From Aminobacter aganoensis (GTDB lineage Bacteria > Pseudomonadota > Alphaproteobacteria > Rhizobiales > Rhizobiaceae): a stretch of DNA of 64,000 bases. Positions 1 to 64,000 of this stretch are shown one piece after another; within the stretch, counting starts at the first letter, position 1, and every line of letters begins with the position of its first letter. The stretch lies in the NCBI RefSeq assembly GCF_014206975.1, contig NZ_JACHOU010000001.1:186001-250000 (forward strand). Direction: 5' to 3'. The notes beneath the pieces were generated by a model, which did no database searches, was not told the origin of the DNA, and saw only the letters and a list, made by a program, of their open reading frames with translations. The position numbers and the translations under genes were made by a program.

Positions 1-431
1 TGTGGCGCGAACTCAGCGTCAGCCACGAACAGGAGCATGAGGCAACCGAAGCGCTCTCCGACGCCGACTACGACAAGGACGGCAAGATCGCCGGCAAGGG
101 CCCGCGCAAGACCTTCGCCCAGGCCGCCTGGCAGATCGTCATCGCCGACGTGTCAATGTCCCTCGACAACGTGCTCGCTGTCGCCGGTGCGGCGATGGAC
201 CACCCGACCGTCCTGATCATCGGCCTGGCCCTGTCGATCGCGCTGATGGGCTTTGCCGCCTCTTTCGTCGCGCGCCTGCTGCACAAGTATCGCTGGATCG
301 CCTATATCGGCCTGCTCATCATCCTCTATGTCGCGCTGAAGATGCTGCTCGACGGTGCCGTCGACCAGTTCCCGGACCAGTTTGGCTTCCTGAGCGATTG
401 GTTCGGCGGGCATCGCGCTCCGGCCCACTGA
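1..431 (+). CDS. TerC family integral membrane protein (5' partial)
   Basis: This is the C-terminal part of a membrane protein; the reading frame is open from base 3 to a TGA stop at 429-431. Hydrophobic segments near residues 75-95 and 100-118, and the motif with Asp and Asn in ADVSMSLDNVLAV, are typical of TerC/YjbE-family proteins, which are linked to metal ion (often manganese) homeostasis at the inner membrane. The loop before that motif carries an acidic DYDKDGKI segment that resembles the first part of an EF-hand. An intrinsic terminator follows directly. Family placement is good; the transported substrate cannot be read from the sequence. Confidence 0.8.
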   Translation, partial: WRELSVSHEQEHEATEALSDADYDKDGKIAGKGPRKTFAQAAWQIVIADVSMSLDNVLAVAGAAMDHPTVLIIGLALSIALMGFAASFVARLLHKYRWIAYIGLLIILYVALKMLLDGAVDQFPDQFGFLSDWFGGHRAPAH

Positions 432-448
432 GGCCGATACGATTGACG

Positions 449-478
449 AAAAGGGGCCGGAACAATCCGGCCCTTTTT
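449..478 (+). terminator. Intrinsic terminator after the TerC-family gene
   Basis: The stem GGGCCGG/CCGGCCC with an AACAAT loop is followed by five T residues, 20-50 bases after the stop of the TerC-family gene and before rimO. The stem also carries an A-run on its 5' side. Confidence 0.8.
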
Positions 479-630
479 GCATGTAGCGATCAGTCGGTTT
501 GCTTGGACGCCGATTTGTGCTATTGCGCCGCCCGAATTGAGCTCTTTTCAGAGCCGACAGATCGAGAAAATTCAAGACTTCCAGGCCGGCCCTCAAGGGT
601 GTTACGGCCCGCACCCATTGGAACCCGTTT

Positions 631-1947
<1,317 letters not shown>

Positions 1948-1991
1948 TCCGGACATCTGTCACGAGAGCGGCCACGTCCCCTTCGCCAGCC

Positions 1992-2028
1992 CAAAAAAAC
2001 CCCCGGCAAGACCGGGGGTTCTTTTTTT
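1992..2028. terminator. Bidirectional terminator between rimO and the ABC importer operon
   Basis: A stem of AACCCCCGG/CCGGGGGTT with a short CAAGA loop has an A-run on the left and a T-run on the right. It can therefore end both rimO (+) and the convergent binding-protein gene (-). Confidence 0.88.
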
Positions 2029-2060
2029 GGAGGCGCCACGGGCGCCCCAGAGTGCTCCGC

Positions 2061-3131
2061 TTACTGCGGCAGCTTGTCGTCGACGCCCTTGACGTAGAAG
2101 TTCATGCCGAGCAGCACGCCATCCTCCGCCACTTCGCCGGCCTTCAGCCATTCGGTTCCGTCCTGCTTGGCCACAGGGCCGGTGAACGGGTTGAATGAGC
2201 CGGACTTGATCTTGGCTTCGGTTTCCTCGGCCAGCTTCTTCGCATCGTCGGACATGTTGGCGTAGGCCGCCATCACGACGTGGCCTTCCTTCATGCCGCC
2301 CCAGATGTCGCTCTGCTTCCAGGTGCCATCGATGACCTCCTGGATGCGCTCGATGTAGTACGGACCCCAATCGTCGACGATCGAGGTCAGCTGGGTGGTC
2401 GGGCCGAACTTGATCATATCCGAAGCCTGGCCGAACGCCTTGATGCCGCGCTCGGTGGCAACCTGCATCGGCGCGGTCGAGTCGGTGTGCTGGGTGATGA
2501 TGTCGACGCCCTGGTCGATCAGCGCCTTGGCGGCGTCGGCTTCCTTGCCGGCGTCGAACCAGGTGTTGGCCCACACCACCTTGACCTTGAAGTCGGGGTT
2601 GACCGACTGCGCGCCGAGCATGAAGGCGTTGATGCCCATCACCACTTCGGGGATCGGGAAGGAAGCGATGTAGCCGGCGACACCGGCCTTCGATTCCTTG
2701 GCGGCGATCACGCCCTGAATGTAGCGGCCTTCGTGGAACTTCGAGTTGTAGGTCGCAACGTTCGGATGCTCGCGCTTGTAGCCGGTGGCATGCTCGAACT
2801 TCACGTCCGGGAACTTGCCGGCGACCTTGTTGGTCGGATCCATGAAGCCGAAGGAGGTTGCGAAGATGATGTTGCAGCCCGAACGCGCGAAGCGTTCGAT
2901 GGCACGCTCGGCGTCCGCACCTTCCGGCACGCTTTCGAGATAGGCGGTCTCGAGTTCGTCGCCGAACTTCTCCTTGGCCTGCAGCAGGCCCTGGTGGTGC
3001 TGGTACGAATAGCCGAAATCGCCGATCGGGCCGACATAGACCCAGCAGGCCTTGACCTTGGCTTCCGCCGCCACTGTGCCAAACGACATCACGGCAGCTG
3101 CCGCGGCCAATGACAGAATTGTCTTCTTCAT
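2061..3131 (-). CDS. BMP family ABC transporter substrate-binding protein
   Basis: A 356-residue periplasmic binding protein with a cleavable signal peptide (MKKTILSLAAAAAVMSF..., cleavage near AEA). The body matches the BmpA/PnrA family, with an early Asp/Phe-Gly-Tyr ligand region (GPIGDFGYSYQHHQG) and the segment TDSTAPMQVATERGIKAFG. Members bind nucleosides or related purine compounds. The ATG at 3131 was chosen over an upstream one because it gives a clean signal peptide and has AAGAGGAA 7 bases before it. It is the last gene of an ATPase-permease-permease-binding protein operon. Ligand identity is inferred from family only. Confidence 0.9.
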   Translation of the reverse strand: MKKTILSLAAAAAVMSFGTVAAEAKVKACWVYVGPIGDFGYSYQHHQGLLQAKEKFGDELETAYLESVPEGADAERAIERFARSGCNIIFATSFGFMDPTNKVAGKFPDVKFEHATGYKREHPNVATYNSKFHEGRYIQGVIAAKESKAGVAGYIASFPIPEVVMGINAFMLGAQSVNPDFKVKVVWANTWFDAGKEADAAKALIDQGVDIITQHTDSTAPMQVATERGIKAFGQASDMIKFGPTTQLTSIVDDWGPYYIERIQEVIDGTWKQSDIWGGMKEGHVVMAAYANMSDDAKKLAEETEAKIKSGSFNPFTGPVAKQDGTEWLKAGEVAEDGVLLGMNFYVKGVDDKLPQ

Positions 3132-3243
3132 ACTGTTGTTCCTCTTACTGGTTGCCCGGGGCACTATCCCATTCTTTTTATAGTCCCAGAGACACGATCT
3201 TCCCTTGCGCACCGCTGCGCGGCCGCGAGTCGACATCATGTCC

Positions 3244-4158
3244 TTAGCGATCTGGCACAAACGGCCGCCCCAATGAAGCCGGAGTGTTCACCATCGTCAG
3301 TCGCCTGTTGCGCGAGATTAGAACAAGTACAACGACAGTTGCCAGATAGGGTAGCGAAGAAAGCAGCTGCGACGGCACGCCGATACCCAGGGCCTGGGCA
3401 TGCAACTGGCCGATCGATACTGCGCCGAACAGATAGGCGCCGGCCAGCACCCGCCACGGCCGCCAGGAGGCGAACACGACCAGTGCAAGCGCGATCCAGC
3501 CGCGGCCGGCGGTCATGTTCTCGATCCATTGCGGCGTATAGACCAGCGACAGATAAGCGCCCGCAAGGCCCGCGCAGGCGCCGCCGAACATCACCGCGAG
3601 GTAGCGGATGGCGATCACCTTGATGCCAAGCGCATGCGCCGAGGCGTGGTTGTCGCCGATCGAGCGCAGCGTGAGCCCTGCCCGCGTGCGGAACAGGAAG
3701 TACGCCACGCCGGCCGTCAGCAGCAGCGACACGTAGAACAGCGGGTCCTGGCCGAAGACCAGCTTGCCTACGAATGGCAGGTCGGTCAGCACGGGAATGT
3801 AGATGTAGTCCATCTTCACGCCCGGCATGCCGACGAAGCTTTCGCCCAGCATGCCCGACAGGCCGAGGCCGAGCAGCGTCAGCGCAAGGCCGGTCGCCAC
3901 CTGGTTGGTCACCAGCGTCAGCGTCAGGAAGCCGAACAACAGCGAAAACAGCGCGCCGACGATGATCGCGGCGAGCACGCCGAGCCAGGGCGACCCGGTG
4001 GCCAGCGCCACGCCGAAACCGGTCACCGCGCCCATCACCATCATGCCTTCGACGCCGAGGTTGAGAACGCCGGAGCGTTCGACCACCAGTTCGCCGACGG
4101 AAGCGATCAGCAGCGGGGTTGCCGCCGTCGCGATCGTAATCAGGATGCCTTCAAACAT
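3244..4158 (-). CDS. Nucleoside-type ABC transporter permease (second)
   Basis: A 304-residue inner-membrane permease of the BPD_transp_2 family, as in the NupQ/YufQ or RbsC-like group. It is almost entirely hydrophobic, with about eight to nine predicted helices. The N-terminal stretch SVGELVVERSGVLNLGVEGMM is the family hallmark; ERSGVLNLG is near-invariant in nucleoside permeases. Its ATG overlaps the stop of the upstream permease gene by 8 bases, so translation is likely coupled. It would pair with the other permease to form the import channel. Confidence 0.92.
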   Translation of the reverse strand: MFEGILITIATAATPLLIASVGELVVERSGVLNLGVEGMMVMGAVTGFGVALATGSPWLGVLAAIIVGALFSLLFGFLTLTLVTNQVATGLALTLLGLGLSGMLGESFVGMPGVKMDYIYIPVLTDLPFVGKLVFGQDPLFYVSLLLTAGVAYFLFRTRAGLTLRSIGDNHASAHALGIKVIAIRYLAVMFGGACAGLAGAYLSLVYTPQWIENMTAGRGWIALALVVFASWRPWRVLAGAYLFGAVSIGQLHAQALGIGVPSQLLSSLPYLATVVVLVLISRNRRLTMVNTPASLGRPFVPDR

Positions 4159-5251
4159 TTTGGGTGGCCTCCACGGTCTTTGCAGCGGAGGAGCCGACAA
4201 AGCGGATGCGATAGAGAATGAGCGTGTCGCAGGCGAGCACGAAGAACAGCAGCATGCCCTGGAAGGCACGCACCACCTTGTCCGACACGCCGATCGAGAT
4301 CTGTGCCGCCTCGCCGCCGAGATAAGACAGGGCCAGCACCAGCCCCGCGGCGATGATGCCGAGCGGGTTCAGGCGGCCCAGGAAGGCCACGATGATGGCG
4401 GCAAAGCCGTAGCCGGGCGAAATCGTCGGCCGGAGCTGGCCGATGGCGCCGGACACTTCGGAGATGCCGGCAAGACCGGCAAGGCCGCCGGCAACCAGGA
4501 AAGCGAAGAACACCATGCGCGACTGCGAGAACCCGGCGAACTTGCCGGCGCGCGGGCTCTGGCCGAGCACCTGCACTTCAAAGCCCCTCAGCGTCCGCGA
4601 CAGCATGAACCACAGCGCGACAGCGGTGACGATGGCGAAGACGAAACCCCAGTTCGCGCGGCCGGACGCCGACCAGATCTCGGGCAGGACCGCGCTCGGG
4701 CTGAAGGTCCGCGTCTCGGGAAAGTTCATGCCCTCGGGATTGCGCCAGGGACCACGCACCATCCAGTCGAGAAAAAGCTGCGCGACATAGACCAGCATCA
4801 GGCTGGTCAGGATCTCGTTGGTGTTGAAGCGCACCTTGAGATAGGCCGGAATGGCGCCATAGAGCGCCCCTCCCGCAATCCCCATGAGCAGCATCAGCGG
4901 CAGCACGATCCACGACTGGAACTCCGGGAACATCACCGGCAGGATCGAGCCGGCGATGGCGCCCATGATGAACTGGCCCTCGGCGCCGATGTTCCAGTTG
5001 TTGGACAGGAAGCAGATCGACAGCCCGACGGCGATCAGGATCAGCGGCGCGGCCTTGACCGCCAGCTCGTGCAGCGACCAGACCTCGCGCAGCGGGTCGA
5101 TGAAGTAGTAGTACAGCGCCTCGACGGGGTTCTTGCCGAGCACCGTGAACATGATCGCGCCGGCGATCAGCGTCAGCCCAAGCGCGATGAAGGGCGAAAA
5201 GGCGGCAAACAGCTGGGAGCGTTCGGGGCGTTTGACCAGTTCGATACGCAT
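4151..5251 (-). CDS. Nucleoside-type ABC transporter permease (first)
   Basis: A 366-residue inner-membrane permease (NupP/YufP type, BPD_transp_2 family). It carries the long loop and the NNWNIGAEGQFIMGA motif typical of the larger of the two nucleoside permeases. The ATG at 5251-5249 overlaps the ATPase stop as TGATG, with GGAGGTG just upstream; a GTG one codon earlier is the alternative start. It forms a heterodimer with the next permease. Confidence 0.92.
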   Translation of the reverse strand: MRIELVKRPERSQLFAAFSPFIALGLTLIAGAIMFTVLGKNPVEALYYYFIDPLREVWSLHELAVKAAPLILIAVGLSICFLSNNWNIGAEGQFIMGAIAGSILPVMFPEFQSWIVLPLMLLMGIAGGALYGAIPAYLKVRFNTNEILTSLMLVYVAQLFLDWMVRGPWRNPEGMNFPETRTFSPSAVLPEIWSASGRANWGFVFAIVTAVALWFMLSRTLRGFEVQVLGQSPRAGKFAGFSQSRMVFFAFLVAGGLAGLAGISEVSGAIGQLRPTISPGYGFAAIIVAFLGRLNPLGIIAAGLVLALSYLGGEAAQISIGVSDKVVRAFQGMLLFFVLACDTLILYRIRFVGSSAAKTVEATQNV

Positions 5252-6828
5252 CACGCCACCTCCTTCGCATGGTCGAGATGGCCGGGTTCGGCGCCGCCCA
5301 TCAAAAGGCCGATGCGTTCGAGCGTGGCTTCGGCGATCGGAATGGGCTTGGACAGATCGCCATTGTGCATGACGGCGATCGAGTCGGAGATCTCGAACAG
5401 TTCGTCGAGGTCCTGGCTGATGACCAGCACGGCCGAGCCGTTGCGGGCAAGTTCGATCAGTGCCTGGCGAATGCGCGCGGCCGCACCCGCATCGACGCCC
5501 CAGGTCGGCTGGTTCACCACCATGACCGACGGGTTGCGGTCGAGCTCGCGGCCGATGATGAATTTCTGCAAATTGCCGCCGGAAAGTGCGGCGGCTTCGG
5601 GGTCAGGCGCGCTCTTGCGCACGTCCATCACCTCGATGATGCGTTGCGCCGCCTTCTGGACGGCGCCGGATTTGACCATGCCGGCCATGCCGACGAAGGC
5701 CTTGCCGTCCGTGGTGTGGCGCGACAGCAGGAGATTGTCCGACAACCGCATGCGCGGTGCCGCACCGTGCCCCAGGCGCTCTTCCGGCACGAAGGCGGCA
5801 CCCAGCAGGCGCCGCGCCGAAATGCCCATGCGCCCGGCCGACTTGCCGCGGATGCGGATCGCGTCGGCGCTGTCCTGCAGCGCCTCGCCCGAGATCGCTT
5901 CGAACAATTCGCCCTGGCCGTTGCCGGCAACGCCCGCAATGCCGATGACCTCGCCGCCGGCGACGTTCAGCCGGATGTTCTTGAGCGGCATCGAGAACGG
6001 CCCTGCCGGCTTGCGGCTCATGCCGCAGATGCTGAGCAGTTCTTCGCCGCGAACCGCGGCCGTCGTGCGCTCGGCGTTCTTGACCTCGGTGCCGACCATC
6101 ATCCGCGCCAGCGAGGACGGCGTCTCCAGCCGCGGGTTGCAATGGCCCACCACCTTGCCGTGGCGCATGATCGTCGCGCTGTCGCAAAGCCGCCTCACCT
6201 CGTCCAGCCGGTGCGAGATGTAGAGGATGGACTTGCCTTCAGCGCGCAGTCTTTCCAGGGTCTCGAACAGCTTGTCGGCCTCCTGCGGCGTCAGCACCGA
6301 GGTTGGCTCGTCGAGGATGATGAGATCCGGTGTCTGCAGCAGGCAGCGGATGATCTCGATGCGCTGGCGCTCGCCGACAGACAGGTCGCCGACCAGCGAT
6401 TCCGGATCGAGCGGCAGGCCGTAGCTGTAGGACAGCGCGCGCGCCTTGGCGGCAATCGTGCTGATCGGCGTGTCGTCGGCCAGCGAGAGCGCAATGTTTT
6501 CGGCGGCAGTCAGCGCCTCGAACAGCGAAAAATGCTGGAAAACCATGCCAATGCCGAGCTTCTTGGCAACGCCCGGGCTGGTGATCCTGACGGGCTGTCC
6601 GTTCCACTGGATTTCGCCCGCATTGGGCTCCAGCGAGCCGAACAGCATCTTCACCAGGGTCGACTTGCCGGCGCCGTTTTCACCGAGAAGGGCATGGATT
6701 TCGCCCTTGGCGATGGTCAGGTCGACCTGGTCGCACGCCTTCAATGTGCCGAATATCTTCGTCAGGCCACGAACCTCGAGCAGGTTCCGACCATTGGCTA
6801 AAGGGGTTGTGTCCACAACGCCTCCCAT
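5251..6828 (-). CDS. ABC transporter ATP-binding protein, two ATPase domains (nucleoside/sugar type)
   Basis: A 525-residue fused double ATPase that powers the importer encoded downstream. The first domain has Walker A GENGAGKST, signature LSVGERQR and Walker B LIILDEPTS. The second domain has the degenerate GIAGVAGNGQGEL in place of Walker A and a LSGGNLQK signature, the usual asymmetry of CUT2/nucleoside ATPases. The ATG at 6828 was chosen because the domain starts soon after it; the ribosome binding site is weak. First gene of the four-gene operon. Confidence 0.93.
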   Translation of the reverse strand: MGGVVDTTPLANGRNLLEVRGLTKIFGTLKACDQVDLTIAKGEIHALLGENGAGKSTLVKMLFGSLEPNAGEIQWNGQPVRITSPGVAKKLGIGMVFQHFSLFEALTAAENIALSLADDTPISTIAAKARALSYSYGLPLDPESLVGDLSVGERQRIEIIRCLLQTPDLIILDEPTSVLTPQEADKLFETLERLRAEGKSILYISHRLDEVRRLCDSATIMRHGKVVGHCNPRLETPSSLARMMVGTEVKNAERTTAAVRGEELLSICGMSRKPAGPFSMPLKNIRLNVAGGEVIGIAGVAGNGQGELFEAISGEALQDSADAIRIRGKSAGRMGISARRLLGAAFVPEERLGHGAAPRMRLSDNLLLSRHTTDGKAFVGMAGMVKSGAVQKAAQRIIEVMDVRKSAPDPEAAALSGGNLQKFIIGRELDRNPSVMVVNQPTWGVDAGAAARIRQALIELARNGSAVLVISQDLDELFEISDSIAVMHNGDLSKPIPIAEATLERIGLLMGGAEPGHLDHAKEVA

Positions 6829-6930
6829 TGTCAGTTCTTTATTATGTTCCCGGGAGCATGGTAGGCGCGTCCTGCTCCCGGCGCAAAGCATGTCACAAGT
6901 TGAAAGAGCTTCAAGGATTCCAGCAACAAT

Positions 6931-7908
6931 TCAAGGGATAAGTACCGTCGTTCCGGTGGTCTTGCGGCCTTCGAGATCGGCATGTGCCTGGGCGGCGTCG
7001 CGTAGCGCATAACGCTGGTTGATCCTGATTTCGACCGCTCCCTTGAGCACCACATCGAACAGCGCCTCGGCTGAGCGCACCAGATCCTCGCGCTTCGCAT
7101 TATAGGCGAAAATCGTCGGGCGCGTTGCATAGAGCGAGCCCTTCTGCGCCAGCAGCGAAATGCTGAACGGCGGGATCGGCCCCGACGACTGGCCGAAGCT
7201 GACGAAGGTTCCCAGCGGCCGCAGGCAGTCGAGCGAGCCGGGAAACGTGTCGTTGCCGACCGAGTCATAGACGACATCGCACTTCTGCCCGCCGGTGATC
7301 CTGGCGACTTCGGCGACGAAATCCTGGTCGCGATAGTTGATGACATGGTCGAAGCCATGCGCCCTGGCGAGCTCGCCCTTTTCGTCCGAGCCCACCGTGC
7401 CGATGACAGTGGCGCCCAGATGCCTGGCCCATTGCCCGAGGATCAGGCCGACGCCGCCGGCCGCGGCATGGTAGAGAACCGTGTCGCCGGGCTTGACCTT
7501 GAAGGTGCGCAGCAACAGATACTCGGCTGTCATGCCTTTCAGCATCATCGCCGCAGCCTGCTCGTCGCTGATGCCGTCGGGCACCTTGACCAGCCTGTCG
7601 GCGGCAATCACCCGCTCCTCGCTATAAGCGCCGGTCGGAACGGCATAGGCGACGCGATCGCCGGCCTTCAGCCAGTCGACGCCCTCGCCCAGCTCCAGCA
7701 CCACGCCGGCCGCCTCGCCGCCGGGGATCACCGGCATGCCGTTGGGCGCCGGGTAGAGGCCGGTGCGGAAATAGACGTCGATGAAGTTGAGCCCGATCGC
7801 GGTGTGACGGATCAGCACCTGGCCTGCACCGGGACGGCCGGCCTCGGCCTCTTCGTAGACCAGCGCCTCGGGGCCGCCATGGGCATGGACTCGTATGGCT
7901 TTGGGCAT
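6931..7908 (-). CDS. Quinone oxidoreductase / zinc-independent MDR family
   Basis: A 325-residue medium-chain dehydrogenase/reductase of the NADPH:quinone reductase class. The N-terminal GroES-like fold is followed by a Rossmann domain with AAAGGVGLILGQWA (NADPH-binding GGVG). The catalytic-zinc cysteines of alcohol dehydrogenases are absent, which supports the quinone reductase group. The ATG at 7908 gives the usual MPKAIRVHAHGGPE start. It begins 5 bases after the stop of the phosphatidylcholine synthase gene on the same strand, so the two may be co-transcribed. Substrate is not determinable here. Confidence 0.88.
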   Translation of the reverse strand: MPKAIRVHAHGGPEALVYEEAEAGRPGAGQVLIRHTAIGLNFIDVYFRTGLYPAPNGMPVIPGGEAAGVVLELGEGVDWLKAGDRVAYAVPTGAYSEERVIAADRLVKVPDGISDEQAAAMMLKGMTAEYLLLRTFKVKPGDTVLYHAAAGGVGLILGQWARHLGATVIGTVGSDEKGELARAHGFDHVINYRDQDFVAEVARITGGQKCDVVYDSVGNDTFPGSLDCLRPLGTFVSFGQSSGPIPPFSISLLAQKGSLYATRPTIFAYNAKREDLVRSAEALFDVVLKGAVEIRINQRYALRDAAQAHADLEGRKTTGTTVLIP

Positions 7909-7912
7909 GGCG

Positions 7913-8647
7913 TCAGTCCTTCCCGGCAATTTGCCTTGCGCCGAGATTGGGGAAGAGCTGCATCACCCCCCCGATGAAGAACAGGTAGATGCCGCTGACG
8001 GCAATGCCGATCTTGACCCATTCGCTGGCATGCATCGCCTGTGCGAGCGCGATGGCCCCGAAGGCGCACCAGATCAGCGTGATCGGCAGGTTGATGTTCC
8101 TCAACCGCACGACGCGCACCGGATGCAGGAAGCTCATCGGCACGAAGGTCAGGATGCCGGCGATGACGACCACCGCGAACGACACCCACTGTCCCGGCTC
8201 GATGACGAACAGCGTGAACACCACCATGTTCCAGACGACGGGGAAGCCCTTGAAGAAGTTCTCCTTCGTCTTCATCCCGGTGTCGGCATAGTAGATCGCG
8301 CTCGACACGACGATGATCGCGCCCGACAGGAACGACAGCCCCTCGCCCATGAAGCCGCTCTGGTACAGCGCAAAGGCCGGGATCAGCACGTAGGTGACGT
8401 AGTCGATGATGTTGTCGAGCAGTTCGCCCGACCATGTCGGCAGGATTTCCTTGACCTCGAGCTTGCGTGCGATCGGGCCGTCTATGCCGTCGACGAACAG
8501 CGCCAGCCCCAGCCACCAGAACATCGCCGTCCAGCGCTCCTCGCTGGCCGCGACCAGCGACAGAAAGGCCAGGAACGAACCCGACGCGGTGAGCAGATGG
8601 ACCGAAAAGGCGCGCGCTTGCGGCCAGGTGACTTTCTTAGGCTTCAC
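7913..8647 (-). CDS. pcs: Phosphatidylcholine synthase
   Basis: A membrane CDP-alcohol phosphatidyltransferase that condenses CDP-diacylglycerol with choline to give phosphatidylcholine, the pathway typical of rhizobia and Brucella. The CDP-alcohol motif is clear: DGIDGPIARK, then G and two Asp residues in WSGELLDNIIDYVTY. Several hydrophobic helices follow. The GTG at 8647 gives about 244 residues and places the AFSVHLLTASGSFLAF segment where homologues have it. An ATG at 8707 would add 20 residues that look unrelated to the family. The start is the uncertain part. Confidence 0.92.
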   Translation of the reverse strand: MKPKKVTWPQARAFSVHLLTASGSFLAFLSLVAASEERWTAMFWWLGLALFVDGIDGPIARKLEVKEILPTWSGELLDNIIDYVTYVLIPAFALYQSGFMGEGLSFLSGAIIVVSSAIYYADTGMKTKENFFKGFPVVWNMVVFTLFVIEPGQWVSFAVVVIAGILTFVPMSFLHPVRVVRLRNINLPITLIWCAFGAIALAQAMHASEWVKIGIAVSGIYLFFIGGVMQLFPNLGARQIAGKD

Positions 8648-9043
8648 GGTTGCCGCCAATCGAGTTTGCAGAAATGGGCCGGATGAACCGGGCCACAAGA
8701 CAAGCATGCGCGGGAGAACTGCTGCGGCGGGAGGGCATGAATTCTTCCTTCATGGCGCAATCCTGCTTGGCATCGGCAAACTCCCTTTCATCCGGCACTT
8801 AATAGCAGCGCCGCTTCCCAGACAAGCCGAAAGCAGAGATGGTTGTGCTCACTGGAACGTTCGGCACAACTTCATGAAAAGATAAACAATAATCGGCCCG
8901 AAGTGACGTAGCGGAAAGACGCGCACGGGCCGGCACGCGGCTTCAATGGGCGCAAACGCCGCGTTGATCAACCGGACCCGACTGCCCTATATCGGGTTCA
9001 TGAAGGTGCGCCTTCGGCACCTGGCAAGCATGGACGGCGGCAG
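8648..9043. other. Intergenic region with no recognised gene
   Basis: About 0.4 kb lies between the divergent starts of the phosphatidylcholine synthase and monooxygenase genes. I see no convincing open frame, RNA gene or terminator. It contains a locally AT-richer patch around 8873-8895 and should hold the two divergent promoters, which I cannot place with confidence. Confidence 0.5.
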
Positions 9044-10273
9044 ATGAGCGTCGACACGAAAACCCGCATTCTGGTGGCTGGCACCGGCCCGGTTGGGCTG
9101 ATATCGGCGCTTGCTTTTGCCGACGCCGGTTTCGGCGTCGTCCTCGCCGGCCCGCCGGCGCGCGCCGACGACGGCCGCACCACCGCCCTGATGGTTCCCG
9201 CGCTCAAGTTCCTTGCGCGCCTTGGCGTTCTCGATGCCCTTGAGGCGGACGCCGCACCGCTCAAGGTCATGCGCATCGTCGACGGCACGTCGCGGCTGGT
9301 CCGCAGCCCCATCGTCACCTTCCGCGCCGGCGAGATCGACGAGGAGCATTTCGGCTTCAACTTCCAGAACCGCGTTCTCAATGCCGTGCTGCAGCAGGCG
9401 GTCGAGGCACATTCTGGCATCGAGTGGCGCCAGTCCCTGGTCGAGAACTGGACCATCGAAGCCAAACAGGTCACCGCAGCGCTTTCGGATGGCACGACGG
9501 TGGCAGCGCCGCTTGCGGTCGCCGCCGACGGCAGGAACTCGCCGGCGCGCGAGGCGGCGGGCATTTCGGCCAGCGCCCGCACGTTGCCCCAGGCGGCCCT
9601 GGTGCTGAACTTCGCCCACAGCCGCGACCATGCCTTCACCTCGACCGAGTTCCACACCGAAACCGGCCCGTTCACCATCGTGCCGCTGCCCGGCCGTCGC
9701 TCCAGCCTCGTCTGGGTGCTGAGGCCCGAAACCGCCAGGCAATTCGCCGATCTCGACGACGCGGCCCTGTCGCTGCGCGTCGAACGCCAGATGCAATCGA
9801 TGCTCGGCCGCATCACGGTCGAGGGCGGCCGCCAGATCTACCCGCTTTCGACGTCGCTGCCGCAACGCTTTGCCCAGAACCGCATCGCTTTGGTCGGCGA
9901 AGCCGCGCACGTGTTTCCGCCGATCGGCGCCCAGGGCCTCAATCTCGGCATCAGGGATGTCGACCAACTCGTTGAAACGGCATTGAAAAACGTTGACGAT
10001 CCGGGTGCCCCGGCGGCACTTGCAGTCTACGATTCGGCGCGCCGTCCCGACATCCTCGCACGCACCAGCGCGGTCAACCTGCTCAACAGGTCGCTGCTCT
10101 CGGACATGTTGCCGGCACAGCTCGCCCGTAGCGCCGGGCTCAATTTCCTCGGCGGATTCTCGCCGCTGCGTGCCTTCTTCATGCGCGAGGGCCTGCGCCC
10201 CGGCAGCGGCTTTTCGGCTCTCGGTGCGGCCCTTCGCTCGCCGCGCCGGCTTCGCGGCGCTTCGACCGAGTAG
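9044..10273 (+). CDS. UbiH/UbiF/COQ6 family FAD-dependent monooxygenase
   Basis: A 409-residue flavoprotein hydroxylase. The N-terminal FAD-binding Rossmann motif is VAGTGPVGLISALAFADAG, and the second flavin motif is VGEAAHVFPPIGAQGLNLG near residues 284-302. This pattern is that of ubiquinone-ring hydroxylases (UbiH/UbiL group), so a role in ubiquinone biosynthesis is likely. The family also includes degradative hydroxylases, and position specificity cannot be read. It converges on the AEC transporter gene, with only 12 bases between them. Confidence 0.87.
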   Translation: MSVDTKTRILVAGTGPVGLISALAFADAGFGVVLAGPPARADDGRTTALMVPALKFLARLGVLDALEADAAPLKVMRIVDGTSRLVRSPIVTFRAGEIDEEHFGFNFQNRVLNAVLQQAVEAHSGIEWRQSLVENWTIEAKQVTAALSDGTTVAAPLAVAADGRNSPAREAAGISASARTLPQAALVLNFAHSRDHAFTSTEFHTETGPFTIVPLPGRRSSLVWVLRPETARQFADLDDAALSLRVERQMQSMLGRITVEGGRQIYPLSTSLPQRFAQNRIALVGEAAHVFPPIGAQGLNLGIRDVDQLVETALKNVDDPGAPAALAVYDSARRPDILARTSAVNLLNRSLLSDMLPAQLARSAGLNFLGGFSPLRAFFMREGLRPGSGFSALGAALRSPRRLRGASTE

Positions 10274-10285
10274 GACCGGCAGGTC

Positions 10286-11248
10286 TCAGGGAAACAGATC
10301 CGGCGGCAATATGCCGTGCTGGATCATGTAGAGCAGGCCGGTGACCGTCAGCACCGAAGCGCAGGTGGTGACCAGCACGCTGGCCGACGCCCGCTCGACC
10401 CACACGCCATATTGCTGGGCGATGACGAAGACGTTGGTGGCAGTCGGCAGCGCCGCCAGCAGCATCGCCGAAAACAGCCATACCGGCGAGAAATTGCCGA
10501 TCCAGCTCAGCACGACGTAGCAGACCAGCGGGTGCACGATCAGCTTCAGCAGCGCGATCGGCACCATCTCGTGCGGCACGCGCTTGAGCGGGCGCAGCGC
10601 CAGCGTCACTCCCATGGCAAACAGCGCGCAAGGGGCTGCCGCCCGCGACAGGTATTCGAGGAACCGCTCGACGGGCAGCGGTGGGCGGAATTCGACATAG
10701 GCAGCGAGCACGCCGACCGCCGTGGCGATGATGAACGGGTGGAAGGCGATCTTCTTCAGCACGTCCAGCGCCACGCTCATCGGCGCGCGCGGCTCGTCGC
10801 CGGCCAGCGCCATCATCATCGGCGCGATGGTGAAGTGCATGATGTTTTCGAAGCAGAAGATCAGCGCCACCGGCACTGCCGCTTCCTCGCCAAAGGCCAG
10901 CAATGCCAGCCCCGGCCCCATATAGCCGATATTGCCGTAGGCCGAGGCCAGCCCCTTGATCGTCGATTCCGCGATCTCGCCCCGCCCCTTGATGTAGGAC
11001 GCCGTGAACATCAGCGCGAAGATGATGAAGGTCGAGACCACGGCGCCGAAGATGTAGCCCCATTCGGTCAGCCGCTCGAACGGCGTCTTGGCCAGCAACT
11101 GGAAAAACAGCGCCGGCAGCGCGACATAGACGATGAAGGTCGTCATCCAGCCGAGCGCTTCGAGCGGCTGCCTGGTGATCCGGGCAACCAGGAAGCCCAT
11201 GAAGATCAGGCCGAAGAACGGCAGGACCAGACCGATCACCTCAGACAT
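10286..11248 (-). CDS. AEC family transporter (auxin efflux carrier fold)
   Basis: A 320-residue protein with about ten hydrophobic helices in two halves and the AEC/Mem_trans pattern, including ASAYGNIGYMGPGLALLAFG in the first half and LPTATNVFVIAQQYG in the second. Family members export or exchange small carboxylates and similar anions across the inner membrane. The ATG at 11248 starts the first helix directly; upstream in-frame sequence looks non-coding. Substrate unknown. Confidence 0.88.
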   Translation of the reverse strand: MSEVIGLVLPFFGLIFMGFLVARITRQPLEALGWMTTFIVYVALPALFFQLLAKTPFERLTEWGYIFGAVVSTFIIFALMFTASYIKGRGEIAESTIKGLASAYGNIGYMGPGLALLAFGEEAAVPVALIFCFENIMHFTIAPMMMALAGDEPRAPMSVALDVLKKIAFHPFIIATAVGVLAAYVEFRPPLPVERFLEYLSRAAAPCALFAMGVTLALRPLKRVPHEMVPIALLKLIVHPLVCYVVLSWIGNFSPVWLFSAMLLAALPTATNVFVIAQQYGVWVERASASVLVTTCASVLTVTGLLYMIQHGILPPDLFP

Positions 11249-11515
11249 GGGCAATTCCCGATTGGCGCTTCTGCAAACATGCGGGTTCGAGCGCGCCAAA
11301 CCTGCATGACGAAGGGAGTTCCACCCTGCGGGTATCGTGCCGCTTTGGCCGGCGTCAAGCCGCTATGCCATTGAAATGGCTGGTCGACTGCGCCAAATAG
11401 GAATGAAGGACGGGGCAGTTTCAGCGGCAGCACGGGAAATGCGCCGGAAACAGAGCCTTAAGCGTTTGAATACAAATGTAAATCGACTGGAATGGCGTAG
11501 CGTACGGTGATCGGC

Positions 11516-11839
11516 ATGAAGACGGCAAAGTTCTCGATCGGACAGGTGGTTCGCCACCGCGTGTTCCCGTTCCGGGGCGTCATCTTCGATGTCGACCCCG
11601 AATTCGCCAACACCGAGGAATGGTACGACGCCATCCCGGCCGCCGTGCGCCCCCGGCGCGACCAGCCCTTCTATCATCTGCTGGCCGAAAACGCCGAGAC
11701 CGAATACGTCGCCTACGTCTCCGAGCAGAACCTGCTCGAAGACAGCTCCGGCGAGCCGGTCCGCCATCCCCAGGTCGGCGAATATTTCGACAAGACCTCG
11801 GACGGGCGCTACGCCCCCAAGGCCCGCATCAGCCACTGA
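11516..11839 (+). CDS. hspQ: Heat shock protein HspQ
   Basis: A 107-residue HspQ/YccV-type hemimethylated-DNA-binding-fold protein. In enterobacteria it acts as a specificity factor for Lon and affects DnaA stability. The characteristic start is KFSIGQVVRHRVFPFRGVIFDVD, and the C-terminal half carries PFYHLLAENAETEYVAYVSEQNL. A GTG three codons upstream (11507) is the alternative start. The gene is followed by a strong terminator. Confidence 0.93.
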   Translation: MKTAKFSIGQVVRHRVFPFRGVIFDVDPEFANTEEWYDAIPAAVRPRRDQPFYHLLAENAETEYVAYVSEQNLLEDSSGEPVRHPQVGEYFDKTSDGRYAPKARISH

Positions 11840-11861
11840 TCTGAACGCGTTGACACAAAAC

Positions 11862-11892
11862 AAAAAAGCGGGGCAATCGCCCCGCTTTTTTC
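11862..11892. terminator. Bidirectional terminator between hspQ and the IalB-like gene
   Basis: The perfect stem AAAAAAGCGGGGC/GCCCCGCTTTTTT with an AATC loop serves both convergent genes. Confidence 0.93.
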
Positions 11893-11913
11893 AGTTCCGG
11901 ATCGGAAGATCGA

Positions 11914-12546
11914 TCAGTTGGCCGTCTTGGCCTTGTCCTGCTCTTCCTTGAGCTTCTTGGCGAAGTCCTGGTTGTTCTTCGACACGAATTCCTGGAGCTT
12001 CTTCTGGCGGTCCTCAAGGTCCGACTGCTTCATCGGCTCGCCGTCAAAGGCGCCGGTGAAGCCCGAAAGCGAAACCTTGATCGGGTTCGGCTGGTTCTGG
12101 AAATTGACCGAGGTCAGCGTCAGTTCGGTGCCCTTCTTGAAGGACGCCACGAGCTGGTCGGAAAGCGCGGTTTCGGCAACGCAACGATCCGGGAAGCAGA
12201 TCACGTATTCGAGCTTCTGCGCCTTGCCGCCGTCGACCTGCAGGCCGATGCCGGGAGGCACGAGACGGCCGCTCGGAACGGTGACCTGGAACACCTTGCG
12301 GTTGACCTTGCCCTTGAGCTCGATCATCGAGATGCCGGTGACCAGCTGGCCGTTGCTGGCGGTCAGGATGTTCTGCACGTTGCAGATGTCCACGTCAGCC
12401 TGCTTGGAACAGGCCTTGAACCAGCCCTGCGGGATCTGCTGCTGCTGCGCGGCAGCAGGCGACAGGCCCGACGCCAGCACACCGGCAACGCCAGCCACCA
12501 AGGCCGACAGACGGAGACCGTCGAATTTCTGGCTCGTCATCTTCAT
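11914..12546 (-). CDS. Invasion-associated locus B (IalB) family protein
   Basis: A 210-residue secreted protein. The signal peptide spans about residues 1-34, with cleavage after AAAQ. The mature part has the IalB pattern: WFKACSKQADVDICNVQN, then KLEYVICFPDRCVAE with paired Cys, and a charged C-terminal coiled region ending in lysine/glutamate repeats. IalB was named in Bartonella, but most members are in non-invasive rhizobia and their role is not settled. A GAGAGGAATTC ribosome site precedes the ATG at 12546. Confidence 0.9.
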   Translation of the reverse strand: MKMTSQKFDGLRLSALVAGVAGVLASGLSPAAAQQQQIPQGWFKACSKQADVDICNVQNILTASNGQLVTGISMIELKGKVNRKVFQVTVPSGRLVPPGIGLQVDGGKAQKLEYVICFPDRCVAETALSDQLVASFKKGTELTLTSVNFQNQPNPIKVSLSGFTGAFDGEPMKQSDLEDRQKKLQEFVSKNNQDFAKKLKEEQDKAKTAN

Positions 12547-12774
12547 GAATTCCTCTCAAACAATCCCGGAACCGGCCCAAGCCGTGTGTCGACGCTACCT
12601 GTTGGGCAAATGAGGCAACAGCATGACTTCGCCGCGCGTGTTACACTGCCACGAGCCGCGAATCCAGCCTGTTTCAGCGCATTTCTTGTGCCTTGCCCCG
12701 GCGATGGACGGGCCGCATTCGCCTGCGCTACCCTTCGAATCATCAAAGCTTCCCCGAATTCGTGGAGAATCGTC

Positions 12775-14595
12775 GTGAGACGCACTCTTTCGCTGCTGGC
12801 CGCCACCGCCGCCATCGCCTTTGTCGCCCCTCTGGCGGCCCTCGCCGAGCCGGTTCACGGCCTGTCGATGCATGGCACGCCCGCTTTGCCGGCTGACTTC
12901 AAGAGCTTTCCCTATGCCAATCCCGACGCGCCCAAGGGCGGCAAGATCACCTACTGCGTCATCGGCAGTTTCGACAATCTCAACCCGTTCATTATCAAGA
13001 GCCTGCGCACCACCGCGCGCGGCATGGTCGACGTCATCTACGGCAACCTCGTCTTCGAATCGCTGATGCAGCGCAGCGCCGACGAAGCCTTCAGCATCTA
13101 CGGCCTGACCGCCAAGTCGGTCGACATCGACCCCGAACGCAAGTGGATCGAGTTCAACCTCGACCCGGACGCCAAATGGTCGGACGGCAAGGAGATCACG
13201 CCCGACGACGTCATCTTCACCTATGAGGTCTTCACCGAAAAAGGCCGCCCGCCCTACAGCGACCGCATGTCCAAGATCGAGAAGATCGAAAAGACCGGCG
13301 ACCGCAGCGTCCGCTTCACCTTCAACGACAAGGCCGACCGCGAATTCCCGCTGATCGTCGCGCTCACCCCGATCGTGCCCAAGCACGCCTTCTCCAAGGA
13401 TACGTTCGACCAGACCACGCTGAAGCCGATCATCGGCAGCGGCCCTTACACCGTCGCCGAGGTGAAGCCCGGCGAACGCATCGTGTTCAAGCGCAATCCC
13501 GAATACTGGGCCCGCGACATCCCCTCGAAGCGTGGCTTCGACAATTACGACCAGATCACCATCGAATATTTCCTCAACGCCGCAGCCCAGTTCGAAGCCT
13601 TCAAGAAGGGTCTTTGCGACACCTTCGTCGAAGCCGATCCGGTCAAGCGCGAGCGCGGCTTCGACTTCCCCGCCTACAAGAACGGCGACATCGTCGCCGA
13701 GACCTTCAAGAGCGGCCTGCCGCCGGTTGTCACCGGCTTTATGTTCAACACCCGGCTGCCGAAATTCGCCAATCCGGTCGTGCGCCAGGCGCTCGGCATG
13801 CTCTACGACTTCGAGTGGGCCAACCGGAACCTGTTCAGCGGCAAGTACGAGCGCACGGTCAGCTATTGGCAGGGCACCGAGCTTTCCGCCTATGGCGTGC
13901 CGGCCTCCGACAAGGAGAAGGCACTGCTGGCGCCCTTCCCCGATACCGTCCGCCCCGAAGTCATGGACGGCACCTGGCGTCCGCCGGTCACCGACGGCTC
14001 CGGCCAGGACCGCAAGGTGCTGAAGGCGGCATTCGACCTGTTCAAGAGCGCCGGCTACACGCTCCAGGGCGGCAAGATGCTGGACAGCGAAGCCAAGCCC
14101 TTCGCCTTCGAGGTCCTGACTTCGTCGGAGGCCGAGCAGCGGCTGGCCGCCATCTACCAGCGGACGCTGGAAAAACTCGGCATCGCGGTCACCATCCGCG
14201 CGCTCGAGGCCGACCAGATCCAGTCGCGCAAGCAGGCATTCGAATTCGACTCCCTGATCGGCGTCACCGGCTTCTCCGGTACCTTGTCGCCGGGCATCGA
14301 GCAGATCGGCCGCTGGGGCTCTTCCTCGGCGCAAAAGGAAGGCTCGTTCAACCTCGCCGGCGTTTCCAGCCCGGCCGTCGACGCCATGATCGATGCCATG
14401 CTCAAGGCCCGCGAGAAGGAAGATTTCGTCGCTGCCGTGCGCGCGCTCGACCGCCTGCTGATCTCCGGCAGCTACATGGTGCCCATGCAGCACAACTCCG
14501 AACAGTGGATCGCTTTTGCCAAAAGACTAAAACATCCGGAAAAGACACCCATATTTGGCTATCAGTTGCCGGTCTGGTGGAGCCAGGGCGGCTAA
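12775..14595 (+). CDS. Extracellular solute-binding protein, family 5 (YejA-like)
   Basis: A 606-residue periplasmic binding protein. The GTG at 12775 is chosen because GGAG lies 8 bases before it and it begins a clean signal peptide (VRRTLSLLAATAAIAF...). The mature N-terminus HGLSMHGTPALPADFKSFPYANPDAPKGG is typical of the YejA branch, whose members bind oligopeptides or microcin C-like compounds. Canonical family-5 order is present: WSDGKEITPDDVIFTYEVF early, GSGPYTV, then the second lobe. No permease or ATPase gene is nearby, so it is an orphan here. A FrnE-like gene follows. Confidence 0.88.
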   Translation: MRRTLSLLAATAAIAFVAPLAALAEPVHGLSMHGTPALPADFKSFPYANPDAPKGGKITYCVIGSFDNLNPFIIKSLRTTARGMVDVIYGNLVFESLMQRSADEAFSIYGLTAKSVDIDPERKWIEFNLDPDAKWSDGKEITPDDVIFTYEVFTEKGRPPYSDRMSKIEKIEKTGDRSVRFTFNDKADREFPLIVALTPIVPKHAFSKDTFDQTTLKPIIGSGPYTVAEVKPGERIVFKRNPEYWARDIPSKRGFDNYDQITIEYFLNAAAQFEAFKKGLCDTFVEADPVKRERGFDFPAYKNGDIVAETFKSGLPPVVTGFMFNTRLPKFANPVVRQALGMLYDFEWANRNLFSGKYERTVSYWQGTELSAYGVPASDKEKALLAPFPDTVRPEVMDGTWRPPVTDGSGQDRKVLKAAFDLFKSAGYTLQGGKMLDSEAKPFAFEVLTSSEAEQRLAAIYQRTLEKLGIAVTIRALEADQIQSRKQAFEFDSLIGVTGFSGTLSPGIEQIGRWGSSSAQKEGSFNLAGVSSPAVDAMIDAMLKAREKEDFVAAVRALDRLLISGSYMVPMQHNSEQWIAFAKRLKHPEKTPIFGYQLPVWWSQGG

Positions 14596-14618
14596 TCAGC
14601 TCAATCAAGGACTTTTCC

Positions 14619-15296
14619 ATGACAGAACAGAACAAGCTGACCATCGACGTCGTCTCCGACGTCGTCTGCCCGTGGTGCTTCCTGGGCATGAAGCGCCTTG
14701 AGAACGCGCTTGCCAGCCTGCCCGACATCGACGCCGAGGTCCGCTGGCGTCCATTCCAGCTCGACCCGACGATCCCGGCCGAAGGCAAGGAACGCAAGGC
14801 CTACATGCTGTCGAAGTTCAATGACGAGGCCCGGCTCACCCAGGCCCACGCCAACCTCGTGTCGCTCGGCGCGATCGAGGGCATCTCGTTCGATTTCGAC
14901 GCCATAACGGTCGCCCCCAACACGCTCGACGCCCACCGCGTCATCCGTTGGGCGGCAGCTTCCGGCGCAGGCGTCCAGGACAAGCTCGCCCGTGCGCTGT
15001 TCAGCCTCTATTTCGAGCAGGGCAAGAATGTCGGCGACCACGCCGTGCTGATCGAAGCCGCGCGCCAGGCCGGCATGGACGCCGCCGTGGTCGAATCGCT
15101 GCTTGCCACCGATTCCGACCGCGACGAGGTCACCAACGAGATCGTCACCGCCTCGCGCATGGGCATCACGGGCGTGCCCTGCTTCCTGCTCGACGGCAAA
15201 TATGCCGTCATGGGCGCGCAGGAGTCGGCGACCCTTGCCGACGCCATCCGCCAGGTCGCAGCCGAAAAGGCGGCAGGCGAACCGACACTCAACTGA
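14619..15296 (+). CDS. DsbA family oxidoreductase, FrnE-like
   Basis: A 225-residue thioredoxin-fold protein with the active-site motif C-P-W-C at Cys17-Cys20 (DVVCPWCFLGMKRLE) and a C-terminal cis-Pro region ITGVPCFLLDGKYAVMGAQ. This is the FrnE/2-hydroxychromene-2-carboxylate isomerase-like group. No signal peptide is seen, so it is probably a cytoplasmic disulfide oxidoreductase or isomerase. AAGGAC precedes the ATG by 6 bases. It lies 23 bases after the binding-protein gene and may be co-transcribed. Confidence 0.88.
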   Translation: MTEQNKLTIDVVSDVVCPWCFLGMKRLENALASLPDIDAEVRWRPFQLDPTIPAEGKERKAYMLSKFNDEARLTQAHANLVSLGAIEGISFDFDAITVAPNTLDAHRVIRWAAASGAGVQDKLARALFSLYFEQGKNVGDHAVLIEAARQAGMDAAVVESLLATDSDRDEVTNEIVTASRMGITGVPCFLLDGKYAVMGAQESATLADAIRQVAAEKAAGEPTLN

Positions 15297-15316
15297 ATTT
15301 CTCGGGTAGCCAGACA

Positions 15317-15353
15317 AAATCCCTCATCGCCGGCCGGCGGTGAGGGATTTTTC
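15317..15353. terminator. Terminator between the FrnE-like gene and mfd
   Basis: A long hairpin, AATCCCTCATCGCCGG/CCGGCGGTGAGGGATT with one G-T type mismatch, is followed by a T-run. It lies between convergent genes and may work in both directions. Confidence 0.85.
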
Positions 15354-15356
15354 GTG

Positions 15357-18300
15357 TCAGGCAGCCTGTTCGGCCAGTTTCGCCAGTTGCGTCATGATCA
15401 CCGCCGAGCCTGCCAGCCGCTTGTCCGGGTTCGGCCAGTCGCGCGCAAACACAATGCTGTGGTCGGGCCTGATCTTGGCCAGCGACCCCTGTTCGGCGAT
15501 GTAGCGCACCAGCCCGGCCGGATTGGCGAATTCCTTCTTGCGGAACTGCACCACCACGCCCTTCGGACCGGCATCCAGCTTCTCGACATTGGCCTTGCGG
15601 CACAGCGCCTTGATGAACACGATCTTGAGCAGGTGCTTGACCTCTTCCGGCAGCGGCCCGAAGCGGTCGATCAGCTCGGCGCCGAAGCCGTCGATCTCCT
15701 CGGTGTTCTCCAGGTCGCCGAGGCGGCGGTAGAGCGCGAGCCTCAGCTGCAGGTCGGGCACGTAGCTTTCCGGGATCATCACCGCGGTGCCGACGGCAAT
15801 CAGCGGCGACCAGCCGGTGTCGATCTCTTCGCCGCTGCCGCGCAGCTCGGCCACCGCCTCCTCCAGCATCTGCTGGTAGAGCTCGAAGCCGACCTCCTTG
15901 ATGTGGCCCGACTGCTCTTCGCCAAGCAGGTTGCCGGCGCCGCGGATGTCGAGATCGTGGCTGGCGAGCTGGAAGCCGGCGCCCAGCGTGTCGAGCGACT
16001 GCAGCACCTTGAGCCTGCGGTCGGCGGTGGTGGTCAGCGTCCGGTTGGCCGGCAGGGTGAACAGCGCATAGGCGCGCACCTTGGAGCGGCCGACGCGACC
16101 GCGCAGCTGGTAGAGCTGGGCCAGCCCGAACATGTCGGCGCGGTGCACGATCAGCGTGTTGGCCGTCGGAATATCGAGGCCGGATTCGACGATGGTCGTC
16201 GACAAAAGCACGTCATACTGGCCATCGTAGAAGGCGTTCATGATGTCGTCGAGTTCGCCGGGCGGCATCTGGCCATGCGCCACGGCCACCTTGAGTTCGG
16301 GCACCGATTCTTGCAGGAACTGATGGATCTCGCCGAGATCGGCGATGCGCGGCACGACATAGAAGCTGTGGCCGCCGCGATAGCGCTCGCGCAGCAGCGT
16401 CTCGCGAATGACCAGCGGATCGAAGGGCGAAATGAAGCTGCGCACCGCCATGCGGTCGACAGGCGGCGTGGCGATCAGCGACAGCTCGCGCACGCCCGTC
16501 AGCGCCAGTTGCAGCGTGCGCGGGATCGGCGTCGCCGACAGCGTCAGCACGTGCACGTCGCTCTTCAGCTCCTTCAGCCGCTCCTTGTGCTTGACGCCGA
16601 AATGCTGCTCCTCGTCGATGATCAAGAGGCCGAGGTTCTTGAACGTGATCGACGAACCGAGCAGCGCATGCGTACCGACGACGATGTCCACCGTCCCCTC
16701 GCTGATGCCTTGCTTGGTCTCGGCCAGTTCCTTGGTGCCAACCAGCCGCGACGCCTGGCGCACCTTGATCGGCAGGCCGGCGAAACGCTGCGAGAATGTC
16801 TTGAAGTGCTGGCGCGACAACAGCGTCGTCGGCACCACCACCGCGACCTGGAAACCTTCCATGGCGGCGATGAAGGCCGCGCGGAGGGCAACCTCCGTTT
16901 TTCCGAAGCCGACGTCCCCGCAGATCAGGCGGTCCATCGGCTTGCCGGCGCCAAGGTCTTCCATCACCGCGTCGATGGCGCTCTGCTGGTCGTCGGTCTC
17001 TTCATACGGGAACCGCGCCGCGAACTCGCCATAGACACCGTCGGGCGGGTTCATTGCCGGTGCTTCGCGCATGTGCCGTTCGGCAGCGAGCTTGATCAGC
17101 TGTCCGGCCATCTCCAGCAGGCGCCGCTTGAGCTTGGCCTTGCGCGACTGCCATGCGCCGCCGCCGAGCTTGTCGAGCTGGGCTTCGGCCGAATCCGAGC
17201 CGTAGCGCGACAAAAGCTCGATGTTTTCGACCGGCAGGAACAGCCGGCCGTCGGAGGCATAGTGGATTTCCAGGCAATCATGCGGCGCACCCGCTGCCTC
17301 GATGGTCTTCAGCCCCACGAATCGGCCGATGCCGTGGTCGGCATGCACCACGATGTCGCCCGCCGACAGCGATGATGCTTCGGCGATGAAGTCCGCTGCG
17401 CGCTTGCGCTTTTTCGAGCGCCGGATCAGCCGGTCGCCCAGGATGTCCTGCTCGGCGACGACCACCAGGTCGCCGGCCTCGAAGCCGGCTTCGATCGGCA
17501 ACACCGCGAGCCCTGCTTCGCCGGCCTTCAGCGCCTCGACTTCCGAAAGCGTCGCGACCCGCTTGAGGTTGCCGAGCTGATGCTCGTCGAGAATTTGCGA
17601 AAGCCTGTCGAGCGAGCCCTCGGTCCAGCCGGCGACGACGACACGGCGCTTGGCCGCGCGCTGGTCGGCAATGTGACGCGCCACGACGTCGAAGACGTTG
17701 GCGTTCGGATCGGCGCGTTCCTCGGCAAAGCTCCGCCCGGCATGCGAGCCCGCGTGCAGCACCTTGCGCCCGCCGGCATCCGGCGTGTCGAACGGCGTAA
17801 GCTCGGCATTGGCCTGGTCGGCGAGCGCCGAGGCGACCTCGTCCGGCGACAGGTACATCTGCTCCGGCGCCACCGGCTTGTAGGGCACCGCGTCCTTGAG
17901 TCCCTTGCCTTCGGCCTGCTTGCGACGCGCCTCGTAGTGATCGAGGATCAGCGCATGGCGTTCGCCCAGCGCCTCGCGCGCCAGGTGGTCGAACACCACC
18001 GGCGCCTCGGGCAGGTATTCGAACACCGTCTCCATGTGCGGATAGAAGAACGGCAGCCAGTGCTCCATGCCGGCAAAACGCCGGCCCTCGCTGATCGCGG
18101 TGTAGAGCGCGTCGTCGCGCGACGGCGCACCGAAGGCCTCGATATAGCTGCGGCGGAACTTGCTGATCGTCTCCGGCGTCAGCGCGACTTCGCTCATCGC
18201 CTGCAGCACGACCGAATTGCGGCTGCCGGTCGTGCGCTGGCTGGCCACGTCGAAGGCACGGATCGTTTCCAGCGTGTCACCGAAGAAATCGAGCCGCAGC

Positions 18301-18857
18301 GCATCCGCCGCGCCCGGCGCATAGAGGTCGAGGATGCCGCCGCGCACGGCAAACTCGCCGACGCCGCGCACTGTCGGCACGCGCTCGAAGCCGGCGCGCT
18401 CCAGCCGCGCCACCAGCCCGTTCATCTCGACCTGATTGCCCGGCCTGGCGCGGAACTCCTGCGCTTCGATGGCAGCCGAAGGCGGCACCCGCTGCAGCAG
18501 CGCGTTGGCCGTGGTCAGCACGATGGCGCGGTGCGGCTCCTTCCGGAGCGCGATCATCGCTGCCAGCGCATCGAGCCGGCGCGCCGCCGCATCCGAGCCG
18601 GGCGAAACGCGGTCGTATGGCAGGCAGTCCCAGGCCGGCAGTTCGAGCACCGGCAGGTCAGGCGCCACGAATGCCAGCGTCTCGACGATCTGCGGCAGCC
18701 TCTGGCCGTCGCGCGCGACAAACAGCATCGGCCGGTCGTGCGCCATCTCGGCAGCCGCCACGGCAATCGCGAACGCCTCGTAGCCGTCGGCCACGCCATC
18801 GACGATCAACTGTCCGGCGCGGCCCTTGGGCAGGCCGATTGGTTTCAGCAAGCTCAT
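15357..18857 (-). CDS. mfd: Transcription-repair coupling factor Mfd
   Basis: A 1166-residue Mfd that removes RNA polymerase stalled at DNA lesions and recruits UvrA. In order it has a UvrB-homology N-terminal region, the CarD-like RNA polymerase interaction domain (DIVVHADHGIGRFVGL), a RecG-like helicase with Walker A GDVGFGKTEVALRAA and a DEEQHFG Walker B, the TRG region, and a C-terminal UvrA-regulating domain. The ATG at 18857 gives MSLLKPIGLPKGRAGQ. It starts 8 bases after sdhE ends, so the two form an operon. Confidence 0.97.
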   Translation of the reverse strand: MSLLKPIGLPKGRAGQLIVDGVADGYEAFAIAVAAAEMAHDRPMLFVARDGQRLPQIVETLAFVAPDLPVLELPAWDCLPYDRVSPGSDAAARRLDALAAMIALRKEPHRAIVLTTANALLQRVPPSAAIEAQEFRARPGNQVEMNGLVARLERAGFERVPTVRGVGEFAVRGGILDLYAPGAADALRLDFFGDTLETIRAFDVASQRTTGSRNSVVLQAMSEVALTPETISKFRRSYIEAFGAPSRDDALYTAISEGRRFAGMEHWLPFFYPHMETVFEYLPEAPVVFDHLAREALGERHALILDHYEARRKQAEGKGLKDAVPYKPVAPEQMYLSPDEVASALADQANAELTPFDTPDAGGRKVLHAGSHAGRSFAEERADPNANVFDVVARHIADQRAAKRRVVVAGWTEGSLDRLSQILDEHQLGNLKRVATLSEVEALKAGEAGLAVLPIEAGFEAGDLVVVAEQDILGDRLIRRSKKRKRAADFIAEASSLSAGDIVVHADHGIGRFVGLKTIEAAGAPHDCLEIHYASDGRLFLPVENIELLSRYGSDSAEAQLDKLGGGAWQSRKAKLKRRLLEMAGQLIKLAAERHMREAPAMNPPDGVYGEFAARFPYEETDDQQSAIDAVMEDLGAGKPMDRLICGDVGFGKTEVALRAAFIAAMEGFQVAVVVPTTLLSRQHFKTFSQRFAGLPIKVRQASRLVGTKELAETKQGISEGTVDIVVGTHALLGSSITFKNLGLLIIDEEQHFGVKHKERLKELKSDVHVLTLSATPIPRTLQLALTGVRELSLIATPPVDRMAVRSFISPFDPLVIRETLLRERYRGGHSFYVVPRIADLGEIHQFLQESVPELKVAVAHGQMPPGELDDIMNAFYDGQYDVLLSTTIVESGLDIPTANTLIVHRADMFGLAQLYQLRGRVGRSKVRAYALFTLPANRTLTTTADRRLKVLQSLDTLGAGFQLASHDLDIRGAGNLLGEEQSGHIKEVGFELYQQMLEEAVAELRGSGEEIDTGWSPLIAVGTAVMIPESYVPDLQLRLALYRRLGDLENTEEIDGFGAELIDRFGPLPEEVKHLLKIVFIKALCRKANVEKLDAGPKGVVVQFRKKEFANPAGLVRYIAEQGSLAKIRPDHSIVFARDWPNPDKRLAGSAVIMTQLAKLAEQAA

Positions 18858-18865
18858 GATTTCAC

Positions 18866-19153
18866 TCAGATTGTGAAGGCGCTGCGCGATGCCACGATCT
18901 GGCGGTAGACGTCGTGGTCGACGGCCTCGGGCACCGGCGCCTCGCCGACGATCCACGACAGCAACTCCCTGTCGGCAATGTCGAGCAGCGCCTCGTAGAG
19001 GTCGAGCTCCGTCTCGCTTAATCTGTCGATGTTGGCATCGGCGAAGCTGCCGAGGACCAGGTCCATCTCGCGCATGCCGCGATGCCAGGACCGAAACAAA
19101 AGCTTGCGCCTGCGCGGATCAAGCCCTTCGCTCGAGCGTGTCGTTCCGGTCAT
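18866..19153 (-). CDS. sdhE: FAD assembly factor SdhE (DUF339)
   Basis: A 95-residue helical protein that helps attach FAD covalently to the succinate dehydrogenase flavoprotein. The hallmark RGMREMDLVLGSFA (the RGxxE motif) is at residues 25-38, followed by acidic helices. The ATG at 19153 has AAGAGGAT before it; longer upstream frames overlap recG antisense and are not coding. It is the first gene of an sdhE-mfd operon and diverges from recG. Confidence 0.92.
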   Translation of the reverse strand: MTGTTRSSEGLDPRRRKLLFRSWHRGMREMDLVLGSFADANIDRLSETELDLYEALLDIADRELLSWIVGEAPVPEAVDHDVYRQIVASRSAFTI

Positions 19154-19244
19154 GTCCAAAATCCTCTTATGCCGGGCGCATATAGCGTGGATAGCCGTCC
19201 CTGTCAGCCTTTGCCCGGACAACTCCAGCGCATAAGCTGACATC

Positions 19245-21353
19245 ATGCGCCCATCACTGCTCGACCCCCTGTTCTCGCCCATCACCTCGCTTGCCGGCAT
19301 CGGGCCCAAGGTTGCCGTGCTGATCGAGAAGGTCGTGCCGGCTGATCTCGGCGACCGTTCCGCCCGCACCGGTGACCTGCTGTTCGTGCTGCCCAACAGC
19401 ATCATCGACCGGCGCAACCGGCCTGGCATCGCGCTCGCCGCCGAAGGCGCCATCGTCACGCTGGAGGTGCGCATCGACCGCCACCACCCTGCGCCGCGCG
19501 GCAATCGCTCGGCGCCCTACCGCGTCTTTGCCCATGACGACACCGGCGAGATCGCTCTCACTTTCTTCCACGCCCATGCCGCTTATCTCGAAAAGGCGAT
19601 GCCCGAGGGCGAGATGGTCATCGTTTCGGGCCGCATGGAGTGGTTCAACGGCCGACCCTCGATGGTCCATCCCGACCACATCGCGCTTGCCAGCGAGGCC
19701 GCCAAGCTGCCGCTGGTCGAGCCGGTCTATCCGCTGACCGCCGGGCTGTCGGCCAAGGTGCTGCGCCGCGCCATCGGCCAGTCGCTGGAGCGGCTGCCTG
19801 CTTTCCCGGAATGGCTGGATGCGGACGTGATGCGCAAGCACAGCTTTCCGTCCTTCGCAGCAGCGCTCCATCGCGTCCACAACCCCGCCGATCCGATCGA
19901 CGCCTCGCCCGAAAACGCCGCCTGGCGCCGGCTCGCCTATGACGAATTCCTCGCTGGGCAGGTGTCGCTGGCGCTTGTCCGCGCCCGGGTGCGCAAGCTG
20001 CATGGCCGGCCGCTCACCGGCGACGGCCGCCTCGTCGAGGCGCTGCGCAAGGCCCTGCCATACGCGCTGACCGGCTCGCAGGAACAGGCGCTTGTCGAGA
20101 TCAACGAGGACCTGGCCAAGCCCGAACGCATGTTGCGCCTGCTCCAGGGCGATGTCGGTTCCGGCAAGACGGTGGTCGCGCTGCTTGCCATGGCCCGCGC
20201 CGTCGAGGCCGGCGGCCAGGCGGCGCTGATGGCGCCGACCGAAATCCTGGCGCGACAGCACCTCGCCACCATCGCTCCGCTGGCGGAGCGCGTCGGCATG
20301 ACAGTTGCCGTGCTCACCGGTCGCGAAAAGGGCCGCGAACGCAGCCACATCCTCGCCGGCCTCGAAAGCGGCGACATCGACATCGTCATCGGCACCCACG
20401 CGCTGTTCCAGGAGACCGTCGTGTTCCGCGACATGGCGCTCGCCGTCATCGACGAGCAGCACCGTTTCGGCGTGCACCAGCGCCTGGCGATGAACGCCAA
20501 GGGCCAGGCGCCCGACATGCTGGTGATGACCGCCACCCCCATCCCGCGCACGTTGGTGCTGACCGCTTTCGGCGACATGGATGTCTCGCGCCTGACCGAA
20601 AAACCTGCCGGGCGCCAGCCGATCAAGACGGTCACTATGCCGCTCGAACGCCTCGACGAACTCGTCGGCCGCATGCGCGACGCCGTCGCCGAGGGCCAGA
20701 AGGTCTACTGGATCTGCCCGCTGGTCGAGGAATCCGAGGAGATCAAGCTGATGTCGGCGGAGGATCGCTTTGCCTCGCTGCAGCCGGTCTTCGGCGACCG
20801 CATCGGCCTCGTCCACGGCCGCATGAAGGGCGCCGAGAAGGACGAGGCGATGCGCGCCTTCAAGGAAGGCGAAACGCGCGTGCTGATCGCCACCACCGTC
20901 ATCGAGGTCGGCGTCGACGTGCCCGACGCCACCATCATCGTCATCGAGCATGCCGAGCGCTTCGGCCTAGCCCAGTTGCACCAGTTGCGCGGTCGCGTCG
21001 GCCGCGGCTCGAAGCCGTCATCCTGCGTGCTGCTCTACAAGGATCCGCTCGGCGAAACCGCCAAGCGCCGCCTGTCGGTCATGCGCGACACCGAGGACGG
21101 CTTCCTCATCGCCGAGGAAGACCTCAAGCTGCGTGGCGAAGGCGAGCTCTTGGGCACCCGCCAGTCGGGCACGCCAGGCTTCCAGGTCGCGCGCATCGAG
21201 GCGCATGCCGATCTTCTCGAAATTGCCCGCGACGACGCCCGGCTGATCCTCGCCCGCGACCCCGAACTGGTGTCGCCTCGCGGCGAGGCGCTTCGGCTGC
21301 TGCTCTATTTGTTCGGGCGCGACGAGGCGGTCGGGCTGCTGAGGGCCGGCTGA
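19245..21353 (+). CDS. recG: ATP-dependent DNA helicase RecG
   Basis: A 702-residue branch-migration helicase for stalled forks and Holliday junctions. The N-terminal wedge/OB domain is followed by Walker A GDVGSGKTVVALLAM, the DEQH Walker B (VIDEQHRFGVHQR), motif III TATPIPRT and helicase-C motifs (HQLRGRVGRG). The ATG at 19245 fits the family N-terminus SPITSLAGIGPKVA. Its last 49 bases overlap the end of the convergent DUF502 gene. Confidence 0.97.
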   Translation: MRPSLLDPLFSPITSLAGIGPKVAVLIEKVVPADLGDRSARTGDLLFVLPNSIIDRRNRPGIALAAEGAIVTLEVRIDRHHPAPRGNRSAPYRVFAHDDTGEIALTFFHAHAAYLEKAMPEGEMVIVSGRMEWFNGRPSMVHPDHIALASEAAKLPLVEPVYPLTAGLSAKVLRRAIGQSLERLPAFPEWLDADVMRKHSFPSFAAALHRVHNPADPIDASPENAAWRRLAYDEFLAGQVSLALVRARVRKLHGRPLTGDGRLVEALRKALPYALTGSQEQALVEINEDLAKPERMLRLLQGDVGSGKTVVALLAMARAVEAGGQAALMAPTEILARQHLATIAPLAERVGMTVAVLTGREKGRERSHILAGLESGDIDIVIGTHALFQETVVFRDMALAVIDEQHRFGVHQRLAMNAKGQAPDMLVMTATPIPRTLVLTAFGDMDVSRLTEKPAGRQPIKTVTMPLERLDELVGRMRDAVAEGQKVYWICPLVEESEEIKLMSAEDRFASLQPVFGDRIGLVHGRMKGAEKDEAMRAFKEGETRVLIATTVIEVGVDVPDATIIVIEHAERFGLAQLHQLRGRVGRGSKPSSCVLLYKDPLGETAKRRLSVMRDTEDGFLIAEEDLKLRGEGELLGTRQSGTPGFQVARIEAHADLLEIARDDARLILARDPELVSPRGEALRLLLYLFGRDEAVGLLRAG

Positions 21354-22060
21354 GGCAACGTCCCGACAGGCGGGTTGCCCATCGGTCCTTCGATCGGCAC
21401 GCCGTTCGCCGTGATCCTGCCCTTCGTCTCCGGCGTCACCAGCCCCGCCGAAACGATCAGCTTGGCACCGTCCTCGATGCTCATGTCGAGCAGCACGACC
21501 TCCGACCGGGGTACGTACATGAGGAACCCCGTCGTCGGGTTCGGCGTACACGGCATGAAGACCGCCATCAGCGGATCGCCTTCCTGGTCCAGCTTCTCGT
21601 TGATCTCGCTGCGCTTTTCGGCGGCGATAAAGACGATCGACCACACGCCCTTGCGCGGATATTCGACCATGCCGACGGTGCGGAACATCTCGTTCTTGTC
21701 GGAAAGTGCGGTCTCGAACAATTGCTTCAGCGCCTTGTAGAGCCCGCGCACCAGCGGCATGCGGTTCAGCAGCCGCTCGCCGAACGTTACGATGGCGCGG
21801 CCGATGAAATTGGCGGTCAGGAATCCGATCAGCGTGATCAGCACCAGGGCGACGATCAGGCCGAAGCCCGGCAACTGGATCGAAAGATAGTTGTCCGGAT
21901 TGTACCGCCCGGGAATGTACGGCTTCACCCAGGAATCGACCCAGCCGACAAACGACCAGACGATGTAGATCGTCAGCACCAGCGGCGCGCAAACGACGAA
22001 GCCGGTGAGGAAGTAGTTCCTCAATCGGGTCATGGCCGAGGTCTTGTGGGCATCCGACAT
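21305..22060 (-). CDS. DUF502 family membrane protein
   Basis: A 251-residue protein with two N-terminal transmembrane helices (about 15-37 and 62-86), a GRAIVTFGERLLNRMPLVRGLY segment and a soluble beta-rich domain with the conserved FMPCTPNPTTGFLMYVPRSEV stretch. This is the DUF502 pattern; the function is unknown. The C-terminus is Pro/Ser-rich. Its stop lies inside the recG coding region on the other strand. Confidence 0.9.
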   Translation of the reverse strand: MSDAHKTSAMTRLRNYFLTGFVVCAPLVLTIYIVWSFVGWVDSWVKPYIPGRYNPDNYLSIQLPGFGLIVALVLITLIGFLTANFIGRAIVTFGERLLNRMPLVRGLYKALKQLFETALSDKNEMFRTVGMVEYPRKGVWSIVFIAAEKRSEINEKLDQEGDPLMAVFMPCTPNPTTGFLMYVPRSEVVLLDMSIEDGAKLIVSAGLVTPETKGRITANGVPIEGPMGNPPVGTLPQPALSSPTASSRPNK

Positions 22061-22160
22061 GGGCAGCTCGATGCATTGTGCGCTGCACTCACCTTAGAGC
22101 ATCAAGCCAGTCTCTCGACAACCGATATAACGGGGCGCTTTGGTTCCGCCGGCACGGCCT

Positions 22161-22739
22161 CTATTTCAACGTCTCGATGACGCAGATGAACCGGCTCGGA
22201 TCGGCTGCAGGTTGCCTGATCAGGCCGCTCGACGTCAGGCGAACGACCCGCTCGCCAACCGTGTCGGCTTCATTGCCGCCAACGGTCCTGACGTAGCGGC
22301 CGTTTCCGTCCGTCCCCTCCTCGACCACTATGGCCGAATGGGATTCGTAGGCCATGTTGCCCGCCGCGAAGTTGAAGTCGAACGTGTTGCCGTTGCGGTT
22401 GTTCTGGATGATGTCGCCGATATGCGGTGCATATGCCGATACCGGATGCCCATGGAACACCCCGGTGCCGCTCTTCATGTTGGCGATGGCCCGATGGACG
22501 AATTCGGAATGCCTCGGCGAGAACTTGAATTCCGACGCCGATGCGCCTGCCCGCTTGACGAAGGACGAGACGAACACGGCCGACCAGGGCGTCCCGACGC
22601 CAGGAAAATGCAGCCCCAGGCTCGTCCAGTACCCCTTGATCCTCGCAGCCATCTTGGACGTTGTCTCGTGGAAGCCGTGGAACTGGTCGAATTCCGCCTC
22701 TGCCAGCGAGGCAAGCCTCCTTTCGAAGGACGTAGCCAT
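22161..22739 (-). CDS. DUF2272 family protein
   Basis: A 192-residue protein with the DUF2272 motifs TPWSAVFVSSFVKRAG, FSPRHSEFVHRAIAN and PHIGDIIQNN, followed by ESHSAIVVEE. The fold is probably related to NlpC/P60 or CHAP hydrolases, but the usual nucleophile Cys position is Ser here. No signal peptide is visible from the ATG at 22739, which follows a G-rich site. Function not known. Confidence 0.8.
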   Translation of the reverse strand: MATSFERRLASLAEAEFDQFHGFHETTSKMAARIKGYWTSLGLHFPGVGTPWSAVFVSSFVKRAGASASEFKFSPRHSEFVHRAIANMKSGTGVFHGHPVSAYAPHIGDIIQNNRNGNTFDFNFAAGNMAYESHSAIVVEEGTDGNGRYVRTVGGNEADTVGERVVRLTSSGLIRQPAADPSRFICVIETLK

Positions 22740-22835
22740 GCGTACCCCCAAAAACGATCCTGGGGGAACTATACTCCAAGCCAACCGATATGCAACCGTG
22801 AGATGTACCAAATAAATCTCACAACCAATGGGAGA

Positions 22836-24659
22836 TTACTCCACCGTCACCGACTTGGCCAGGTTGCGCGGTTGGTCGACATCTGTGCCCATGAACACGG
22901 CGGTGAAATAGGCCAGCATCTGGATCGGCAGCGCATAGATGATCGGCGCGATGAACTCCGGCACGTCGGGCAGGACGATGGTTTCCAGCGTGTTCACCGT
23001 CGCCTGCGCCGCGCCCTTCTTGTCGGTGATCAGGATGATCTTGCCGCCGCGCGCCGCCACTTCCTGCATGTTCGACACAGTCTTTTCGAAGATGCGGTCA
23101 TGCGGGGCGATCACGATGACCGGCATGTTCTCGTCGATCAGCGCGATCGGGCCGTGCTTGAGCTCGCCTGCGGCATACCCTTCGGCATGGATGTAGGAGA
23201 TTTCCTTGAGCTTCAGCGCACCTTCCATGGCGAGCGGGAAGTTGGTGTCGCGGCCGAGATAGAGCACGTGCTTGTACGACGACAGCTCGCGCGCCACCTT
23301 CTCGATCTGCTTGTCGAGCTTGAGAACCTGGGCGGCATAGCGCGGCGTCTCCGAAAGACTGCGCACCAGCGCCTTTTCTTCATCCGCGGTGATCGTGCCG
23401 CGCTGCGAGGCGGCGCGTATGGTCAGAGCCGCCAGCACCGACAGCTGGCAGGTAAAGGCCTTGGTCGAAGCGACGCCGATCTCCGGCCCGGCAAGTGTCG
23501 GCATCGTCACGTCGGATTCGCGCGCGATCGTCGATTCGCGGACATTGACGATGGCGCCGATCGGCACCCCCGCCTTGCGGCAGTAGCGCAGCGAGGCCAG
23601 CGTGTCGGCGGTCTCGCCCGACTGCGACACGAAGAACGCGGCACTCTTCTTCGAGATCGGCATCTCGCGATAGCGGAACTCCGAGGCGACATCGATGTCG
23701 ACCGGCAGCCGCGCATGGCGCTCGAACCAGTATTTGCCGACCAGACCCGCCAGATAGGCGGTGCCGCAGGCCGAAACAGCAATGCGGTCGATGTCGGCAA
23801 AGCTGAACGGCAGGTCGAGCGGCTTCGAGGTGCCCTGGGTGAAGTCGAGATAATGCGCCAGCGTGTGCGAGATCACCTCCGGCTGCTCATGGATTTCCTT
23901 CTCCATGAAGTGCCTGTGGTTGCCCTTGTCGACGAGATAGCTGGTGCCGACCGACTGCCGCCGCTGGCGCTCCACCGGAGTGCCGTCCATGTCGTAGATC
24001 TGGAACGCGCTGCGGCGTACCACGGCCCAGTCGCCGTCCTCGAGATAGGTCACCGAATTGGTGAAGGGCGCCAGCGCGATCGCGTCCGAGCCCAGGAACA
24101 TCTCGCCCTCGCCATGGCCGACGGCCAGCGGCGGGCCATTGCGGGCACCGACGATCAGGTCTTCGTCGCCCTGGAACATGATGGCCAGCGCAAAGGCGCC
24201 GTGCAGGCGCTTGAGCGAGGCGTGGGCCGCCTCCACGGGTGCCACGCCGCGCGCCAGTTCGCGCGCGATCAGATGCGCCACCACCTCGGTGTCGGTCTGC
24301 GAGGTGAATGCGTAGCCGTCGGCCGTAAGCTCCTGGCGCAGCTCGGCAAAGTTTTCGATGATGCCGTTGTGCACGATCGCCACGCCGTTCGAGAAATGCG
24401 GGTGCGCATTGGTCTCGTTGGGCACGCCATGAGTGGCCCAGCGGGTGTGGCCGATGCCGATATTGCCGTCCAGCGGTTCGGCCTTCAGCCGGCGCTCGAG
24501 ATTGACCAGCTTGCCCTCGGCGCGGCGGCGCGCCAGTTCGCCATTCTCGATGGTGGCAACACCGGCCGAGTCATAGCCGCGATATTCGAGGCGCTTCAGC
24601 GCATCGACGATCAGCGGCGCAACCGGCGTCTGGCCGACGATACCAACGATTCCGCACAT
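22836..24659 (-). CDS. glmS: Glutamine--fructose-6-phosphate aminotransferase GlmS
   Basis: A 607-residue isomerizing aminotransferase that makes glucosamine-6-phosphate for peptidoglycan and LPS. The mature N-terminal nucleophile Cys2 (MCGIVGIVG) starts the glutaminase domain. Two SIS domains follow, with SACGTAYLAG, SQSGETADTL and the C-terminal PRNLAKSVTVE end. It lies 145 bases downstream of glmU on the same strand. No glmS ribozyme-like structure is recognised upstream. Confidence 0.97.
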   Translation of the reverse strand: MCGIVGIVGQTPVAPLIVDALKRLEYRGYDSAGVATIENGELARRRAEGKLVNLERRLKAEPLDGNIGIGHTRWATHGVPNETNAHPHFSNGVAIVHNGIIENFAELRQELTADGYAFTSQTDTEVVAHLIARELARGVAPVEAAHASLKRLHGAFALAIMFQGDEDLIVGARNGPPLAVGHGEGEMFLGSDAIALAPFTNSVTYLEDGDWAVVRRSAFQIYDMDGTPVERQRRQSVGTSYLVDKGNHRHFMEKEIHEQPEVISHTLAHYLDFTQGTSKPLDLPFSFADIDRIAVSACGTAYLAGLVGKYWFERHARLPVDIDVASEFRYREMPISKKSAAFFVSQSGETADTLASLRYCRKAGVPIGAIVNVRESTIARESDVTMPTLAGPEIGVASTKAFTCQLSVLAALTIRAASQRGTITADEEKALVRSLSETPRYAAQVLKLDKQIEKVARELSSYKHVLYLGRDTNFPLAMEGALKLKEISYIHAEGYAAGELKHGPIALIDENMPVIVIAPHDRIFEKTVSNMQEVAARGGKIILITDKKGAAQATVNTLETIVLPDVPEFIAPIIYALPIQMLAYFTAVFMGTDVDQPRNLAKSVTVE

Positions 24660-24804
24660 GATCTTGCCCCGTCCAATCCCTCAAAACCCTGTCGGCCTTT
24701 TAGGCAGCACGACAGCCAAGCGGAAGTCACATTCCGTGTCGCAACGTATCAGCCATTCGGCCCTTCAGGACATGCCATCGTCGCACGGCAGAATTGAAAT
24801 GCGG

Positions 24805-26172
24805 TTACTTCGCGCCCGCCTTCTTCGCCGCCGCCGCCGAAGCAAACCGCTCGCGCAATTCCTTGCCCTTGCCCGGCAGCGTCTTCTGGCGTGCGCGGCC
24901 GAAGGCCAGCGCATCTGCGGGGATTTCCTCGGTAATCACGCTGCCCGAGGCGACATAGGCGCCGTCACCGATGACGATCGGGGCGACCAGCGACGAGTTC
25001 GAGCCGATGAAGGCACCGGCGCCGATGTCGGTGAAGAACTTGGAATAGCCGTCATAGTTGCAGGTGATCGTACCCGCGCCGATATTGGCGCCCGCGCCGA
25101 CCCGCGCATCGCCGATATAGGTCAGGTGGTTGACCTTGGCGCCCTTCTCCACCGTCGCCTTCTTGACCTCGCAGAAATTGCCGACCTTGGCCTTTTCATG
25201 CAGGTCGGCGCCCGGCCGCAGCCGTGCGAACGGCCCGACCTCGGCGCGCGGGCCGACATTGGTGCCCTCAAGGTGGCTGAAGGCGTGGATGGTGGCCCCG
25301 TCGGCGATCTTCACGCCCGGTCCGAACCAGACGTTCGGCTCGACCAGCACATCCGCGCCGATCTCGGTATCATGCGAAAAATGGACGGTTTCGGGTGCAA
25401 TCAGCGTCGCCCCCTCCAGCATCGCCTGCCGGCGCTGCCGCTTCTGCCAGATCGCCTCGGCCTCGGCCAGTTCGGCGCGGTTGTTGATGCCGAGCACGCT
25501 CTCAAAGCTTGCTTCGGTGGCAATGACGGCCAGCCCTGCCCGGTCGGCAATCTCGACGATGTCGGTGAGGTAGTACTCGCCCTTGGCGTTGGCATTGCCC
25601 ACCTTGTCGAGCAGGTCGAGCGCGTGCTTGCCGGCAACCGCCATCAGGCCCGCATTGCAGAAGCCGATCTTGCGCTCCTCGTCTGTGCAGTCCTTGTCCT
25701 CGCGGATGGCGACCAGCCTGCCGTCCTTCTCGATCAGGCGGCCATAGCCTGCCGCGTTCGGCGGCCGGAAACCGATGACCACGACCGCGGCCCCGTCGGC
25801 AAGCTTCTGCCGCGCCAGCGCAAGCGATTCGGCTTCGACCAGCGGCGTGTCGCCGAACATCACCAGCAAATCGTCATGGCCGCTCGCGATCGCCTGCCGC
25901 GCCGCCAGCACAGCATGCGCGGTGCCCAGGCGTTCGGTCTGGACGAAAACCTTGGCGCCGGGCGCAAACCGTTCCGCCGCCGCCTTCACCTGATCGCCGC
26001 CATGGCCGACAACCAGCGCCACGCCGTCAGCGCCGGCGGCCTCGGCGGTGCGCGCCACATGCGCCACCATCGCCAGGCCGGCGATCTGGTGCAGCACCTT
26101 GGGCATGGTGCTCTTCATCCGGGTACCCTCGCCGGCGGCAAGGATGATCGACAGGCAGGTTCTCGAGGTCAT
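24805..26172 (-). CDS. glmU: Bifunctional GlmU (UDP-GlcNAc pyrophosphorylase / GlcN-1-P acetyltransferase)
   Basis: A 455-residue cytoplasmic enzyme that performs the last two steps to UDP-N-acetylglucosamine. The N-terminal pyrophosphorylase has [18 protein letters not shown] (residues 11-28). The C-terminal left-handed beta-helix carries the acetyltransferase hexapeptide repeats and [20 protein letters not shown]. It lies upstream of glmS, so the amino-sugar pathway genes are neighbours. Confidence 0.97.
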
Positions 26173-26271
26173 GGCGTCGTCCGGATTGGAAGAAGGCGGC
26201 TGGAATCGGCCACCTTTCTAGCATTGCTGGCAATCGCCTCCAATGCACACCGATTTCGACGTTTTGAAGGA

Positions 26272-27018
26272 TCAGCCGAGTTGGCCGAGCACCGGAAAGC
26301 GTTCCAGCAGCCAGTAGGATGCCGTCTGGATGCCGCCGGTCAAAAACAGCACGCCGGCCACGACCAGCAAACCGCCGATCACCTTCTCGACCTTGCCGAG
26401 ATGGACGCGGAACTTGGAAAGGAAGCGCATGAAGGCGCCGGAGAACATCGCTGCGATCAGAAACGGAATGCCGAGCCCGAGCGAATAGACGGCGAGCAGC
26501 AATGCGCCCTCGCCCACTGTCTCGCGGCCGCCGGCCAGGGTCAGGATCGGCCCCAGCACCGGCCCGATGCAGGGCGTCCAGCCAAAGGCGAAGGCGAGGC
26601 CCATGAGATAGGCGGCCAGATGGCTTGCCGGCTTGCCCTGCGACTGGAAGCGCGCCTCGCGCGACAGCATGGGAATGCGCAGCAAGCCGAGGAAGTTGAG
26701 GCCCATCAGGATGATCAGCACGCCGGCGGCCATGGCCAGCGGCTCCTGCCAGGTGCGCAGCAGCTGGCCGATGGTCGAGGCACCCGCGCCGAGCGCCACG
26801 AACACTGTGGTGAAGCCGAGCACGAAGGAACCTGAAGCCGCCATCAAGGCGCCGCGCGCCCTCGAAACCGTGGCGACGCCGCCGTCGGCCTTGAAATCGT
26901 CGACCGAAACGCCGGCCATGTAGCAGAGGTAGGGCGGCACCAGCGGCAGGACGCAGGGCGACAGGAACGACAGGGCGCCTGCCCCCAATGCGCTGAGATA
27001 ACCGATGTCCAGTACCAT
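26272..27018 (-). CDS. Cytochrome c biogenesis protein, CcdA/DsbD transmembrane family
   Basis: A 248-residue membrane protein with six predicted helices that carries electrons across the inner membrane for periplasmic thiol reduction and cytochrome c maturation. Two conserved redox Cys are visible in SFLSPCVLPLVPPYLC and AFGWTPCIGPVLGP. The ATG at 27018 begins the first helix region (MVLDIGYLSALGAGALS). The small secreted protein upstream is on the same strand. Confidence 0.92.
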   Translation of the reverse strand: MVLDIGYLSALGAGALSFLSPCVLPLVPPYLCYMAGVSVDDFKADGGVATVSRARGALMAASGSFVLGFTTVFVALGAGASTIGQLLRTWQEPLAMAAGVLIILMGLNFLGLLRIPMLSREARFQSQGKPASHLAAYLMGLAFAFGWTPCIGPVLGPILTLAGGRETVGEGALLLAVYSLGLGIPFLIAAMFSGAFMRFLSKFRVHLGKVEKVIGGLLVVAGVLFLTGGIQTASYWLLERFPVLGQLG

Positions 27019-27136
27019 GCCATGCTGCTCCGCGGATCTTCCGGCGCCGCATATAGCGGGCCCATGTGCTCCGCACCAATCACCATTCCGTGGCTGCGCC
27101 GGGGCGTGCCGAAGCCGCCCCGGCGCCGACCGTCGA

Positions 27137-27475
27137 TTACTCGTGGATGGTGTATTCGCCGAGTTCGCAGAGATTCTGCTTGTCTTCGGTGGTGTCGAGA
27201 TCCGAGCTTTCCTCGAACTCGAAGCGCATGTCATATTCGCAGGTGCGGCGGCCGTCGGCGATGGTGATCTGCATCGACTCGCCGGGCGCCAGCGTGTCAC
27301 GGCCGAAAATGTCGTCTTCCCACTGGTCGACGCCCACCGGCGAGGCATAGAAATTCGTCAGGACCGACGACGTGCCATTCTTGAGCGTGAAAACGAGGTC
27401 CTCCGCCTGTGCCGCGGCAGGAAGGGCCGACACTGCCAGGACTGACGCAAAGACGAGTTTCAAAACGGTATGCAT
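27137..27475 (-). CDS. Small secreted protein of unknown function
   Basis: A 112-residue protein with a signal peptide (MHTVLKLVFASVLAVSALP..., cleavage near AQAE). The mature part is acidic, with two Cys residues (RRTCEYDM and KQNLCELGEY) that could form a disulfide, and the conserved-looking segment LTNFYASPVGVDQWEDDIFG. I do not recognise a named family. The start at 27475 gives the signal peptide directly. It may be co-transcribed with the CcdA-type gene 118 bases downstream. Confidence 0.72.
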   Translation of the reverse strand: MHTVLKLVFASVLAVSALPAAAQAEDLVFTLKNGTSSVLTNFYASPVGVDQWEDDIFGRDTLAPGESMQITIADGRRTCEYDMRFEFEESSDLDTTEDKQNLCELGEYTIHE

Positions 27476-27641
27476 TATGTATTTCCATATAGATGCGTGC
27501 CCGGTATTGGGCGCCACGGTCTAGCAGCGGCATATGCCGCCAGCAACATCATCGCCGGGTAATATTCCCCCGCCGGGCCGACCGCCGGCGCCTGTCCCGG
27601 GCGGCACATTTGACAGGCTGTTTGCAGCGCTGTTTTTCCGG

Positions 27642-27670
27642 TTGACCCGCCCCGGCACTCTCCCTATGTT
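27642..27670 (+). promoter_or_regulatory. Probable promoter of tRNA-Lys
   Basis: A TTGACC -35 at 27642-27647 and a TATGTT -10 at 27665-27670 are separated by 17 bases. They lie about 36 bases before the tRNA and would start transcription near 27677. Confidence 0.5.
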
Positions 27671-27705
27671 CCGCCGCAATTTCCGGGTCGCCACGCGGCC
27701 TTCGG

Positions 27706-27781
27706 GAGCGCGTAGCTCAGCCGGTAGAGCAACTGACTTTTAATCAGTAGGTCCAGGGTTCGAATCCCTGCGCGCTCACCA
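27706..27781 (+). tRNA. tRNA-Lys (anticodon TTT)
   Basis: A complete cloverleaf is visible. The 7-bp acceptor stem is GAGCGCG/CGCGCTC, the D arm GCTCAGCCGGTAGAGC and the anticodon arm ACTGA-CTTTTAA-TCAGT with TTT at 27739-27741. The T arm is CAGGGTTCGAATCCCTG, and ACCA is encoded at the 3' end. No integrase or repeat of the 3' end is seen downstream. Confidence 0.98.
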
Positions 27782-27883
27782 ACTTCCGACCCAGACATAT
27801 TGGTGTTTCGCACGTAGCCACGCTGGCCGTCGCCGCGCCCTTACGATCGACGGAGGCCATCCCTCCCCACCTCAACGCGTCAA

Positions 27884-28594
27884 TCATTCGGCCACCGCAA
27901 GGCTGCTGATCTCCACCACCAGCTTGCGCCGAAGCGCGTCGGCGTAGTCGCCGACGGAAGCGGGGCTGACCACGAAGGCGCCGGGCCCGCCGATGACATT
28001 CTTCGCAAAATAGTCGGTGAGGTCCTCGGCCACGCCACGCGTATGGGCGGGCATGGCGATGGCATTGATGGTGTAGCCGTTCCGGAGCGCCCGCAATCGG
28101 CTGAAAGCGACCGGTAGGCCATCGTTGTTGGTGCCGTTGGCGGAAATGTCGATGACCTTCCTCTCGGCATGCCCGGGATAGCGCTCGAAAAGAATGCCGC
28201 TTAGGTCGATGGCGAATGAAATCGAGGTGCTGCAGTTCCTGATGCAGCCGCGGCCGCTGTCACCGTCGCGACGGATGATCGTGGCCGCAGCCTGAGCGTC
28301 GCCGTGGCTGCAGATCGCCGTCCACGGCAGGACGGTGCGGACGTGGCCCGGCCCGGCCCATTCGAAATAGGTAATGGCGATGCATCCCAGGGAACCACCT
28401 CTTGCAATGGCCGCGATCACCTCCGGCGCGACGAGCGCCTCTGCGTGGCCCTGGCGTTGCATGTCCGCCGTCGCGGCATCGATCGATGCCGACACATCGA
28501 CGGCGAAGACGATGGCCGTATCGACATTGGTGGCATGGGCAGGACACGCCGAGGCGGCGAGAACCGCAGTCAGTCTGGCAAGCAATGCGCCCAC
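27884..28594 (-). CDS. DUF1194 family secreted protein (VWA-like)
   Basis: A 236-residue protein with a signal sequence ending near PAHA and a von Willebrand A-like core: AIVFAVDVSASIDAATADMQ holds the DxSxS metal-site motif. IDISANGTNNDGLPV and a C-terminal AKNVIGGPGAFVV follow, as in DUF1194. GTG at 28594 is preferred because AGGAG lies 8 bases upstream; GTG at 28603 is the other option. It is exported and its function is unknown. Confidence 0.85.
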   Translation of the reverse strand: MGALLARLTAVLAASACPAHATNVDTAIVFAVDVSASIDAATADMQRQGHAEALVAPEVIAAIARGGSLGCIAITYFEWAGPGHVRTVLPWTAICSHGDAQAAATIIRRDGDSGRGCIRNCSTSISFAIDLSGILFERYPGHAERKVIDISANGTNNDGLPVAFSRLRALRNGYTINAIAMPAHTRGVAEDLTDYFAKNVIGGPGAFVVSPASVGDYADALRRKLVVEISSLAVAE

Positions 28595-28675
28595 AAGCTC
28601 CACTCCTACGCATGGAATGGCCCCTCGGACCGGCCTGGCCCGAGAGGCGATCCTGGTTGATGTGTCGGTTGCGCG

Positions 28676-29140
28676 TCAGCTTCCAGATTTCTTTTTCAGT
28701 TCGGTAACGGTCCTCGAGACCTTGTCCCCGGAACTCATTTTCTTGAGCTCGGTGTCATAATATCCGTATTTCTTGTCTTTTTCGCCGCTCCAGAATGTCA
28801 TGTATTTCTTGCCGACCCGATACCAGGCCCAGCAATCCCCACCAGTATTGGAGGTTCCGTCCTTGACCGATGTCCGCCTGAGCTTGCCGCATACCTCGTT
28901 GCCGTTGACGGTCCATTTGCCCTCTCCAAACCAGCTCTTGTCCTTGCCATGCATGAGAAAGGTGCTGTCCGGAGCGAAATAGGCACGGGCCCTGCTCCAA
29001 TTGGCCGACTTGCCCGAATAGAGTTGGCGCACCTCCGAAGCGGTCAGCGGGACCGCGTCCTTGGGCAGTTCCTCCGCCCAGCCGACGAGAGGCATCAGCG
29101 CAACCACGAAGGCAGACAGTCCGATGATGGTCCTGCTCAT
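28676..29140 (-). CDS. DUF995 family secreted protein
   Basis: A 154-residue protein with a signal peptide (MSRTIIGLSAFVVALMP...WAEE). The mature protein carries LTASEVRQLYSGKSANWSRA and CWAWYRVGKKYMTFW, typical of DUF995 proteins, which occur mainly in rhizobia and have no known role. A strong AGGAGG lies 6 bases before the ATG at 29140. It is on the same strand as, and between, the LuxR-type and DUF1194 genes. Confidence 0.85.
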   Translation of the reverse strand: MSRTIIGLSAFVVALMPLVGWAEELPKDAVPLTASEVRQLYSGKSANWSRARAYFAPDSTFLMHGKDKSWFGEGKWTVNGNEVCGKLRRTSVKDGTSNTGGDCWAWYRVGKKYMTFWSGEKDKKYGYYDTELKKMSSGDKVSRTVTELKKKSGS

Positions 29141-29204
29141 GGCAACCTCCTGTGAAGGCCCCAAGGATCGACCACCGCAGCGGCATCTGAAACACCCGAA
29201 TGGG

Positions 29205-30356
29205 TTACGTCATAGGCGAGGTACCGGCCATGTTGGCTGTCAATGCCACCAGCTCGCCCTGCCGGTGCGTTCCGGTCTTGGCGAAGATCATCTTCATGTG
29301 CGCACGCACAGTCTCCTTGGAAAGATGGAGACTGTCGGCGATCGCTCCCGGCCCGGCGCCGGTTGCCAGCAGCACCGCGACCCGCGTCTCTGCCGGCGTC
29401 AGGCTGAATGCGCCGCGCAGCTGATCCGAAGTCGTGCGCGGGCGATCCTCGAAATTCTTGACGATGACGATGGCGCTGGTCGACTGGAACACATCGCCAA
29501 TGATCCCCGCCGTCGGCAATGCCTCGACCAGCAACGGCCGCCGCGTATCGCGCCTGATGGCCACGGCATGGCTTGCATCAAGGCTCGAAGGACGGCGATT
29601 GGTGATCGCCTGGTGCACCAGCTTGCGCAGTTCCAGTTCGCTCGCATGGTCGGCCGCCCTCAGCCGGCGCCCGGAAAGATGCAAGCCGTCACCGAGAATC
29701 CGCTCGGCGATGCTGTTGTGGCTGAGAACGTTGCCGACGCTGTCCAGCAGGAACGCTGCGCAAGACAGTGCGTCCATGGTCGCCAGCGCGGTTCGCCCCT
29801 GCGCCAGCGCCATGGTTTCCGACAGCGATATCATCCGGCGAAAATGCGGGGCGATCCGGGCAAGGGCCTTCGAATCCTCGGTCGTGAAGTGGCCCTGCCC
29901 CTTGGCACGCAGCATCGGCACCGCCCACAGGCCGCCATGCACCTTGAGGCCCACCATGGCGAAGCCCGGGAAGCCGAACGCCATGTAGAGTTCGTTGTAG
30001 TGGCGAAGCCGGCGACGTTCCTCGTCGGTGGCCAGGTCATGCTCGGTGACGACGGTGCGGCCGGCGCGCAGCAGCGGCATGCCGCGCTCGGCCCGGTAAT
30101 GACCGAGATACCAGTGGTTTTTGACGTACTCGCAAAGCAAGTCGCCATAGTCGCGGGAACTCGGCATCGCCCCGAATTCACGGGCAGGGTTGCGCGGATC
30201 GTTGCTGCTTGCGTCCGGATTGCCGGGGTAGAACATCATGCAGGCAGCGTTCAGCGAGCGCGCGAGGCCGTGCAGCGTGTCGGTCCACCTCGTGGGGTCG
30301 AACACTGCTTCGTAGCAGGCGTCGATGTCGCGTTCGATGCGGTTGTCCAGCATCAT
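29205..30356 (-). CDS. LuxR family transcriptional regulator
   Basis: A 383-residue regulator. The C-terminal LuxR helix-turn-helix is at about residues 315-370 (LTPAETRVAVLLATGAGPGA, then LHLSKETVRAHMK). The long N-terminal part has no clear autoinducer-binding signature and may hold a GAF/PAS-like sensor. It may control the downstream secreted DUF995 and DUF1194 genes, which is inference from position only. An MM start allows ATG at 30356 or 30353. Confidence 0.85.
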   Translation of the reverse strand: MMLDNRIERDIDACYEAVFDPTRWTDTLHGLARSLNAACMMFYPGNPDASSNDPRNPAREFGAMPSSRDYGDLLCEYVKNHWYLGHYRAERGMPLLRAGRTVVTEHDLATDEERRRLRHYNELYMAFGFPGFAMVGLKVHGGLWAVPMLRAKGQGHFTTEDSKALARIAPHFRRMISLSETMALAQGRTALATMDALSCAAFLLDSVGNVLSHNSIAERILGDGLHLSGRRLRAADHASELELRKLVHQAITNRRPSSLDASHAVAIRRDTRRPLLVEALPTAGIIGDVFQSTSAIVIVKNFEDRPRTTSDQLRGAFSLTPAETRVAVLLATGAGPGAIADSLHLSKETVRAHMKMIFAKTGTHRQGELVALTANMAGTSPMT

Positions 30357-30624
30357 GCCGGACCCCCTCTCGCTCTCCGAGCCTCCTCAAGCCGCAAAGC
30401 CAAGGTAGCATAGGCAGCCTCCCCACTACAGTGCGATTGCAGCCGGCAAGCATGATTCCGTGCCGATATTGGCCTGCTGTAGCGGCAAATCACCTGCAAA
30501 CGGTCACTATTTCCAGATGATGCGCGGCACCGGGCGCTGCTGGCCGCCAGGTGTCTGCCGAGGAACATTTGCCCGTTGGCGCCGTTTACCCCTACAAGCG
30601 GACGCCACCTACGAGGAGACCATC

Positions 30625-31140
30625 ATGAAGAAAGTTATGTCAGGCTTGATGGCGACGGCCATTGCCGCGTCATTTGCGATCGCCTCGGCGATGCCGGTTG
30701 CCGCCGCTCCCGCCTACTATCCCAAGGCGCCGCTGGCCGACACCGCCATCCAGCAGGTCCAGTACGACAACTACTGGAAGAAGCGTCGCGCCATGCGCGT
30801 CGAACGCAGCGACAGCGGCAGCCACTTCCGTACGCCGCGTCGCGGTTTCTACAGGGACCGTGGCGATGTCGTCTATTTCAACGGCCATCGCGGCTACCGC
30901 GACTACAGGCCGGGCTATCGTCGCCACAACGACTTCTGGTTCCCGGCCGGTGCCTTCATCGCCGGAGCGATCATCGGTGGCGCCATCGCCAACCAGCCGC
31001 GACCCCGCTACGTCCAGCCGAGCCGCTACGGCAACGCGCACGTCCAGTGGTGCTACGACCGCTATCGCTCCTATCGCGCTTCGGACAACACGTTCCAGCC
31101 CTACAACGGGCCACGCCAGCAGTGCTATTCGCCTTACTGA
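30625..31140 (+). CDS. BA14K family protein
   Basis: A 171-residue protein with a signal peptide ([19 protein letters not shown]..., cleavage near AAA). An Arg/Tyr-rich middle precedes a hydrophobic Gly/Ala segment ([12 protein letters not shown]). The C-terminal BA14K motif is [20 protein letters not shown], with a second Cys near the end. The family is named after an immunoreactive lectin-like Brucella protein and sits in the cell envelope. GAGGAG precedes the ATG. A terminator follows. Confidence 0.9.
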
Positions 31141-31162
31141 TCGAGGCGTTTCACGCGAATGG

Positions 31163-31193
31163 AACCCGCGCTCACAAGGGCGCGGGTTTTTTC
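31163..31193 (+). terminator. Terminator of the BA14K gene, inside the end of the deoR-type gene
   Basis: The stem AACCCGCGC/GCGCGGGTT is followed by a T-run on the plus strand. Its right half lies within the last 22 coding bases of the convergent regulator gene. Confidence 0.85.
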
Positions 31194-31948
31194 GTTTCGA
31201 CGAGCTGGACGTCGGATTCCGCGCAGATCTTGCGAATGCTCGGAATGTCGCAATGGTCGGTGATGAACGTGTCCATCTGCGACAGGTGCGCAATGCGCAC
31301 CGGCGCCGTGCGCTCGAACTTCGTCCGGTCGGAGACCAGGATGACATGACGGGCATTGGCGATGATGGCCTGCGCCACCTTCACCTCGCGGAAATCGAAG
31401 TCCAGCAGCGCGCCGTCATGGTCGATCGCCGAAGCGCCGATGACTGCGTAGTCGACCTTGAACTGGCGGATGAAATCGACCGCGGCTTCGCCGACGATAC
31501 CGCCGTCCGAACCGCGTACCACCCCGCCCGCGATCACCACCTCCATGTCGGGATATACGCGCATCCTGTTGGCAACGTTGATGTTGTTGGTGATTACCAT
31601 CAGGCCCTTGTGGTCGAGCAGGGCCTTGCCCACGGCTTCGGTGGTGGTGCCGATGTTGACGAACAGCGAGGCGTTGTCGGGAATGATGCGCGCCGCCGCC
31701 TGGCCGATCGCGTCCTTTTCGTCGGCCGCGATCTTGCGCCGCGCCTCGTATTCCAGGTTTTCGATACCCGAGGGAAACAGCGCCCCGCCATGGATACGGC
31801 TCAACAGGCGCTGGTCGCAGAGGTCGTTCAGATCCTTTCGGATGGTCTGCGGCGTGACCTGGAAATGGGCCGCGAGATCGTCGACCAGCACGCGGCCATT
31901 GTCCTTGGCAAGCTGGATGATTTCCGACTGGCGCGGCGAAAGATACAT
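31172..31948 (-). CDS. DeoR/GlpR family transcriptional regulator
   Basis: A 258-residue repressor-type regulator. The N-terminal DeoR helix-turn-helix contains QSEIIQLAKDNGRVLVDDLA and VTPQTIRKDLNDL. The C-terminal DeoRC sugar-phosphate sensor has NIGTTTEAVGKALL and the D-GxxxDFD segment. It resembles GlpR, which controls glycerol use, but no glycerol genes are in the window. Its 3' end overlaps the BA14K terminator. Confidence 0.9.
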   Translation of the reverse strand: MYLSPRQSEIIQLAKDNGRVLVDDLAAHFQVTPQTIRKDLNDLCDQRLLSRIHGGALFPSGIENLEYEARRKIAADEKDAIGQAAARIIPDNASLFVNIGTTTEAVGKALLDHKGLMVITNNINVANRMRVYPDMEVVIAGGVVRGSDGGIVGEAAVDFIRQFKVDYAVIGASAIDHDGALLDFDFREVKVAQAIIANARHVILVSDRTKFERTAPVRIAHLSQMDTFITDHCDIPSIRKICAESDVQLVETKKPAPL

Positions 31949-32055
31949 TTCGGCATTCCCCTCAGTTCGTTTTGACGAAGGATAGGGGAAAACGAAAGCA
32001 GTGAAAAGGCGCTTTGAAAGCAGAAGCGAAGCGCCCGCGCCGGTCGATGACGTAT

Positions 32056-33468
32056 TCAGATGCTTGCGCGGGCAATCTCGGTGATCACCTCGAATGCGCA
32101 GTCGACATCGGCCTCAAGTGCCTCGAACTGCCCGGCCTGGAAGCGGATGACCGCGCGTCCGTCGAGGCGCGTCTGGGTCAGGTAGATACGGCCGTCGCGA
32201 TTGATGCGCTCGACAAGATCGAGATTGTGCTGGTCGAGATCGGCTGCACCGGCTGGAATGTGGCGGAACGAGAACAGCGACAGCATCGGCTCGCTGCTGA
32301 TCTCGAAACCGGGCTCGCGCCGCAGCCGTTCGGCCAGCTTTTCGCTCCAGGCGACATGGTTGCGGATCATCGTCCGCAGGCCTTCCAGCCCATGCGCACG
32401 CAGCAGGAACCACAGTTTCAGCGCCCGGAAACGGCGGCCGAGCGGCACCGACCATTCGGAATAGTTGATGATGCCGTCATGGCCGTGCGTCTTGAGATAG
32501 TCCGGCCGTATGGCCAGCGTCCTGACCAGGCTTTCGGGGTCGCGGATGAACTGGATCGAGCAGTCGAACTGCGCGCCGAGCCATTTGTGCGGGTTGAAGA
32601 CGATCGAATCGGCGCCTTCGACGCCCGCCCAGAAATGGCGGAACTCGGGACAGATCATCGCCGAACCGGCCCAGGCCGCATCGACATGGAGGTAGAGACC
32701 CTCACGCTCGGCAATCCTGGCGACCGCTGCGATATCGTCGGTGGCGCCGACACTGGTGCCGCCGACGCAGGCGATGATCCCCGCCGGCAGCATGCCCGCG
32801 GCGCGGTCCTCGGCAATCGCCCGTTCGAGCGCTTCCGCCGCCATGCCGCGGTTGCGGCCGGCGGTCGGAATGCGCACTAGGTTGTCCTCGCCAATGCCCG
32901 AAACCCAGATGGCGCGATCGATCGAGGTATGCACCTGGTCGGAGCTGTAGATGCGCAACCTCGGCTGGCCGGAAAGCCCTGCCTTGTTACCCTGCCAGGC
33001 GAGCGCCCGTTCGCGCATCGTCAGCACGGCGCCAAGCGTTGCCTGCGACGCGGCATCCTGGATCACCCCGGCGAAACCTTCGGGCAGGCCAAGCGCCTGG
33101 CGCATCCAGTCGACCACGCGGGTCTCCAGTTCGGTCGCCGCCGGCGAGGTCTGCCACAGCATGCATTGCGCTGCCATGGCGCTGACCAGATATTCCGCCA
33201 CCACCGAAACGGGCGCGGCGTTGGCCGGAAAATAGGCGAAGAAACGCGGATGCTGCCAATGCGTCATGCCGGGAACGATGGTCGCCTCGAAATCGGCGAA
33301 GATGGCCTCCATCGGTTCGGCTTGCTCGGGCGGACTGACCGCCACCGCCCCGAAGATGCTGCCCGGCTCGACATCCGGCCGCACCGGGCGATCGCGCAAG
33401 CCGGCGCGATAATCCACGCCCCACTCCGCCGCCTTCACCGACCAATGACGAAACTCGTTGCTCTCCAT
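32056..33468 (-). CDS. PLP-dependent group II amino acid decarboxylase
   Basis: A 470-residue enzyme of the aromatic-L-amino-acid decarboxylase type. Lys295 in FNPHKWLG would bind pyridoxal phosphate. Asp263 (HVDAAWAG) contacts the pyridine nitrogen and His180 (DQVHTS) stacks on the ring. Length and N-terminal HWQHPRFFAYFP fit aromatic amino acid decarboxylases, but the exact substrate cannot be read. GGAGGA precedes the ATG. It lies only 35 bases after the Anbu gene on the same strand, so it may belong to that transcript. Confidence 0.9.
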   Translation of the reverse strand: MESNEFRHWSVKAAEWGVDYRAGLRDRPVRPDVEPGSIFGAVAVSPPEQAEPMEAIFADFEATIVPGMTHWQHPRFFAYFPANAAPVSVVAEYLVSAMAAQCMLWQTSPAATELETRVVDWMRQALGLPEGFAGVIQDAASQATLGAVLTMRERALAWQGNKAGLSGQPRLRIYSSDQVHTSIDRAIWVSGIGEDNLVRIPTAGRNRGMAAEALERAIAEDRAAGMLPAGIIACVGGTSVGATDDIAAVARIAEREGLYLHVDAAWAGSAMICPEFRHFWAGVEGADSIVFNPHKWLGAQFDCSIQFIRDPESLVRTLAIRPDYLKTHGHDGIINYSEWSVPLGRRFRALKLWFLLRAHGLEGLRTMIRNHVAWSEKLAERLRREPGFEISSEPMLSLFSFRHIPAGAADLDQHNLDLVERINRDGRIYLTQTRLDGRAVIRFQAGQFEALEADVDCAFEVITEIARASI

Positions 33469-33503
33469 GGTCGTCCTCCGATGGCAATGGCAGTCCTTGC
33501 CGG

Positions 33504-34235
33504 CTATTCGATGAAATCGGGCAGGCTCTGGAACGCCGCCTTCAGCGCATCCGACCAGCCTTCGGAAACGCTCCTGTAGTAGGGATCGTCGGCGCCGATC
33601 CGCCTTTTCAGGCCGATCTTGAGGCTGTCCTTTTCATAGAAGGCGAGATCGAGCGGCAAGCCGACCGAGAGATTGGATTTGAGCGTCGAATCGAACGACA
33701 CCATCAGGAGCTTCACCGTCTCGGCAAAGCTCATCTTGCGGTCGTAGGCGCGCACGATGATCGGCTTGCCGTATTTGGTCTCGCCGATCTGGAAGAACGG
33801 CGTGTCGTCGCTGCATTCGATGAAGTTGCCTTCCGGATAGATCATGAACAGCCTGGGTTCGCTGCCCTTGATCTGGCCGCCGAGGATGAACGAGGCGTTG
33901 AACGCCGAATCCGCCGTCTGCCCGGCAGGTGCCGACTGGGCGATCACCTCCTTGACCGTGTCGCCGACCAGCCGCGCGATCTGGAACATCGACGGCGCTT
34001 CGAGCAGCGTCGGGGCGCGATCGGCCACCGCCTTGGTCCGCTCGTCGAGCAGGCTGACCACGGCTTGTGTGGTGGCCAGGTTGCCGGCAGACATCAGCAC
34101 GACCACACGCTCGCCCGGCTGCTCCCAGATACGCATCTTGCGGAAGGTCGATATGCTGTCGACGCCCGCATTAGTGCGCGTGTCCGACATGAACACCAGT
34201 CCGCGATCAATCTTCAGGCCAACGCAATAAGTCAT
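33504..34235 (-). CDS. Anbu, proteasome-type peptidase
   Basis: A 243-residue protein of the Anbu (ancestral beta-subunit, also called bacterial proteasome homologue) group of Ntn hydrolases. Met removal would expose Thr2 as nucleophile (MTYCVGLKID). Asp18 (SDTRTNAG) and Lys33 (FRKMRIW) occupy the places of the proteasome Asp17/Lys33 pair. It is the last gene of the classic ATP-grasp / alpha-E / transglutaminase / Anbu cluster, whose substrate is not established. The ribosome site is weak. Confidence 0.92.
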   Translation of the reverse strand: MTYCVGLKIDRGLVFMSDTRTNAGVDSISTFRKMRIWEQPGERVVVLMSAGNLATTQAVVSLLDERTKAVADRAPTLLEAPSMFQIARLVGDTVKEVIAQSAPAGQTADSAFNASFILGGQIKGSEPRLFMIYPEGNFIECSDDTPFFQIGETKYGKPIIVRAYDRKMSFAETVKLLMVSFDSTLKSNLSVGLPLDLAFYEKDSLKIGLKRRIGADDPYYRSVSEGWSDALKAAFQSLPDFIE

Positions 34236-34261
34236 CGATTCCGGTCCGCTTGCACGCCGGA

Positions 34262-35056
34262 TTACTGCTCTACAGTGATGTGGACTGCAAGCCGTTCCTG
34301 CGCCTGGCCGATCAGGATGCCCGAAATCGGCATCGCCTCGCGATAGTCCCGCCCCACCGCGACGCGCACATAACGCTCGTCGGGCGAAATACCGTTGGCG
34401 GCATCGAAGCCGACCCAGCCGAGCCCGTCGACGAAGGCCTCCGCCCAGGCATGGCTCGCCACCTGCTCGACGGTGTCGTTCATCATCAGGTAGCCGCTGA
34501 CATAGCGCGCCGGGAAACCGGCGAGCCGGGCGCAGGCGGCAAACACATGCGCATGGTCCTGGCAGACGCCGGTACCCTTGTTCAGCGCCTGCTCGCCGGT
34601 GGTCTGCGTGTCGGTCGTGCCCGGCACATAGGCGATACGCATCTGGATCTCGGCCATCAGCCGGTGCAGCCGCTCCAGGTCGCCGCCCTCGCCCATGCCG
34701 GCGGCAAGCTGGCGGATCGACGCGCCCGGCGCCGTTAGCGGCGTCTCATGCTGGAAAAGCCACAGCGGCGCAAAACCGCGGTGCGGCCCGGACACGCCTG
34801 CCACATCGTTGGTGTCGACCTCGCCTTCGGCGACGACACGGATCGTATGCGGTTCGCCGTCGATGCTGAGCAGCCGTGTGTCGTTGCCGAACTGGTCGAG
34901 GAACCGCACCTCCTCGCGCGCGCCCTCGACGCGCACCGACCAGGTCAGCACGGTCTGCGCCGGCCCGCTGACCGGCCACAGCCGCAACCGCTGCAAGCCA
35001 TAGCGGATCGGCTCGTCGTAGTTGTATTCCGTGCGGTGGGTGACCTTGAGCCGCAT
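34262..35056 (-). CDS. Transglutaminase-like protein of the Anbu cluster
   Basis: A 264-residue protein with an N-terminal bacterial transglutaminase-associated beta domain (MRLKVTHRTEYNYDEPIRYG) and a papain-like core. The catalytic triad is visible as Cys165 (GTGVCQDHAH), His202 (VASHAWAEAF) and Asp218 (VGFDAANG). No signal peptide is present, so it is cytoplasmic like Anbu. It sits 12 bases after the alpha-E gene and 26 before Anbu. It may act as an amidase, protease or transferase; which is unknown. Confidence 0.92.
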   Translation of the reverse strand: MRLKVTHRTEYNYDEPIRYGLQRLRLWPVSGPAQTVLTWSVRVEGAREEVRFLDQFGNDTRLLSIDGEPHTIRVVAEGEVDTNDVAGVSGPHRGFAPLWLFQHETPLTAPGASIRQLAAGMGEGGDLERLHRLMAEIQMRIAYVPGTTDTQTTGEQALNKGTGVCQDHAHVFAACARLAGFPARYVSGYLMMNDTVEQVASHAWAEAFVDGLGWVGFDAANGISPDERYVRVAVGRDYREAMPISGILIGQAQERLAVHITVEQ

Positions 35057-35068
35057 TGGCGTGTCCGC

Positions 35069-36010
35069 TCAGTAGAAGCCGAAATCCTGGGCAACCTGGT
35101 CGCCCAGCCGGTTGTTGTCGGTGATGAAATCGGCCAGGAATTCGTGCAGGCCGGTTTCGAAGATGTCCTTGATCTCGGTGCCGCGCAGCCTGGCATAAAT
35201 CCGTTCTGCTATGTCCTGCGCCGGGTGGCGCGCGCCATAATCCTCGCCGAGAAATTTCAGATGCTCGGCCAGGAAACGATAGCTGAAAGTCAGTGAGCGC
35301 GGCATGCGCACGTTGAGGATCAGGTATTCGGCGATGTTGGTCGGCTTGTATTCCGCTTCATAGACCCAGCGGTACGACCGGTGCGCCGCCACCGAACGCA
35401 GGATCGATTCCCACTGGTAGTTGTCGAGCGACGAGCCCACCCACGAAACCGATGGCAGCAGAACGTAATATTTGACGTCGAGGATGCGCGCCGTGTTGTC
35501 GGCGCGCTCGACATAGGTGCCGAGCTGGGCGAAATCGAAGATCTCGTTGCGCAGCATCGTGCCGTAGAACGATCCGCGGATCAGCGCGGTTTCGCGCTTG
35601 ATGGCGTCGAGCACGCCGGGCAATTCGCGCTGGTCGATAGGCTGCGCCAGCATGCGCTTCAGCGACATCCAGGCTTCGTTGATGCTCTCCCAGGTTTCGC
35701 GCGTCAGCGCCGTGCGCACCATGCGGGCATTGTTGCGCGCCGTCTCGATCGCCGCCACAGCACTCGACGGGTTCGACATGTCGCGTAACAGGAAGTCGGC
35801 GACGTTCTCCGCCGTATAGTCGCTGTGCTTGGCGGCGAACGACGTAGCTGCTCCCGCCGACAGCAGCACCGACTTCCACTCCTCCGACGCGTCCTGGCTG
35901 CGGGTCAGCGCTATGCGCAACCCGGCATCGATCAGCCGCGCCATGTTCTCGGTCCGCTCGATATAGCGGTTCATCCAGTAGAGGCCGTTGGCGGTGCGTC
36001 CGAGGAGCAT
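35069..36010 (-). CDS. Alpha-E domain protein of the Anbu cluster
   Basis: A 313-residue, nearly all-helical protein (DUF403). Family hallmarks include the start MLLGRTANGLYWMNRYIERTEN and YVERADNTARILDVKYY in the middle. Such proteins always accompany the circularly permuted ATP-grasp and transglutaminase-like genes, and possibly form one peptide-ligating or modifying system. Normally the ATP-grasp gene is immediately upstream; here a repeat-flanked four-helix-bundle gene intervenes. Confidence 0.92.
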   Translation of the reverse strand: MLLGRTANGLYWMNRYIERTENMARLIDAGLRIALTRSQDASEEWKSVLLSAGAATSFAAKHSDYTAENVADFLLRDMSNPSSAVAAIETARNNARMVRTALTRETWESINEAWMSLKRMLAQPIDQRELPGVLDAIKRETALIRGSFYGTMLRNEIFDFAQLGTYVERADNTARILDVKYYVLLPSVSWVGSSLDNYQWESILRSVAAHRSYRWVYEAEYKPTNIAEYLILNVRMPRSLTFSYRFLAEHLKFLGEDYGARHPAQDIAERIYARLRGTEIKDIFETGLHEFLADFITDNNRLGDQVAQDFGFY

Positions 36011-36025
36011 GTCAGAGTGACCTGA

Positions 36026-36054
36026 GCGAATAGGGAATGGCGAATAGCGAATAG
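36026..36054 (+). repeat. Left GCGAATAG repeat block of the cassette
   Basis: Three copies of GCGAATAG lie at 36026-36033, 36040-36047 and 36047-36054; the last two overlap by one G, and a GGAATG spacer separates the first two. The 22-base unit at 36026-36047 matches the right block in reverse complement at 20 of 22 positions. Confidence 0.85.
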
Positions 36055-36064
36055 TGAGCGTTCA

Positions 36065-36436
36065 TCATGATTTTTGCTGCAGGCTCCTGATCATGGAACG
36101 CACCATCCTGCCTATTTCGTCAGTTTGTTCGAGCAACTTCGTAGCCTCGACTTCGCGCATCAATCCAACTCGGCCGCTCAAGATCAGATGTGTTTCCAAC
36201 TCTTTGAGCGAGCCTTGGGCCACCCTAAGAAACTGGACGAACGATCCTGTGCTCTCTCGACCATGTCCTTCCGCAATATTCGCTGCAATCGAGGTAGCGG
36301 ATCGCCTGATTTGCGAGGTCATCCCGTAAGCTTCGCTGGTCGGAAACGCCTTGGTGGCAGAATAGCAATCCACCGCCAGCTCAACCGACGCTCTCCAAAC
36401 AAGCAGATCCTTGTACGAGTTGATCGTCGCCAGCAT
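36065..36436 (-). CDS. Four-helix-bundle protein (23S rRNA intervening-sequence protein family)
   Basis: A 123-residue helical protein of the S23/IVP family (the same fold as Avd of diversity-generating retroelements). Typical segments are SYKDLLVWRASVELAVDCY, a middle SQIRRSATSIAANIAEG and GSFVQFLRVAQGSLKELETH. In Leptospira and Coxiella such proteins are encoded in sequences inserted in 23S rRNA; here it lies in a protein operon. The ATG at 36436 is preceded by AGGGGGAA from the flanking repeat, closer than usual for a ribosome site. Function is unknown. Confidence 0.88.
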   Translation of the reverse strand: MLATINSYKDLLVWRASVELAVDCYSATKAFPTSEAYGMTSQIRRSATSIAANIAEGHGRESTGSFVQFLRVAQGSLKELETHLILSGRVGLMREVEATKLLEQTDEIGRMVRSMIRSLQQKS

Positions 36437-36442
36437 TTCCCC

Positions 36443-36478
36443 CTATTCGCTACTCCCTATTCGCTATTCGCTATTCGC
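36443..36478 (-). repeat. Right GCGAATAG repeat block of the cassette (inverted)
   Basis: Four CTATTCGC copies lie at 36443-36450, 36457-36464, 36464-36471 and 36471-36478 on the plus strand, so GCGAATAG reads on the minus strand, opposite to the left block. The block ends five bases from the ATP-grasp stop codon. Confidence 0.85.
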
Positions 36479-36482
36479 TTCC

Positions 36483-37895
36483 TCAATCATCCAGCACCCA
36501 CGTATCCTTCGTTCCCCCGCCTTGAGAGGAGTTCACAACCAGCGATCCCTCCTTCAGCGCAACCCGCGTCAAACCGCCCGGCACGATGCGGATCCGGTCC
36601 GACACCAGCACGAACGGCCTGAGGTCGACATGGCGCGGCGCCAGCCCTTTTTCGGTCAGGATCGGGCAGGTCGACAGCGACAGCGTCGGCTGGGCGATGT
36701 AGTTCGACGGCCTGGCCGCGAGCTTCTTGGAAAAGTCCTCGCGTTCCTTCTTGCTCGCGGCCGGGCCGACCAGCATGCCGTAGCCGCCGGAGCCGTGCAC
36801 TTCCTTGACCACCAGTTCGGCAAGATGCTCCTGGACGTATTTCAGGCTGTCTGGCTCCGAGCAGCGCCAGGTGGGGATGTTGCCGAGGATCGGCTTGCGG
36901 CCGGTGTAGAACTCGATGATCTCGGGCATGTAGGAATAGATCGCCTTGTCGTCGGCGATGCCGGTGCCCGGCGCATTGGCAATGGTGATGTTGCCGGCAC
37001 GATAGACGTCCATGATGCCCGGCACGCCGAGCGCCGAATCCGGCTTGAAGGTCAGCGGATCGAGATAGGCGTCGTCGACCCGGCGATAAAGCACGTCGAT
37101 CTGCTTGTAGCCCTCGGTCGTGCGCATCGCCACGCGCCCGTCGACGACGCGCAGATCCTGCCCCTCGACAAGCTGCACGCCCATCTGGTCTGCCAGGAAA
37201 GCGTGCTCGAAATAGGCCGAGTTGAAGCTGCCCGGCGTCAGCACGGCGATCGTCGGCGCGCCGCTCACCCCGTTGGGCCGCACCGCGGCCAGCGACTGCC
37301 TGAGCAACTGCGGATAGTTCTCGACCGGGTGCACCTTGATGCGCTGGAACAGCTCGGGAAAGAGCTGCAGCATCGTCTCGCGGTTCTCCAGCATGTAGGA
37401 GACCCCCGACGGCGTGCGCGCATTGTCCTCGAGCACGTAGAACTCGTTCTCGGAGATGCGCACGATGTCGACGCCGATGATGTGGGTGTAGACGCCGGCC
37501 GGCGGCCTGACCCCGATCATCTCCGGCAGGAAGGCTTCGTTGGTGGCGATCAGTTCGCGCGGCACACGGCCTGCGCGCAGGATCTCCTGGCGGTGGTAGA
37601 TGTCGTCGAGGAAGGCGTTGAGCGCCTGGACGCGCTGTTCGATGCCCTGCGTCAGCCTGCGCCACTCATTGCCTGAAATGATCCGCGGCACGATGTCGAA
37701 CGGGATCAGCCGCTCGGAGGCTTCCTGCTCGCCATAGACGGCGAAGGTGATGCCGGTCTTGCGGAACACCCGCTCGGCATCGCGCATCTTCTCGGTCAGT
37801 CTTGCAGGGTCCTGGTTTTTCAGCCAGCCGTCATAGGCTTCGTAGGGTCTTCGCAAACCGGCTTCTGCCGGGAGCATTTCGTCGAAGGCGACCAA
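36483..37895 (-). CDS. Circularly permuted ATP-grasp type 2 protein of the Anbu cluster
   Basis: A protein of about 470 residues (DUF404/DUF407 type). Conserved segments include ERLIPFDIVPRIISGNEW, NEFYVLEDNARTPSGVSYM and YRRVDDAYLDPLTF, followed by NAPGTGIADDKAIYSYMPE, as in the permuted ATP-grasp ligase-like family linked to Anbu. TTG at 37895 is preferred: GAGGGGAG lies 7 bases upstream and the protein then begins VAFDEMLPAE as in relatives. An ATG 57 bases further upstream is the alternative. First gene of the cluster. Confidence 0.92.
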   Translation of the reverse strand: MVAFDEMLPAEAGLRRPYEAYDGWLKNQDPARLTEKMRDAERVFRKTGITFAVYGEQEASERLIPFDIVPRIISGNEWRRLTQGIEQRVQALNAFLDDIYHRQEILRAGRVPRELIATNEAFLPEMIGVRPPAGVYTHIIGVDIVRISENEFYVLEDNARTPSGVSYMLENRETMLQLFPELFQRIKVHPVENYPQLLRQSLAAVRPNGVSGAPTIAVLTPGSFNSAYFEHAFLADQMGVQLVEGQDLRVVDGRVAMRTTEGYKQIDVLYRRVDDAYLDPLTFKPDSALGVPGIMDVYRAGNITIANAPGTGIADDKAIYSYMPEIIEFYTGRKPILGNIPTWRCSEPDSLKYVQEHLAELVVKEVHGSGGYGMLVGPAASKKEREDFSKKLAARPSNYIAQPTLSLSTCPILTEKGLAPRHVDLRPFVLVSDRIRIVPGGLTRVALKEGSLVVNSSQGGGTKDTWVLDD

Positions 37896-38150
37896 TGGCA
37901 AACTCCCCTCTGCGATCAGTGAAATGACCTCGGGGGAGAAAATCAAGCGCAATCGCCGGTTTCAGGCGCAGCCGGCTTCATATTCGGGAGATTGCCCATC
38001 ATTTTGGCAAGATGCAGGGAATTTGGGCGCATCCCTGCCCGCTTGTGCGCCGTGCGCCCAATCGGACGCACAAAGAACGCTCTCGCGATTCAGTTTGCGC
38101 ATCGTGGCTTGCGGAAATCGATTCCGATTTGCGGGCCGCTGTGCGAGCGC

Positions 38151-38387
38151 TCAGAACGCGCGGAAGGTCACCGTCGTGAACGTGTCCTTGATGTTGCCGA
38201 TGGCATGGACCCGCTCGTTGACGAAGTGGCCGATGTCTTCCTCGTCATCGACATAGAACTTCACCAGCAGGTCGTAGTTGCCGGCCGTCGAATAGACCTC
38301 CGAGGCGATCTCGGCGTCGGCGAGCGCGCTCGCCACCTCGTAGGCCTTGCCGAGTTCGCATTTGATCTGCACGAAAAAGGTCTTCAT
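38151..38387 (-). CDS. Stand-alone Lrp/AsnC ligand-binding (RAM) domain protein
   Basis: A 78-residue protein consisting only of the beta-alpha-beta effector domain of Lrp/AsnC regulators (FFVQIKCELGKAYEVASALA, then AGNYDLLVKFYVDDEEDIG). There is no helix-turn-helix, so it cannot bind DNA by itself. Such SraM-like proteins may bind amino acids or modulate Lrp oligomers. It lies 255 bases from the Anbu cluster start, with no evident shared transcript. Confidence 0.85.
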   Translation of the reverse strand: MKTFFVQIKCELGKAYEVASALADAEIASEVYSTAGNYDLLVKFYVDDEEDIGHFVNERVHAIGNIKDTFTTVTFRAF

Positions 38388-38581
38388 CGCACCGTCCGTT
38401 TCGGCCTGCCATCGTTGCCGGTCTTGTCGCAGAACGGGCCTGCGCTTTCAAGCCGGTGCCTGGGCGTCCTATCTCTGCAAAATCTCTGGCCGGCTGTCTG
38501 AAACCGCATAGGGCGCGCCTGCGTATGATACAATGTCATCGTGGCGCTGGCCAATGCCGCCACCGAACGGGAGAGGCCACC

Positions 38582-38995
38582 ATGCGCCATGCCGCCATCG
38601 TCTTCGCCGCTTGGCTCTGCGCCATTCCCGCGCTTGCCGGCGATGCCGAGGTCAAGGCGGCACAGGGCAGCATTTCGGGCCAGCTCCAGGCCTTCCGCGC
38701 CGGCGACAATGCCACGGCCTACGGCTACGCCGCCCCGAACGTGAAGCGCATCTTCCCTACCCTCGATGCCTTCATGGGCATGGTGACGGGTGGCTACAAG
38801 CCGGTCCACAGGCCGCAGAGCTTCGATTTCGGCAAATCCCGGGAAATGAGTCCGAGCGCCATCGCCCAGCAAGTGCTCATCGTCGGGCCCGACGGCAAGG
38901 ACTACGAGGCCGTCTACACGCTTGAACTGCAGCCCGACGGCATCTGGCGCATCACCGGCGTCAGCCTTCGCGCGGCGAACTCGCTGAGCACCTGA
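38582..38995 (+). CDS. DUF4864 family secreted protein
   Basis: A 137-residue protein with a signal peptide (MRHAAIVFAAWLCAIPALAG). The mature domain has ISGQLQAFRAGDNATAYGYA, FPTLDAFMGMVTGGYKPVHR and a C-terminal WRITGVSL, matching DUF4864, an NTF2-like small domain. Function unknown. GGAGAGG precedes the ATG at 38582; the upstream extension has no coding character. Confidence 0.83.
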   Translation: MRHAAIVFAAWLCAIPALAGDAEVKAAQGSISGQLQAFRAGDNATAYGYAAPNVKRIFPTLDAFMGMVTGGYKPVHRPQSFDFGKSREMSPSAIAQQVLIVGPDGKDYEAVYTLELQPDGIWRITGVSLRAANSLST

Positions 38996-39083
38996 CTCAA
39001 GCAGCTACACCTTGGCGGCCTCTGGACCGGAGAGAACCGGCCATCGAATGCAACAGCGCCGATTTGCCGGCGCCGCATCCGCA

Positions 39084-39842
39084 TCATTTCGGCCGGCGCG
39101 CCTCGAAGCTGATCGTGCCGCAGCCCTTGGTCGGCGCTTGTCCGTAGCGATAGTCGGCCGAGGCAACGACATCGGTGAAACCCGCCTCGCGCAGCGCCAT
39201 GGCGAACTCCTCGACACCCCACCAGCGCAGGCTGAACAGCTCCATCTCCGTGTCGGCGAGCTTGGTGCCCTTCCACAGCTCGTAGCGCAGATGCGTCACC
39301 GTCGTCTGCGCGACGTAGTCGGTGGAGGCACGCGTGTCCGTCAGCGTCAGCAGGTCGCCGTCGCCGGTTGTCCAACTGCGCACCCGGCCGCCCTCGCCCA
39401 AGAAACCTTCGATCGCGTCGAGGTCGATCATCAGCCTGCCCTCGGGTTCGAGATGCTCGAAAAACCGCCGCAGGGCAGACCTTGCCGCTGCCATGTCGGT
39501 AATCAGCTGGAACGACCCCAGCGGCACGACGATCGCGGCAAAACGTCGTTCATGCGAGAAATCCTCGAAGGTCCCGCGGCTCACACGCGCGACATCGAGC
39601 GAGCGCTCCGCGCAAGCCGCGCGGCAATAGTCGAGCATTTCCTCGGAGGGATCGAAGCCCCAGATATCGAAACCAGCCTCGAGCATCGGCACGAAGAACC
39701 GGCCATTGCCGACGGCTGGCTCCAGCACCGGCCCCGAACCGGCAAGACGTTCGAGATAATACTCAACGTCACCGAAAGAACGACCGACCGGCTTGTCGAG
39801 ATTGTAGACCCAGGAGGCAAGCGTACCGTATCTGTTGTTCAT
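39084..39842 (-). CDS. Class I SAM-dependent methyltransferase
   Basis: A 252-residue Rossmann-fold methyltransferase. Motif I is PVLEPAVGNGRFFVPMLEAG and the acidic ribose-binding residue follows in WGFDPSEEML. VVPLGSFQLI and LEPEGRLMIDLD cover the later motifs. Substrate unknown. It stands alone between unrelated genes and has no strong ribosome site. Confidence 0.85.
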   Translation of the reverse strand: MNNRYGTLASWVYNLDKPVGRSFGDVEYYLERLAGSGPVLEPAVGNGRFFVPMLEAGFDIWGFDPSEEMLDYCRAACAERSLDVARVSRGTFEDFSHERRFAAIVVPLGSFQLITDMAAARSALRRFFEHLEPEGRLMIDLDAIEGFLGEGGRVRSWTTGDGDLLTLTDTRASTDYVAQTTVTHLRYELWKGTKLADTEMELFSLRWWGVEEFAMALREAGFTDVVASADYRYGQAPTKGCGTISFEARRPK

Positions 39843-40175
39843 GCGCAGGTACCTGGCTGATCTTTGAGAGTCACCGCGACCTTCCCAAGGTCAGGCATCA
39901 GAGCGCCATAGGACGGACTGGCTCGACGCGTCCAGTCTCCAATTCTTCCCGTTGGGAGCTTTGCCCCGGGCCTGTGGCACCGAGGTCACGCCGCGTACCT
40001 ACGGCGTCTGACGGCTCGCGCCGGCAAAAAACGGCGCGGCGATTTCCGTCCGCCGAAGGTTCAGCGGCCACAGGCTGGGTACCATTGTCAGCAGACCTGC
40101 GGGCGCGCCTTGCCGGCTGCGGACGAACGATGGAAACCGGGCGCTGCACCAACAGAATCGGATCAGGCTGCAGCC
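39843..40175. other. Intergenic region with no recognised gene
   Basis: About 0.33 kb lies between the divergent methyltransferase and ABM-domain genes. Frames here are short and lack ribosome sites; no RNA gene or clear terminator is seen. It presumably holds both promoters. Confidence 0.5.
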
Positions 40176-40466
40176 ATGCTCAAGGTCATCGCCCAGGACT
40201 TCATCAAGGCGGAATTCATCGACGCCGTCATGCCGCTCTATGCCGAGCTGGTGGAGAAAACCCGGCAGGAGGAGCTGTGCATCGCCTACGACCTCTTCAT
40301 CGACCAGAAGGACCCCGGACATTTCGTCTTCGTCGAGGAATGGCCCGATCGTGCGGCGCTGGACGCTCATTGCCGGTCCGAGCACTTTGTCCGCCTGGTG
40401 CCCCTGATCAACCGGCATCAGCGCCAGGAGCCGACCTTCATCCTGATGGAGCCGTTCGCCGCCTGA
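40176..40466 (+). CDS. Antibiotic biosynthesis monooxygenase (ABM) domain protein
   Basis: A 96-residue protein with a single ferredoxin-like ABM domain: MLKVIAQDFIKAEFIDAVMP, then CIAYDLFIDQKDPGHFVFVE and a C-terminal HFVRLVPLI. YgiN-like members oxidise quinols or handle small aromatics, but many have no known substrate. The start at 40176 gives the canonical length; an in-frame ATG 66 bases upstream adds a non-conserved tail. Confidence 0.83.
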   Translation: MLKVIAQDFIKAEFIDAVMPLYAELVEKTRQEELCIAYDLFIDQKDPGHFVFVEEWPDRAALDAHCRSEHFVRLVPLINRHQRQEPTFILMEPFAA

Positions 40467-40485
40467 CGCGGCGTGGCGGCTGCCG

Positions 40486-41625
40486 TCACCGTGCCGGGTG
40501 CACCGGCAGGTCGCCCCGCGCCCAGCCCTCGCTGATCTCGGCGGTGCGGTCGGCGAAGCGACCGGCTTCGATAGAGGCGCGGATCTCGCTCATCAGCTGC
40601 TGGTAGTAGGACAGGTTGTTCCAGGTCAGCAGCATCGCGCCGAGCGACTCGCCCGACTTGATGAGGTGATGCAGATAGGCGCGGCTGTAGTCGCGCGCGG
40701 CCGGGCAATCGCTTTCCTCGTCCAGCGGGCGCGGGTCGTCGGCGTGCCGGGCGTTGCGCAAGTTGACCTTGCCACGGCGGGTATAGGCGAGGCCATGGCG
40801 GCCGGCGCGGGTCGGCATCACGCAGTCGAACATGTCGATGCCGCGCGCCACCGACTTGACGATGTCGTCGGGCGTTCCCACGCCCATCAGGTAGCGCGGC
40901 TTGTCCTGCGGCAGCTCCGGACAGGTGATGTCGAGCATGTCGAGCATCACTTCCTGCGGCTCGCCGACGGCAAGTCCGCCCACCGCGTAGCCCTTGAGGT
41001 CGAGCGCCTTCAACGCCTGCGCCGAGCGCACCCGCATGTCGGGAATGTCGCCACCCTGCACGATGCCGAACATCGCCTTGCCCGGCTGGTCGCCGAACGC
41101 CGTCTTGCAGCGCTCGGCCCAGCGCAGCGACAGTTCCATGGCGCGCTGGATTTCCTTCGGCGTCGACGGCAGCGCCGTGCATTCGTCGAGCTGCATCTGG
41201 ATGTCGGAATCGAGCAGGCCCTGGATCTCGATCGAGCGCTCCGGCGACATCTCGTAGGGCGCACCGTCGATATGCGAGCGGAAGGTCACGCCCTTCTCGC
41301 TGAGCTTGCGCAGCTTCGACAGCGACATCACCTGGAAACCGCCGGAATCGGTCAGGATCGGATGCGGCCAGCGGGCGAAATCGTGCAGGCCGCCGAGCCT
41401 GGCCACGCGCTCGGCACCGGGCCTGAGCATCAGATGATAGGTATTGCCCAGGATGATGTCGGCGCCGACGCCGCGCACCTGGTCCATGTACATCGCCTTG
41501 ACCGTGCCGCCGGTGCCGACCGGCATGAAGGCCGGCGTGCGGATCGTGCCGCGCGGCATGGTGATCTCGCCGCGGCGCGCCTTGCCGTCGGTCGCAAGCA
41601 GCTTGAAGGTGAACTCTGAACTCAT
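40486..41625 (-). CDS. tgt: tRNA-guanine transglycosylase Tgt
   Basis: A 379-residue enzyme that inserts preQ1 at the wobble position of GUN tRNAs. Catalytic Asp residues are in [11 protein letters not shown] and [17 protein letters not shown]. The C-terminal zinc ligands expected of bacterial Tgt ([15 protein letters not shown]) are visible. Its ATG overlaps the queA stop as ATGA, so the queuosine genes queA and tgt are translationally coupled. Confidence 0.96.
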
Positions 41626-42698
41626 CGGTCGTCCCTGAACAGCAGGCTGGCGTCGCCATAGGAATAGAAGCGGTAGCCGTCCGCGATCGCATGCGCGTAG
41701 ACGCCCTGCATCCTGTCGAGCCCGCAAAAGGCCGAAACCAGCATGAACAAAGTCGAGCGCGGCAGGTGGAAATTGGTCATCAGCGCGTCGACGAACTTGA
41801 AGCGGTAGCCGGGCGTGATGAAGATGTCGGTCGGCCCGGACCATGCGGCGATCGTGCCGTCCGCGCGCGCCGCACTTTCCATCAGCCTAAGCGAAGTGGT
41901 GCCGACTGCAACGATGCGGCTACCGCGCGCCCTTGCGGCATTCAGCGCGGCTGCGGTCTCGCCCGATACATGGCCGATCTCGGAGTGCATCTTGTGCTCG
42001 GCCGTGTCGTCGGCCTTCACCGGCAGGAAGGTGCCGGCACCGACATGCAGCGTCACGAATTGCTGTTCGATGCCCTTGGCCGCGAGTGCCGCAAACAGCT
42101 CCGGCGTGAAGTGCAGCCCCGCGGTGGGGGCCGCAACCGCGCCCTCCTCCCGGGCATAGACCGTCTGGTAGTCGCGCCGGTCGCGCTCGTCGTCGGCGCG
42201 CTTGGAGGCGATGTAGGGCGGCAACGGAATGTGGCCGACCGCATGCAGCGCCTCATCCAGCGCCGGGCCCGACACGTCGAACGCCAGCAGCGCCTCGCCC
42301 GCCTCGCCCTTCTCGATCACCGTAGCGTCAAGCTGGCCCAGCATGCAGGTCTCGGCATCGTGGCCGAACTGGATGCGGTCGCCGACGGCGACCCGCTTGC
42401 CCGGGCGCATGAAGGCGAGCCAGCGGTCGGGGGCGGTGCGCATGTGCAGCGTCGCATCGACATGCGCCACCGCCTCGCCGCGCACCCTGCGGCCCTTCAG
42501 CTGCGCCGGGATGACGCGCGTGTCGTTGAGCACCAGCACATCGCCCGGCTCGAGCAGCGACGGCAGCTCGCCAACCCTGAGATCGGCGAATTCCTCGCTT
42601 GGGCGAACGACCAGCATGCGCGCGGAATCGCGCGGTTCGGCCGGGCGCAGCGCAATCCGCTCTTCGGGCAGCTCGAAATCGAAAAGATCTACACGCAA
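41622..42698 (-). CDS. queA: S-adenosylmethionine:tRNA ribosyltransferase-isomerase QueA
   Basis: A 358-residue enzyme that makes epoxyqueuosine in tRNA after Tgt. The family start [27 protein letters not shown] is present, and [16 protein letters not shown] and [12 protein letters not shown] follow. The only codon that gives the canonical N-terminus is TTG at 42698-42696; no good ribosome site lies before it. The stop of the unknown gene upstream is one base away, so translation may depend on coupling. Confidence 0.95.
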
Positions 42699-42699
42699 G

Positions 42700-43287
42700 T
42701 TAGTCAGCCATTGTCGTCGTCAGTGAGTTGATCATTGCCCTAACTGACGTTGGCTGAAATTCATACCAAAAGTCATTGAGCTGGTGGTCCGTCAGTTTGA
42801 TTGCCGCCCCCCACACCGCAACCAACTGCCCCCGTTCTGACATAACCACATCTCTCACGCGTCCGAACGCACGGTCATGGTTGTGTCTGATGGCATCCGC
42901 CGCAGCAACAGTCGCCGGAAGATGCTGGTCGAAAGCCTCGATCATCCGATCACTGGTTTTAGCCCCAACCACCGCTTTCATCTCCAAGCAGCCCAGGAAT
43001 TTTCGGATGTTGTAGGCCGCCATCAGTGCGTCGGTGTAGAACGGGTAGCTAAGTCGACGTTCTTGATCCGACGGTTGCCTTCTATCTACCCGCGCCAGAA
43101 TCGTTTCATGCAATGAAACGCAGGCTGCAGAAGCAAAGGCTAGGCCACGAAATTCCGAGTTCAAATGATCAGCAAGCGCGTAAGCGCGGCGTTGATTGAA
43201 CCTCAGGATAAGAACTTGAATTTCATCAAGAATTAGCGCTTCGCATTCGAACGCTTGTTCGATTGCGGTCCGCCAATCCTCCGACAT
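42700..43287 (-). CDS. Helical protein of unknown function inserted before queA
   Basis: A 195-residue, mostly helical protein that I do not recognise. Its base composition is clearly lower in GC than the neighbours. It contains a basic/histidine cluster [11 protein letters not shown] around residues 133-143 and a [17 protein letters not shown] helix. The ATG overlaps the stop of the transporter gene as TGATG, and its TAA ends one base before the queA start codon. The tight joints at both ends suggest it was inserted into a coaD-ppi-ppi-queA-tgt order. Coding status rests on length and joints. Confidence 0.65.
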
Positions 43288-43736
43288 CAGTAGATACGGA
43301 TCATCATTGCCCCGGCGAGCAGCAGCATGGCGCCGACGATGCGGCCCATGGAGATTTCGCGGACCGCGACGCCGAGATAGCCGGCCCGGTCGACCAGCAT
43401 GCCGGCAAGCAGCTGGCCGGCGACAAGGAAAGCCATCAGCGCCGCCGTGCCGATCCTGGGGACCAGCAGCACCGAACTGGTGACGTAGAACGCCCCGAGG
43501 CAGCCACCGGCGATGAACAGCCAGGGTGCCGGAGCGCGCCAGTCCACGGCCACGCCCTCGGCGCGCGCCACGAGGAGCGCGATCGCGCCCAGCACGATCG
43601 CTCCGACCAGGAACGAAATGGCAGCCGCCGCCACGGGCATTCCCAGCCCGCGCGCCAGCTGCGCATTCACAGGTGCCTGAATGGCAACGAAGGCGCCCGC
43701 CAGAACGCCGAGAAGCGACCAGAGAACGCCAGCCAT
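43287..43736 (-). CDS. DMT family transporter (DUF606/YdcZ type)
   Basis: A 149-residue membrane protein with five hydrophobic helices and the DUF606 features AGAFVAIQAPVNAQLARGLG and LLLAGAMMIRIY at the C-terminus. These small proteins work as half-size drug/metabolite transporters, perhaps as dimers. The stop overlaps the start of the unknown helical gene, and it lies 6 bases from the end of the peptidyl-prolyl isomerase gene. Confidence 0.87.
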   Translation of the reverse strand: MAGVLWSLLGVLAGAFVAIQAPVNAQLARGLGMPVAAAAISFLVGAIVLGAIALLVARAEGVAVDWRAPAPWLFIAGGCLGAFYVTSSVLLVPRIGTAALMAFLVAGQLLAGMLVDRAGYLGVAVREISMGRIVGAMLLLAGAMMIRIY

Positions 43737-43742
43737 TGCCTG

Positions 43743-44258
43743 TTATTCCGCGACGTCCGCGGCAACCTTCAGCGACACGATCTTGTCGGGATCCTGCACC
43801 GGCTCGCCGCGCTTGATCTTGTCGACATTGTCCATGCCTTCGATGACCTGGCCCCACACCGTGTACTGGCGGTTGAGGAAGCCGGCGTCCTCGAAGCAGA
43901 TGAAGAACTGCGAATTGGCCGAGTTCGGGTTCTGCGAACGCGCCATCGAGCAGGTGCCGCGGCCGTGGTTCATGTTGGAGAACTCGGCCTTCAGGTCCGG
44001 CTTGTCCGAGCCGCCCATGCCGGCGCGGCCGGGATTGAAGTCCTTGCCGCCCGACTTGCCGAACTTGACGTCGCCGGTCTGGGCCATGAAGCCGTCGATG
44101 ACGCGGTGGAACACGACGCCGTCATAGGCGCCTTCGCGCGCCAGTTCCTTGATCCGGCCGACATGGCCGGGAGCAAGGTCAGGGAACAGTTCGATGACCA
44201 CGTTGCCCTTGGTGGTTTCCATGATCAGCGCGTTTTCGCGATCCTTGATCTCGGCCAT
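43743..44258 (-). CDS. Cyclophilin-type peptidyl-prolyl cis-trans isomerase (cytoplasmic)
   Basis: A 171-residue cyclophilin without a signal peptide. Active-site segments are YDGVVFHRVIDGFMAQTGD (catalytic Arg and Phe), NSANSQFFICFED and LNRQYTVWGQVIEGMD. It is the cytoplasmic partner of the secreted paralogue encoded 27 bases upstream. Both probably arose by duplication. Confidence 0.94.
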   Translation of the reverse strand: MAEIKDRENALIMETTKGNVVIELFPDLAPGHVGRIKELAREGAYDGVVFHRVIDGFMAQTGDVKFGKSGGKDFNPGRAGMGGSDKPDLKAEFSNMNHGRGTCSMARSQNPNSANSQFFICFEDAGFLNRQYTVWGQVIEGMDNVDKIKRGEPVQDPDKIVSLKVAADVAE

Positions 44259-44285
44259 GGTGAAATTCCTTCTTTGCGTTTTGGA

Positions 44286-44873
44286 TTACTTGGCGTCCGC
44301 AGCGATGCGGACCTTGATCATGCTGTCGGGGTCGCTGACGACGCCGTTTGCGGCGGCATCGCCCTTCTTGATGCCGTCGACCAGTTCCATGCCGCTCTCG
44401 ACATCGCCGACGATGGTGTACTGGCCGTCCAGCGAGGAGGCGGTGTCGAACATGATGAAGAACTGCGAATTCGCCGAATTCGGATCCTGCGCACGCGCCA
44501 TGCCGACGACGCCGCGCTTGAAGTTCTCCTTGGAGAATTCGGCCGGCAGGTCGGGCAGCTTCGAGCCGCCGGTGCCGGCGCGGTCGCCGCTGTAGCCGTC
44601 CTTCGTGTCGCCGAACTCGACGTCGCCGGTCTGCGCCATGAAGCCGTCGATGACACGGTGGAACGCGACATTGTCATAGGCGCCTTCGCGCACCAGCTTC
44701 TTGATCTGCTCGACATGCTTGGGTGCGAGGTCGGGGCGCAGCGCCACCGTCACGTCGCCGCCCTTCAGCGTGATGATCATCGTGTTCTCGGGCTCGGCGG
44801 CCAGTGCAGCGGCCGAGCCTGCAAGCAGGCCGGCGAGGACGACGAAGGACGAGGCAAGCTTTTTGAGCTGCAT
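44286..44873 (-). CDS. Cyclophilin-type peptidyl-prolyl cis-trans isomerase (periplasmic)
   Basis: A 195-residue cyclophilin with a signal peptide (MQLKKLASSFVVLAGLLAGS, cleavage near LAAE). It keeps the active-site segments YDNVAFHRVIDGFMAQTGD and SANSQFFIMFD. It catalyses proline isomerisation during periplasmic folding and lies between coaD and the cytoplasmic paralogue. Confidence 0.94.
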   Translation of the reverse strand: MQLKKLASSFVVLAGLLAGSAAALAAEPENTMIITLKGGDVTVALRPDLAPKHVEQIKKLVREGAYDNVAFHRVIDGFMAQTGDVEFGDTKDGYSGDRAGTGGSKLPDLPAEFSKENFKRGVVGMARAQDPNSANSQFFIMFDTASSLDGQYTIVGDVESGMELVDGIKKGDAAANGVVSDPDSMIKVRIAADAK

Positions 44874-44890
44874 GGTTCGATACTCCGGAA

Positions 44891-45391
44891 TTATTTCGCG
44901 AATTTTGCCGTGAGCGCGCCAGCGACCGCCGCCGGCACGAACGGGCGGATGTCGCCGCCCATCGAGGCTATCTGACGGACAAGTGTGGCGGTAATCGTGC
45001 GGACCGAAGGGCTTGCAGGCAGGAAAACCGTCTGCAGCTCCGGTGCCATGGTCTCGTTCATGCCCGCCATCTGCATCTCGTAGTCGAGATCGGTGCCGTC
45101 GCGCAGGCCGCGGATCATGATCGAGGCGCCTTCCTTGCGCGCCGCGTCAATCACCAGCCCGTCGAAGGCGACGACCTTGATGCGAGCTCCGTCCTTGCCG
45201 AACTCGGCCTTCGTCGCTTCCTCGATCAGCGCCACCCGCTCCTCGAACGAAAACAGCGGCTTCTTGCCGGGATGGATGCCGATGGCGGCATAGACGACGT
45301 CGGCCACGGCCAGCGACGCCTTGAGCACGTCGAGATGGCCGTTGGTGAGCGGGTCGAACGACCCGGCATAGATGGCGATGCGATCAGTCAT
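44891..45391 (-). CDS. coaD: Phosphopantetheine adenylyltransferase CoaD
   Basis: A 166-residue nucleotidyltransferase for the penultimate step of coenzyme A synthesis. The N-terminal T/HxGH motif is in [17 protein letters not shown], and the second motif region is [18 protein letters not shown]. It is the first of a coaD-ppi-ppi gene set. Confidence 0.96.
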
Positions 45392-45591
45392 GCGCTGCTT
45401 CTAGAACATCGGCGCCAAAGGTGGAAGCGCACATCGGCGGTGCGCGGCGCCTTAGGCCGAATGGTTTACGAGATGAATGCCCGATGAATGGCAATCTCAG
45501 GATCCGTTCAAGCGGATGTGAATAAACCCTGTGTATATCAGATGAAACCAAATGCAGGTTCGTCCGTTGTTTCAAGCAGGAGAACAGCGCC

Positions 45592-45744
45592 ATGATGATC
45601 TACATGCTCGCCGCGGCCATGACTCTGGCCATGCTTGTCGCCACCGCCTTCAGCCTCCATCATGAGGCGCATCGCGTCCGCACCAAGGTGCAGACGGCCC
45701 GCGTTCAGCTTCCCGGCTGGCGCAATCCGCGCGTCCCGCGCTAG
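45592..45744 (+). CDS. Small membrane protein (50 residues)
   Basis: A short frame, MMIYMLAAAMTLAMLVATAF at the start, gives one transmembrane helix, then a basic tail with several Arg/Lys/His residues. AGGAGA lies about 9 bases before the ATG, and a strong hairpin terminator with a UUCG loop follows 20 bases after the stop, which together support a real gene. No family is recognised. The positive-inside tail predicts an N-out, C-in topology. Confidence 0.62.
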   Translation: MMIYMLAAAMTLAMLVATAFSLHHEAHRVRTKVQTARVQLPGWRNPRVPR

Positions 45745-45765
45745 AAGTTTCTGCCCCTCCAGGCA

Positions 45766-45795
45766 AAAAGCGGCGCTTCGGCGCCGCTTTCTTCT
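45766..45795. terminator. Terminator between the small membrane protein gene and gyrA
   Basis: The stem AAAGCGGCGC/GCGCCGCTTT is closed by a TTCG tetraloop; the flanks carry an A-run on the left and TTTCTTCTCC on the right. It can serve both the small gene (+) and gyrA (-). Confidence 0.85.
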
Positions 45796-45856
45796 CCTCA
45801 AATATTGAGCCTACCCCCCTGAATCGACGCGCTTTTCCGCGCTTTCAGCGTAGCTC

Positions 45857-48634
<2,778 letters not shown>

Positions 48635-48668
48635 CTCTGATCACGCATGTTGGGAATCATTTGCCCCT

Positions 48669-48696
48669 TATATAGGAACGGCCCGCAATTGACCAA
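48669..48696 (-). promoter_or_regulatory. Probable gyrA promoter
   Basis: On the minus strand, TTGGTC (48696-48691) and TATATA (48674-48669) are separated by 16 bases. They lie about 35-62 bases before the gyrA start and form the only AT-rich -10-like stretch in the gap. Confidence 0.45.
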
Positions 48697-48886
48697 TTCC
48701 AGGCGCGCTTTTCCAACGCTGATTTTGCACTAGAAATCAAAAGGATAGGCACCGCGACCCGATCCGCGACAGTCTGTCCGGCAGCATCCTGGGGCTTTGT
48801 CCGCGCATCGCGCGCCAATCCTGCGCAAGGGCTCTGGCATTGCCGGCCGCCCCGGGTTAGCCTGCATCCGCCGGGGGAGACATCGG

Positions 48887-49516
48887 ATGCCGTTTTTCGA
48901 CAGTGTTTTCAATGCCTTCGTCACCATTCTCGTGACCATCGACCCACCGGGGCTGGCACCGCTGTTCTTGGCCGTCACCCGCGGCATGAACCGCGAGCAG
49001 CGCCTCCAGGTATCGATGCGCGCCAGCATCATCGCCTTCATCGTGCTGGCCGTCTTCGCCATCGCGGGCGCCGCCATCCTCACCGTCTTCGGCATCACCC
49101 TGCCGGCCTTCCGCGTCGCCGGCGGCTTCCTGCTGTTCTTCATCGCCTTCGAGATGGTTTTCGAGAAGCGGCAGGACCGCAAGGAGAAGATATCGGACGT
49201 CGCCATCACCCGCGACCACATCCACAACATCGCCGCCTTCCCGCTCGCCATCCCCCTGATCGCCGGCCCCGGCGCCATCTCGGCCACGGTGCTGCTGTCC
49301 GGCTCGTTCCAGGGCTGGGCTGGCCAGCTGGCGCTGGTGCTGATCATCCTCGCCTGCCTGGCGCTGACCTATCTGGTGTTCATCCTGGCCGAGCGCATCG
49401 ACCAGTTCCTCGGCCAGACCGGCCGCTCGATCCTCACCCGCCTGCTCGGCGTCATCCTCGCAGCGCTGGCCGTCCAGTTCGTCGCCGACGGCATCAAGGC
49501 ATTGATCGCGATGTGA
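48887..49516 (+). CDS. MarC family integral membrane protein
   Basis: A 209-residue protein with six hydrophobic helices. MarC/UPF0056 features are VTILVTIDPPGLAPLFLAVT near the N-terminus and FPLAIPLIAGPGAISA in the middle. Function unknown; it is not a proven resistance protein despite the name. The ATG at 48887 follows GGGGGAGA. Confidence 0.92.
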   Translation: MPFFDSVFNAFVTILVTIDPPGLAPLFLAVTRGMNREQRLQVSMRASIIAFIVLAVFAIAGAAILTVFGITLPAFRVAGGFLLFFIAFEMVFEKRQDRKEKISDVAITRDHIHNIAAFPLAIPLIAGPGAISATVLLSGSFQGWAGQLALVLIILACLALTYLVFILAERIDQFLGQTGRSILTRLLGVILAALAVQFVADGIKALIAM

Positions 49517-49552
49517 ATTGCGCTTGGGCGCGCAACCTGACATCACCCCGGC

Positions 49553-50158
49553 ATGACCGAACGAGCGATGCTTGACCACGATGCATGGTGTCCCTGGCAT
49601 CCGGCCGAACTGGCGCAGCGCCTCGCCGGCATCTCGCAGCCCTGGTGCATCGTCGGCGGCTGGGCGCTCGACCTGTGGCATGGGCAGCAGACCCGCGAAC
49701 ACGAGGACCTCGAATTCACCGTGCTGCGCCACGACCAGCACATCTTCCGCCAGGCGCTGAAAGGCATGGAGTTCCACTCGGCCGGCAACGGCATCGTCGA
49801 ACGCTTGCCTGCAAACGAGGATGCGCCGCCGGCGATCTCGCAGATCTGGTGCGAGGACGTCGCTGAACGCTGCTGGCGGGTGGACATGATGATCGAGGAC
49901 GGAACGCCGGGCCGGTGGGTCTACAAGCGGGATCCGGCGATCGTCAGGCAGCGGACCGGGATCGTCGGCAGGACGCCCGACGGCATCCCCTATCTGAAGC
50001 CGGCAGCGATCCTGCTGTTCAAGGCCAAATACCGACGCCCCAAGGATGAATTCGACTTCGAGCAGGCTTTGCCGAAACTGGAAAAGCCAGAGCGTGAATG
50101 GCTGAAGACGTGCCTCGACATCAGCCATCCCAGGCATGAATGGGCCGGGATGTTGTAG
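49553..50158 (+). CDS. Nucleotidyltransferase-like protein (aminoglycoside adenylyltransferase-like)
   Basis: A 201-residue protein of the aminoglycoside-2''-adenylyltransferase-like domain group. The N-terminal IVGGWALDLWHGQQTREHED corresponds to the polymerase-beta-type GG...D motif, with EHEDLEF as the metal-binding acidic pair. The C-terminal part has LKPAAILLFKAKYRRPKDEFD, a conserved feature of the group. A resistance role is not implied; many chromosomal members have unknown substrates. A second ATG is five codons in. Confidence 0.75.
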   Translation: MTERAMLDHDAWCPWHPAELAQRLAGISQPWCIVGGWALDLWHGQQTREHEDLEFTVLRHDQHIFRQALKGMEFHSAGNGIVERLPANEDAPPAISQIWCEDVAERCWRVDMMIEDGTPGRWVYKRDPAIVRQRTGIVGRTPDGIPYLKPAAILLFKAKYRRPKDEFDFEQALPKLEKPEREWLKTCLDISHPRHEWAGML

Positions 50159-50223
50159 ATCCGACCGATGCGGTGGCTCGGGAGCATCTTGCATCCGCAG
50201 TGAGCGGCCGGACGCCGCTTTTC

Positions 50224-51117
50224 TTAGTGCTTGAAGCAGTGCTCGCGATGCCATTGCAGGAAGTGTGGGTGCGGCCGGTCGGACAAACGCTGCGGGCCGA
50301 TCGCCCGGCCAGTACGATTGACGACACCCTGGATGCCTTCTGGATCGTTCGCCTGGCGTGAGATCAAGATTTCGAGGTCGTCGGCCAGACTGATCAGGCC
50401 CCGGTCAAACATCCAGTGCGCCGTCCCTGACAATGCAATGCCGTTATTGATGACATCTGGCCCGCCTGCCTCGACAGGGCGAATGTGGGCCGCTGCTACC
50501 TCCGCTCGCCCACCACCGTTGATCAGCTTCAGTCCGGTGATCGCGCAGCGTTCATCATAGGCCCGCAGGACGATCTGTCGGAAAACGCGGTCGCGTACGA
50601 TCCGGGACGTCAAGAATTGAACACGCTCCCGGGTCTCCTCGAAAATGAACGGCGTCTGCTCTTCAGACAGCCCTGTATCGGCGAGGTCGACACGCGGAAG
50701 CAGAGATTCCGCTTGATCGATCCCCAAAGACACGATTCGGCTGAAATCAGCAGGAACAAGCGGCCGCACCGCCGACTGCGCGCGGCCGGAAATTGCGCCT
50801 GCGTCATTCAGAAGCCCGCGCTCAACGACACCGTCGGCGCCGCTGAACGGGACAGGATTCGCAAAATCAAGATAGGTGCCAGGCTCTATGATGGCGACGA
50901 ACATACCGCGCGCACCCGGATCTGGAATGGCCTGCTGCACCTTGGCTACGGCAAAATAGCCCCTGGTACCCACAACTTTGCGCGGTTCGTAGTAAACGAT
51001 CCAGTCGCCAACACACCGCTGAACCCTGCCCAAGTACTGGGCTGGGAATTGGTAACGCTCAGCAGGACTGTCATCGTAGATCGAATCCGACCTGTGAATA
51101 AAGACCCCGAATCCCAT
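50224..51117 (-). CDS. HNH endonuclease with N-terminal PUA/EVE-like domain
   Basis: A 297-residue protein. The C-terminal half (about 180-260) is an HNH_2-type nuclease: VFRQIVLRAYDERCAITGLK, then EVAAAHIRPVEAGG and NNGIALSGTAHWMFDRGLIS, with His/Asn/His positions intact. The N-terminal half (WIVYYEPRKVVGTRGYFAVA, GMFVAIIEPGTYLDFANPV) looks like a PUA/EVE-type small beta barrel, a fold that reads modified bases in other restriction enzymes. That role is inference. The gene has lower GC than its neighbours. Confidence 0.82.
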   Translation of the reverse strand: MGFGVFIHRSDSIYDDSPAERYQFPAQYLGRVQRCVGDWIVYYEPRKVVGTRGYFAVAKVQQAIPDPGARGMFVAIIEPGTYLDFANPVPFSGADGVVERGLLNDAGAISGRAQSAVRPLVPADFSRIVSLGIDQAESLLPRVDLADTGLSEEQTPFIFEETRERVQFLTSRIVRDRVFRQIVLRAYDERCAITGLKLINGGGRAEVAAAHIRPVEAGGPDVINNGIALSGTAHWMFDRGLISLADDLEILISRQANDPEGIQGVVNRTGRAIGPQRLSDRPHPHFLQWHREHCFKH

Positions 51118-51228
51118 TCTCGCTTAATAGCGACAACGGGGAGGATTCGCGAGGCTTCCATTCAGGAACGCTCTTCGGCACAGAGTTGCGGAAATTCAGC
51201 CGAATCGAGCGGCAGCCTCGCCGCACGC

Positions 51229-52080
51229 TCAACGAACGTTGATCTCCATGCTCCCGATGCCGGCGATCTGGGCAACCATCGTGTCACCCGCCTTCACCGG
51301 ACCAACCCCTTCCGGCGTACCTGTATAGAGCAGGTCGCCGGGCATCAGCGTGTAGAAGGACGAGGCGCGTTCGATCAGCGCCGCGACATCGCGAAGGAGA
51401 TTGGACGTCGAGGTCTTTTGCCGGATCTCGCCATTGACCGTCAGTTCCATTTCCAGCGCGGAAGGATCGGGCATCTCGTCGGAGGTGACCATCCACGGCC
51501 CCAGCACCGAATAGGTGTCGCAGGACTTGCGCATGCTGCGCTCCTCGGTGCCGCGCACCGTCATGTCGAGGCCGATGGAATAGCCCGCCACGTATGACAG
51601 CGCGTCCTTCCGAACAACGCGGTCGGCGCGGCGGCCGATGATCGCCACCAGCTCGATCTCATGGTCGTTGCGGGCCTCGGGAAAGCGGATGACCACGTCA
51701 TCGGAAGCGCCGATGAGCGAACTGGTGGCTTTCAGGAAGAGCCCTGCCTTGTCGATGGGCAGGATGTTGGTGCCGTGATGGATGGTCGCGTCGGCGAGCG
51801 CCTCGTCGTGATGCAGGCGGTAGTTCACCGGCGCGGCCACGATCTTGCGCGGCGAAGCCACCGGCGGCAACAGACGGACGCCGTCGAGCGCCAGGGGCGC
51901 GGCCTGGCCGGCCAGTTCCTCCATCCTCGGCCGCAGCTCGGGCAGCGCGGCCACCAGCGGATCGTGGTCGGGCAGCGGGTAGCGGTGCTGAGCCAGGCTG
52001 TCGAGCACGGGGGAAACATCATACACCGACGCGCCCCGCACGAGGCCAAGACGGTTGTCGTTGAAACGGCAAATACGCAT
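51229..52080 (-). CDS. Fumarylacetoacetate hydrolase family protein
   Basis: A 283-residue FAH-fold enzyme. The metal site is in NDHEIELVAIIG (two acidic residues) with a downstream Asp in YSIGLDMTVRG, and PGDLLYTGTPEGVGPVKAGD closes the core. Members hydrolyse or decarboxylate acylpyruvates and 2-oxo-diacids (FAHD1/HpaG-like). The ATG overlaps the stop of the fumarylacetoacetase gene as TGATG. It is part of the catabolic unit that diverges from the peptide-type ABC importer. Confidence 0.9.
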   Translation of the reverse strand: MRICRFNDNRLGLVRGASVYDVSPVLDSLAQHRYPLPDHDPLVAALPELRPRMEELAGQAAPLALDGVRLLPPVASPRKIVAAPVNYRLHHDEALADATIHHGTNILPIDKAGLFLKATSSLIGASDDVVIRFPEARNDHEIELVAIIGRRADRVVRKDALSYVAGYSIGLDMTVRGTEERSMRKSCDTYSVLGPWMVTSDEMPDPSALEMELTVNGEIRQKTSTSNLLRDVAALIERASSFYTLMPGDLLYTGTPEGVGPVKAGDTMVAQIAGIGSMEINVR

Positions 52081-53351
52081 CAGGATGCCTTTCCTATTGT
52101 GGTCGGAGCCGGCAGGATCTGTCCCTCGCACCGGCCGAAACCGATCCGCAGGCCATCGACCTCGCCCCACCCTGTCAGGGTGACGCTGTCGCCGTCCTCG
52201 AGGAACTTGCGAACACCACCATTCTCGAGCGCGACCTCGTCGCGGCCGCCCCATGTCTGTTCCATCAGGCAGCCGAAATTGCCACGCTCGGGGCCGGAGA
52301 TCGTACCCGACCCGAGAAGGTCGCCCGTCTCCATCCGGCATCCGCCGATGGCGTGGTGCGCCAGGAGCTGCGGGGCGGAATAATAGAGATACCTGGTGTT
52401 CGTCCGCACGATCCGGCTCGCATGCCCTGCGGGCGGCGTCAGATGCGCCTCCAGGGTCAGGTCAAAGAAATATTCGGCCGGCTCGTGGAGATAGGGAAGC
52501 AGCGGCAGGTCGCGCTCCGGACCCGAGCAGCGGAAGGGCTCAAGCGCCGCACGGGTCACGACCCACGGACTGATCGAGGTGGCGAAGGCCTTGGCCTGGA
52601 ACGGGCCGAGTGGTTGGCCTTCCCAGCGCTGGATGTCGCGAGCCGACCAGTCGTTGAGCAGCACGAAGCCGAATATATGCTCCCATGCCTGCGCAACGGT
52701 CAGGGTGTCGCCCAATTCGGTCCCGGTGGCGACGATCGCGCCAAACTCGACCTCGATGTCCATGCGCTTCGATGGCCCGAACAGGGGCATGTCGACTCCG
52801 TCGGGCCGGGTCTGCCCAAGCGGGCGGCGCACCGGTGTTCCGGAGACGACGACCGTCGAGCTCCGCCCGTTGTAACCGATGGGCATGTGCGGCCAGTTCG
52901 GCGTCAAGGCATTCTGCGGGCCGCGCAGGATCGATCCGGAATTGAACGCGTGCTGTCTACCGGCAAAGAAATCGGTGTAGCCGGCGACCTCGATCGGCAG
53001 ATGCATTCGGGCCAGTTCCTGCGGGATCAGCAGTCGCTCCCGAAGTGATACATTCTCCCGAAGGTCGGCGACGCCGTCCTCGGCGAGCAATTCCGTGAGC
53101 CGCGCCCGCACCCGCGCCCAGGCTTCCGGCCCGCTCGCCATGAAGCGGTTGATCGCAGGCTGGTCAAAGCCATGTCCGCCGCTGCCGAGGAGACCGGCCT
53201 CCTCCGCCCCGGCGAGGTCCAGGATCATCGTGCCGATTGCAATGCCGCATCGGGGAGCGCGCCCCTCTTCGCTGAACACGCCGTAAGGCAGATTGGCGAG
53301 GGGAAAATCCCCTGACGGCTCGTTCGCACCAGCAACCCAGGATCGTCTCAA
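52080..53351 (-). CDS. Fumarylacetoacetase
   Basis: A 423-residue protein close in motif content to fumarylacetoacetase, which splits fumarylacetoacetate to fumarate and acetoacetate. Catalytic features include Asp127 and His134 (YTDFFAGRQHAFNSG), the Glu pair in MDIEVEFGAIV and Asp in LLNDWSARDIQ. NALTPNWPHMPIGYNGRSS is also typical. The start is TTG at 53351, which has GGGGAGGAA 6 bases upstream; the ATG further upstream gives a non-conserved tail. No homogentisate dioxygenase or maleylacetoacetate isomerase gene is nearby. Confidence 0.9.
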   Translation of the reverse strand: MRRSWVAGANEPSGDFPLANLPYGVFSEEGRAPRCGIAIGTMILDLAGAEEAGLLGSGGHGFDQPAINRFMASGPEAWARVRARLTELLAEDGVADLRENVSLRERLLIPQELARMHLPIEVAGYTDFFAGRQHAFNSGSILRGPQNALTPNWPHMPIGYNGRSSTVVVSGTPVRRPLGQTRPDGVDMPLFGPSKRMDIEVEFGAIVATGTELGDTLTVAQAWEHIFGFVLLNDWSARDIQRWEGQPLGPFQAKAFATSISPWVVTRAALEPFRCSGPERDLPLLPYLHEPAEYFFDLTLEAHLTPPAGHASRIVRTNTRYLYYSAPQLLAHHAIGGCRMETGDLLGSGTISGPERGNFGCLMEQTWGGRDEVALENGGVRKFLEDGDSVTLTGWGEVDGLRIGFGRCEGQILPAPTTIGKAS

Positions 53352-53473
53352 GCCAAATTCCTCCCCAGCATTCCGAAGGACGACACGTGCATGCCGCTGT
53401 CTTCTCCACCGCACGCCCCACCCATATTGCATTCACTTTTCCCAATACATCTCCAAAATCAAGCGAAAACTGA

Positions 53474-53500
53474 TTGACAGCCAGATTAAACGTATACACT
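53474..53500 (+). promoter_or_regulatory. Promoter/operator region of the peptide-type importer operon
   Basis: A perfect TTGACA -35 at 53474-53479 is followed by a -10-like TACACT at 53495-53500. Overlapping it is the palindrome GTATAC at 53492-53497 (ACGTATACAC), the core of many GntR/FCD-family operators. The GntR gene at the operon end may act here; this is inference. Confidence 0.45.
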
Positions 53501-53607
53501 TTTGACGTCGCACAGATGACCGACTCCGTCTCTTTTGCACTGTCAGGTATTTTTGAGGGAAGGACTGTGGAGCGCGGAAGACTGATGCTCGGGAGGAGAG
53601 AGACGTT

Positions 53608-55233
53608 ATGAAAAATGCCTTCAGGAGGCTGGCACTGCCTGTGTGGCTGCCAGTCGGAATTGCCGCGTTCGGCAATGTTGCCGCAGCCCAGGAACTGGGC
53701 GAGCGCGTGCCCGATCTGCAGATCGCCTATTATGCGGCCGACATGGGGCCGATGTACGAGCAGTCTGCTCGCGTTCTCAGCGAAGAGTGGAGCAAGCTTG
53801 GCCTGACGTTCCGCATGCAGCCGGTGCAGTTCAGCACCTTCATCTCGAATATCATGGTCGGCGGCGGCTTGGAGGACATGGCCGTGTTCACCGTGGGGGC
53901 CGACCCGGATCGCGTTGATCCGACCTACTGGCTACACGACCTGGGCGCCTGCGGCGCGCGGCGCAACGGTGCCAAGTGGTGCGATGAAGCCTACTCCGCC
54001 AAGGTTCGCGAACAGCGCGAGATGGTCGATCAGACCCAGCGCATCGCCGCGGTGAAGCAGGCCCAGCAGCATTTCTACGACACGATGCCGTGGTGGCCGG
54101 CCACCAATACGGTCTACGGCATGGTCTGGAACAGCGACAAATGGGAAAACGTCACGTCGCCGGCGCCTGTGGCGGCACATGAAGGCCTGATCGATCCGTG
54201 GCTGTCGGCGAAGCCGAAGACCGACGACCGCTGGTTCGACTGGGCCCATTACGAAGATGTGACCACCTACAATCCGTTGGCGGAAGAAGGTGCTGTCGGC
54301 TGGCTGCGGTTCGTCTACGACACGTTCGCAAAGAACAATTCCAAGGGCGAGACCATTCCGTGGGCCGCGGCTTCCTGGGAGTTCACCGAACCGACCAATG
54401 TCAAGATCACGCTGCGCCAAGGCATGACCTTCCACGACGGCGAGGCTGTCACCGCCGACGATGCGGTCTTCACCATCAACAAGGTGGTCGAATTGCAGCC
54501 GCCGGCGATGTCGTCGCGCATAGCCAATCTGGCAGGGGCTGAGAAAGTCGACGACCTGACCTTCAACATCAAGCTCAAGACGCCTGACGCGTCCTTCGTC
54601 ACCACGGTCTTGCCCTACGCCTTCATCCTGCCCGAGCACCTTTGGGCCAATTACGAAGGCGACATGGTAGCGCGTGACGTCGTCGCCGACGGCGTCGCCA
54701 TCGGCAGTGGTCCGTTCAGGTTCAAGACGTGGCGCATCAACGAGATACACGAACTGGAGACCTTCAAGGAGCATTTCCAGGCACCGGGATATGACGGGGT
54801 CCGTCGTCTCGCCCTCGGCCAGGCGGATGCGATCCGCTCGGCGATGCTGTCGGGCACCGGCGATATCGCAACGATGGTGCTGCCTGTCGCAGCGATGAGC
54901 GACCTGGCGACGCAGAACAACCATCTCGATTTCCTCGAGATTCCCTCGCACGGATCGATGCTGGTCTGGCTGAACAACCAGAAGGCACCGTTCACCGATC
55001 CCGCGTTCCGCAAGGCGATGCGTGTGGCAACTTCAAAAGAGCGCGCCGCCGTCGAAGGTTGGCTGGGCTTCGCGGTCCCGGCAGGCGAAGGTCCCGTGCC
55101 GAAGCAATTGGGCATGTGGTACAACGCCGATCTTCCCGAGATCACCTTCGACATCGAGGCTGCCAGGGCGGCACTGGAACAGGCCGGTTACGGCTGGGAT
55201 GCGCAGGGCCGCCTGCACTACCCGAAGAAGTAA
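53608..55233 (+). CDS. ABC transporter substrate-binding protein, family 5, apparently circularly permuted
   Basis: A 541-residue periplasmic protein with a signal peptide (cleavage near AAAQ). Its SBP_bac_5 segments occur in permuted order. The usual C-terminal-lobe parts come first: LQIAYYAADMGPMYEQSARV at 38-57, ADPDRVDPTYWL at 98-109 and a TMPWWPATNTVYGMVW ending at 159-174. The usual N-terminal-lobe parts follow: NPL at 222, then TLRQGMTFHDGEAVTADDAV at 268-287, GSGPFRF at 367-373, APFTDPAFRKAMRVAT at 460-475 and ITFDIEAARAALEQAGY at 512-528. The total length equals a normal family member, so this is rearrangement, not loss. It heads a permease-permease-ATPase-ATPase operon. Confidence 0.85.
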   Translation: MKNAFRRLALPVWLPVGIAAFGNVAAAQELGERVPDLQIAYYAADMGPMYEQSARVLSEEWSKLGLTFRMQPVQFSTFISNIMVGGGLEDMAVFTVGADPDRVDPTYWLHDLGACGARRNGAKWCDEAYSAKVREQREMVDQTQRIAAVKQAQQHFYDTMPWWPATNTVYGMVWNSDKWENVTSPAPVAAHEGLIDPWLSAKPKTDDRWFDWAHYEDVTTYNPLAEEGAVGWLRFVYDTFAKNNSKGETIPWAAASWEFTEPTNVKITLRQGMTFHDGEAVTADDAVFTINKVVELQPPAMSSRIANLAGAEKVDDLTFNIKLKTPDASFVTTVLPYAFILPEHLWANYEGDMVARDVVADGVAIGSGPFRFKTWRINEIHELETFKEHFQAPGYDGVRRLALGQADAIRSAMLSGTGDIATMVLPVAAMSDLATQNNHLDFLEIPSHGSMLVWLNNQKAPFTDPAFRKAMRVATSKERAAVEGWLGFAVPAGEGPVPKQLGMWYNADLPEITFDIEAARAALEQAGYGWDAQGRLHYPKK

Positions 55234-55242
55234 CCGAGGAAA

Positions 55243-55302
55243 CAGGTCGCCGACGATGTCGGCGGCCTGCCCCGCCGTCCTCACGTTAGGATGGGCGGGG
55301 CA
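55243..55302 (+). promoter_or_regulatory. Tandem stem-loops between binding-protein and permease genes
   Basis: The first hairpin has a 12-bp stem (55243-55254 with 55258-55269) and a GAT loop. The second pairs TGCCCCGCC (55268-55276) with GGCGGGGCA (55294-55302), plus an inner TCCT/AGGA stem. No T-run follows, so they probably limit 3' decay or read-through and raise binding-protein over permease expression. Confidence 0.6.
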
Positions 55303-55358
55303 ACCACCACTGCCTTGCTTAGCCGAGACCTGCCAGCCCGAAGCGACTGGAGCCTGCC

Positions 55359-56324
55359 ATGCGCGCCTATATTCTCCGCCGACTTGCCCAAAGCGTGTTG
55401 GTCATCTGGGCCGTCACCACGATCATGTTCTTCATGTTCCGCGTGATGCCCGCCGATCCCACGGCCATCCTGCTGGAACGCGGACTGTCCGATGAGGCCC
55501 GCAACGCACTTCTGGAGCAGTGGGGCCTGACCGGCTCGCTTTGGGACCAGTACGTCGCCTATCTCGGCAATCTTCTGGTGGGCGACTTCGGCTCGTCGTT
55601 CCTCTACCGCAAGCCGGTGTGGGAAGTGCTGACCCCGCTGATCATCAACACGCTGTGGATCGCGGTTCCCGGGCTCCTTCTCGGGGCAGCTCTCGGCGCG
55701 GCCATCGGCACCGCGGTCGGCTGGGCCAGGCGCGGCGGCAAGCTTGAGCGGACCGGTATCTTTCTGGCCACCGTGATCCGTGGCGTGCCCAATTTCGTCA
55801 TCGGCATCGCGCTCCTGACCGTCTTCTCCAGTACGCTCGGCTGGTTCCCCGGATTCGGCATGGGCGACCCAGGACAGAACGTCGGCTTTGCCCGCTACTT
55901 CACGCTCGACTTCCTGCATCACCTGGCCCTGCCGCTGATCGCCGTCATCATCTATTTCATGCCCGAGAACCTGCTTCTCATGCGCTCAGGCGTGGTGGAG
56001 AACCGTACCGAAGACTACATCGAACTGGTCCGCGCCAAGGGCGTGTCGCAGGGCCGCGTAGCGTGGCACGCGGCGCGCAATTCGATGCTGCCTCTCATCA
56101 CCTGGCTTTTTCCGGCGCTCGCCGAAACCATCGCCGGAATCGTGGTCATCGAGATCGTCTTCTCATGGCCGGGTGTGGGGCGCGAACTGGTGCTGGCCGT
56201 CACCCGGCAGGATTACCCGGTGGCTCAGGCCGCCTTCTTCCTGCTGGCCGTGATGATCGTGCTGGCGAATCTCGCCGCCGACCTCGTCTATGGCAAACTC
56301 GATCCGCGCGTGGTCTACAAATGA
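55359..56324 (+). CDS. Peptide/nickel-type ABC transporter permease (DppB-like)
   Basis: A 321-residue inner-membrane permease of the DppB/OppB group. MRAYILRRLAQSVLVIWAVT at the start and the EAA loop ELVRAKGVSQGRVAWHAARN (about 230-250) are typical, with six predicted helices. Its stop overlaps the next gene start as ATGA. It forms the channel with the second permease. Confidence 0.94.
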   Translation: MRAYILRRLAQSVLVIWAVTTIMFFMFRVMPADPTAILLERGLSDEARNALLEQWGLTGSLWDQYVAYLGNLLVGDFGSSFLYRKPVWEVLTPLIINTLWIAVPGLLLGAALGAAIGTAVGWARRGGKLERTGIFLATVIRGVPNFVIGIALLTVFSSTLGWFPGFGMGDPGQNVGFARYFTLDFLHHLALPLIAVIIYFMPENLLLMRSGVVENRTEDYIELVRAKGVSQGRVAWHAARNSMLPLITWLFPALAETIAGIVVIEIVFSWPGVGRELVLAVTRQDYPVAQAAFFLLAVMIVLANLAADLVYGKLDPRVVYK

Positions 56325-57232
56325 ACCAGCCTTCTTCCCCCGACGCCGCGGCAATCAGGGGGCGCAGCCTGTTGGGTGCAATGGGCCAGTCGCTGCGCCT
56401 GCTCACCACCGACAGCTTCGCCGTGGTCGGGCTCGCGGTGCTGCTACTTTTCGTCGTCATCGCGATCAGCGCGCCATGGATCGCGCCATACGAGCCCTTC
56501 AAGGCGATGATGACCGAAAGCGGCCGCCTCAATCGGCTTGCGCCACCCTCGTCCGCGCACCTGCTCGGAACCACGTCGTTCGGCAACGACGTGCTCAGCC
56601 AGTTCCTCCACGGCTTTCGCGTGGCGCTGCTGGTCGGGCTGGTTGCGGCAGTGGCGGTCGGTCTGATCTCGACGATATTTGGCGTCGTTTCCGGCTACTT
56701 CGGCGGCTATGTCGACGACGTGCTGATGCGCATCACCGATGTCGCCCTGTCGATCCCCACCCTTCCCTTCTCGATCGTCGCGGTGGCGTTGCTCGGCCCC
56801 AGCGTCGAGAACATCATCCTCGTCATCACCATACTTTTCTGGCGCAACGGTGCGCGCATCATCCGCTCGGCGGTGCTCACAGAGCGTGAGCGCGTGTATG
56901 TGAAATGGGCGCGGGCGGCCGGGGCCTCGCACCTTCACATCATAATGCGCCACATCTTGCCGAACATCGTCCGCGTCATCTTCCTCTGGGTGACGATGTC
57001 GGTTGCCTTCGCCGTGCTGACGGAAGCCAGCCTGTCTTTCCTCGGCCTTGGCGATCCAACTGTCATCAGTTGGGGCCAGATGCTCAACACCGCCTTTTCG
57101 TCCGGCAATCTGCGGACCGCATGGTGGTGGGTCATTCCCCCGTCCTTGGCATTGGTGCTGCTGGTTTCCTCGCTGTACCTCATCGGCCGCGCCTATGAGG
57201 AACAGACCAATCCCCGGCTTCGGAGGCGCTGA
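56321..57232 (+). CDS. Peptide/nickel-type ABC transporter permease (DppC-like)
   Basis: A 303-residue permease of the DppC/OppC group. One N-terminal helix is followed by the LLGTTSFGNDVLSQFLHGFR segment and the EAA loop VYVKWARAAGASHLHIIMRH. The ATG at 56321 overlaps the DppB-like stop (ATGA), and its own stop overlaps the first ATPase start (TGATG). Confidence 0.94.
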   Translation: MNQPSSPDAAAIRGRSLLGAMGQSLRLLTTDSFAVVGLAVLLLFVVIAISAPWIAPYEPFKAMMTESGRLNRLAPPSSAHLLGTTSFGNDVLSQFLHGFRVALLVGLVAAVAVGLISTIFGVVSGYFGGYVDDVLMRITDVALSIPTLPFSIVAVALLGPSVENIILVITILFWRNGARIIRSAVLTERERVYVKWARAAGASHLHIIMRHILPNIVRVIFLWVTMSVAFAVLTEASLSFLGLGDPTVISWGQMLNTAFSSGNLRTAWWWVIPPSLALVLLVSSLYLIGRAYEEQTNPRLRRR

Positions 57233-58353
57233 TGACTTCGACATCCCTCGCAACGCCGGAAAACCGGACCGCTTCGCCCGCAACGATGCAGGCATTGGCG
57301 ACGCTGAACGACAGGCTCGCCGCCAAGCCGGCGGCGCACCTTCGCGTCGAGAAGCTGTCCATCGCTTACTCGACTGCGCGCGGCCCCTTCCACGCCGTCG
57401 ACGACGTCAGTTTCGAGGTGAAGCCCGGGACCAATCTCGGCCTTGTCGGCGAGTCCGGTTGCGGCAAGAGCACGGTGATCAAGGCTTTGATCGGACTGCA
57501 GCCGGAGGGCACGAAGGTCTCGGGACAGGCGTTGCTCGATGGACAGGAAATTCTCGGGCTGTCCGAACGCGCGCTTCAGGACGTCCGCTGGACAAAGATC
57601 TCGCTGATAACGCAAAGCGCCATGAACTCGCTCGACCCCGTCTATTGCATCGGCGACCAGATTTGCGAGGCGATCCAGGCACATGAGAGCGTATCGAGGG
57701 CGACGGCCTGGGCCCGTGCCGAGGAAATGTTCGCACTCGTCGGCCTGCCTGCCTCGCGGCTCCACGATTTTCCGCACCAGTTCTCGGGCGGCATGCGGCA
57801 ACGCACCGTCATCGCCATGGCGCTGGCGCTGAACGCCGGAATGCTGTTGGCCGACGAGCCGACGACGGCGCTCGACCCGATCATGCAGTCGCAGATCATG
57901 TCGCGTATCCGCGGCATTCACGAGCATATGCGCCGCTCCATGATCCTCGTCACGCACGACATCGCCGTGGTGGCGGAAACCTGCGAGAACACGGTGGTCA
58001 TGTATGCCGGCAAGGTGGCCGAGAAGGGACCGACGACGGACGTGCTGGCCCGCCCGTTGCACCCCTACACCATGGGTCTGCAGAACGCCTTTCCCCGCTT
58101 GCCCGTCAAGGGGCAGCCGCGCCAGGCGCTGATCTCGATACCGGGGATCGTGCCCAACCTGCTGCGGCCGCCGCCGGGGTGCCGCTTTGCGGGGCGTTGC
58201 CCTTTCGCGACCGAGCGCTGCCACATCGAAGCGCCCGCCGTCACCGCTGTCGGCGCACAGTCGGCCGCCTGCCACTACATCGATCGTGCGCCCGAATTCC
58301 GCGAGGCCGCGGCGCGACCTGAAACCTGGCGCAAGTTGGGAGCCGGCGCATGA
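57232..58353 (+). CDS. Peptide-type ABC transporter ATP-binding protein (DppD-like)
   Basis: A 373-residue ATPase. Walker A is at 73-81 (GESGCGKST), the signature is FSGGMRQRTVIAMAL and Walker B is LLADEPTTALD. The C-terminal oligopeptide-transporter tail has paired Cys (GCRFAGRCPFATERC). An unusual 35-residue N-terminal extension precedes the domain. The ATG overlaps the permease stop. Confidence 0.94.
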   Translation: MTSTSLATPENRTASPATMQALATLNDRLAAKPAAHLRVEKLSIAYSTARGPFHAVDDVSFEVKPGTNLGLVGESGCGKSTVIKALIGLQPEGTKVSGQALLDGQEILGLSERALQDVRWTKISLITQSAMNSLDPVYCIGDQICEAIQAHESVSRATAWARAEEMFALVGLPASRLHDFPHQFSGGMRQRTVIAMALALNAGMLLADEPTTALDPIMQSQIMSRIRGIHEHMRRSMILVTHDIAVVAETCENTVVMYAGKVAEKGPTTDVLARPLHPYTMGLQNAFPRLPVKGQPRQALISIPGIVPNLLRPPPGCRFAGRCPFATERCHIEAPAVTAVGAQSAACHYIDRAPEFREAAARPETWRKLGAGA

Positions 58354-59468
58354 GCGACCTTCACACCAGTCGCCCGGCCATCGACCCCGATGCCAGGCCC
58401 ATCGTCGAGGCACGCGACCTGAAGACCCATTTTCAGGGCCGGAGCGGCATCTTCAGCGCGCTGGCCGGCGTGAAGCCGCCCACCGCGAAGGCGCTCGACG
58501 GCGTCGATCTTCGCATTCGGAAAAGCGAAATCGTCGGGCTCGTTGGCGAATCCGGCTGCGGCAAGTCCACGCTCGGCATGTCATTGGTACGCATGTACCA
58601 GCCGACCGACGGCCGAATTCTCTATCTCGACGACGACATCACCAGGGCGGAAGGGCGCAGGCTGAAAGACTACCGCCGTCAGGCGCAGATCATCTTCCAG
58701 GACCCCTACTCCTCGCTGAACCCACGCCTGACCATTGGCCAGGTCATCGAGGAGCCCCTGGTGATCCACGACATCGGCAATGCAGCCGAACGCCGTGAAC
58801 GCGTCGTGCGCGCGCTCGATCTCGTACGCATCCCGGCGGTGGACAACATCGACAGATACCCTTCCGACCTGTCCGGCGGACAGCGACAGCGCGTTGCCAT
58901 CGCGCGCGCCCTGGTGCTCGAGCCGACCTTCATCGTCGCGGACGAACCGGTGTCCATGCTCGACGTGTCCATCCAGGCATCCGTGCTGGAACTGCTGGAC
59001 GAGCTCTCGCGCAAGCTTGGATTGGCGATCCTGTACATTTCCCATGACATCGCGACGGTGGGCTATATCTGCGACCATGTCGCGGTGATGTATCTCGGCC
59101 GCATCGTGGAAGAGGGCAAGGCCGAAGACATCCTCTCCGCGCCACTGCATCCATATACGCAAAGGCTGATGGCGGCGATCCCGCGGATGGACCCGGGCGA
59201 CACGGCAGGGCGCGCTGAAATTCGGGGCGACGTCCCTTCACCAATGAACGTACCCCAAGGCTGCCGGTTTTCGTCGCGTTGCCCGTATGTCGCCGATCTC
59301 TGCCGCGCGGTCGAACCCGAGCTGGGGCAACATCCGGCTGGCCAGCGGGTCCGTTGCCACATCTACGGAAGTGAAGGTGCAAAACGGTTTCCCGACCTTC
59401 AACGCCCGGAATGGGGCCGCATCACCGAGGTGACCGATGCCGGCACCCTCGCACAAGCAAGCAGTTGA
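58350..59468 (+). CDS. Peptide-type ABC transporter ATP-binding protein (DppF-like)
   Basis: A 372-residue ATPase that pairs with the DppD-like subunit. Walker A is at 67-75 (GESGCGKST), then LSGGQRQRVAIARALV and a Walker B VADEPVSMLD. The C-terminal tail is GCRFSSRCPYVADLC. The start overlaps the preceding stop as ATGA. Confidence 0.94.
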   Translation: MSDLHTSRPAIDPDARPIVEARDLKTHFQGRSGIFSALAGVKPPTAKALDGVDLRIRKSEIVGLVGESGCGKSTLGMSLVRMYQPTDGRILYLDDDITRAEGRRLKDYRRQAQIIFQDPYSSLNPRLTIGQVIEEPLVIHDIGNAAERRERVVRALDLVRIPAVDNIDRYPSDLSGGQRQRVAIARALVLEPTFIVADEPVSMLDVSIQASVLELLDELSRKLGLAILYISHDIATVGYICDHVAVMYLGRIVEEGKAEDILSAPLHPYTQRLMAAIPRMDPGDTAGRAEIRGDVPSPMNVPQGCRFSSRCPYVADLCRAVEPELGQHPAGQRVRCHIYGSEGAKRFPDLQRPEWGRITEVTDAGTLAQASS

Positions 59469-59475
59469 GACCCCG

Positions 59476-60639
59476 ATGACCGAACTGATTTTCGACTGGA
59501 AACATGTCGCCTTCGCAGCCAACCGGGCCTTCACCGAGACCTATGGCTTCAGCGGTTCGCAGGGGTTGACGCATCTGGAAGGGATATTGATCCGCCCCGG
59601 CTCCCCATCCAGGACGTTGCTGATCTTCATGCATCCGGCTTCCACCCTGCAACTCCTTCCGCTGCCGCGGGCCTTGGCTGGTGCGGGGCACCACGTGCTG
59701 TGCGCCGGCAGCCGCTACCAGCGCAACGATACCGCCCTCATCATGGAGAACGTACTGCTCGACCTTGGCGCGTGGATACGGGCCGCGAAGGAGGAATGGG
59801 GATACGAGAAGATCGTGCTCTGCGGTTGGAGCGGTGGCGGCTCGCTGACCATGCTCTACCAGTCGCAGGCCGAGAGACCGACGATCACCGAGACCCCGGC
59901 CGGTGATCCGGTGGACGTGAAGGGCGCCGGGCTGATTGCGGCCGACGGCGTCGTCAGTCTCGCCGCCCATTCATCGCGCGCCCTGCTGCTGACCGAGTGG
60001 CTGGACGGCTCGGTGCGCAATGAGGACAACCCCGACGACAGGGACACCGGACTTGATCTCTATGCTCCGGCGATGAAGAGCCGTGACGAGCCTTTTCCCG
60101 GCGAGTTCGTCGCCCGGTATCGCGCCGCCCAGCGGGCGCGCATGGCGCGCATCACCGACAGGGTGCTGGAGACGCTCGATACCTTGCGCCGGCGTGGCGG
60201 CGGGGAGGTCGAGCGGGTCTTCGTCACCCATCGTACCATGGCCGATCCCCGCTTTCTCGACCCCACGATCGATCCGAACGGCCGCAAGCCTGGATGGACC
60301 TATCTTGGCAATCCTGAAACCGTGAATTCGGGACCGGTAGGCTTGGGCCGGGTATCGACATTGCGGAGCTGGCTGTCGCAATGGTCGCCTCATCACAGCC
60401 GCGCCGACTCCCTCGTGACGGCGCGCGGCGTGACAGTGCCTTTCCTGGCGCTGGAATGCGGCGCCGACGACGCCGTACCGCAGCCGCATACCACACGCAT
60501 CTTCGCCGCCGTCGGCTCCAGCGATCGCGAACAAAAAATGGTTGAAGGTGCGAACCACTATTTCGTAAACCAGCCTGCGGAACTTGCTTCGGCGACCAGG
60601 ATTGTATCCGACTGGGTGCGGGCCAAAGGGCTGGGATAA
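59476..60639 (+). CDS. Alpha/beta hydrolase of the importer operon
   Basis: A 387-residue alpha/beta hydrolase. Ser119 sits in the nucleophile elbow GWSGGGS, and later segments ALECGADDAVP and EGANHYF supply likely Asp and His. No signal peptide is present, so it acts in the cytoplasm, probably on the imported compound before or after the FAH-fold enzymes. ATG at 59476 is 8 bases after the ATPase stop; an upstream ATG at 59437 would overlap that gene. Confidence 0.82.
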   Translation: MTELIFDWKHVAFAANRAFTETYGFSGSQGLTHLEGILIRPGSPSRTLLIFMHPASTLQLLPLPRALAGAGHHVLCAGSRYQRNDTALIMENVLLDLGAWIRAAKEEWGYEKIVLCGWSGGGSLTMLYQSQAERPTITETPAGDPVDVKGAGLIAADGVVSLAAHSSRALLLTEWLDGSVRNEDNPDDRDTGLDLYAPAMKSRDEPFPGEFVARYRAAQRARMARITDRVLETLDTLRRRGGGEVERVFVTHRTMADPRFLDPTIDPNGRKPGWTYLGNPETVNSGPVGLGRVSTLRSWLSQWSPHHSRADSLVTARGVTVPFLALECGADDAVPQPHTTRIFAAVGSSDREQKMVEGANHYFVNQPAELASATRIVSDWVRAKGLG

Positions 60640-60663
60640 GTTCCTGTCGAGGTGGTGCAGTTC

Positions 60664-61350
60664 ATGGCTGAAGACATCTACGGCAAGATCCGGGCGCTGA
60701 TCGCCGAGGGCGCCTATCTGGGAGGCGACGTCCTGCCCGAAAGCGAGCTGGCCGTCCGCCTGGGCGTCAGCCGCACGCCGATCCGGGAAGCGATGCGCCG
60801 CCTGCAAGCGGAGGGAGTGATACGCCGCGAGGCCTACCGCAGGGCGGTGGTGGTCGATCTCGACCCCAACGAGGTCATACACATCTTCACGGCTCGCGCC
60901 GCACTCGAGCCGATCGCCGTCGGCATGGCGATGGAGAGGATGACCCAGGCCTTCCTCGACAACCTCGCCCGACTGCATGGGGAAATGGACGAGGTCGTCC
61001 ACTCCTCGGAACCCGACCGGCGACGCTACCGCGACCTGAACGCGAGATTTCATCGGGTCATCTGGGCGCAGGGCGACAGTGCGGTCTTTGCCGAACTGGT
61101 AAACCTGGTAGCCCGAAAGCCCGTGGTCAGCCCGACCTTCAACAACTGGACGCGGGAAGAACTGATCCGCAGCAACCGCCAGCACGGCGAGGTACTGGAC
61201 GCCTTCGGCGTGCGTGACGCGGAATGGGCCAAGGCGGCGATGGCGTCGCATCTGCTCGCATCGCGGGCCAACTACCGACGAATCGGCCTCAACCGTTCGA
61301 CGCGTGGCGCCGATGTCGACTGGACGTACGAACCCGAAACCGCGACTTGA
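60664..61350 (+). CDS. GntR family transcriptional regulator
   Basis: A 228-residue regulator. The winged helix-turn-helix is at about 10-70 (LPESELAVRLGVSRTPIREA, then LQAEGVIRREAYR). The helical FCD effector domain follows, with metal/ligand residues in DLNARFHRVIW and the ending His region. ATG at 60664 has GAGGTGG upstream; GTG codons at 60652 and 60655 are alternatives. As the last gene of the operon it may control the island, perhaps at the GTATAC site near 53492. Confidence 0.9.
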   Translation: MAEDIYGKIRALIAEGAYLGGDVLPESELAVRLGVSRTPIREAMRRLQAEGVIRREAYRRAVVVDLDPNEVIHIFTARAALEPIAVGMAMERMTQAFLDNLARLHGEMDEVVHSSEPDRRRYRDLNARFHRVIWAQGDSAVFAELVNLVARKPVVSPTFNNWTREELIRSNRQHGEVLDAFGVRDAEWAKAAMASHLLASRANYRRIGLNRSTRGADVDWTYEPETAT

Positions 61351-61402
61351 TCCGGTGCATCAACACGGTTGGGGTCGCTAAGGGAGAAAGCAACGAAGCT
61401 GA

Positions 61403-61738
61403 AGAGGCATCGTTGGCGATCTCGGCATCAATGTCGTGAGCGTCGGCATGCCGCTGGTGTTGTCGGCGACGTTGATGACCGGAGCGGCGGTCAGCATCTC
61501 AGGCATTGTCGGCTGGGTCGGGCTCGTCATTTCCGACATGGCCCGTATGCTCGTTGGCCCCAGCTTTGATCGCATGCTCCCCGTGAAGATGGTCGCGGGA
61601 GCCCTGTTCGTGCTCATGGTCGACGATATCGCCAGGGCCGCCAGCTCGATGGAACCGCCGCTCGGCATCGTCACGAGCGTCATCGGCGCGCCACTGTTCA
61701 TCGTCCTGCTTCTGCGTGCGAAGACTTCCTGGTTATGA
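61403..61738 (+). pseudogene. Truncated FecCD-type iron-siderophore permease remnant
   Basis: This open frame of about 110 codons matches only the C-terminal third of FecCD permeases: GDLGINVVSVGMPLVL, TGAAVSISGIVGWVGLVISD, MARMLVGPSFDRMLP and GIVTSVIGAPLFIVLLL. The N-terminal helices are missing and a TGA stop lies at 61400-61402 in frame. No partner binding protein or ATPase is near. A small intact membrane protein is possible but unlikely. Confidence 0.75.
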
Positions 61739-61883
61739 CGCTGCTCCGAGAAGCGCGACATCACCCTCCACCATAAGTGAGTTTTGCGTTCCGAGGATCA
61801 CGCCGACCTTGTTGTCTGCATAGGCGGCATGCACGTCGGCGCGTTCAAGCAACGCAAAGTCCATCACCCGCTTCACACAGGGA
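61733..61883 (-). pseudogene. Membrane dipeptidase (M19) remnant
   Basis: On the minus strand a frame of about 49 codons reads ALLERADVHAAYADNKVGVI followed by LGTQNSLMVEGD. This is the KVGxxLGxQN region of renal-type dipeptidases. Nothing of the rest of the gene is present on either side: ssb begins at once upstream, and the stop overlaps the FecCD remnant. Identification rests on one motif block. Confidence 0.5.
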
Positions 61884-62462
61884 TCAGAACGGAATTTCGT
61901 CGTCGAGGTCGCGCGAGCCGCCACCGCCCGCTCCACCGCCGCCCTGGCCACCGCGGCCACCACCGCCCGAGCCGCCACGACCGCCGCCATAGCTGTCGGT
62001 CGGGCTCGACTGGCCGAAGTCGGAACCGCGTCCGCCGCCACCGTAGCCGCCGCCACCCTGGCCGCCGCCATAGCCGACCTGGCCGCCACCATAGCCTGCA
62101 TCACCGCCCTGGCCGCGTGCGTCGAGCATCTGCAGCTCGCCACGGAATTTCTGCAGCACGATTTCGGTGGTGTAGCGCTCGATGCCGTCCTTTTCCCATT
62201 TGCGGGTCTGGAGCTGGCCCTCGATGTAAACCTTCATGCCCTTCTTCAGATATTGCTCGGCGACCTTGGCCAGGTTGTCGTTGAAGATGACGACCTGGTG
62301 CCACTCGGTCTTTTCCTTACGCTCGCCCGAGTTCTTGTCGCGCCAGCTTTCCGAGGTCGCGATGCGCAGGTTGACGACCGGCTCGCCCGAATTGAGCCGA
62401 CGGATTTCAGGGTCCGCACCCAGATTGCCGACCAGAATGACCTTGTTGACGCTACCTGCCAT
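61884..62462 (-). CDS. ssb: Single-stranded DNA-binding protein
   Basis: A 192-residue SSB. The OB fold is at about 1-110 ([20 protein letters not shown], then [16 protein letters not shown]). A long Gly-rich linker and the protein-interaction tail DDEIPF complete it. ATG at 62462 starts the OB fold. An SOS box lies about 130 bases upstream. In many alphaproteobacteria uvrA is divergent at this place; here it is not. Confidence 0.95.
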
Positions 62463-62587
62463 GACACCGCTCCGCGCTCGTCCGAAACCAAATTCCAGGA
62501 AAATGTGAGGGCGCACACTAGCCCATTGCACCGTCCGCCCGCGCCCCCTGTGGGCGGAATTCCTCGTGCAGTCCACAAGTCATTTTT

Positions 62588-62602
62588 GTTCCTATTTTGT
62601 TC
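62588..62602. promoter_or_regulatory. LexA (SOS) box upstream of ssb
   Basis: GTTC-CTATTTT-GTTC is an exact GTTC-N7-GTTC alphaproteobacterial LexA site in an AT-rich patch (62582-62606). It points to damage-inducible control of ssb, or of a divergent gene no longer intact here. Confidence 0.8.
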
Positions 62603-62725
62603 TATAGCGTTTGGCTCGATTTGGCAAGCGGGCCGTGCGGGAAGGAGACCAGCCGCCGTCGATGCCCCGATCGCCCGCCCCTGACCTTGCGGGCAAGCGC
62701 GCCGCCCTGGCCCAAGCGTCGCTGG

Positions 62726-63087
62726 CTATCTCGGGCTCAACGCCCGGCTGCCGCGTGCCAGATATTCGCAGGCCCAGGCCAGGAGGCAGAACACGACCAG
62801 CGTCAAAAGCGCCCCAAGGACGACGTCGGAAAAGAAGTGGCGGCCGAATGCGACGCGCAGCATGCTCGCCGTGACGATGATCAACCCGATCGGCAGGATG
62901 AGCATCCCCCTGGCCTGCTGCGAGCAGAGCGGCAAGAGACAGGCGAGACAGGCGATGGCGGACGCCTCTCCCGAGACGAAGGAGCAATTTTGCTGGCAGG
63001 CATCTGACGCAGCACTGCACGAACTGCCTGCAACCAGTAGACCACCCCTGACGGACCAACGTTCTTGCCGCGCCGCGACCTGCCATT
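62726..63087 (-). pseudogene. 5'-truncated PAP2 family phosphatase
   Basis: The minus strand encodes only the C-terminal half of a PAP2 phosphatase: DACQQNCSFVSGEASAIACL (the LpxE-like C2 motif) and MLRVAFGRHFFSDVVLGALL (C3 motif with Arg and His). The C1 motif KxxxxxxRP and the preceding helices are absent. Upstream sequence runs into the DUF1801 gene at 63088. It is probably inactive. Confidence 0.72.
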
Positions 63088-63513
63088 CTATGGCCTGAAG
63101 CCGGCTTTCTGCTGGTGATATGTCAGCGCCGCGCGCAGGCAAGATGCGAGAGCAGCCTTCGGAATGGCCGCCTCCGCCGGCACGATCACCGCCCTGTTGC
63201 CTTCGAATTCCAGCTCGCCGCCCACATGCGAGCGGAAGGTCTCGAGAAGCGTCGTATTGCAGTTGAAGAACACCGCGCATTTGCCGGGAAAGGATCTTGC
63301 CACGCCCAGCCTCACGGTCGAGCCGCTGCCGCTGGCCTCCGTCAGGTAAGCCGGCTCGCCCCATTTGAGCGTTTCGGTCAGCGGGCCGACGCCGGCGGTT
63401 TCCGCCGCCACCTCGAAGATCAGGCCGCGGATGTGGAGCAGCCGGGCCTGCACCGCCTCAGGATGGCGCGAAAGCGCCTCGATGATCGTCCTCGGCACGG
63501 GTGGTGGCGCCAT
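63088..63513 (-). CDS. DUF1801 domain protein
   Basis: A 141-residue protein with the YdhG/DUF1801 pattern: ETLKWGEPAYLTEASGSG, CAVFFNCNTTLLETFR and the C-terminal IPKAALASCLRAALTYHQQK. These iron-chaperone-like folds have no established role in most bacteria. It lies 3 bases after the racemase gene and is probably co-transcribed with it. Confidence 0.87.
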   Translation of the reverse strand: MAPPPVPRTIIEALSRHPEAVQARLLHIRGLIFEVAAETAGVGPLTETLKWGEPAYLTEASGSGSTVRLGVARSFPGKCAVFFNCNTTLLETFRSHVGGELEFEGNRAVIVPAEAAIPKAALASCLRAALTYHQQKAGFRP

Positions 63514-63516
63514 GTG

Positions 63517-64000
63517 TCAGCCCCGATCCTCTTGTGATGCAGATGGCCCGCCGCCAAGCGCCAGGTCGACCGCGGCTTCGGCATGCAGCTTGACCACGTC
63601 ATAGGCAGGCACCGGATAATCCTCCATGGCAAGCAGCAACGGCAGCTCGGTGCAGGCCGAAACCACTGCCCCGGCACCCCGGGCCTGCAGCCCCTTCGCC
63701 AGGTGCAGCAGCACTGCCCTGGACTCCGGCTTCGCCACGCCGAGTGTCAACTCGTCGATGATGATGCGGTGCAACGCCGTGCGCTCGTCCTCAGGCGGCA
63801 CCAGCACCTCGATGCCGAACTGTCTCTCCAGCCTTTCGCCGAAAAAACCCAGCTCCATCGTGTAGCGCGTGCCCAGCAGCCCCACCCGCTTGTGCCCGGC
63901 CGCCTGCAATGTCCGCCCGGCCGGGTCGGCGATGTGCAGAAGCGGGATCCTGATGGCGGCGGCAACCTTGTCGGCAACATAATGCGCCGTCACCGCCGTC
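63517..64000 (-). CDS. Aspartate/glutamate racemase family protein (5' partial)
   Basis: The C-terminal two-thirds of an Asp/Glu racemase-type enzyme; the frame is open to the window edge. Segments are RIPLLHIADPAG, KRVGLLGTRYTMELGFF and the second catalytic Cys in VVSACTELPLLL. The first catalytic Cys would lie outside the window. The substrate (Asp, Glu or a hydantoin-type compound) cannot be fixed. Confidence 0.87.
   Translation of the reverse strand, partial: TAVTAHYVADKVAAAIRIPLLHIADPAGRTLQAAGHKRVGLLGTRYTMELGFFGERLERQFGIEVLVPPEDERTALHRIIIDELTLGVAKPESRAVLLHLAKGLQARGAGAVVSACTELPLLLAMEDYPVPAYDVVKLHAEAAVDLALGGGPSASQEDRG

Follow-up and report, generated by a model that had tools for sequence, protein, structure and literature searches.

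The S23 gene and its setting

The locus raises the question of why a gene for a small four-helix-bundle protein lies, enclosed by inverted repeats, between two operon genes that are adjacent in several close relatives, and what kind of element the gene and its repeats form together. The ORF is a member of the S23/IVP family: it matches the Pfam profile PF05635 over positions 1–105 of 106 (E 7.9e-36; 123 bits against a cut-off of 33.8), and its relatives in the PDB are 2GSC (1.3e-21), which is XCC0516 of Xanthomonas campestris, and 2RLD (3.8e-6). The only other Pfam match of the protein is a sub-threshold one to bAvd (E 3.2e-4; 21.6 bits against a cut-off of 40), and an HUH tyrosine transposase domain is absent from it. 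A preliminary description had placed the gene between the stop codon of an ATP-grasp gene and the start of an alpha-E gene, a position borne out by Pfam matches for both neighbours (Table 1). The S23 ORF follows the ATP-grasp ORF by 46 nt, precedes the alpha-E ORF by 54 nt and lies on the same strand as the neighbouring operon genes, that is, sense to the host transcript. Its GC content is indeed low, as had been stated, at 0.532 against 0.639 for the window (the whole stretch of 64,000 nt that was analysed), with 0.5% of 372-nt windows equally low. With ATP-grasp and alpha-E genes as hosts and no rRNA match with Rfam in the window, the locus lies outside any 23S rRNA gene. Rfam detects a single feature in the window at its gathering threshold, a tRNA gene at 27706–27778 (+).

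Table 1. Features of the S23 locus and its host operon, in window coordinates. The proteasome-like gene, assigned to PF00227 by profile, is one that we take to be Anbu.
Feature	Position	Strand	Pfam family (E-value)
CP-ATP-grasp (circularly permuted ATP-grasp), upstream host gene, outside the cassette	36483–37952	−	PF14403 (5.9e-167)
5′ arm (coding strand): five tandem purine-rich heptads of GCGAATA type, right after the ATP-grasp stop codon	36443–36479	−	
S23/IVP-family four-helix-bundle gene, 123 aa	36065–36436	−	PF05635
3′ arm (coding strand): heptads complementary to the 5′ arm, right before alpha-E	36025–36057	−	
Alpha-E domain gene, downstream host gene, outside the cassette	35069–36010	−	PF04168 (1.4e-91)
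Transglutaminase-like gene, host operon	34262–35056	−	PF01841
Proteasome-like (Anbu) gene, host operon	33504–34235	−	PF00227 (2.7e-7)

Inverted heptad arms and the predicted stem

Three copies of GCGAATAG stand to the left of the gene and four of CTATTCGC to the right, in agreement with the inverted blocks originally reported. A heptad scan gives a repeat period of 7 at the locus, so these blocks are tandem heptads, and an account of them as copies of an octamer was dropped. The flanks form inverted arms of 33 nt with 85% complementarity (36025–36057 with 36447–36479) and of 23 nt with 91% complementarity (36025–36047 with 36443–36465), spanning 455 nt from arm to arm. The window contains 153 mechanical ORFs that start with ATG and reach 100 aa or more, the S23 ORF included; the flank-to-flank inverted score is 18 for S23 and at most 12 for the other 152. 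Chance and local low complexity are ruled out by these ORF flanks and by the control windows described below.

In the predicted fold of the operon RNA, the two blocks pair and enclose the gene (MFE −176.5, z −2.28; 0 of 100 shuffles as stable), as expected from the proposal that they are complementary in the mRNA and could form a single stem around it. The observation of a repeat-flanked S23 gene within an operon is confirmed, and the interpretation first given to it is, as a whole, partly supported. What did not survive is the treatment of the repeats as local: they belong to a genome-wide family, and the association of S23 with repeats spans phyla.

Filled and empty sites in the genus

Among ten same-genus genomes, the cassette occupies the ATP-grasp/alpha-E site in four (G000, G005, G008 and G009), and the site is empty in six (G001, G002, G003, G004, G006 and G007), with the start of alpha-E 17 to 19 nt beyond the stop codon of ATP-grasp. 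The two host genes, said to be normally adjacent, are so in these six genomes, which also supply the empty alleles whose absence had been named beforehand as evidence against an insertion. No target duplication is visible by eye between filled and empty sites, the junctions of which have diverged. The copy in G009 contains an in-frame stop; Ka/Ks is 0.05–0.11 when the S23 gene studied here is compared with the three others that occupy this site in the genus. A second S23 site, likewise with repeats, was found in G007 and G008 after a gene ending in ISPWEREYLLLNV. Two same-genus genomes, G002 and G006, contain no S23 gene and 60 and 24 matches, respectively, to the heptad type of our locus; these are possibly relics after loss of S23.

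S23 loci across the family

PF05635 was detected in 80 of 247 family genomes, representing 45 of 109 genera. The loci compared number 96 and comprise 94 of the 103 PF05635 rows together with two others (G005 and G007); the nine rows left out were eight whose matches were short, split or weak and one, G162:C40, at the end of a contig. With an inverted score of 13 as the threshold, arms were present at 81 of the 96 loci and at none of 96 control windows situated 500 nt away, with median scores of 20.5 and 8, respectively. The control windows for this set, and for the named and further sets below, lie 500–900 nt away and are assumed to be mostly coding. Similar repeats had been anticipated at S23-family genes elsewhere, and they recur both in this set and in 43 of 78 loci from a scan of named genomes.

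The repeats in these flanks are predominantly heptads. The best period was 7 in 44 left and 56 right flanks and 8 in 25 left and 23 right flanks, with periodicity below threshold in 27 and 17, respectively; among the controls, 1 of 192 passed, with period 6. Units include GAATAGC, GAATGGT, GCAGTAG and GCAGTCG, the octads GGCAGTAG and GGGAGTAG, and rarer ones. Array length (n = 166) was approximately four units in 68 cases and approximately five in 45. Of the S23 arms scored for polarity, within the family and elsewhere, 149 of 158 were purine-first.

Turning to the sites of insertion, which we name from neighbour motifs by eye and recall and which are thus presumptive, 44 of the 96 loci lie between nuoC and nuoD, 23 after a glutamine-synthetase-like (GlnS) gene, 22 at the ATP-grasp/alpha-E site, three at an acyl-CoA dehydrogenase-like/hydroxyisobutyrate-dehydrogenase-like site, and four elsewhere. 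A single fixed insertion site was rejected in view of these four recurrent sites and four loci elsewhere. We compared the match between the two arms of a locus with the match to arms from as many as 12 other loci at the same site, drawn at random. Medians for own and other loci were 18 and 8 at the nuoCD site (44 loci), 23 and 8 at the ATP-grasp site (22 loci), and 22 and 17 at the GlnS site (23 loci). Because a locus's own arms fit better than those of others at the same site, the unit is replaced in both arms together; such joint change may reflect selection on the stem or copying. Arm mismatches were of the G-U type in 64 cases versus 37 of the A-C type within the family (p 0.009), 45 versus 51 elsewhere, and 109 versus 88 overall (p 0.15), so that the counts as a whole do not establish selection for pairing at the RNA level.

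In the S23 tree, which rests on 105 columns and has many unsupported forks, sites cluster yet mix, with at least three forced changes for nuoCD. Four nuoCD genes with the unit CGAATAG group with 13 ATP-grasp-site genes (support 97/94), several of which also have this unit. The octads go with one group of 30 genes (support 100/95), four members of which have period 7, namely the three acyl-CoA-dehydrogenase-site genes and L152. Ka/Ks values of 0.04–0.19 in 16 pairs argue that the S23 protein is under purifying selection, despite a stop inside the domain in 4 of the 96 sampled copies.

Gene-less heptad pairs in the same genome

The genome that contains our locus has one S23 gene. CTATTCGCTATTCGCTATTC occurs within 3 mismatches at 120 places in it, and three CTAYTCN units give 141 exact matches; the reversed pattern gives 0 in each case. 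In 20 stretches picked from the matches listed for the heptad patterns, we counted at least 19 gene-less inverted heptad pairs and four single arrays, two of the latter lying inside long mechanical ORFs. The purine-rich arm comes first in all 19 pairs and the opposite order in none. Their loops measure 9–58 nt; for 13 of the pairs the stop codon of an adjacent ORF is no more than 20 nt away, and six sit between ORFs opening away from them. The loop of one gene-less pair (L362, 1281–1327) contains a GC-rich hairpin between runs of A and T that by eye resembles a bidirectional terminator.

Loop likeness among the 19 pairs reached 23 for L361 and L368 and 11 for the next best comparison, the best scores in 20 shuffles being 8–12. 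Comparison of the loops with the S23 gene gave a best score of 11, with shuffles reaching 12. Since the loops are unlike one another, with the exception of this one pair, and unlike S23, the gene-less elements of this genome are not simple deletion derivatives of the S23 cassette, and that origin was rejected. L361 (1216–1393) and L368 (1115–1208) match at 75% across 114 nt of loop and arm sequence. There was no clear blastn match between the flanks of the two elements, but global alignment of 200 nt of flank gave 0 on the left (shuffle maximum −2) and 14 on the right (shuffle maximum 2), so the flanks may be weakly alike. The likeness of loop and arms looks like that of one element copied.

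One gene-less site (L333–L342) was compared across the genus, with G006 left out as unreadable by the motif used. Heptad arms of our type are present in three same-genus genomes and decayed arms in one, and five genomes contain shorter arrays or remnants, apparently of another, partly octad, unit. No clean empty site for a gene-less element was therefore found at the one site compared, the relatives having arrays or remnants of other units, and the unit seems, from these sequences, to have been replaced in place.

Association of S23 with dispersed heptads

Across the family, a four-unit heptad pattern was matched in 63 of the 80 genomes with S23 and in 25 of the 167 without it (Fisher p 1e-22, treating as independent genomes that are in fact related), and the reversed control pattern in 10 of 247. 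At least ten matches occurred in 41 of 80 and 5 of 167 genomes, respectively; S23's own flanks are included in the counts, and requiring ten matches takes them out only in part. Of the 25 S23-less genomes with arrays, 11 belong to genera with a sampled S23 and 14 to genera without. Seventeen of the 80 S23 genomes lack the tested heptads, in part because octads, which several of the 17 carry, are invisible to the heptad pattern.

Unit-specific arrays were counted in 37 chosen genomes (28 S23, 9 S23-less). Arrays of GAATGGT occur in all seven genomes with a GAATGGT-unit S23, in 2 of 21 other S23 genomes and in none of nine S23-less genomes; among the matches listed, copies away from the S23 gene are present in at least five of the seven. 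CAGTMG arrays were found in 15 of 28 S23 genomes and none of nine S23-less genomes, with one match to the reversed control (G144), and GARTAG arrays in 22 of 28 and one of nine, the latter being G006 of the same genus.

S23 loci in other phyla

A phylum-wide draw contained S23 in 62 of 398 genomes. Arms were present at 35 of 61 further loci (five of six in the same family and 30 of 55 in others) versus none of 59 controls. The named-genome scan was represented by the best 80 of 583 relatives, 78 of which were testable: none of 68 controls had arms, and arms or a period-7/8 array were present at 64 of 78 loci versus 6 of 68 controls. One named locus, L286, is discounted, as its left flank shows every period from 4 to 12 and is probably a run of N. 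Named loci with arms include members of the Bacteroidota, Acidobacteriota, Chloroflexota, Planctomycetota, Verrucomicrobiota and Hydrogenedentota as well as Clostridia-type bacteria; all four loci from Nitrospirota were below the arm threshold.

Three loci from Xanthomonas arboricola, X. dyei and X. vasicola (L253–L255) encode S23 proteins 82–88% identical to XCC0516 and have arms of GGGAATC heptads. Their S23 gene sits, by eye, between accB-like and accC-like genes. The same heptamer is described in the text of PMC4692102 (Rehm 2015) at 186 places and in 70 inverted pairs in X. campestris, under the name of quadruplex repeats; GGGAATC in Xanthomonas and GGGGAYT in Nostoc are given there as dispersed and mostly intergenic, and heptads as over-represented in many bacteria. 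Word searches found no S23, four-helix or xcc0516 in the text of PMC4692102 and no S23 or four helix in that of PMC4679880. Of seven further loci on cyanobacterial plasmids, strong inverted arms are seen at two, the score is 12 at one and 7 to 9 at three, and in L377 the flanking heptads are direct rather than inverted. In two cyanobacterial plasmids, from Anabaena sp. 90 (L376) and Pseudanabaena galeata (L377), S23 has cas6 on one side and cas4 on the other. Finally, passages of PMC2700814 catalogue families of tandem heptanucleotides, four or five in a row, in Geobacter metallireducens and treat them as putative global regulatory elements or, as a guess, the sites of an unidentified global regulator; these families are possibly a further case of the same system. 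Titles and abstract openings in the open-access literature yielded no report that ties S23 genes to dispersed heptads, and the nearest precedent in print, as far as these sources extend, is the mention of heptameric repeats at the Coxiella IVS (PMC4990558).

Relation to 23S rRNA intervening sequences

A motif search placed 3 of 237 S23 loci inside 23S rRNA genes, and Rfam, applied to these three and to L214 among the 237, confirmed all three. Each of these intervening sequences (IVS) has inverted arms with a score of 21, and their heptads are degenerate, with 13 to 16 of 21 matches at lag 7 and at most 11 at other lags. One genome, G465, contains two 23S rRNA IVS with S23 and the same flanks (L232 and L243), and a separate S23 cassette, L214, that has another heptad and lies outside rRNA, apparently in a protein operon. 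In the relevant passages of PMC4990558, the Coxiella IVS is described as a 428-nt sequence with a terminal stem and an S23 ORF preceded by heptameric repeats, and as cut within its stem by RNase III on the basis of an in vitro assay and mapped ends; a solved relative of S23 is described there as a toroidal homopentamer (citing Lin 2006). The likeness to 23S rRNA IVS is accordingly stronger than had been claimed, with three IVS that have matching arms of degenerate heptads and heptameric repeats in that of Coxiella. As IVS with similar heptad arms exist in 23S rRNA, we regard the IVS of rRNA and the cassettes in operons as elements of a single kind.

Interpretation and alternatives

We consider it rather probable that the locus is a small mobile cassette of the IVS type, in which S23 occupies the loop of an inverted-heptad stem, resides in an operon and acts on heptads in trans. 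Comparison of sequences supports this reading through the anatomy of the loci, the empty sites, the changes of site, the co-occurrence with gene-less hairpins that often have the same unit, and the purifying selection on S23. The stem in the operon mRNA would be a substrate for RNase III, and the S23 message would be cut out, as in 23S rRNA; such excision would render the insertion nearly neutral and hence tolerated. S23, whose solved relative is a pentameric ring, may recognise heptad arrays, roughly one unit per subunit, and this recognition could maintain or spread both its own cassette and the gene-less hairpins, in the manner of RAYT with REP. We know of no catalytic site in S23, so the making of new copies would require either an RNA intermediate or enzymes of the host's replication or recombination machinery. 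Counted against this reading are the loci below the arm threshold (35 of 78 named loci, 15 of the 96 family loci and 26 of the 61 further ones, including all six of genome family f53), the 17 S23 genomes that lack the tested heptads and the 25 S23-less genomes that have them, the mismatch counts, which do not establish selection for RNA pairing, the matches to the reversed control pattern, the direct heptads of L377, the gene-less loops that, one pair apart, resemble neither each other nor S23, the arrays or remnants of another unit where a clean empty site was sought at the gene-less site compared, the want of a target duplication to the eye, and the strand of S23, which is that of both neighbours in 74 of 117 callable far and named loci. 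A broader proposal, which we hold tentatively and place somewhat short of an even chance, is that S23 is the trans-acting half of a pan-bacterial repeat system: rings that read heptads, sometimes octads or nonads, with units that co-diversify with the protein, would spread cassettes and gene-less hairpins in the intergenic regions of operons, and would be the source of the 23S IVS and of the heptamers of Xanthomonas, cyanobacteria and Geobacter.

Several of the same observations could be read as a post-transcriptional regulon, with S23 a host RNA-binding regulator, the hairpins its binding sites on mRNAs, its own flanks a means of autoregulation, and the likeness of the repeats kept by binding and not by copying. 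Strong purifying selection, the 13 of 19 gene-less pairs near a stop codon, the co-tracking of units with S23, arrays of mostly four to five units, close to the size of the pentamer described in PMC4990558, and the regulatory guess made in the text of PMC2700814 for Geobacter arrays all fit this account. It is nevertheless unlikely given the patchy presence of S23 (80 of 247 genomes) and the empty sites, its location in unrelated operons, the arrays kept in G002 and G006 in the absence of S23, and the six of 19 pairs that lie between ORFs opening away from them.

S23 might instead be a passenger, the hairpins arising through replication slippage and template switching at intergenic palindromes and serving as landing pads in which S23 tends to insert or survive. 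Both processes would keep the arms matched with no protein involved, which we count in favour of this account, as we do the unrelated loops in all but one pair, the 25 S23-less genomes with arrays and the general over-representation of heptads in many bacteria given in the text of PMC4692102. That 142 of 167 S23-less genomes have no tested array, that units co-track with the S23 lineage and with site change, and that slippage alone would not be expected to give purine-first polarity make it quite improbable. An ordinary transposable cassette, with S23 as cargo moved by a DDE or HUH transposase in trans, would account for inverted termini and gene-less relatives that resemble MITEs. It is hard to reconcile with the lack of a fixed terminal sequence, units varying freely by lineage while period and polarity are mostly constant, and with the lack of a target duplication by eye at the compared site, albeit with diverged junctions, and we regard it as very improbable.

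The finding on the IVS-type cassette is thus wider than first reported, with a fair chance that it represents a general, unrecognised repeat system. It joins two puzzles, namely the role of the S23/IVP protein together with the movement of IVS, and the origin of abundant heptamer repeats in bacteria. Should this link prove correct, both puzzles become directly accessible to experiment through a 14-kDa protein whose fold is solved, IVS are general insertions found in mRNA as well as rRNA, and hairpins with a possible part in cutting or stabilising messages are present in many operons. If true, the broader proposal also means that mobile elements can form a class in which no transposase is recognisable.

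Comparison with known systems

Avd of diversity-generating retroelements has a four-helix-bundle fold, which S23 shares along with a weak bAvd match that scores below the bAvd cut-off. In RAYT/REP systems, including BIMEs and REPINs, a gene is flanked by inverted repeats that match dispersed gene-less repeats of the same genome, and our locus is likewise flanked by inverted copies of genome-dispersed repeats. The two differ in that S23 lacks the HUH tyrosine transposase domain and in that REPs are fixed palindromes, whereas the repeats of S23 vary freely in sequence and consist of heptads or octads in tandem. The GGGAATC heptamers of Xanthomonas, as far as their published description goes, are similarly intergenic, dispersed and often in inverted pairs, and the same unit flanks S23 in L253–L255; PMC4692102 treats such heptamers as quadruplex-forming repeats in a text where S23 is not mentioned. 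The rRNA IVS of Leptospira and Coxiella resemble the locus in having an S23 ORF within a terminal inverted repeat or long stem, heptameric repeats and a similar size. Their host is rRNA, whereas the host here is an operon mRNA, for which excision by RNase III would follow by analogy, and our locus is further distinguished from the IVS by the gene-less heptad hairpins dispersed through its own genome.
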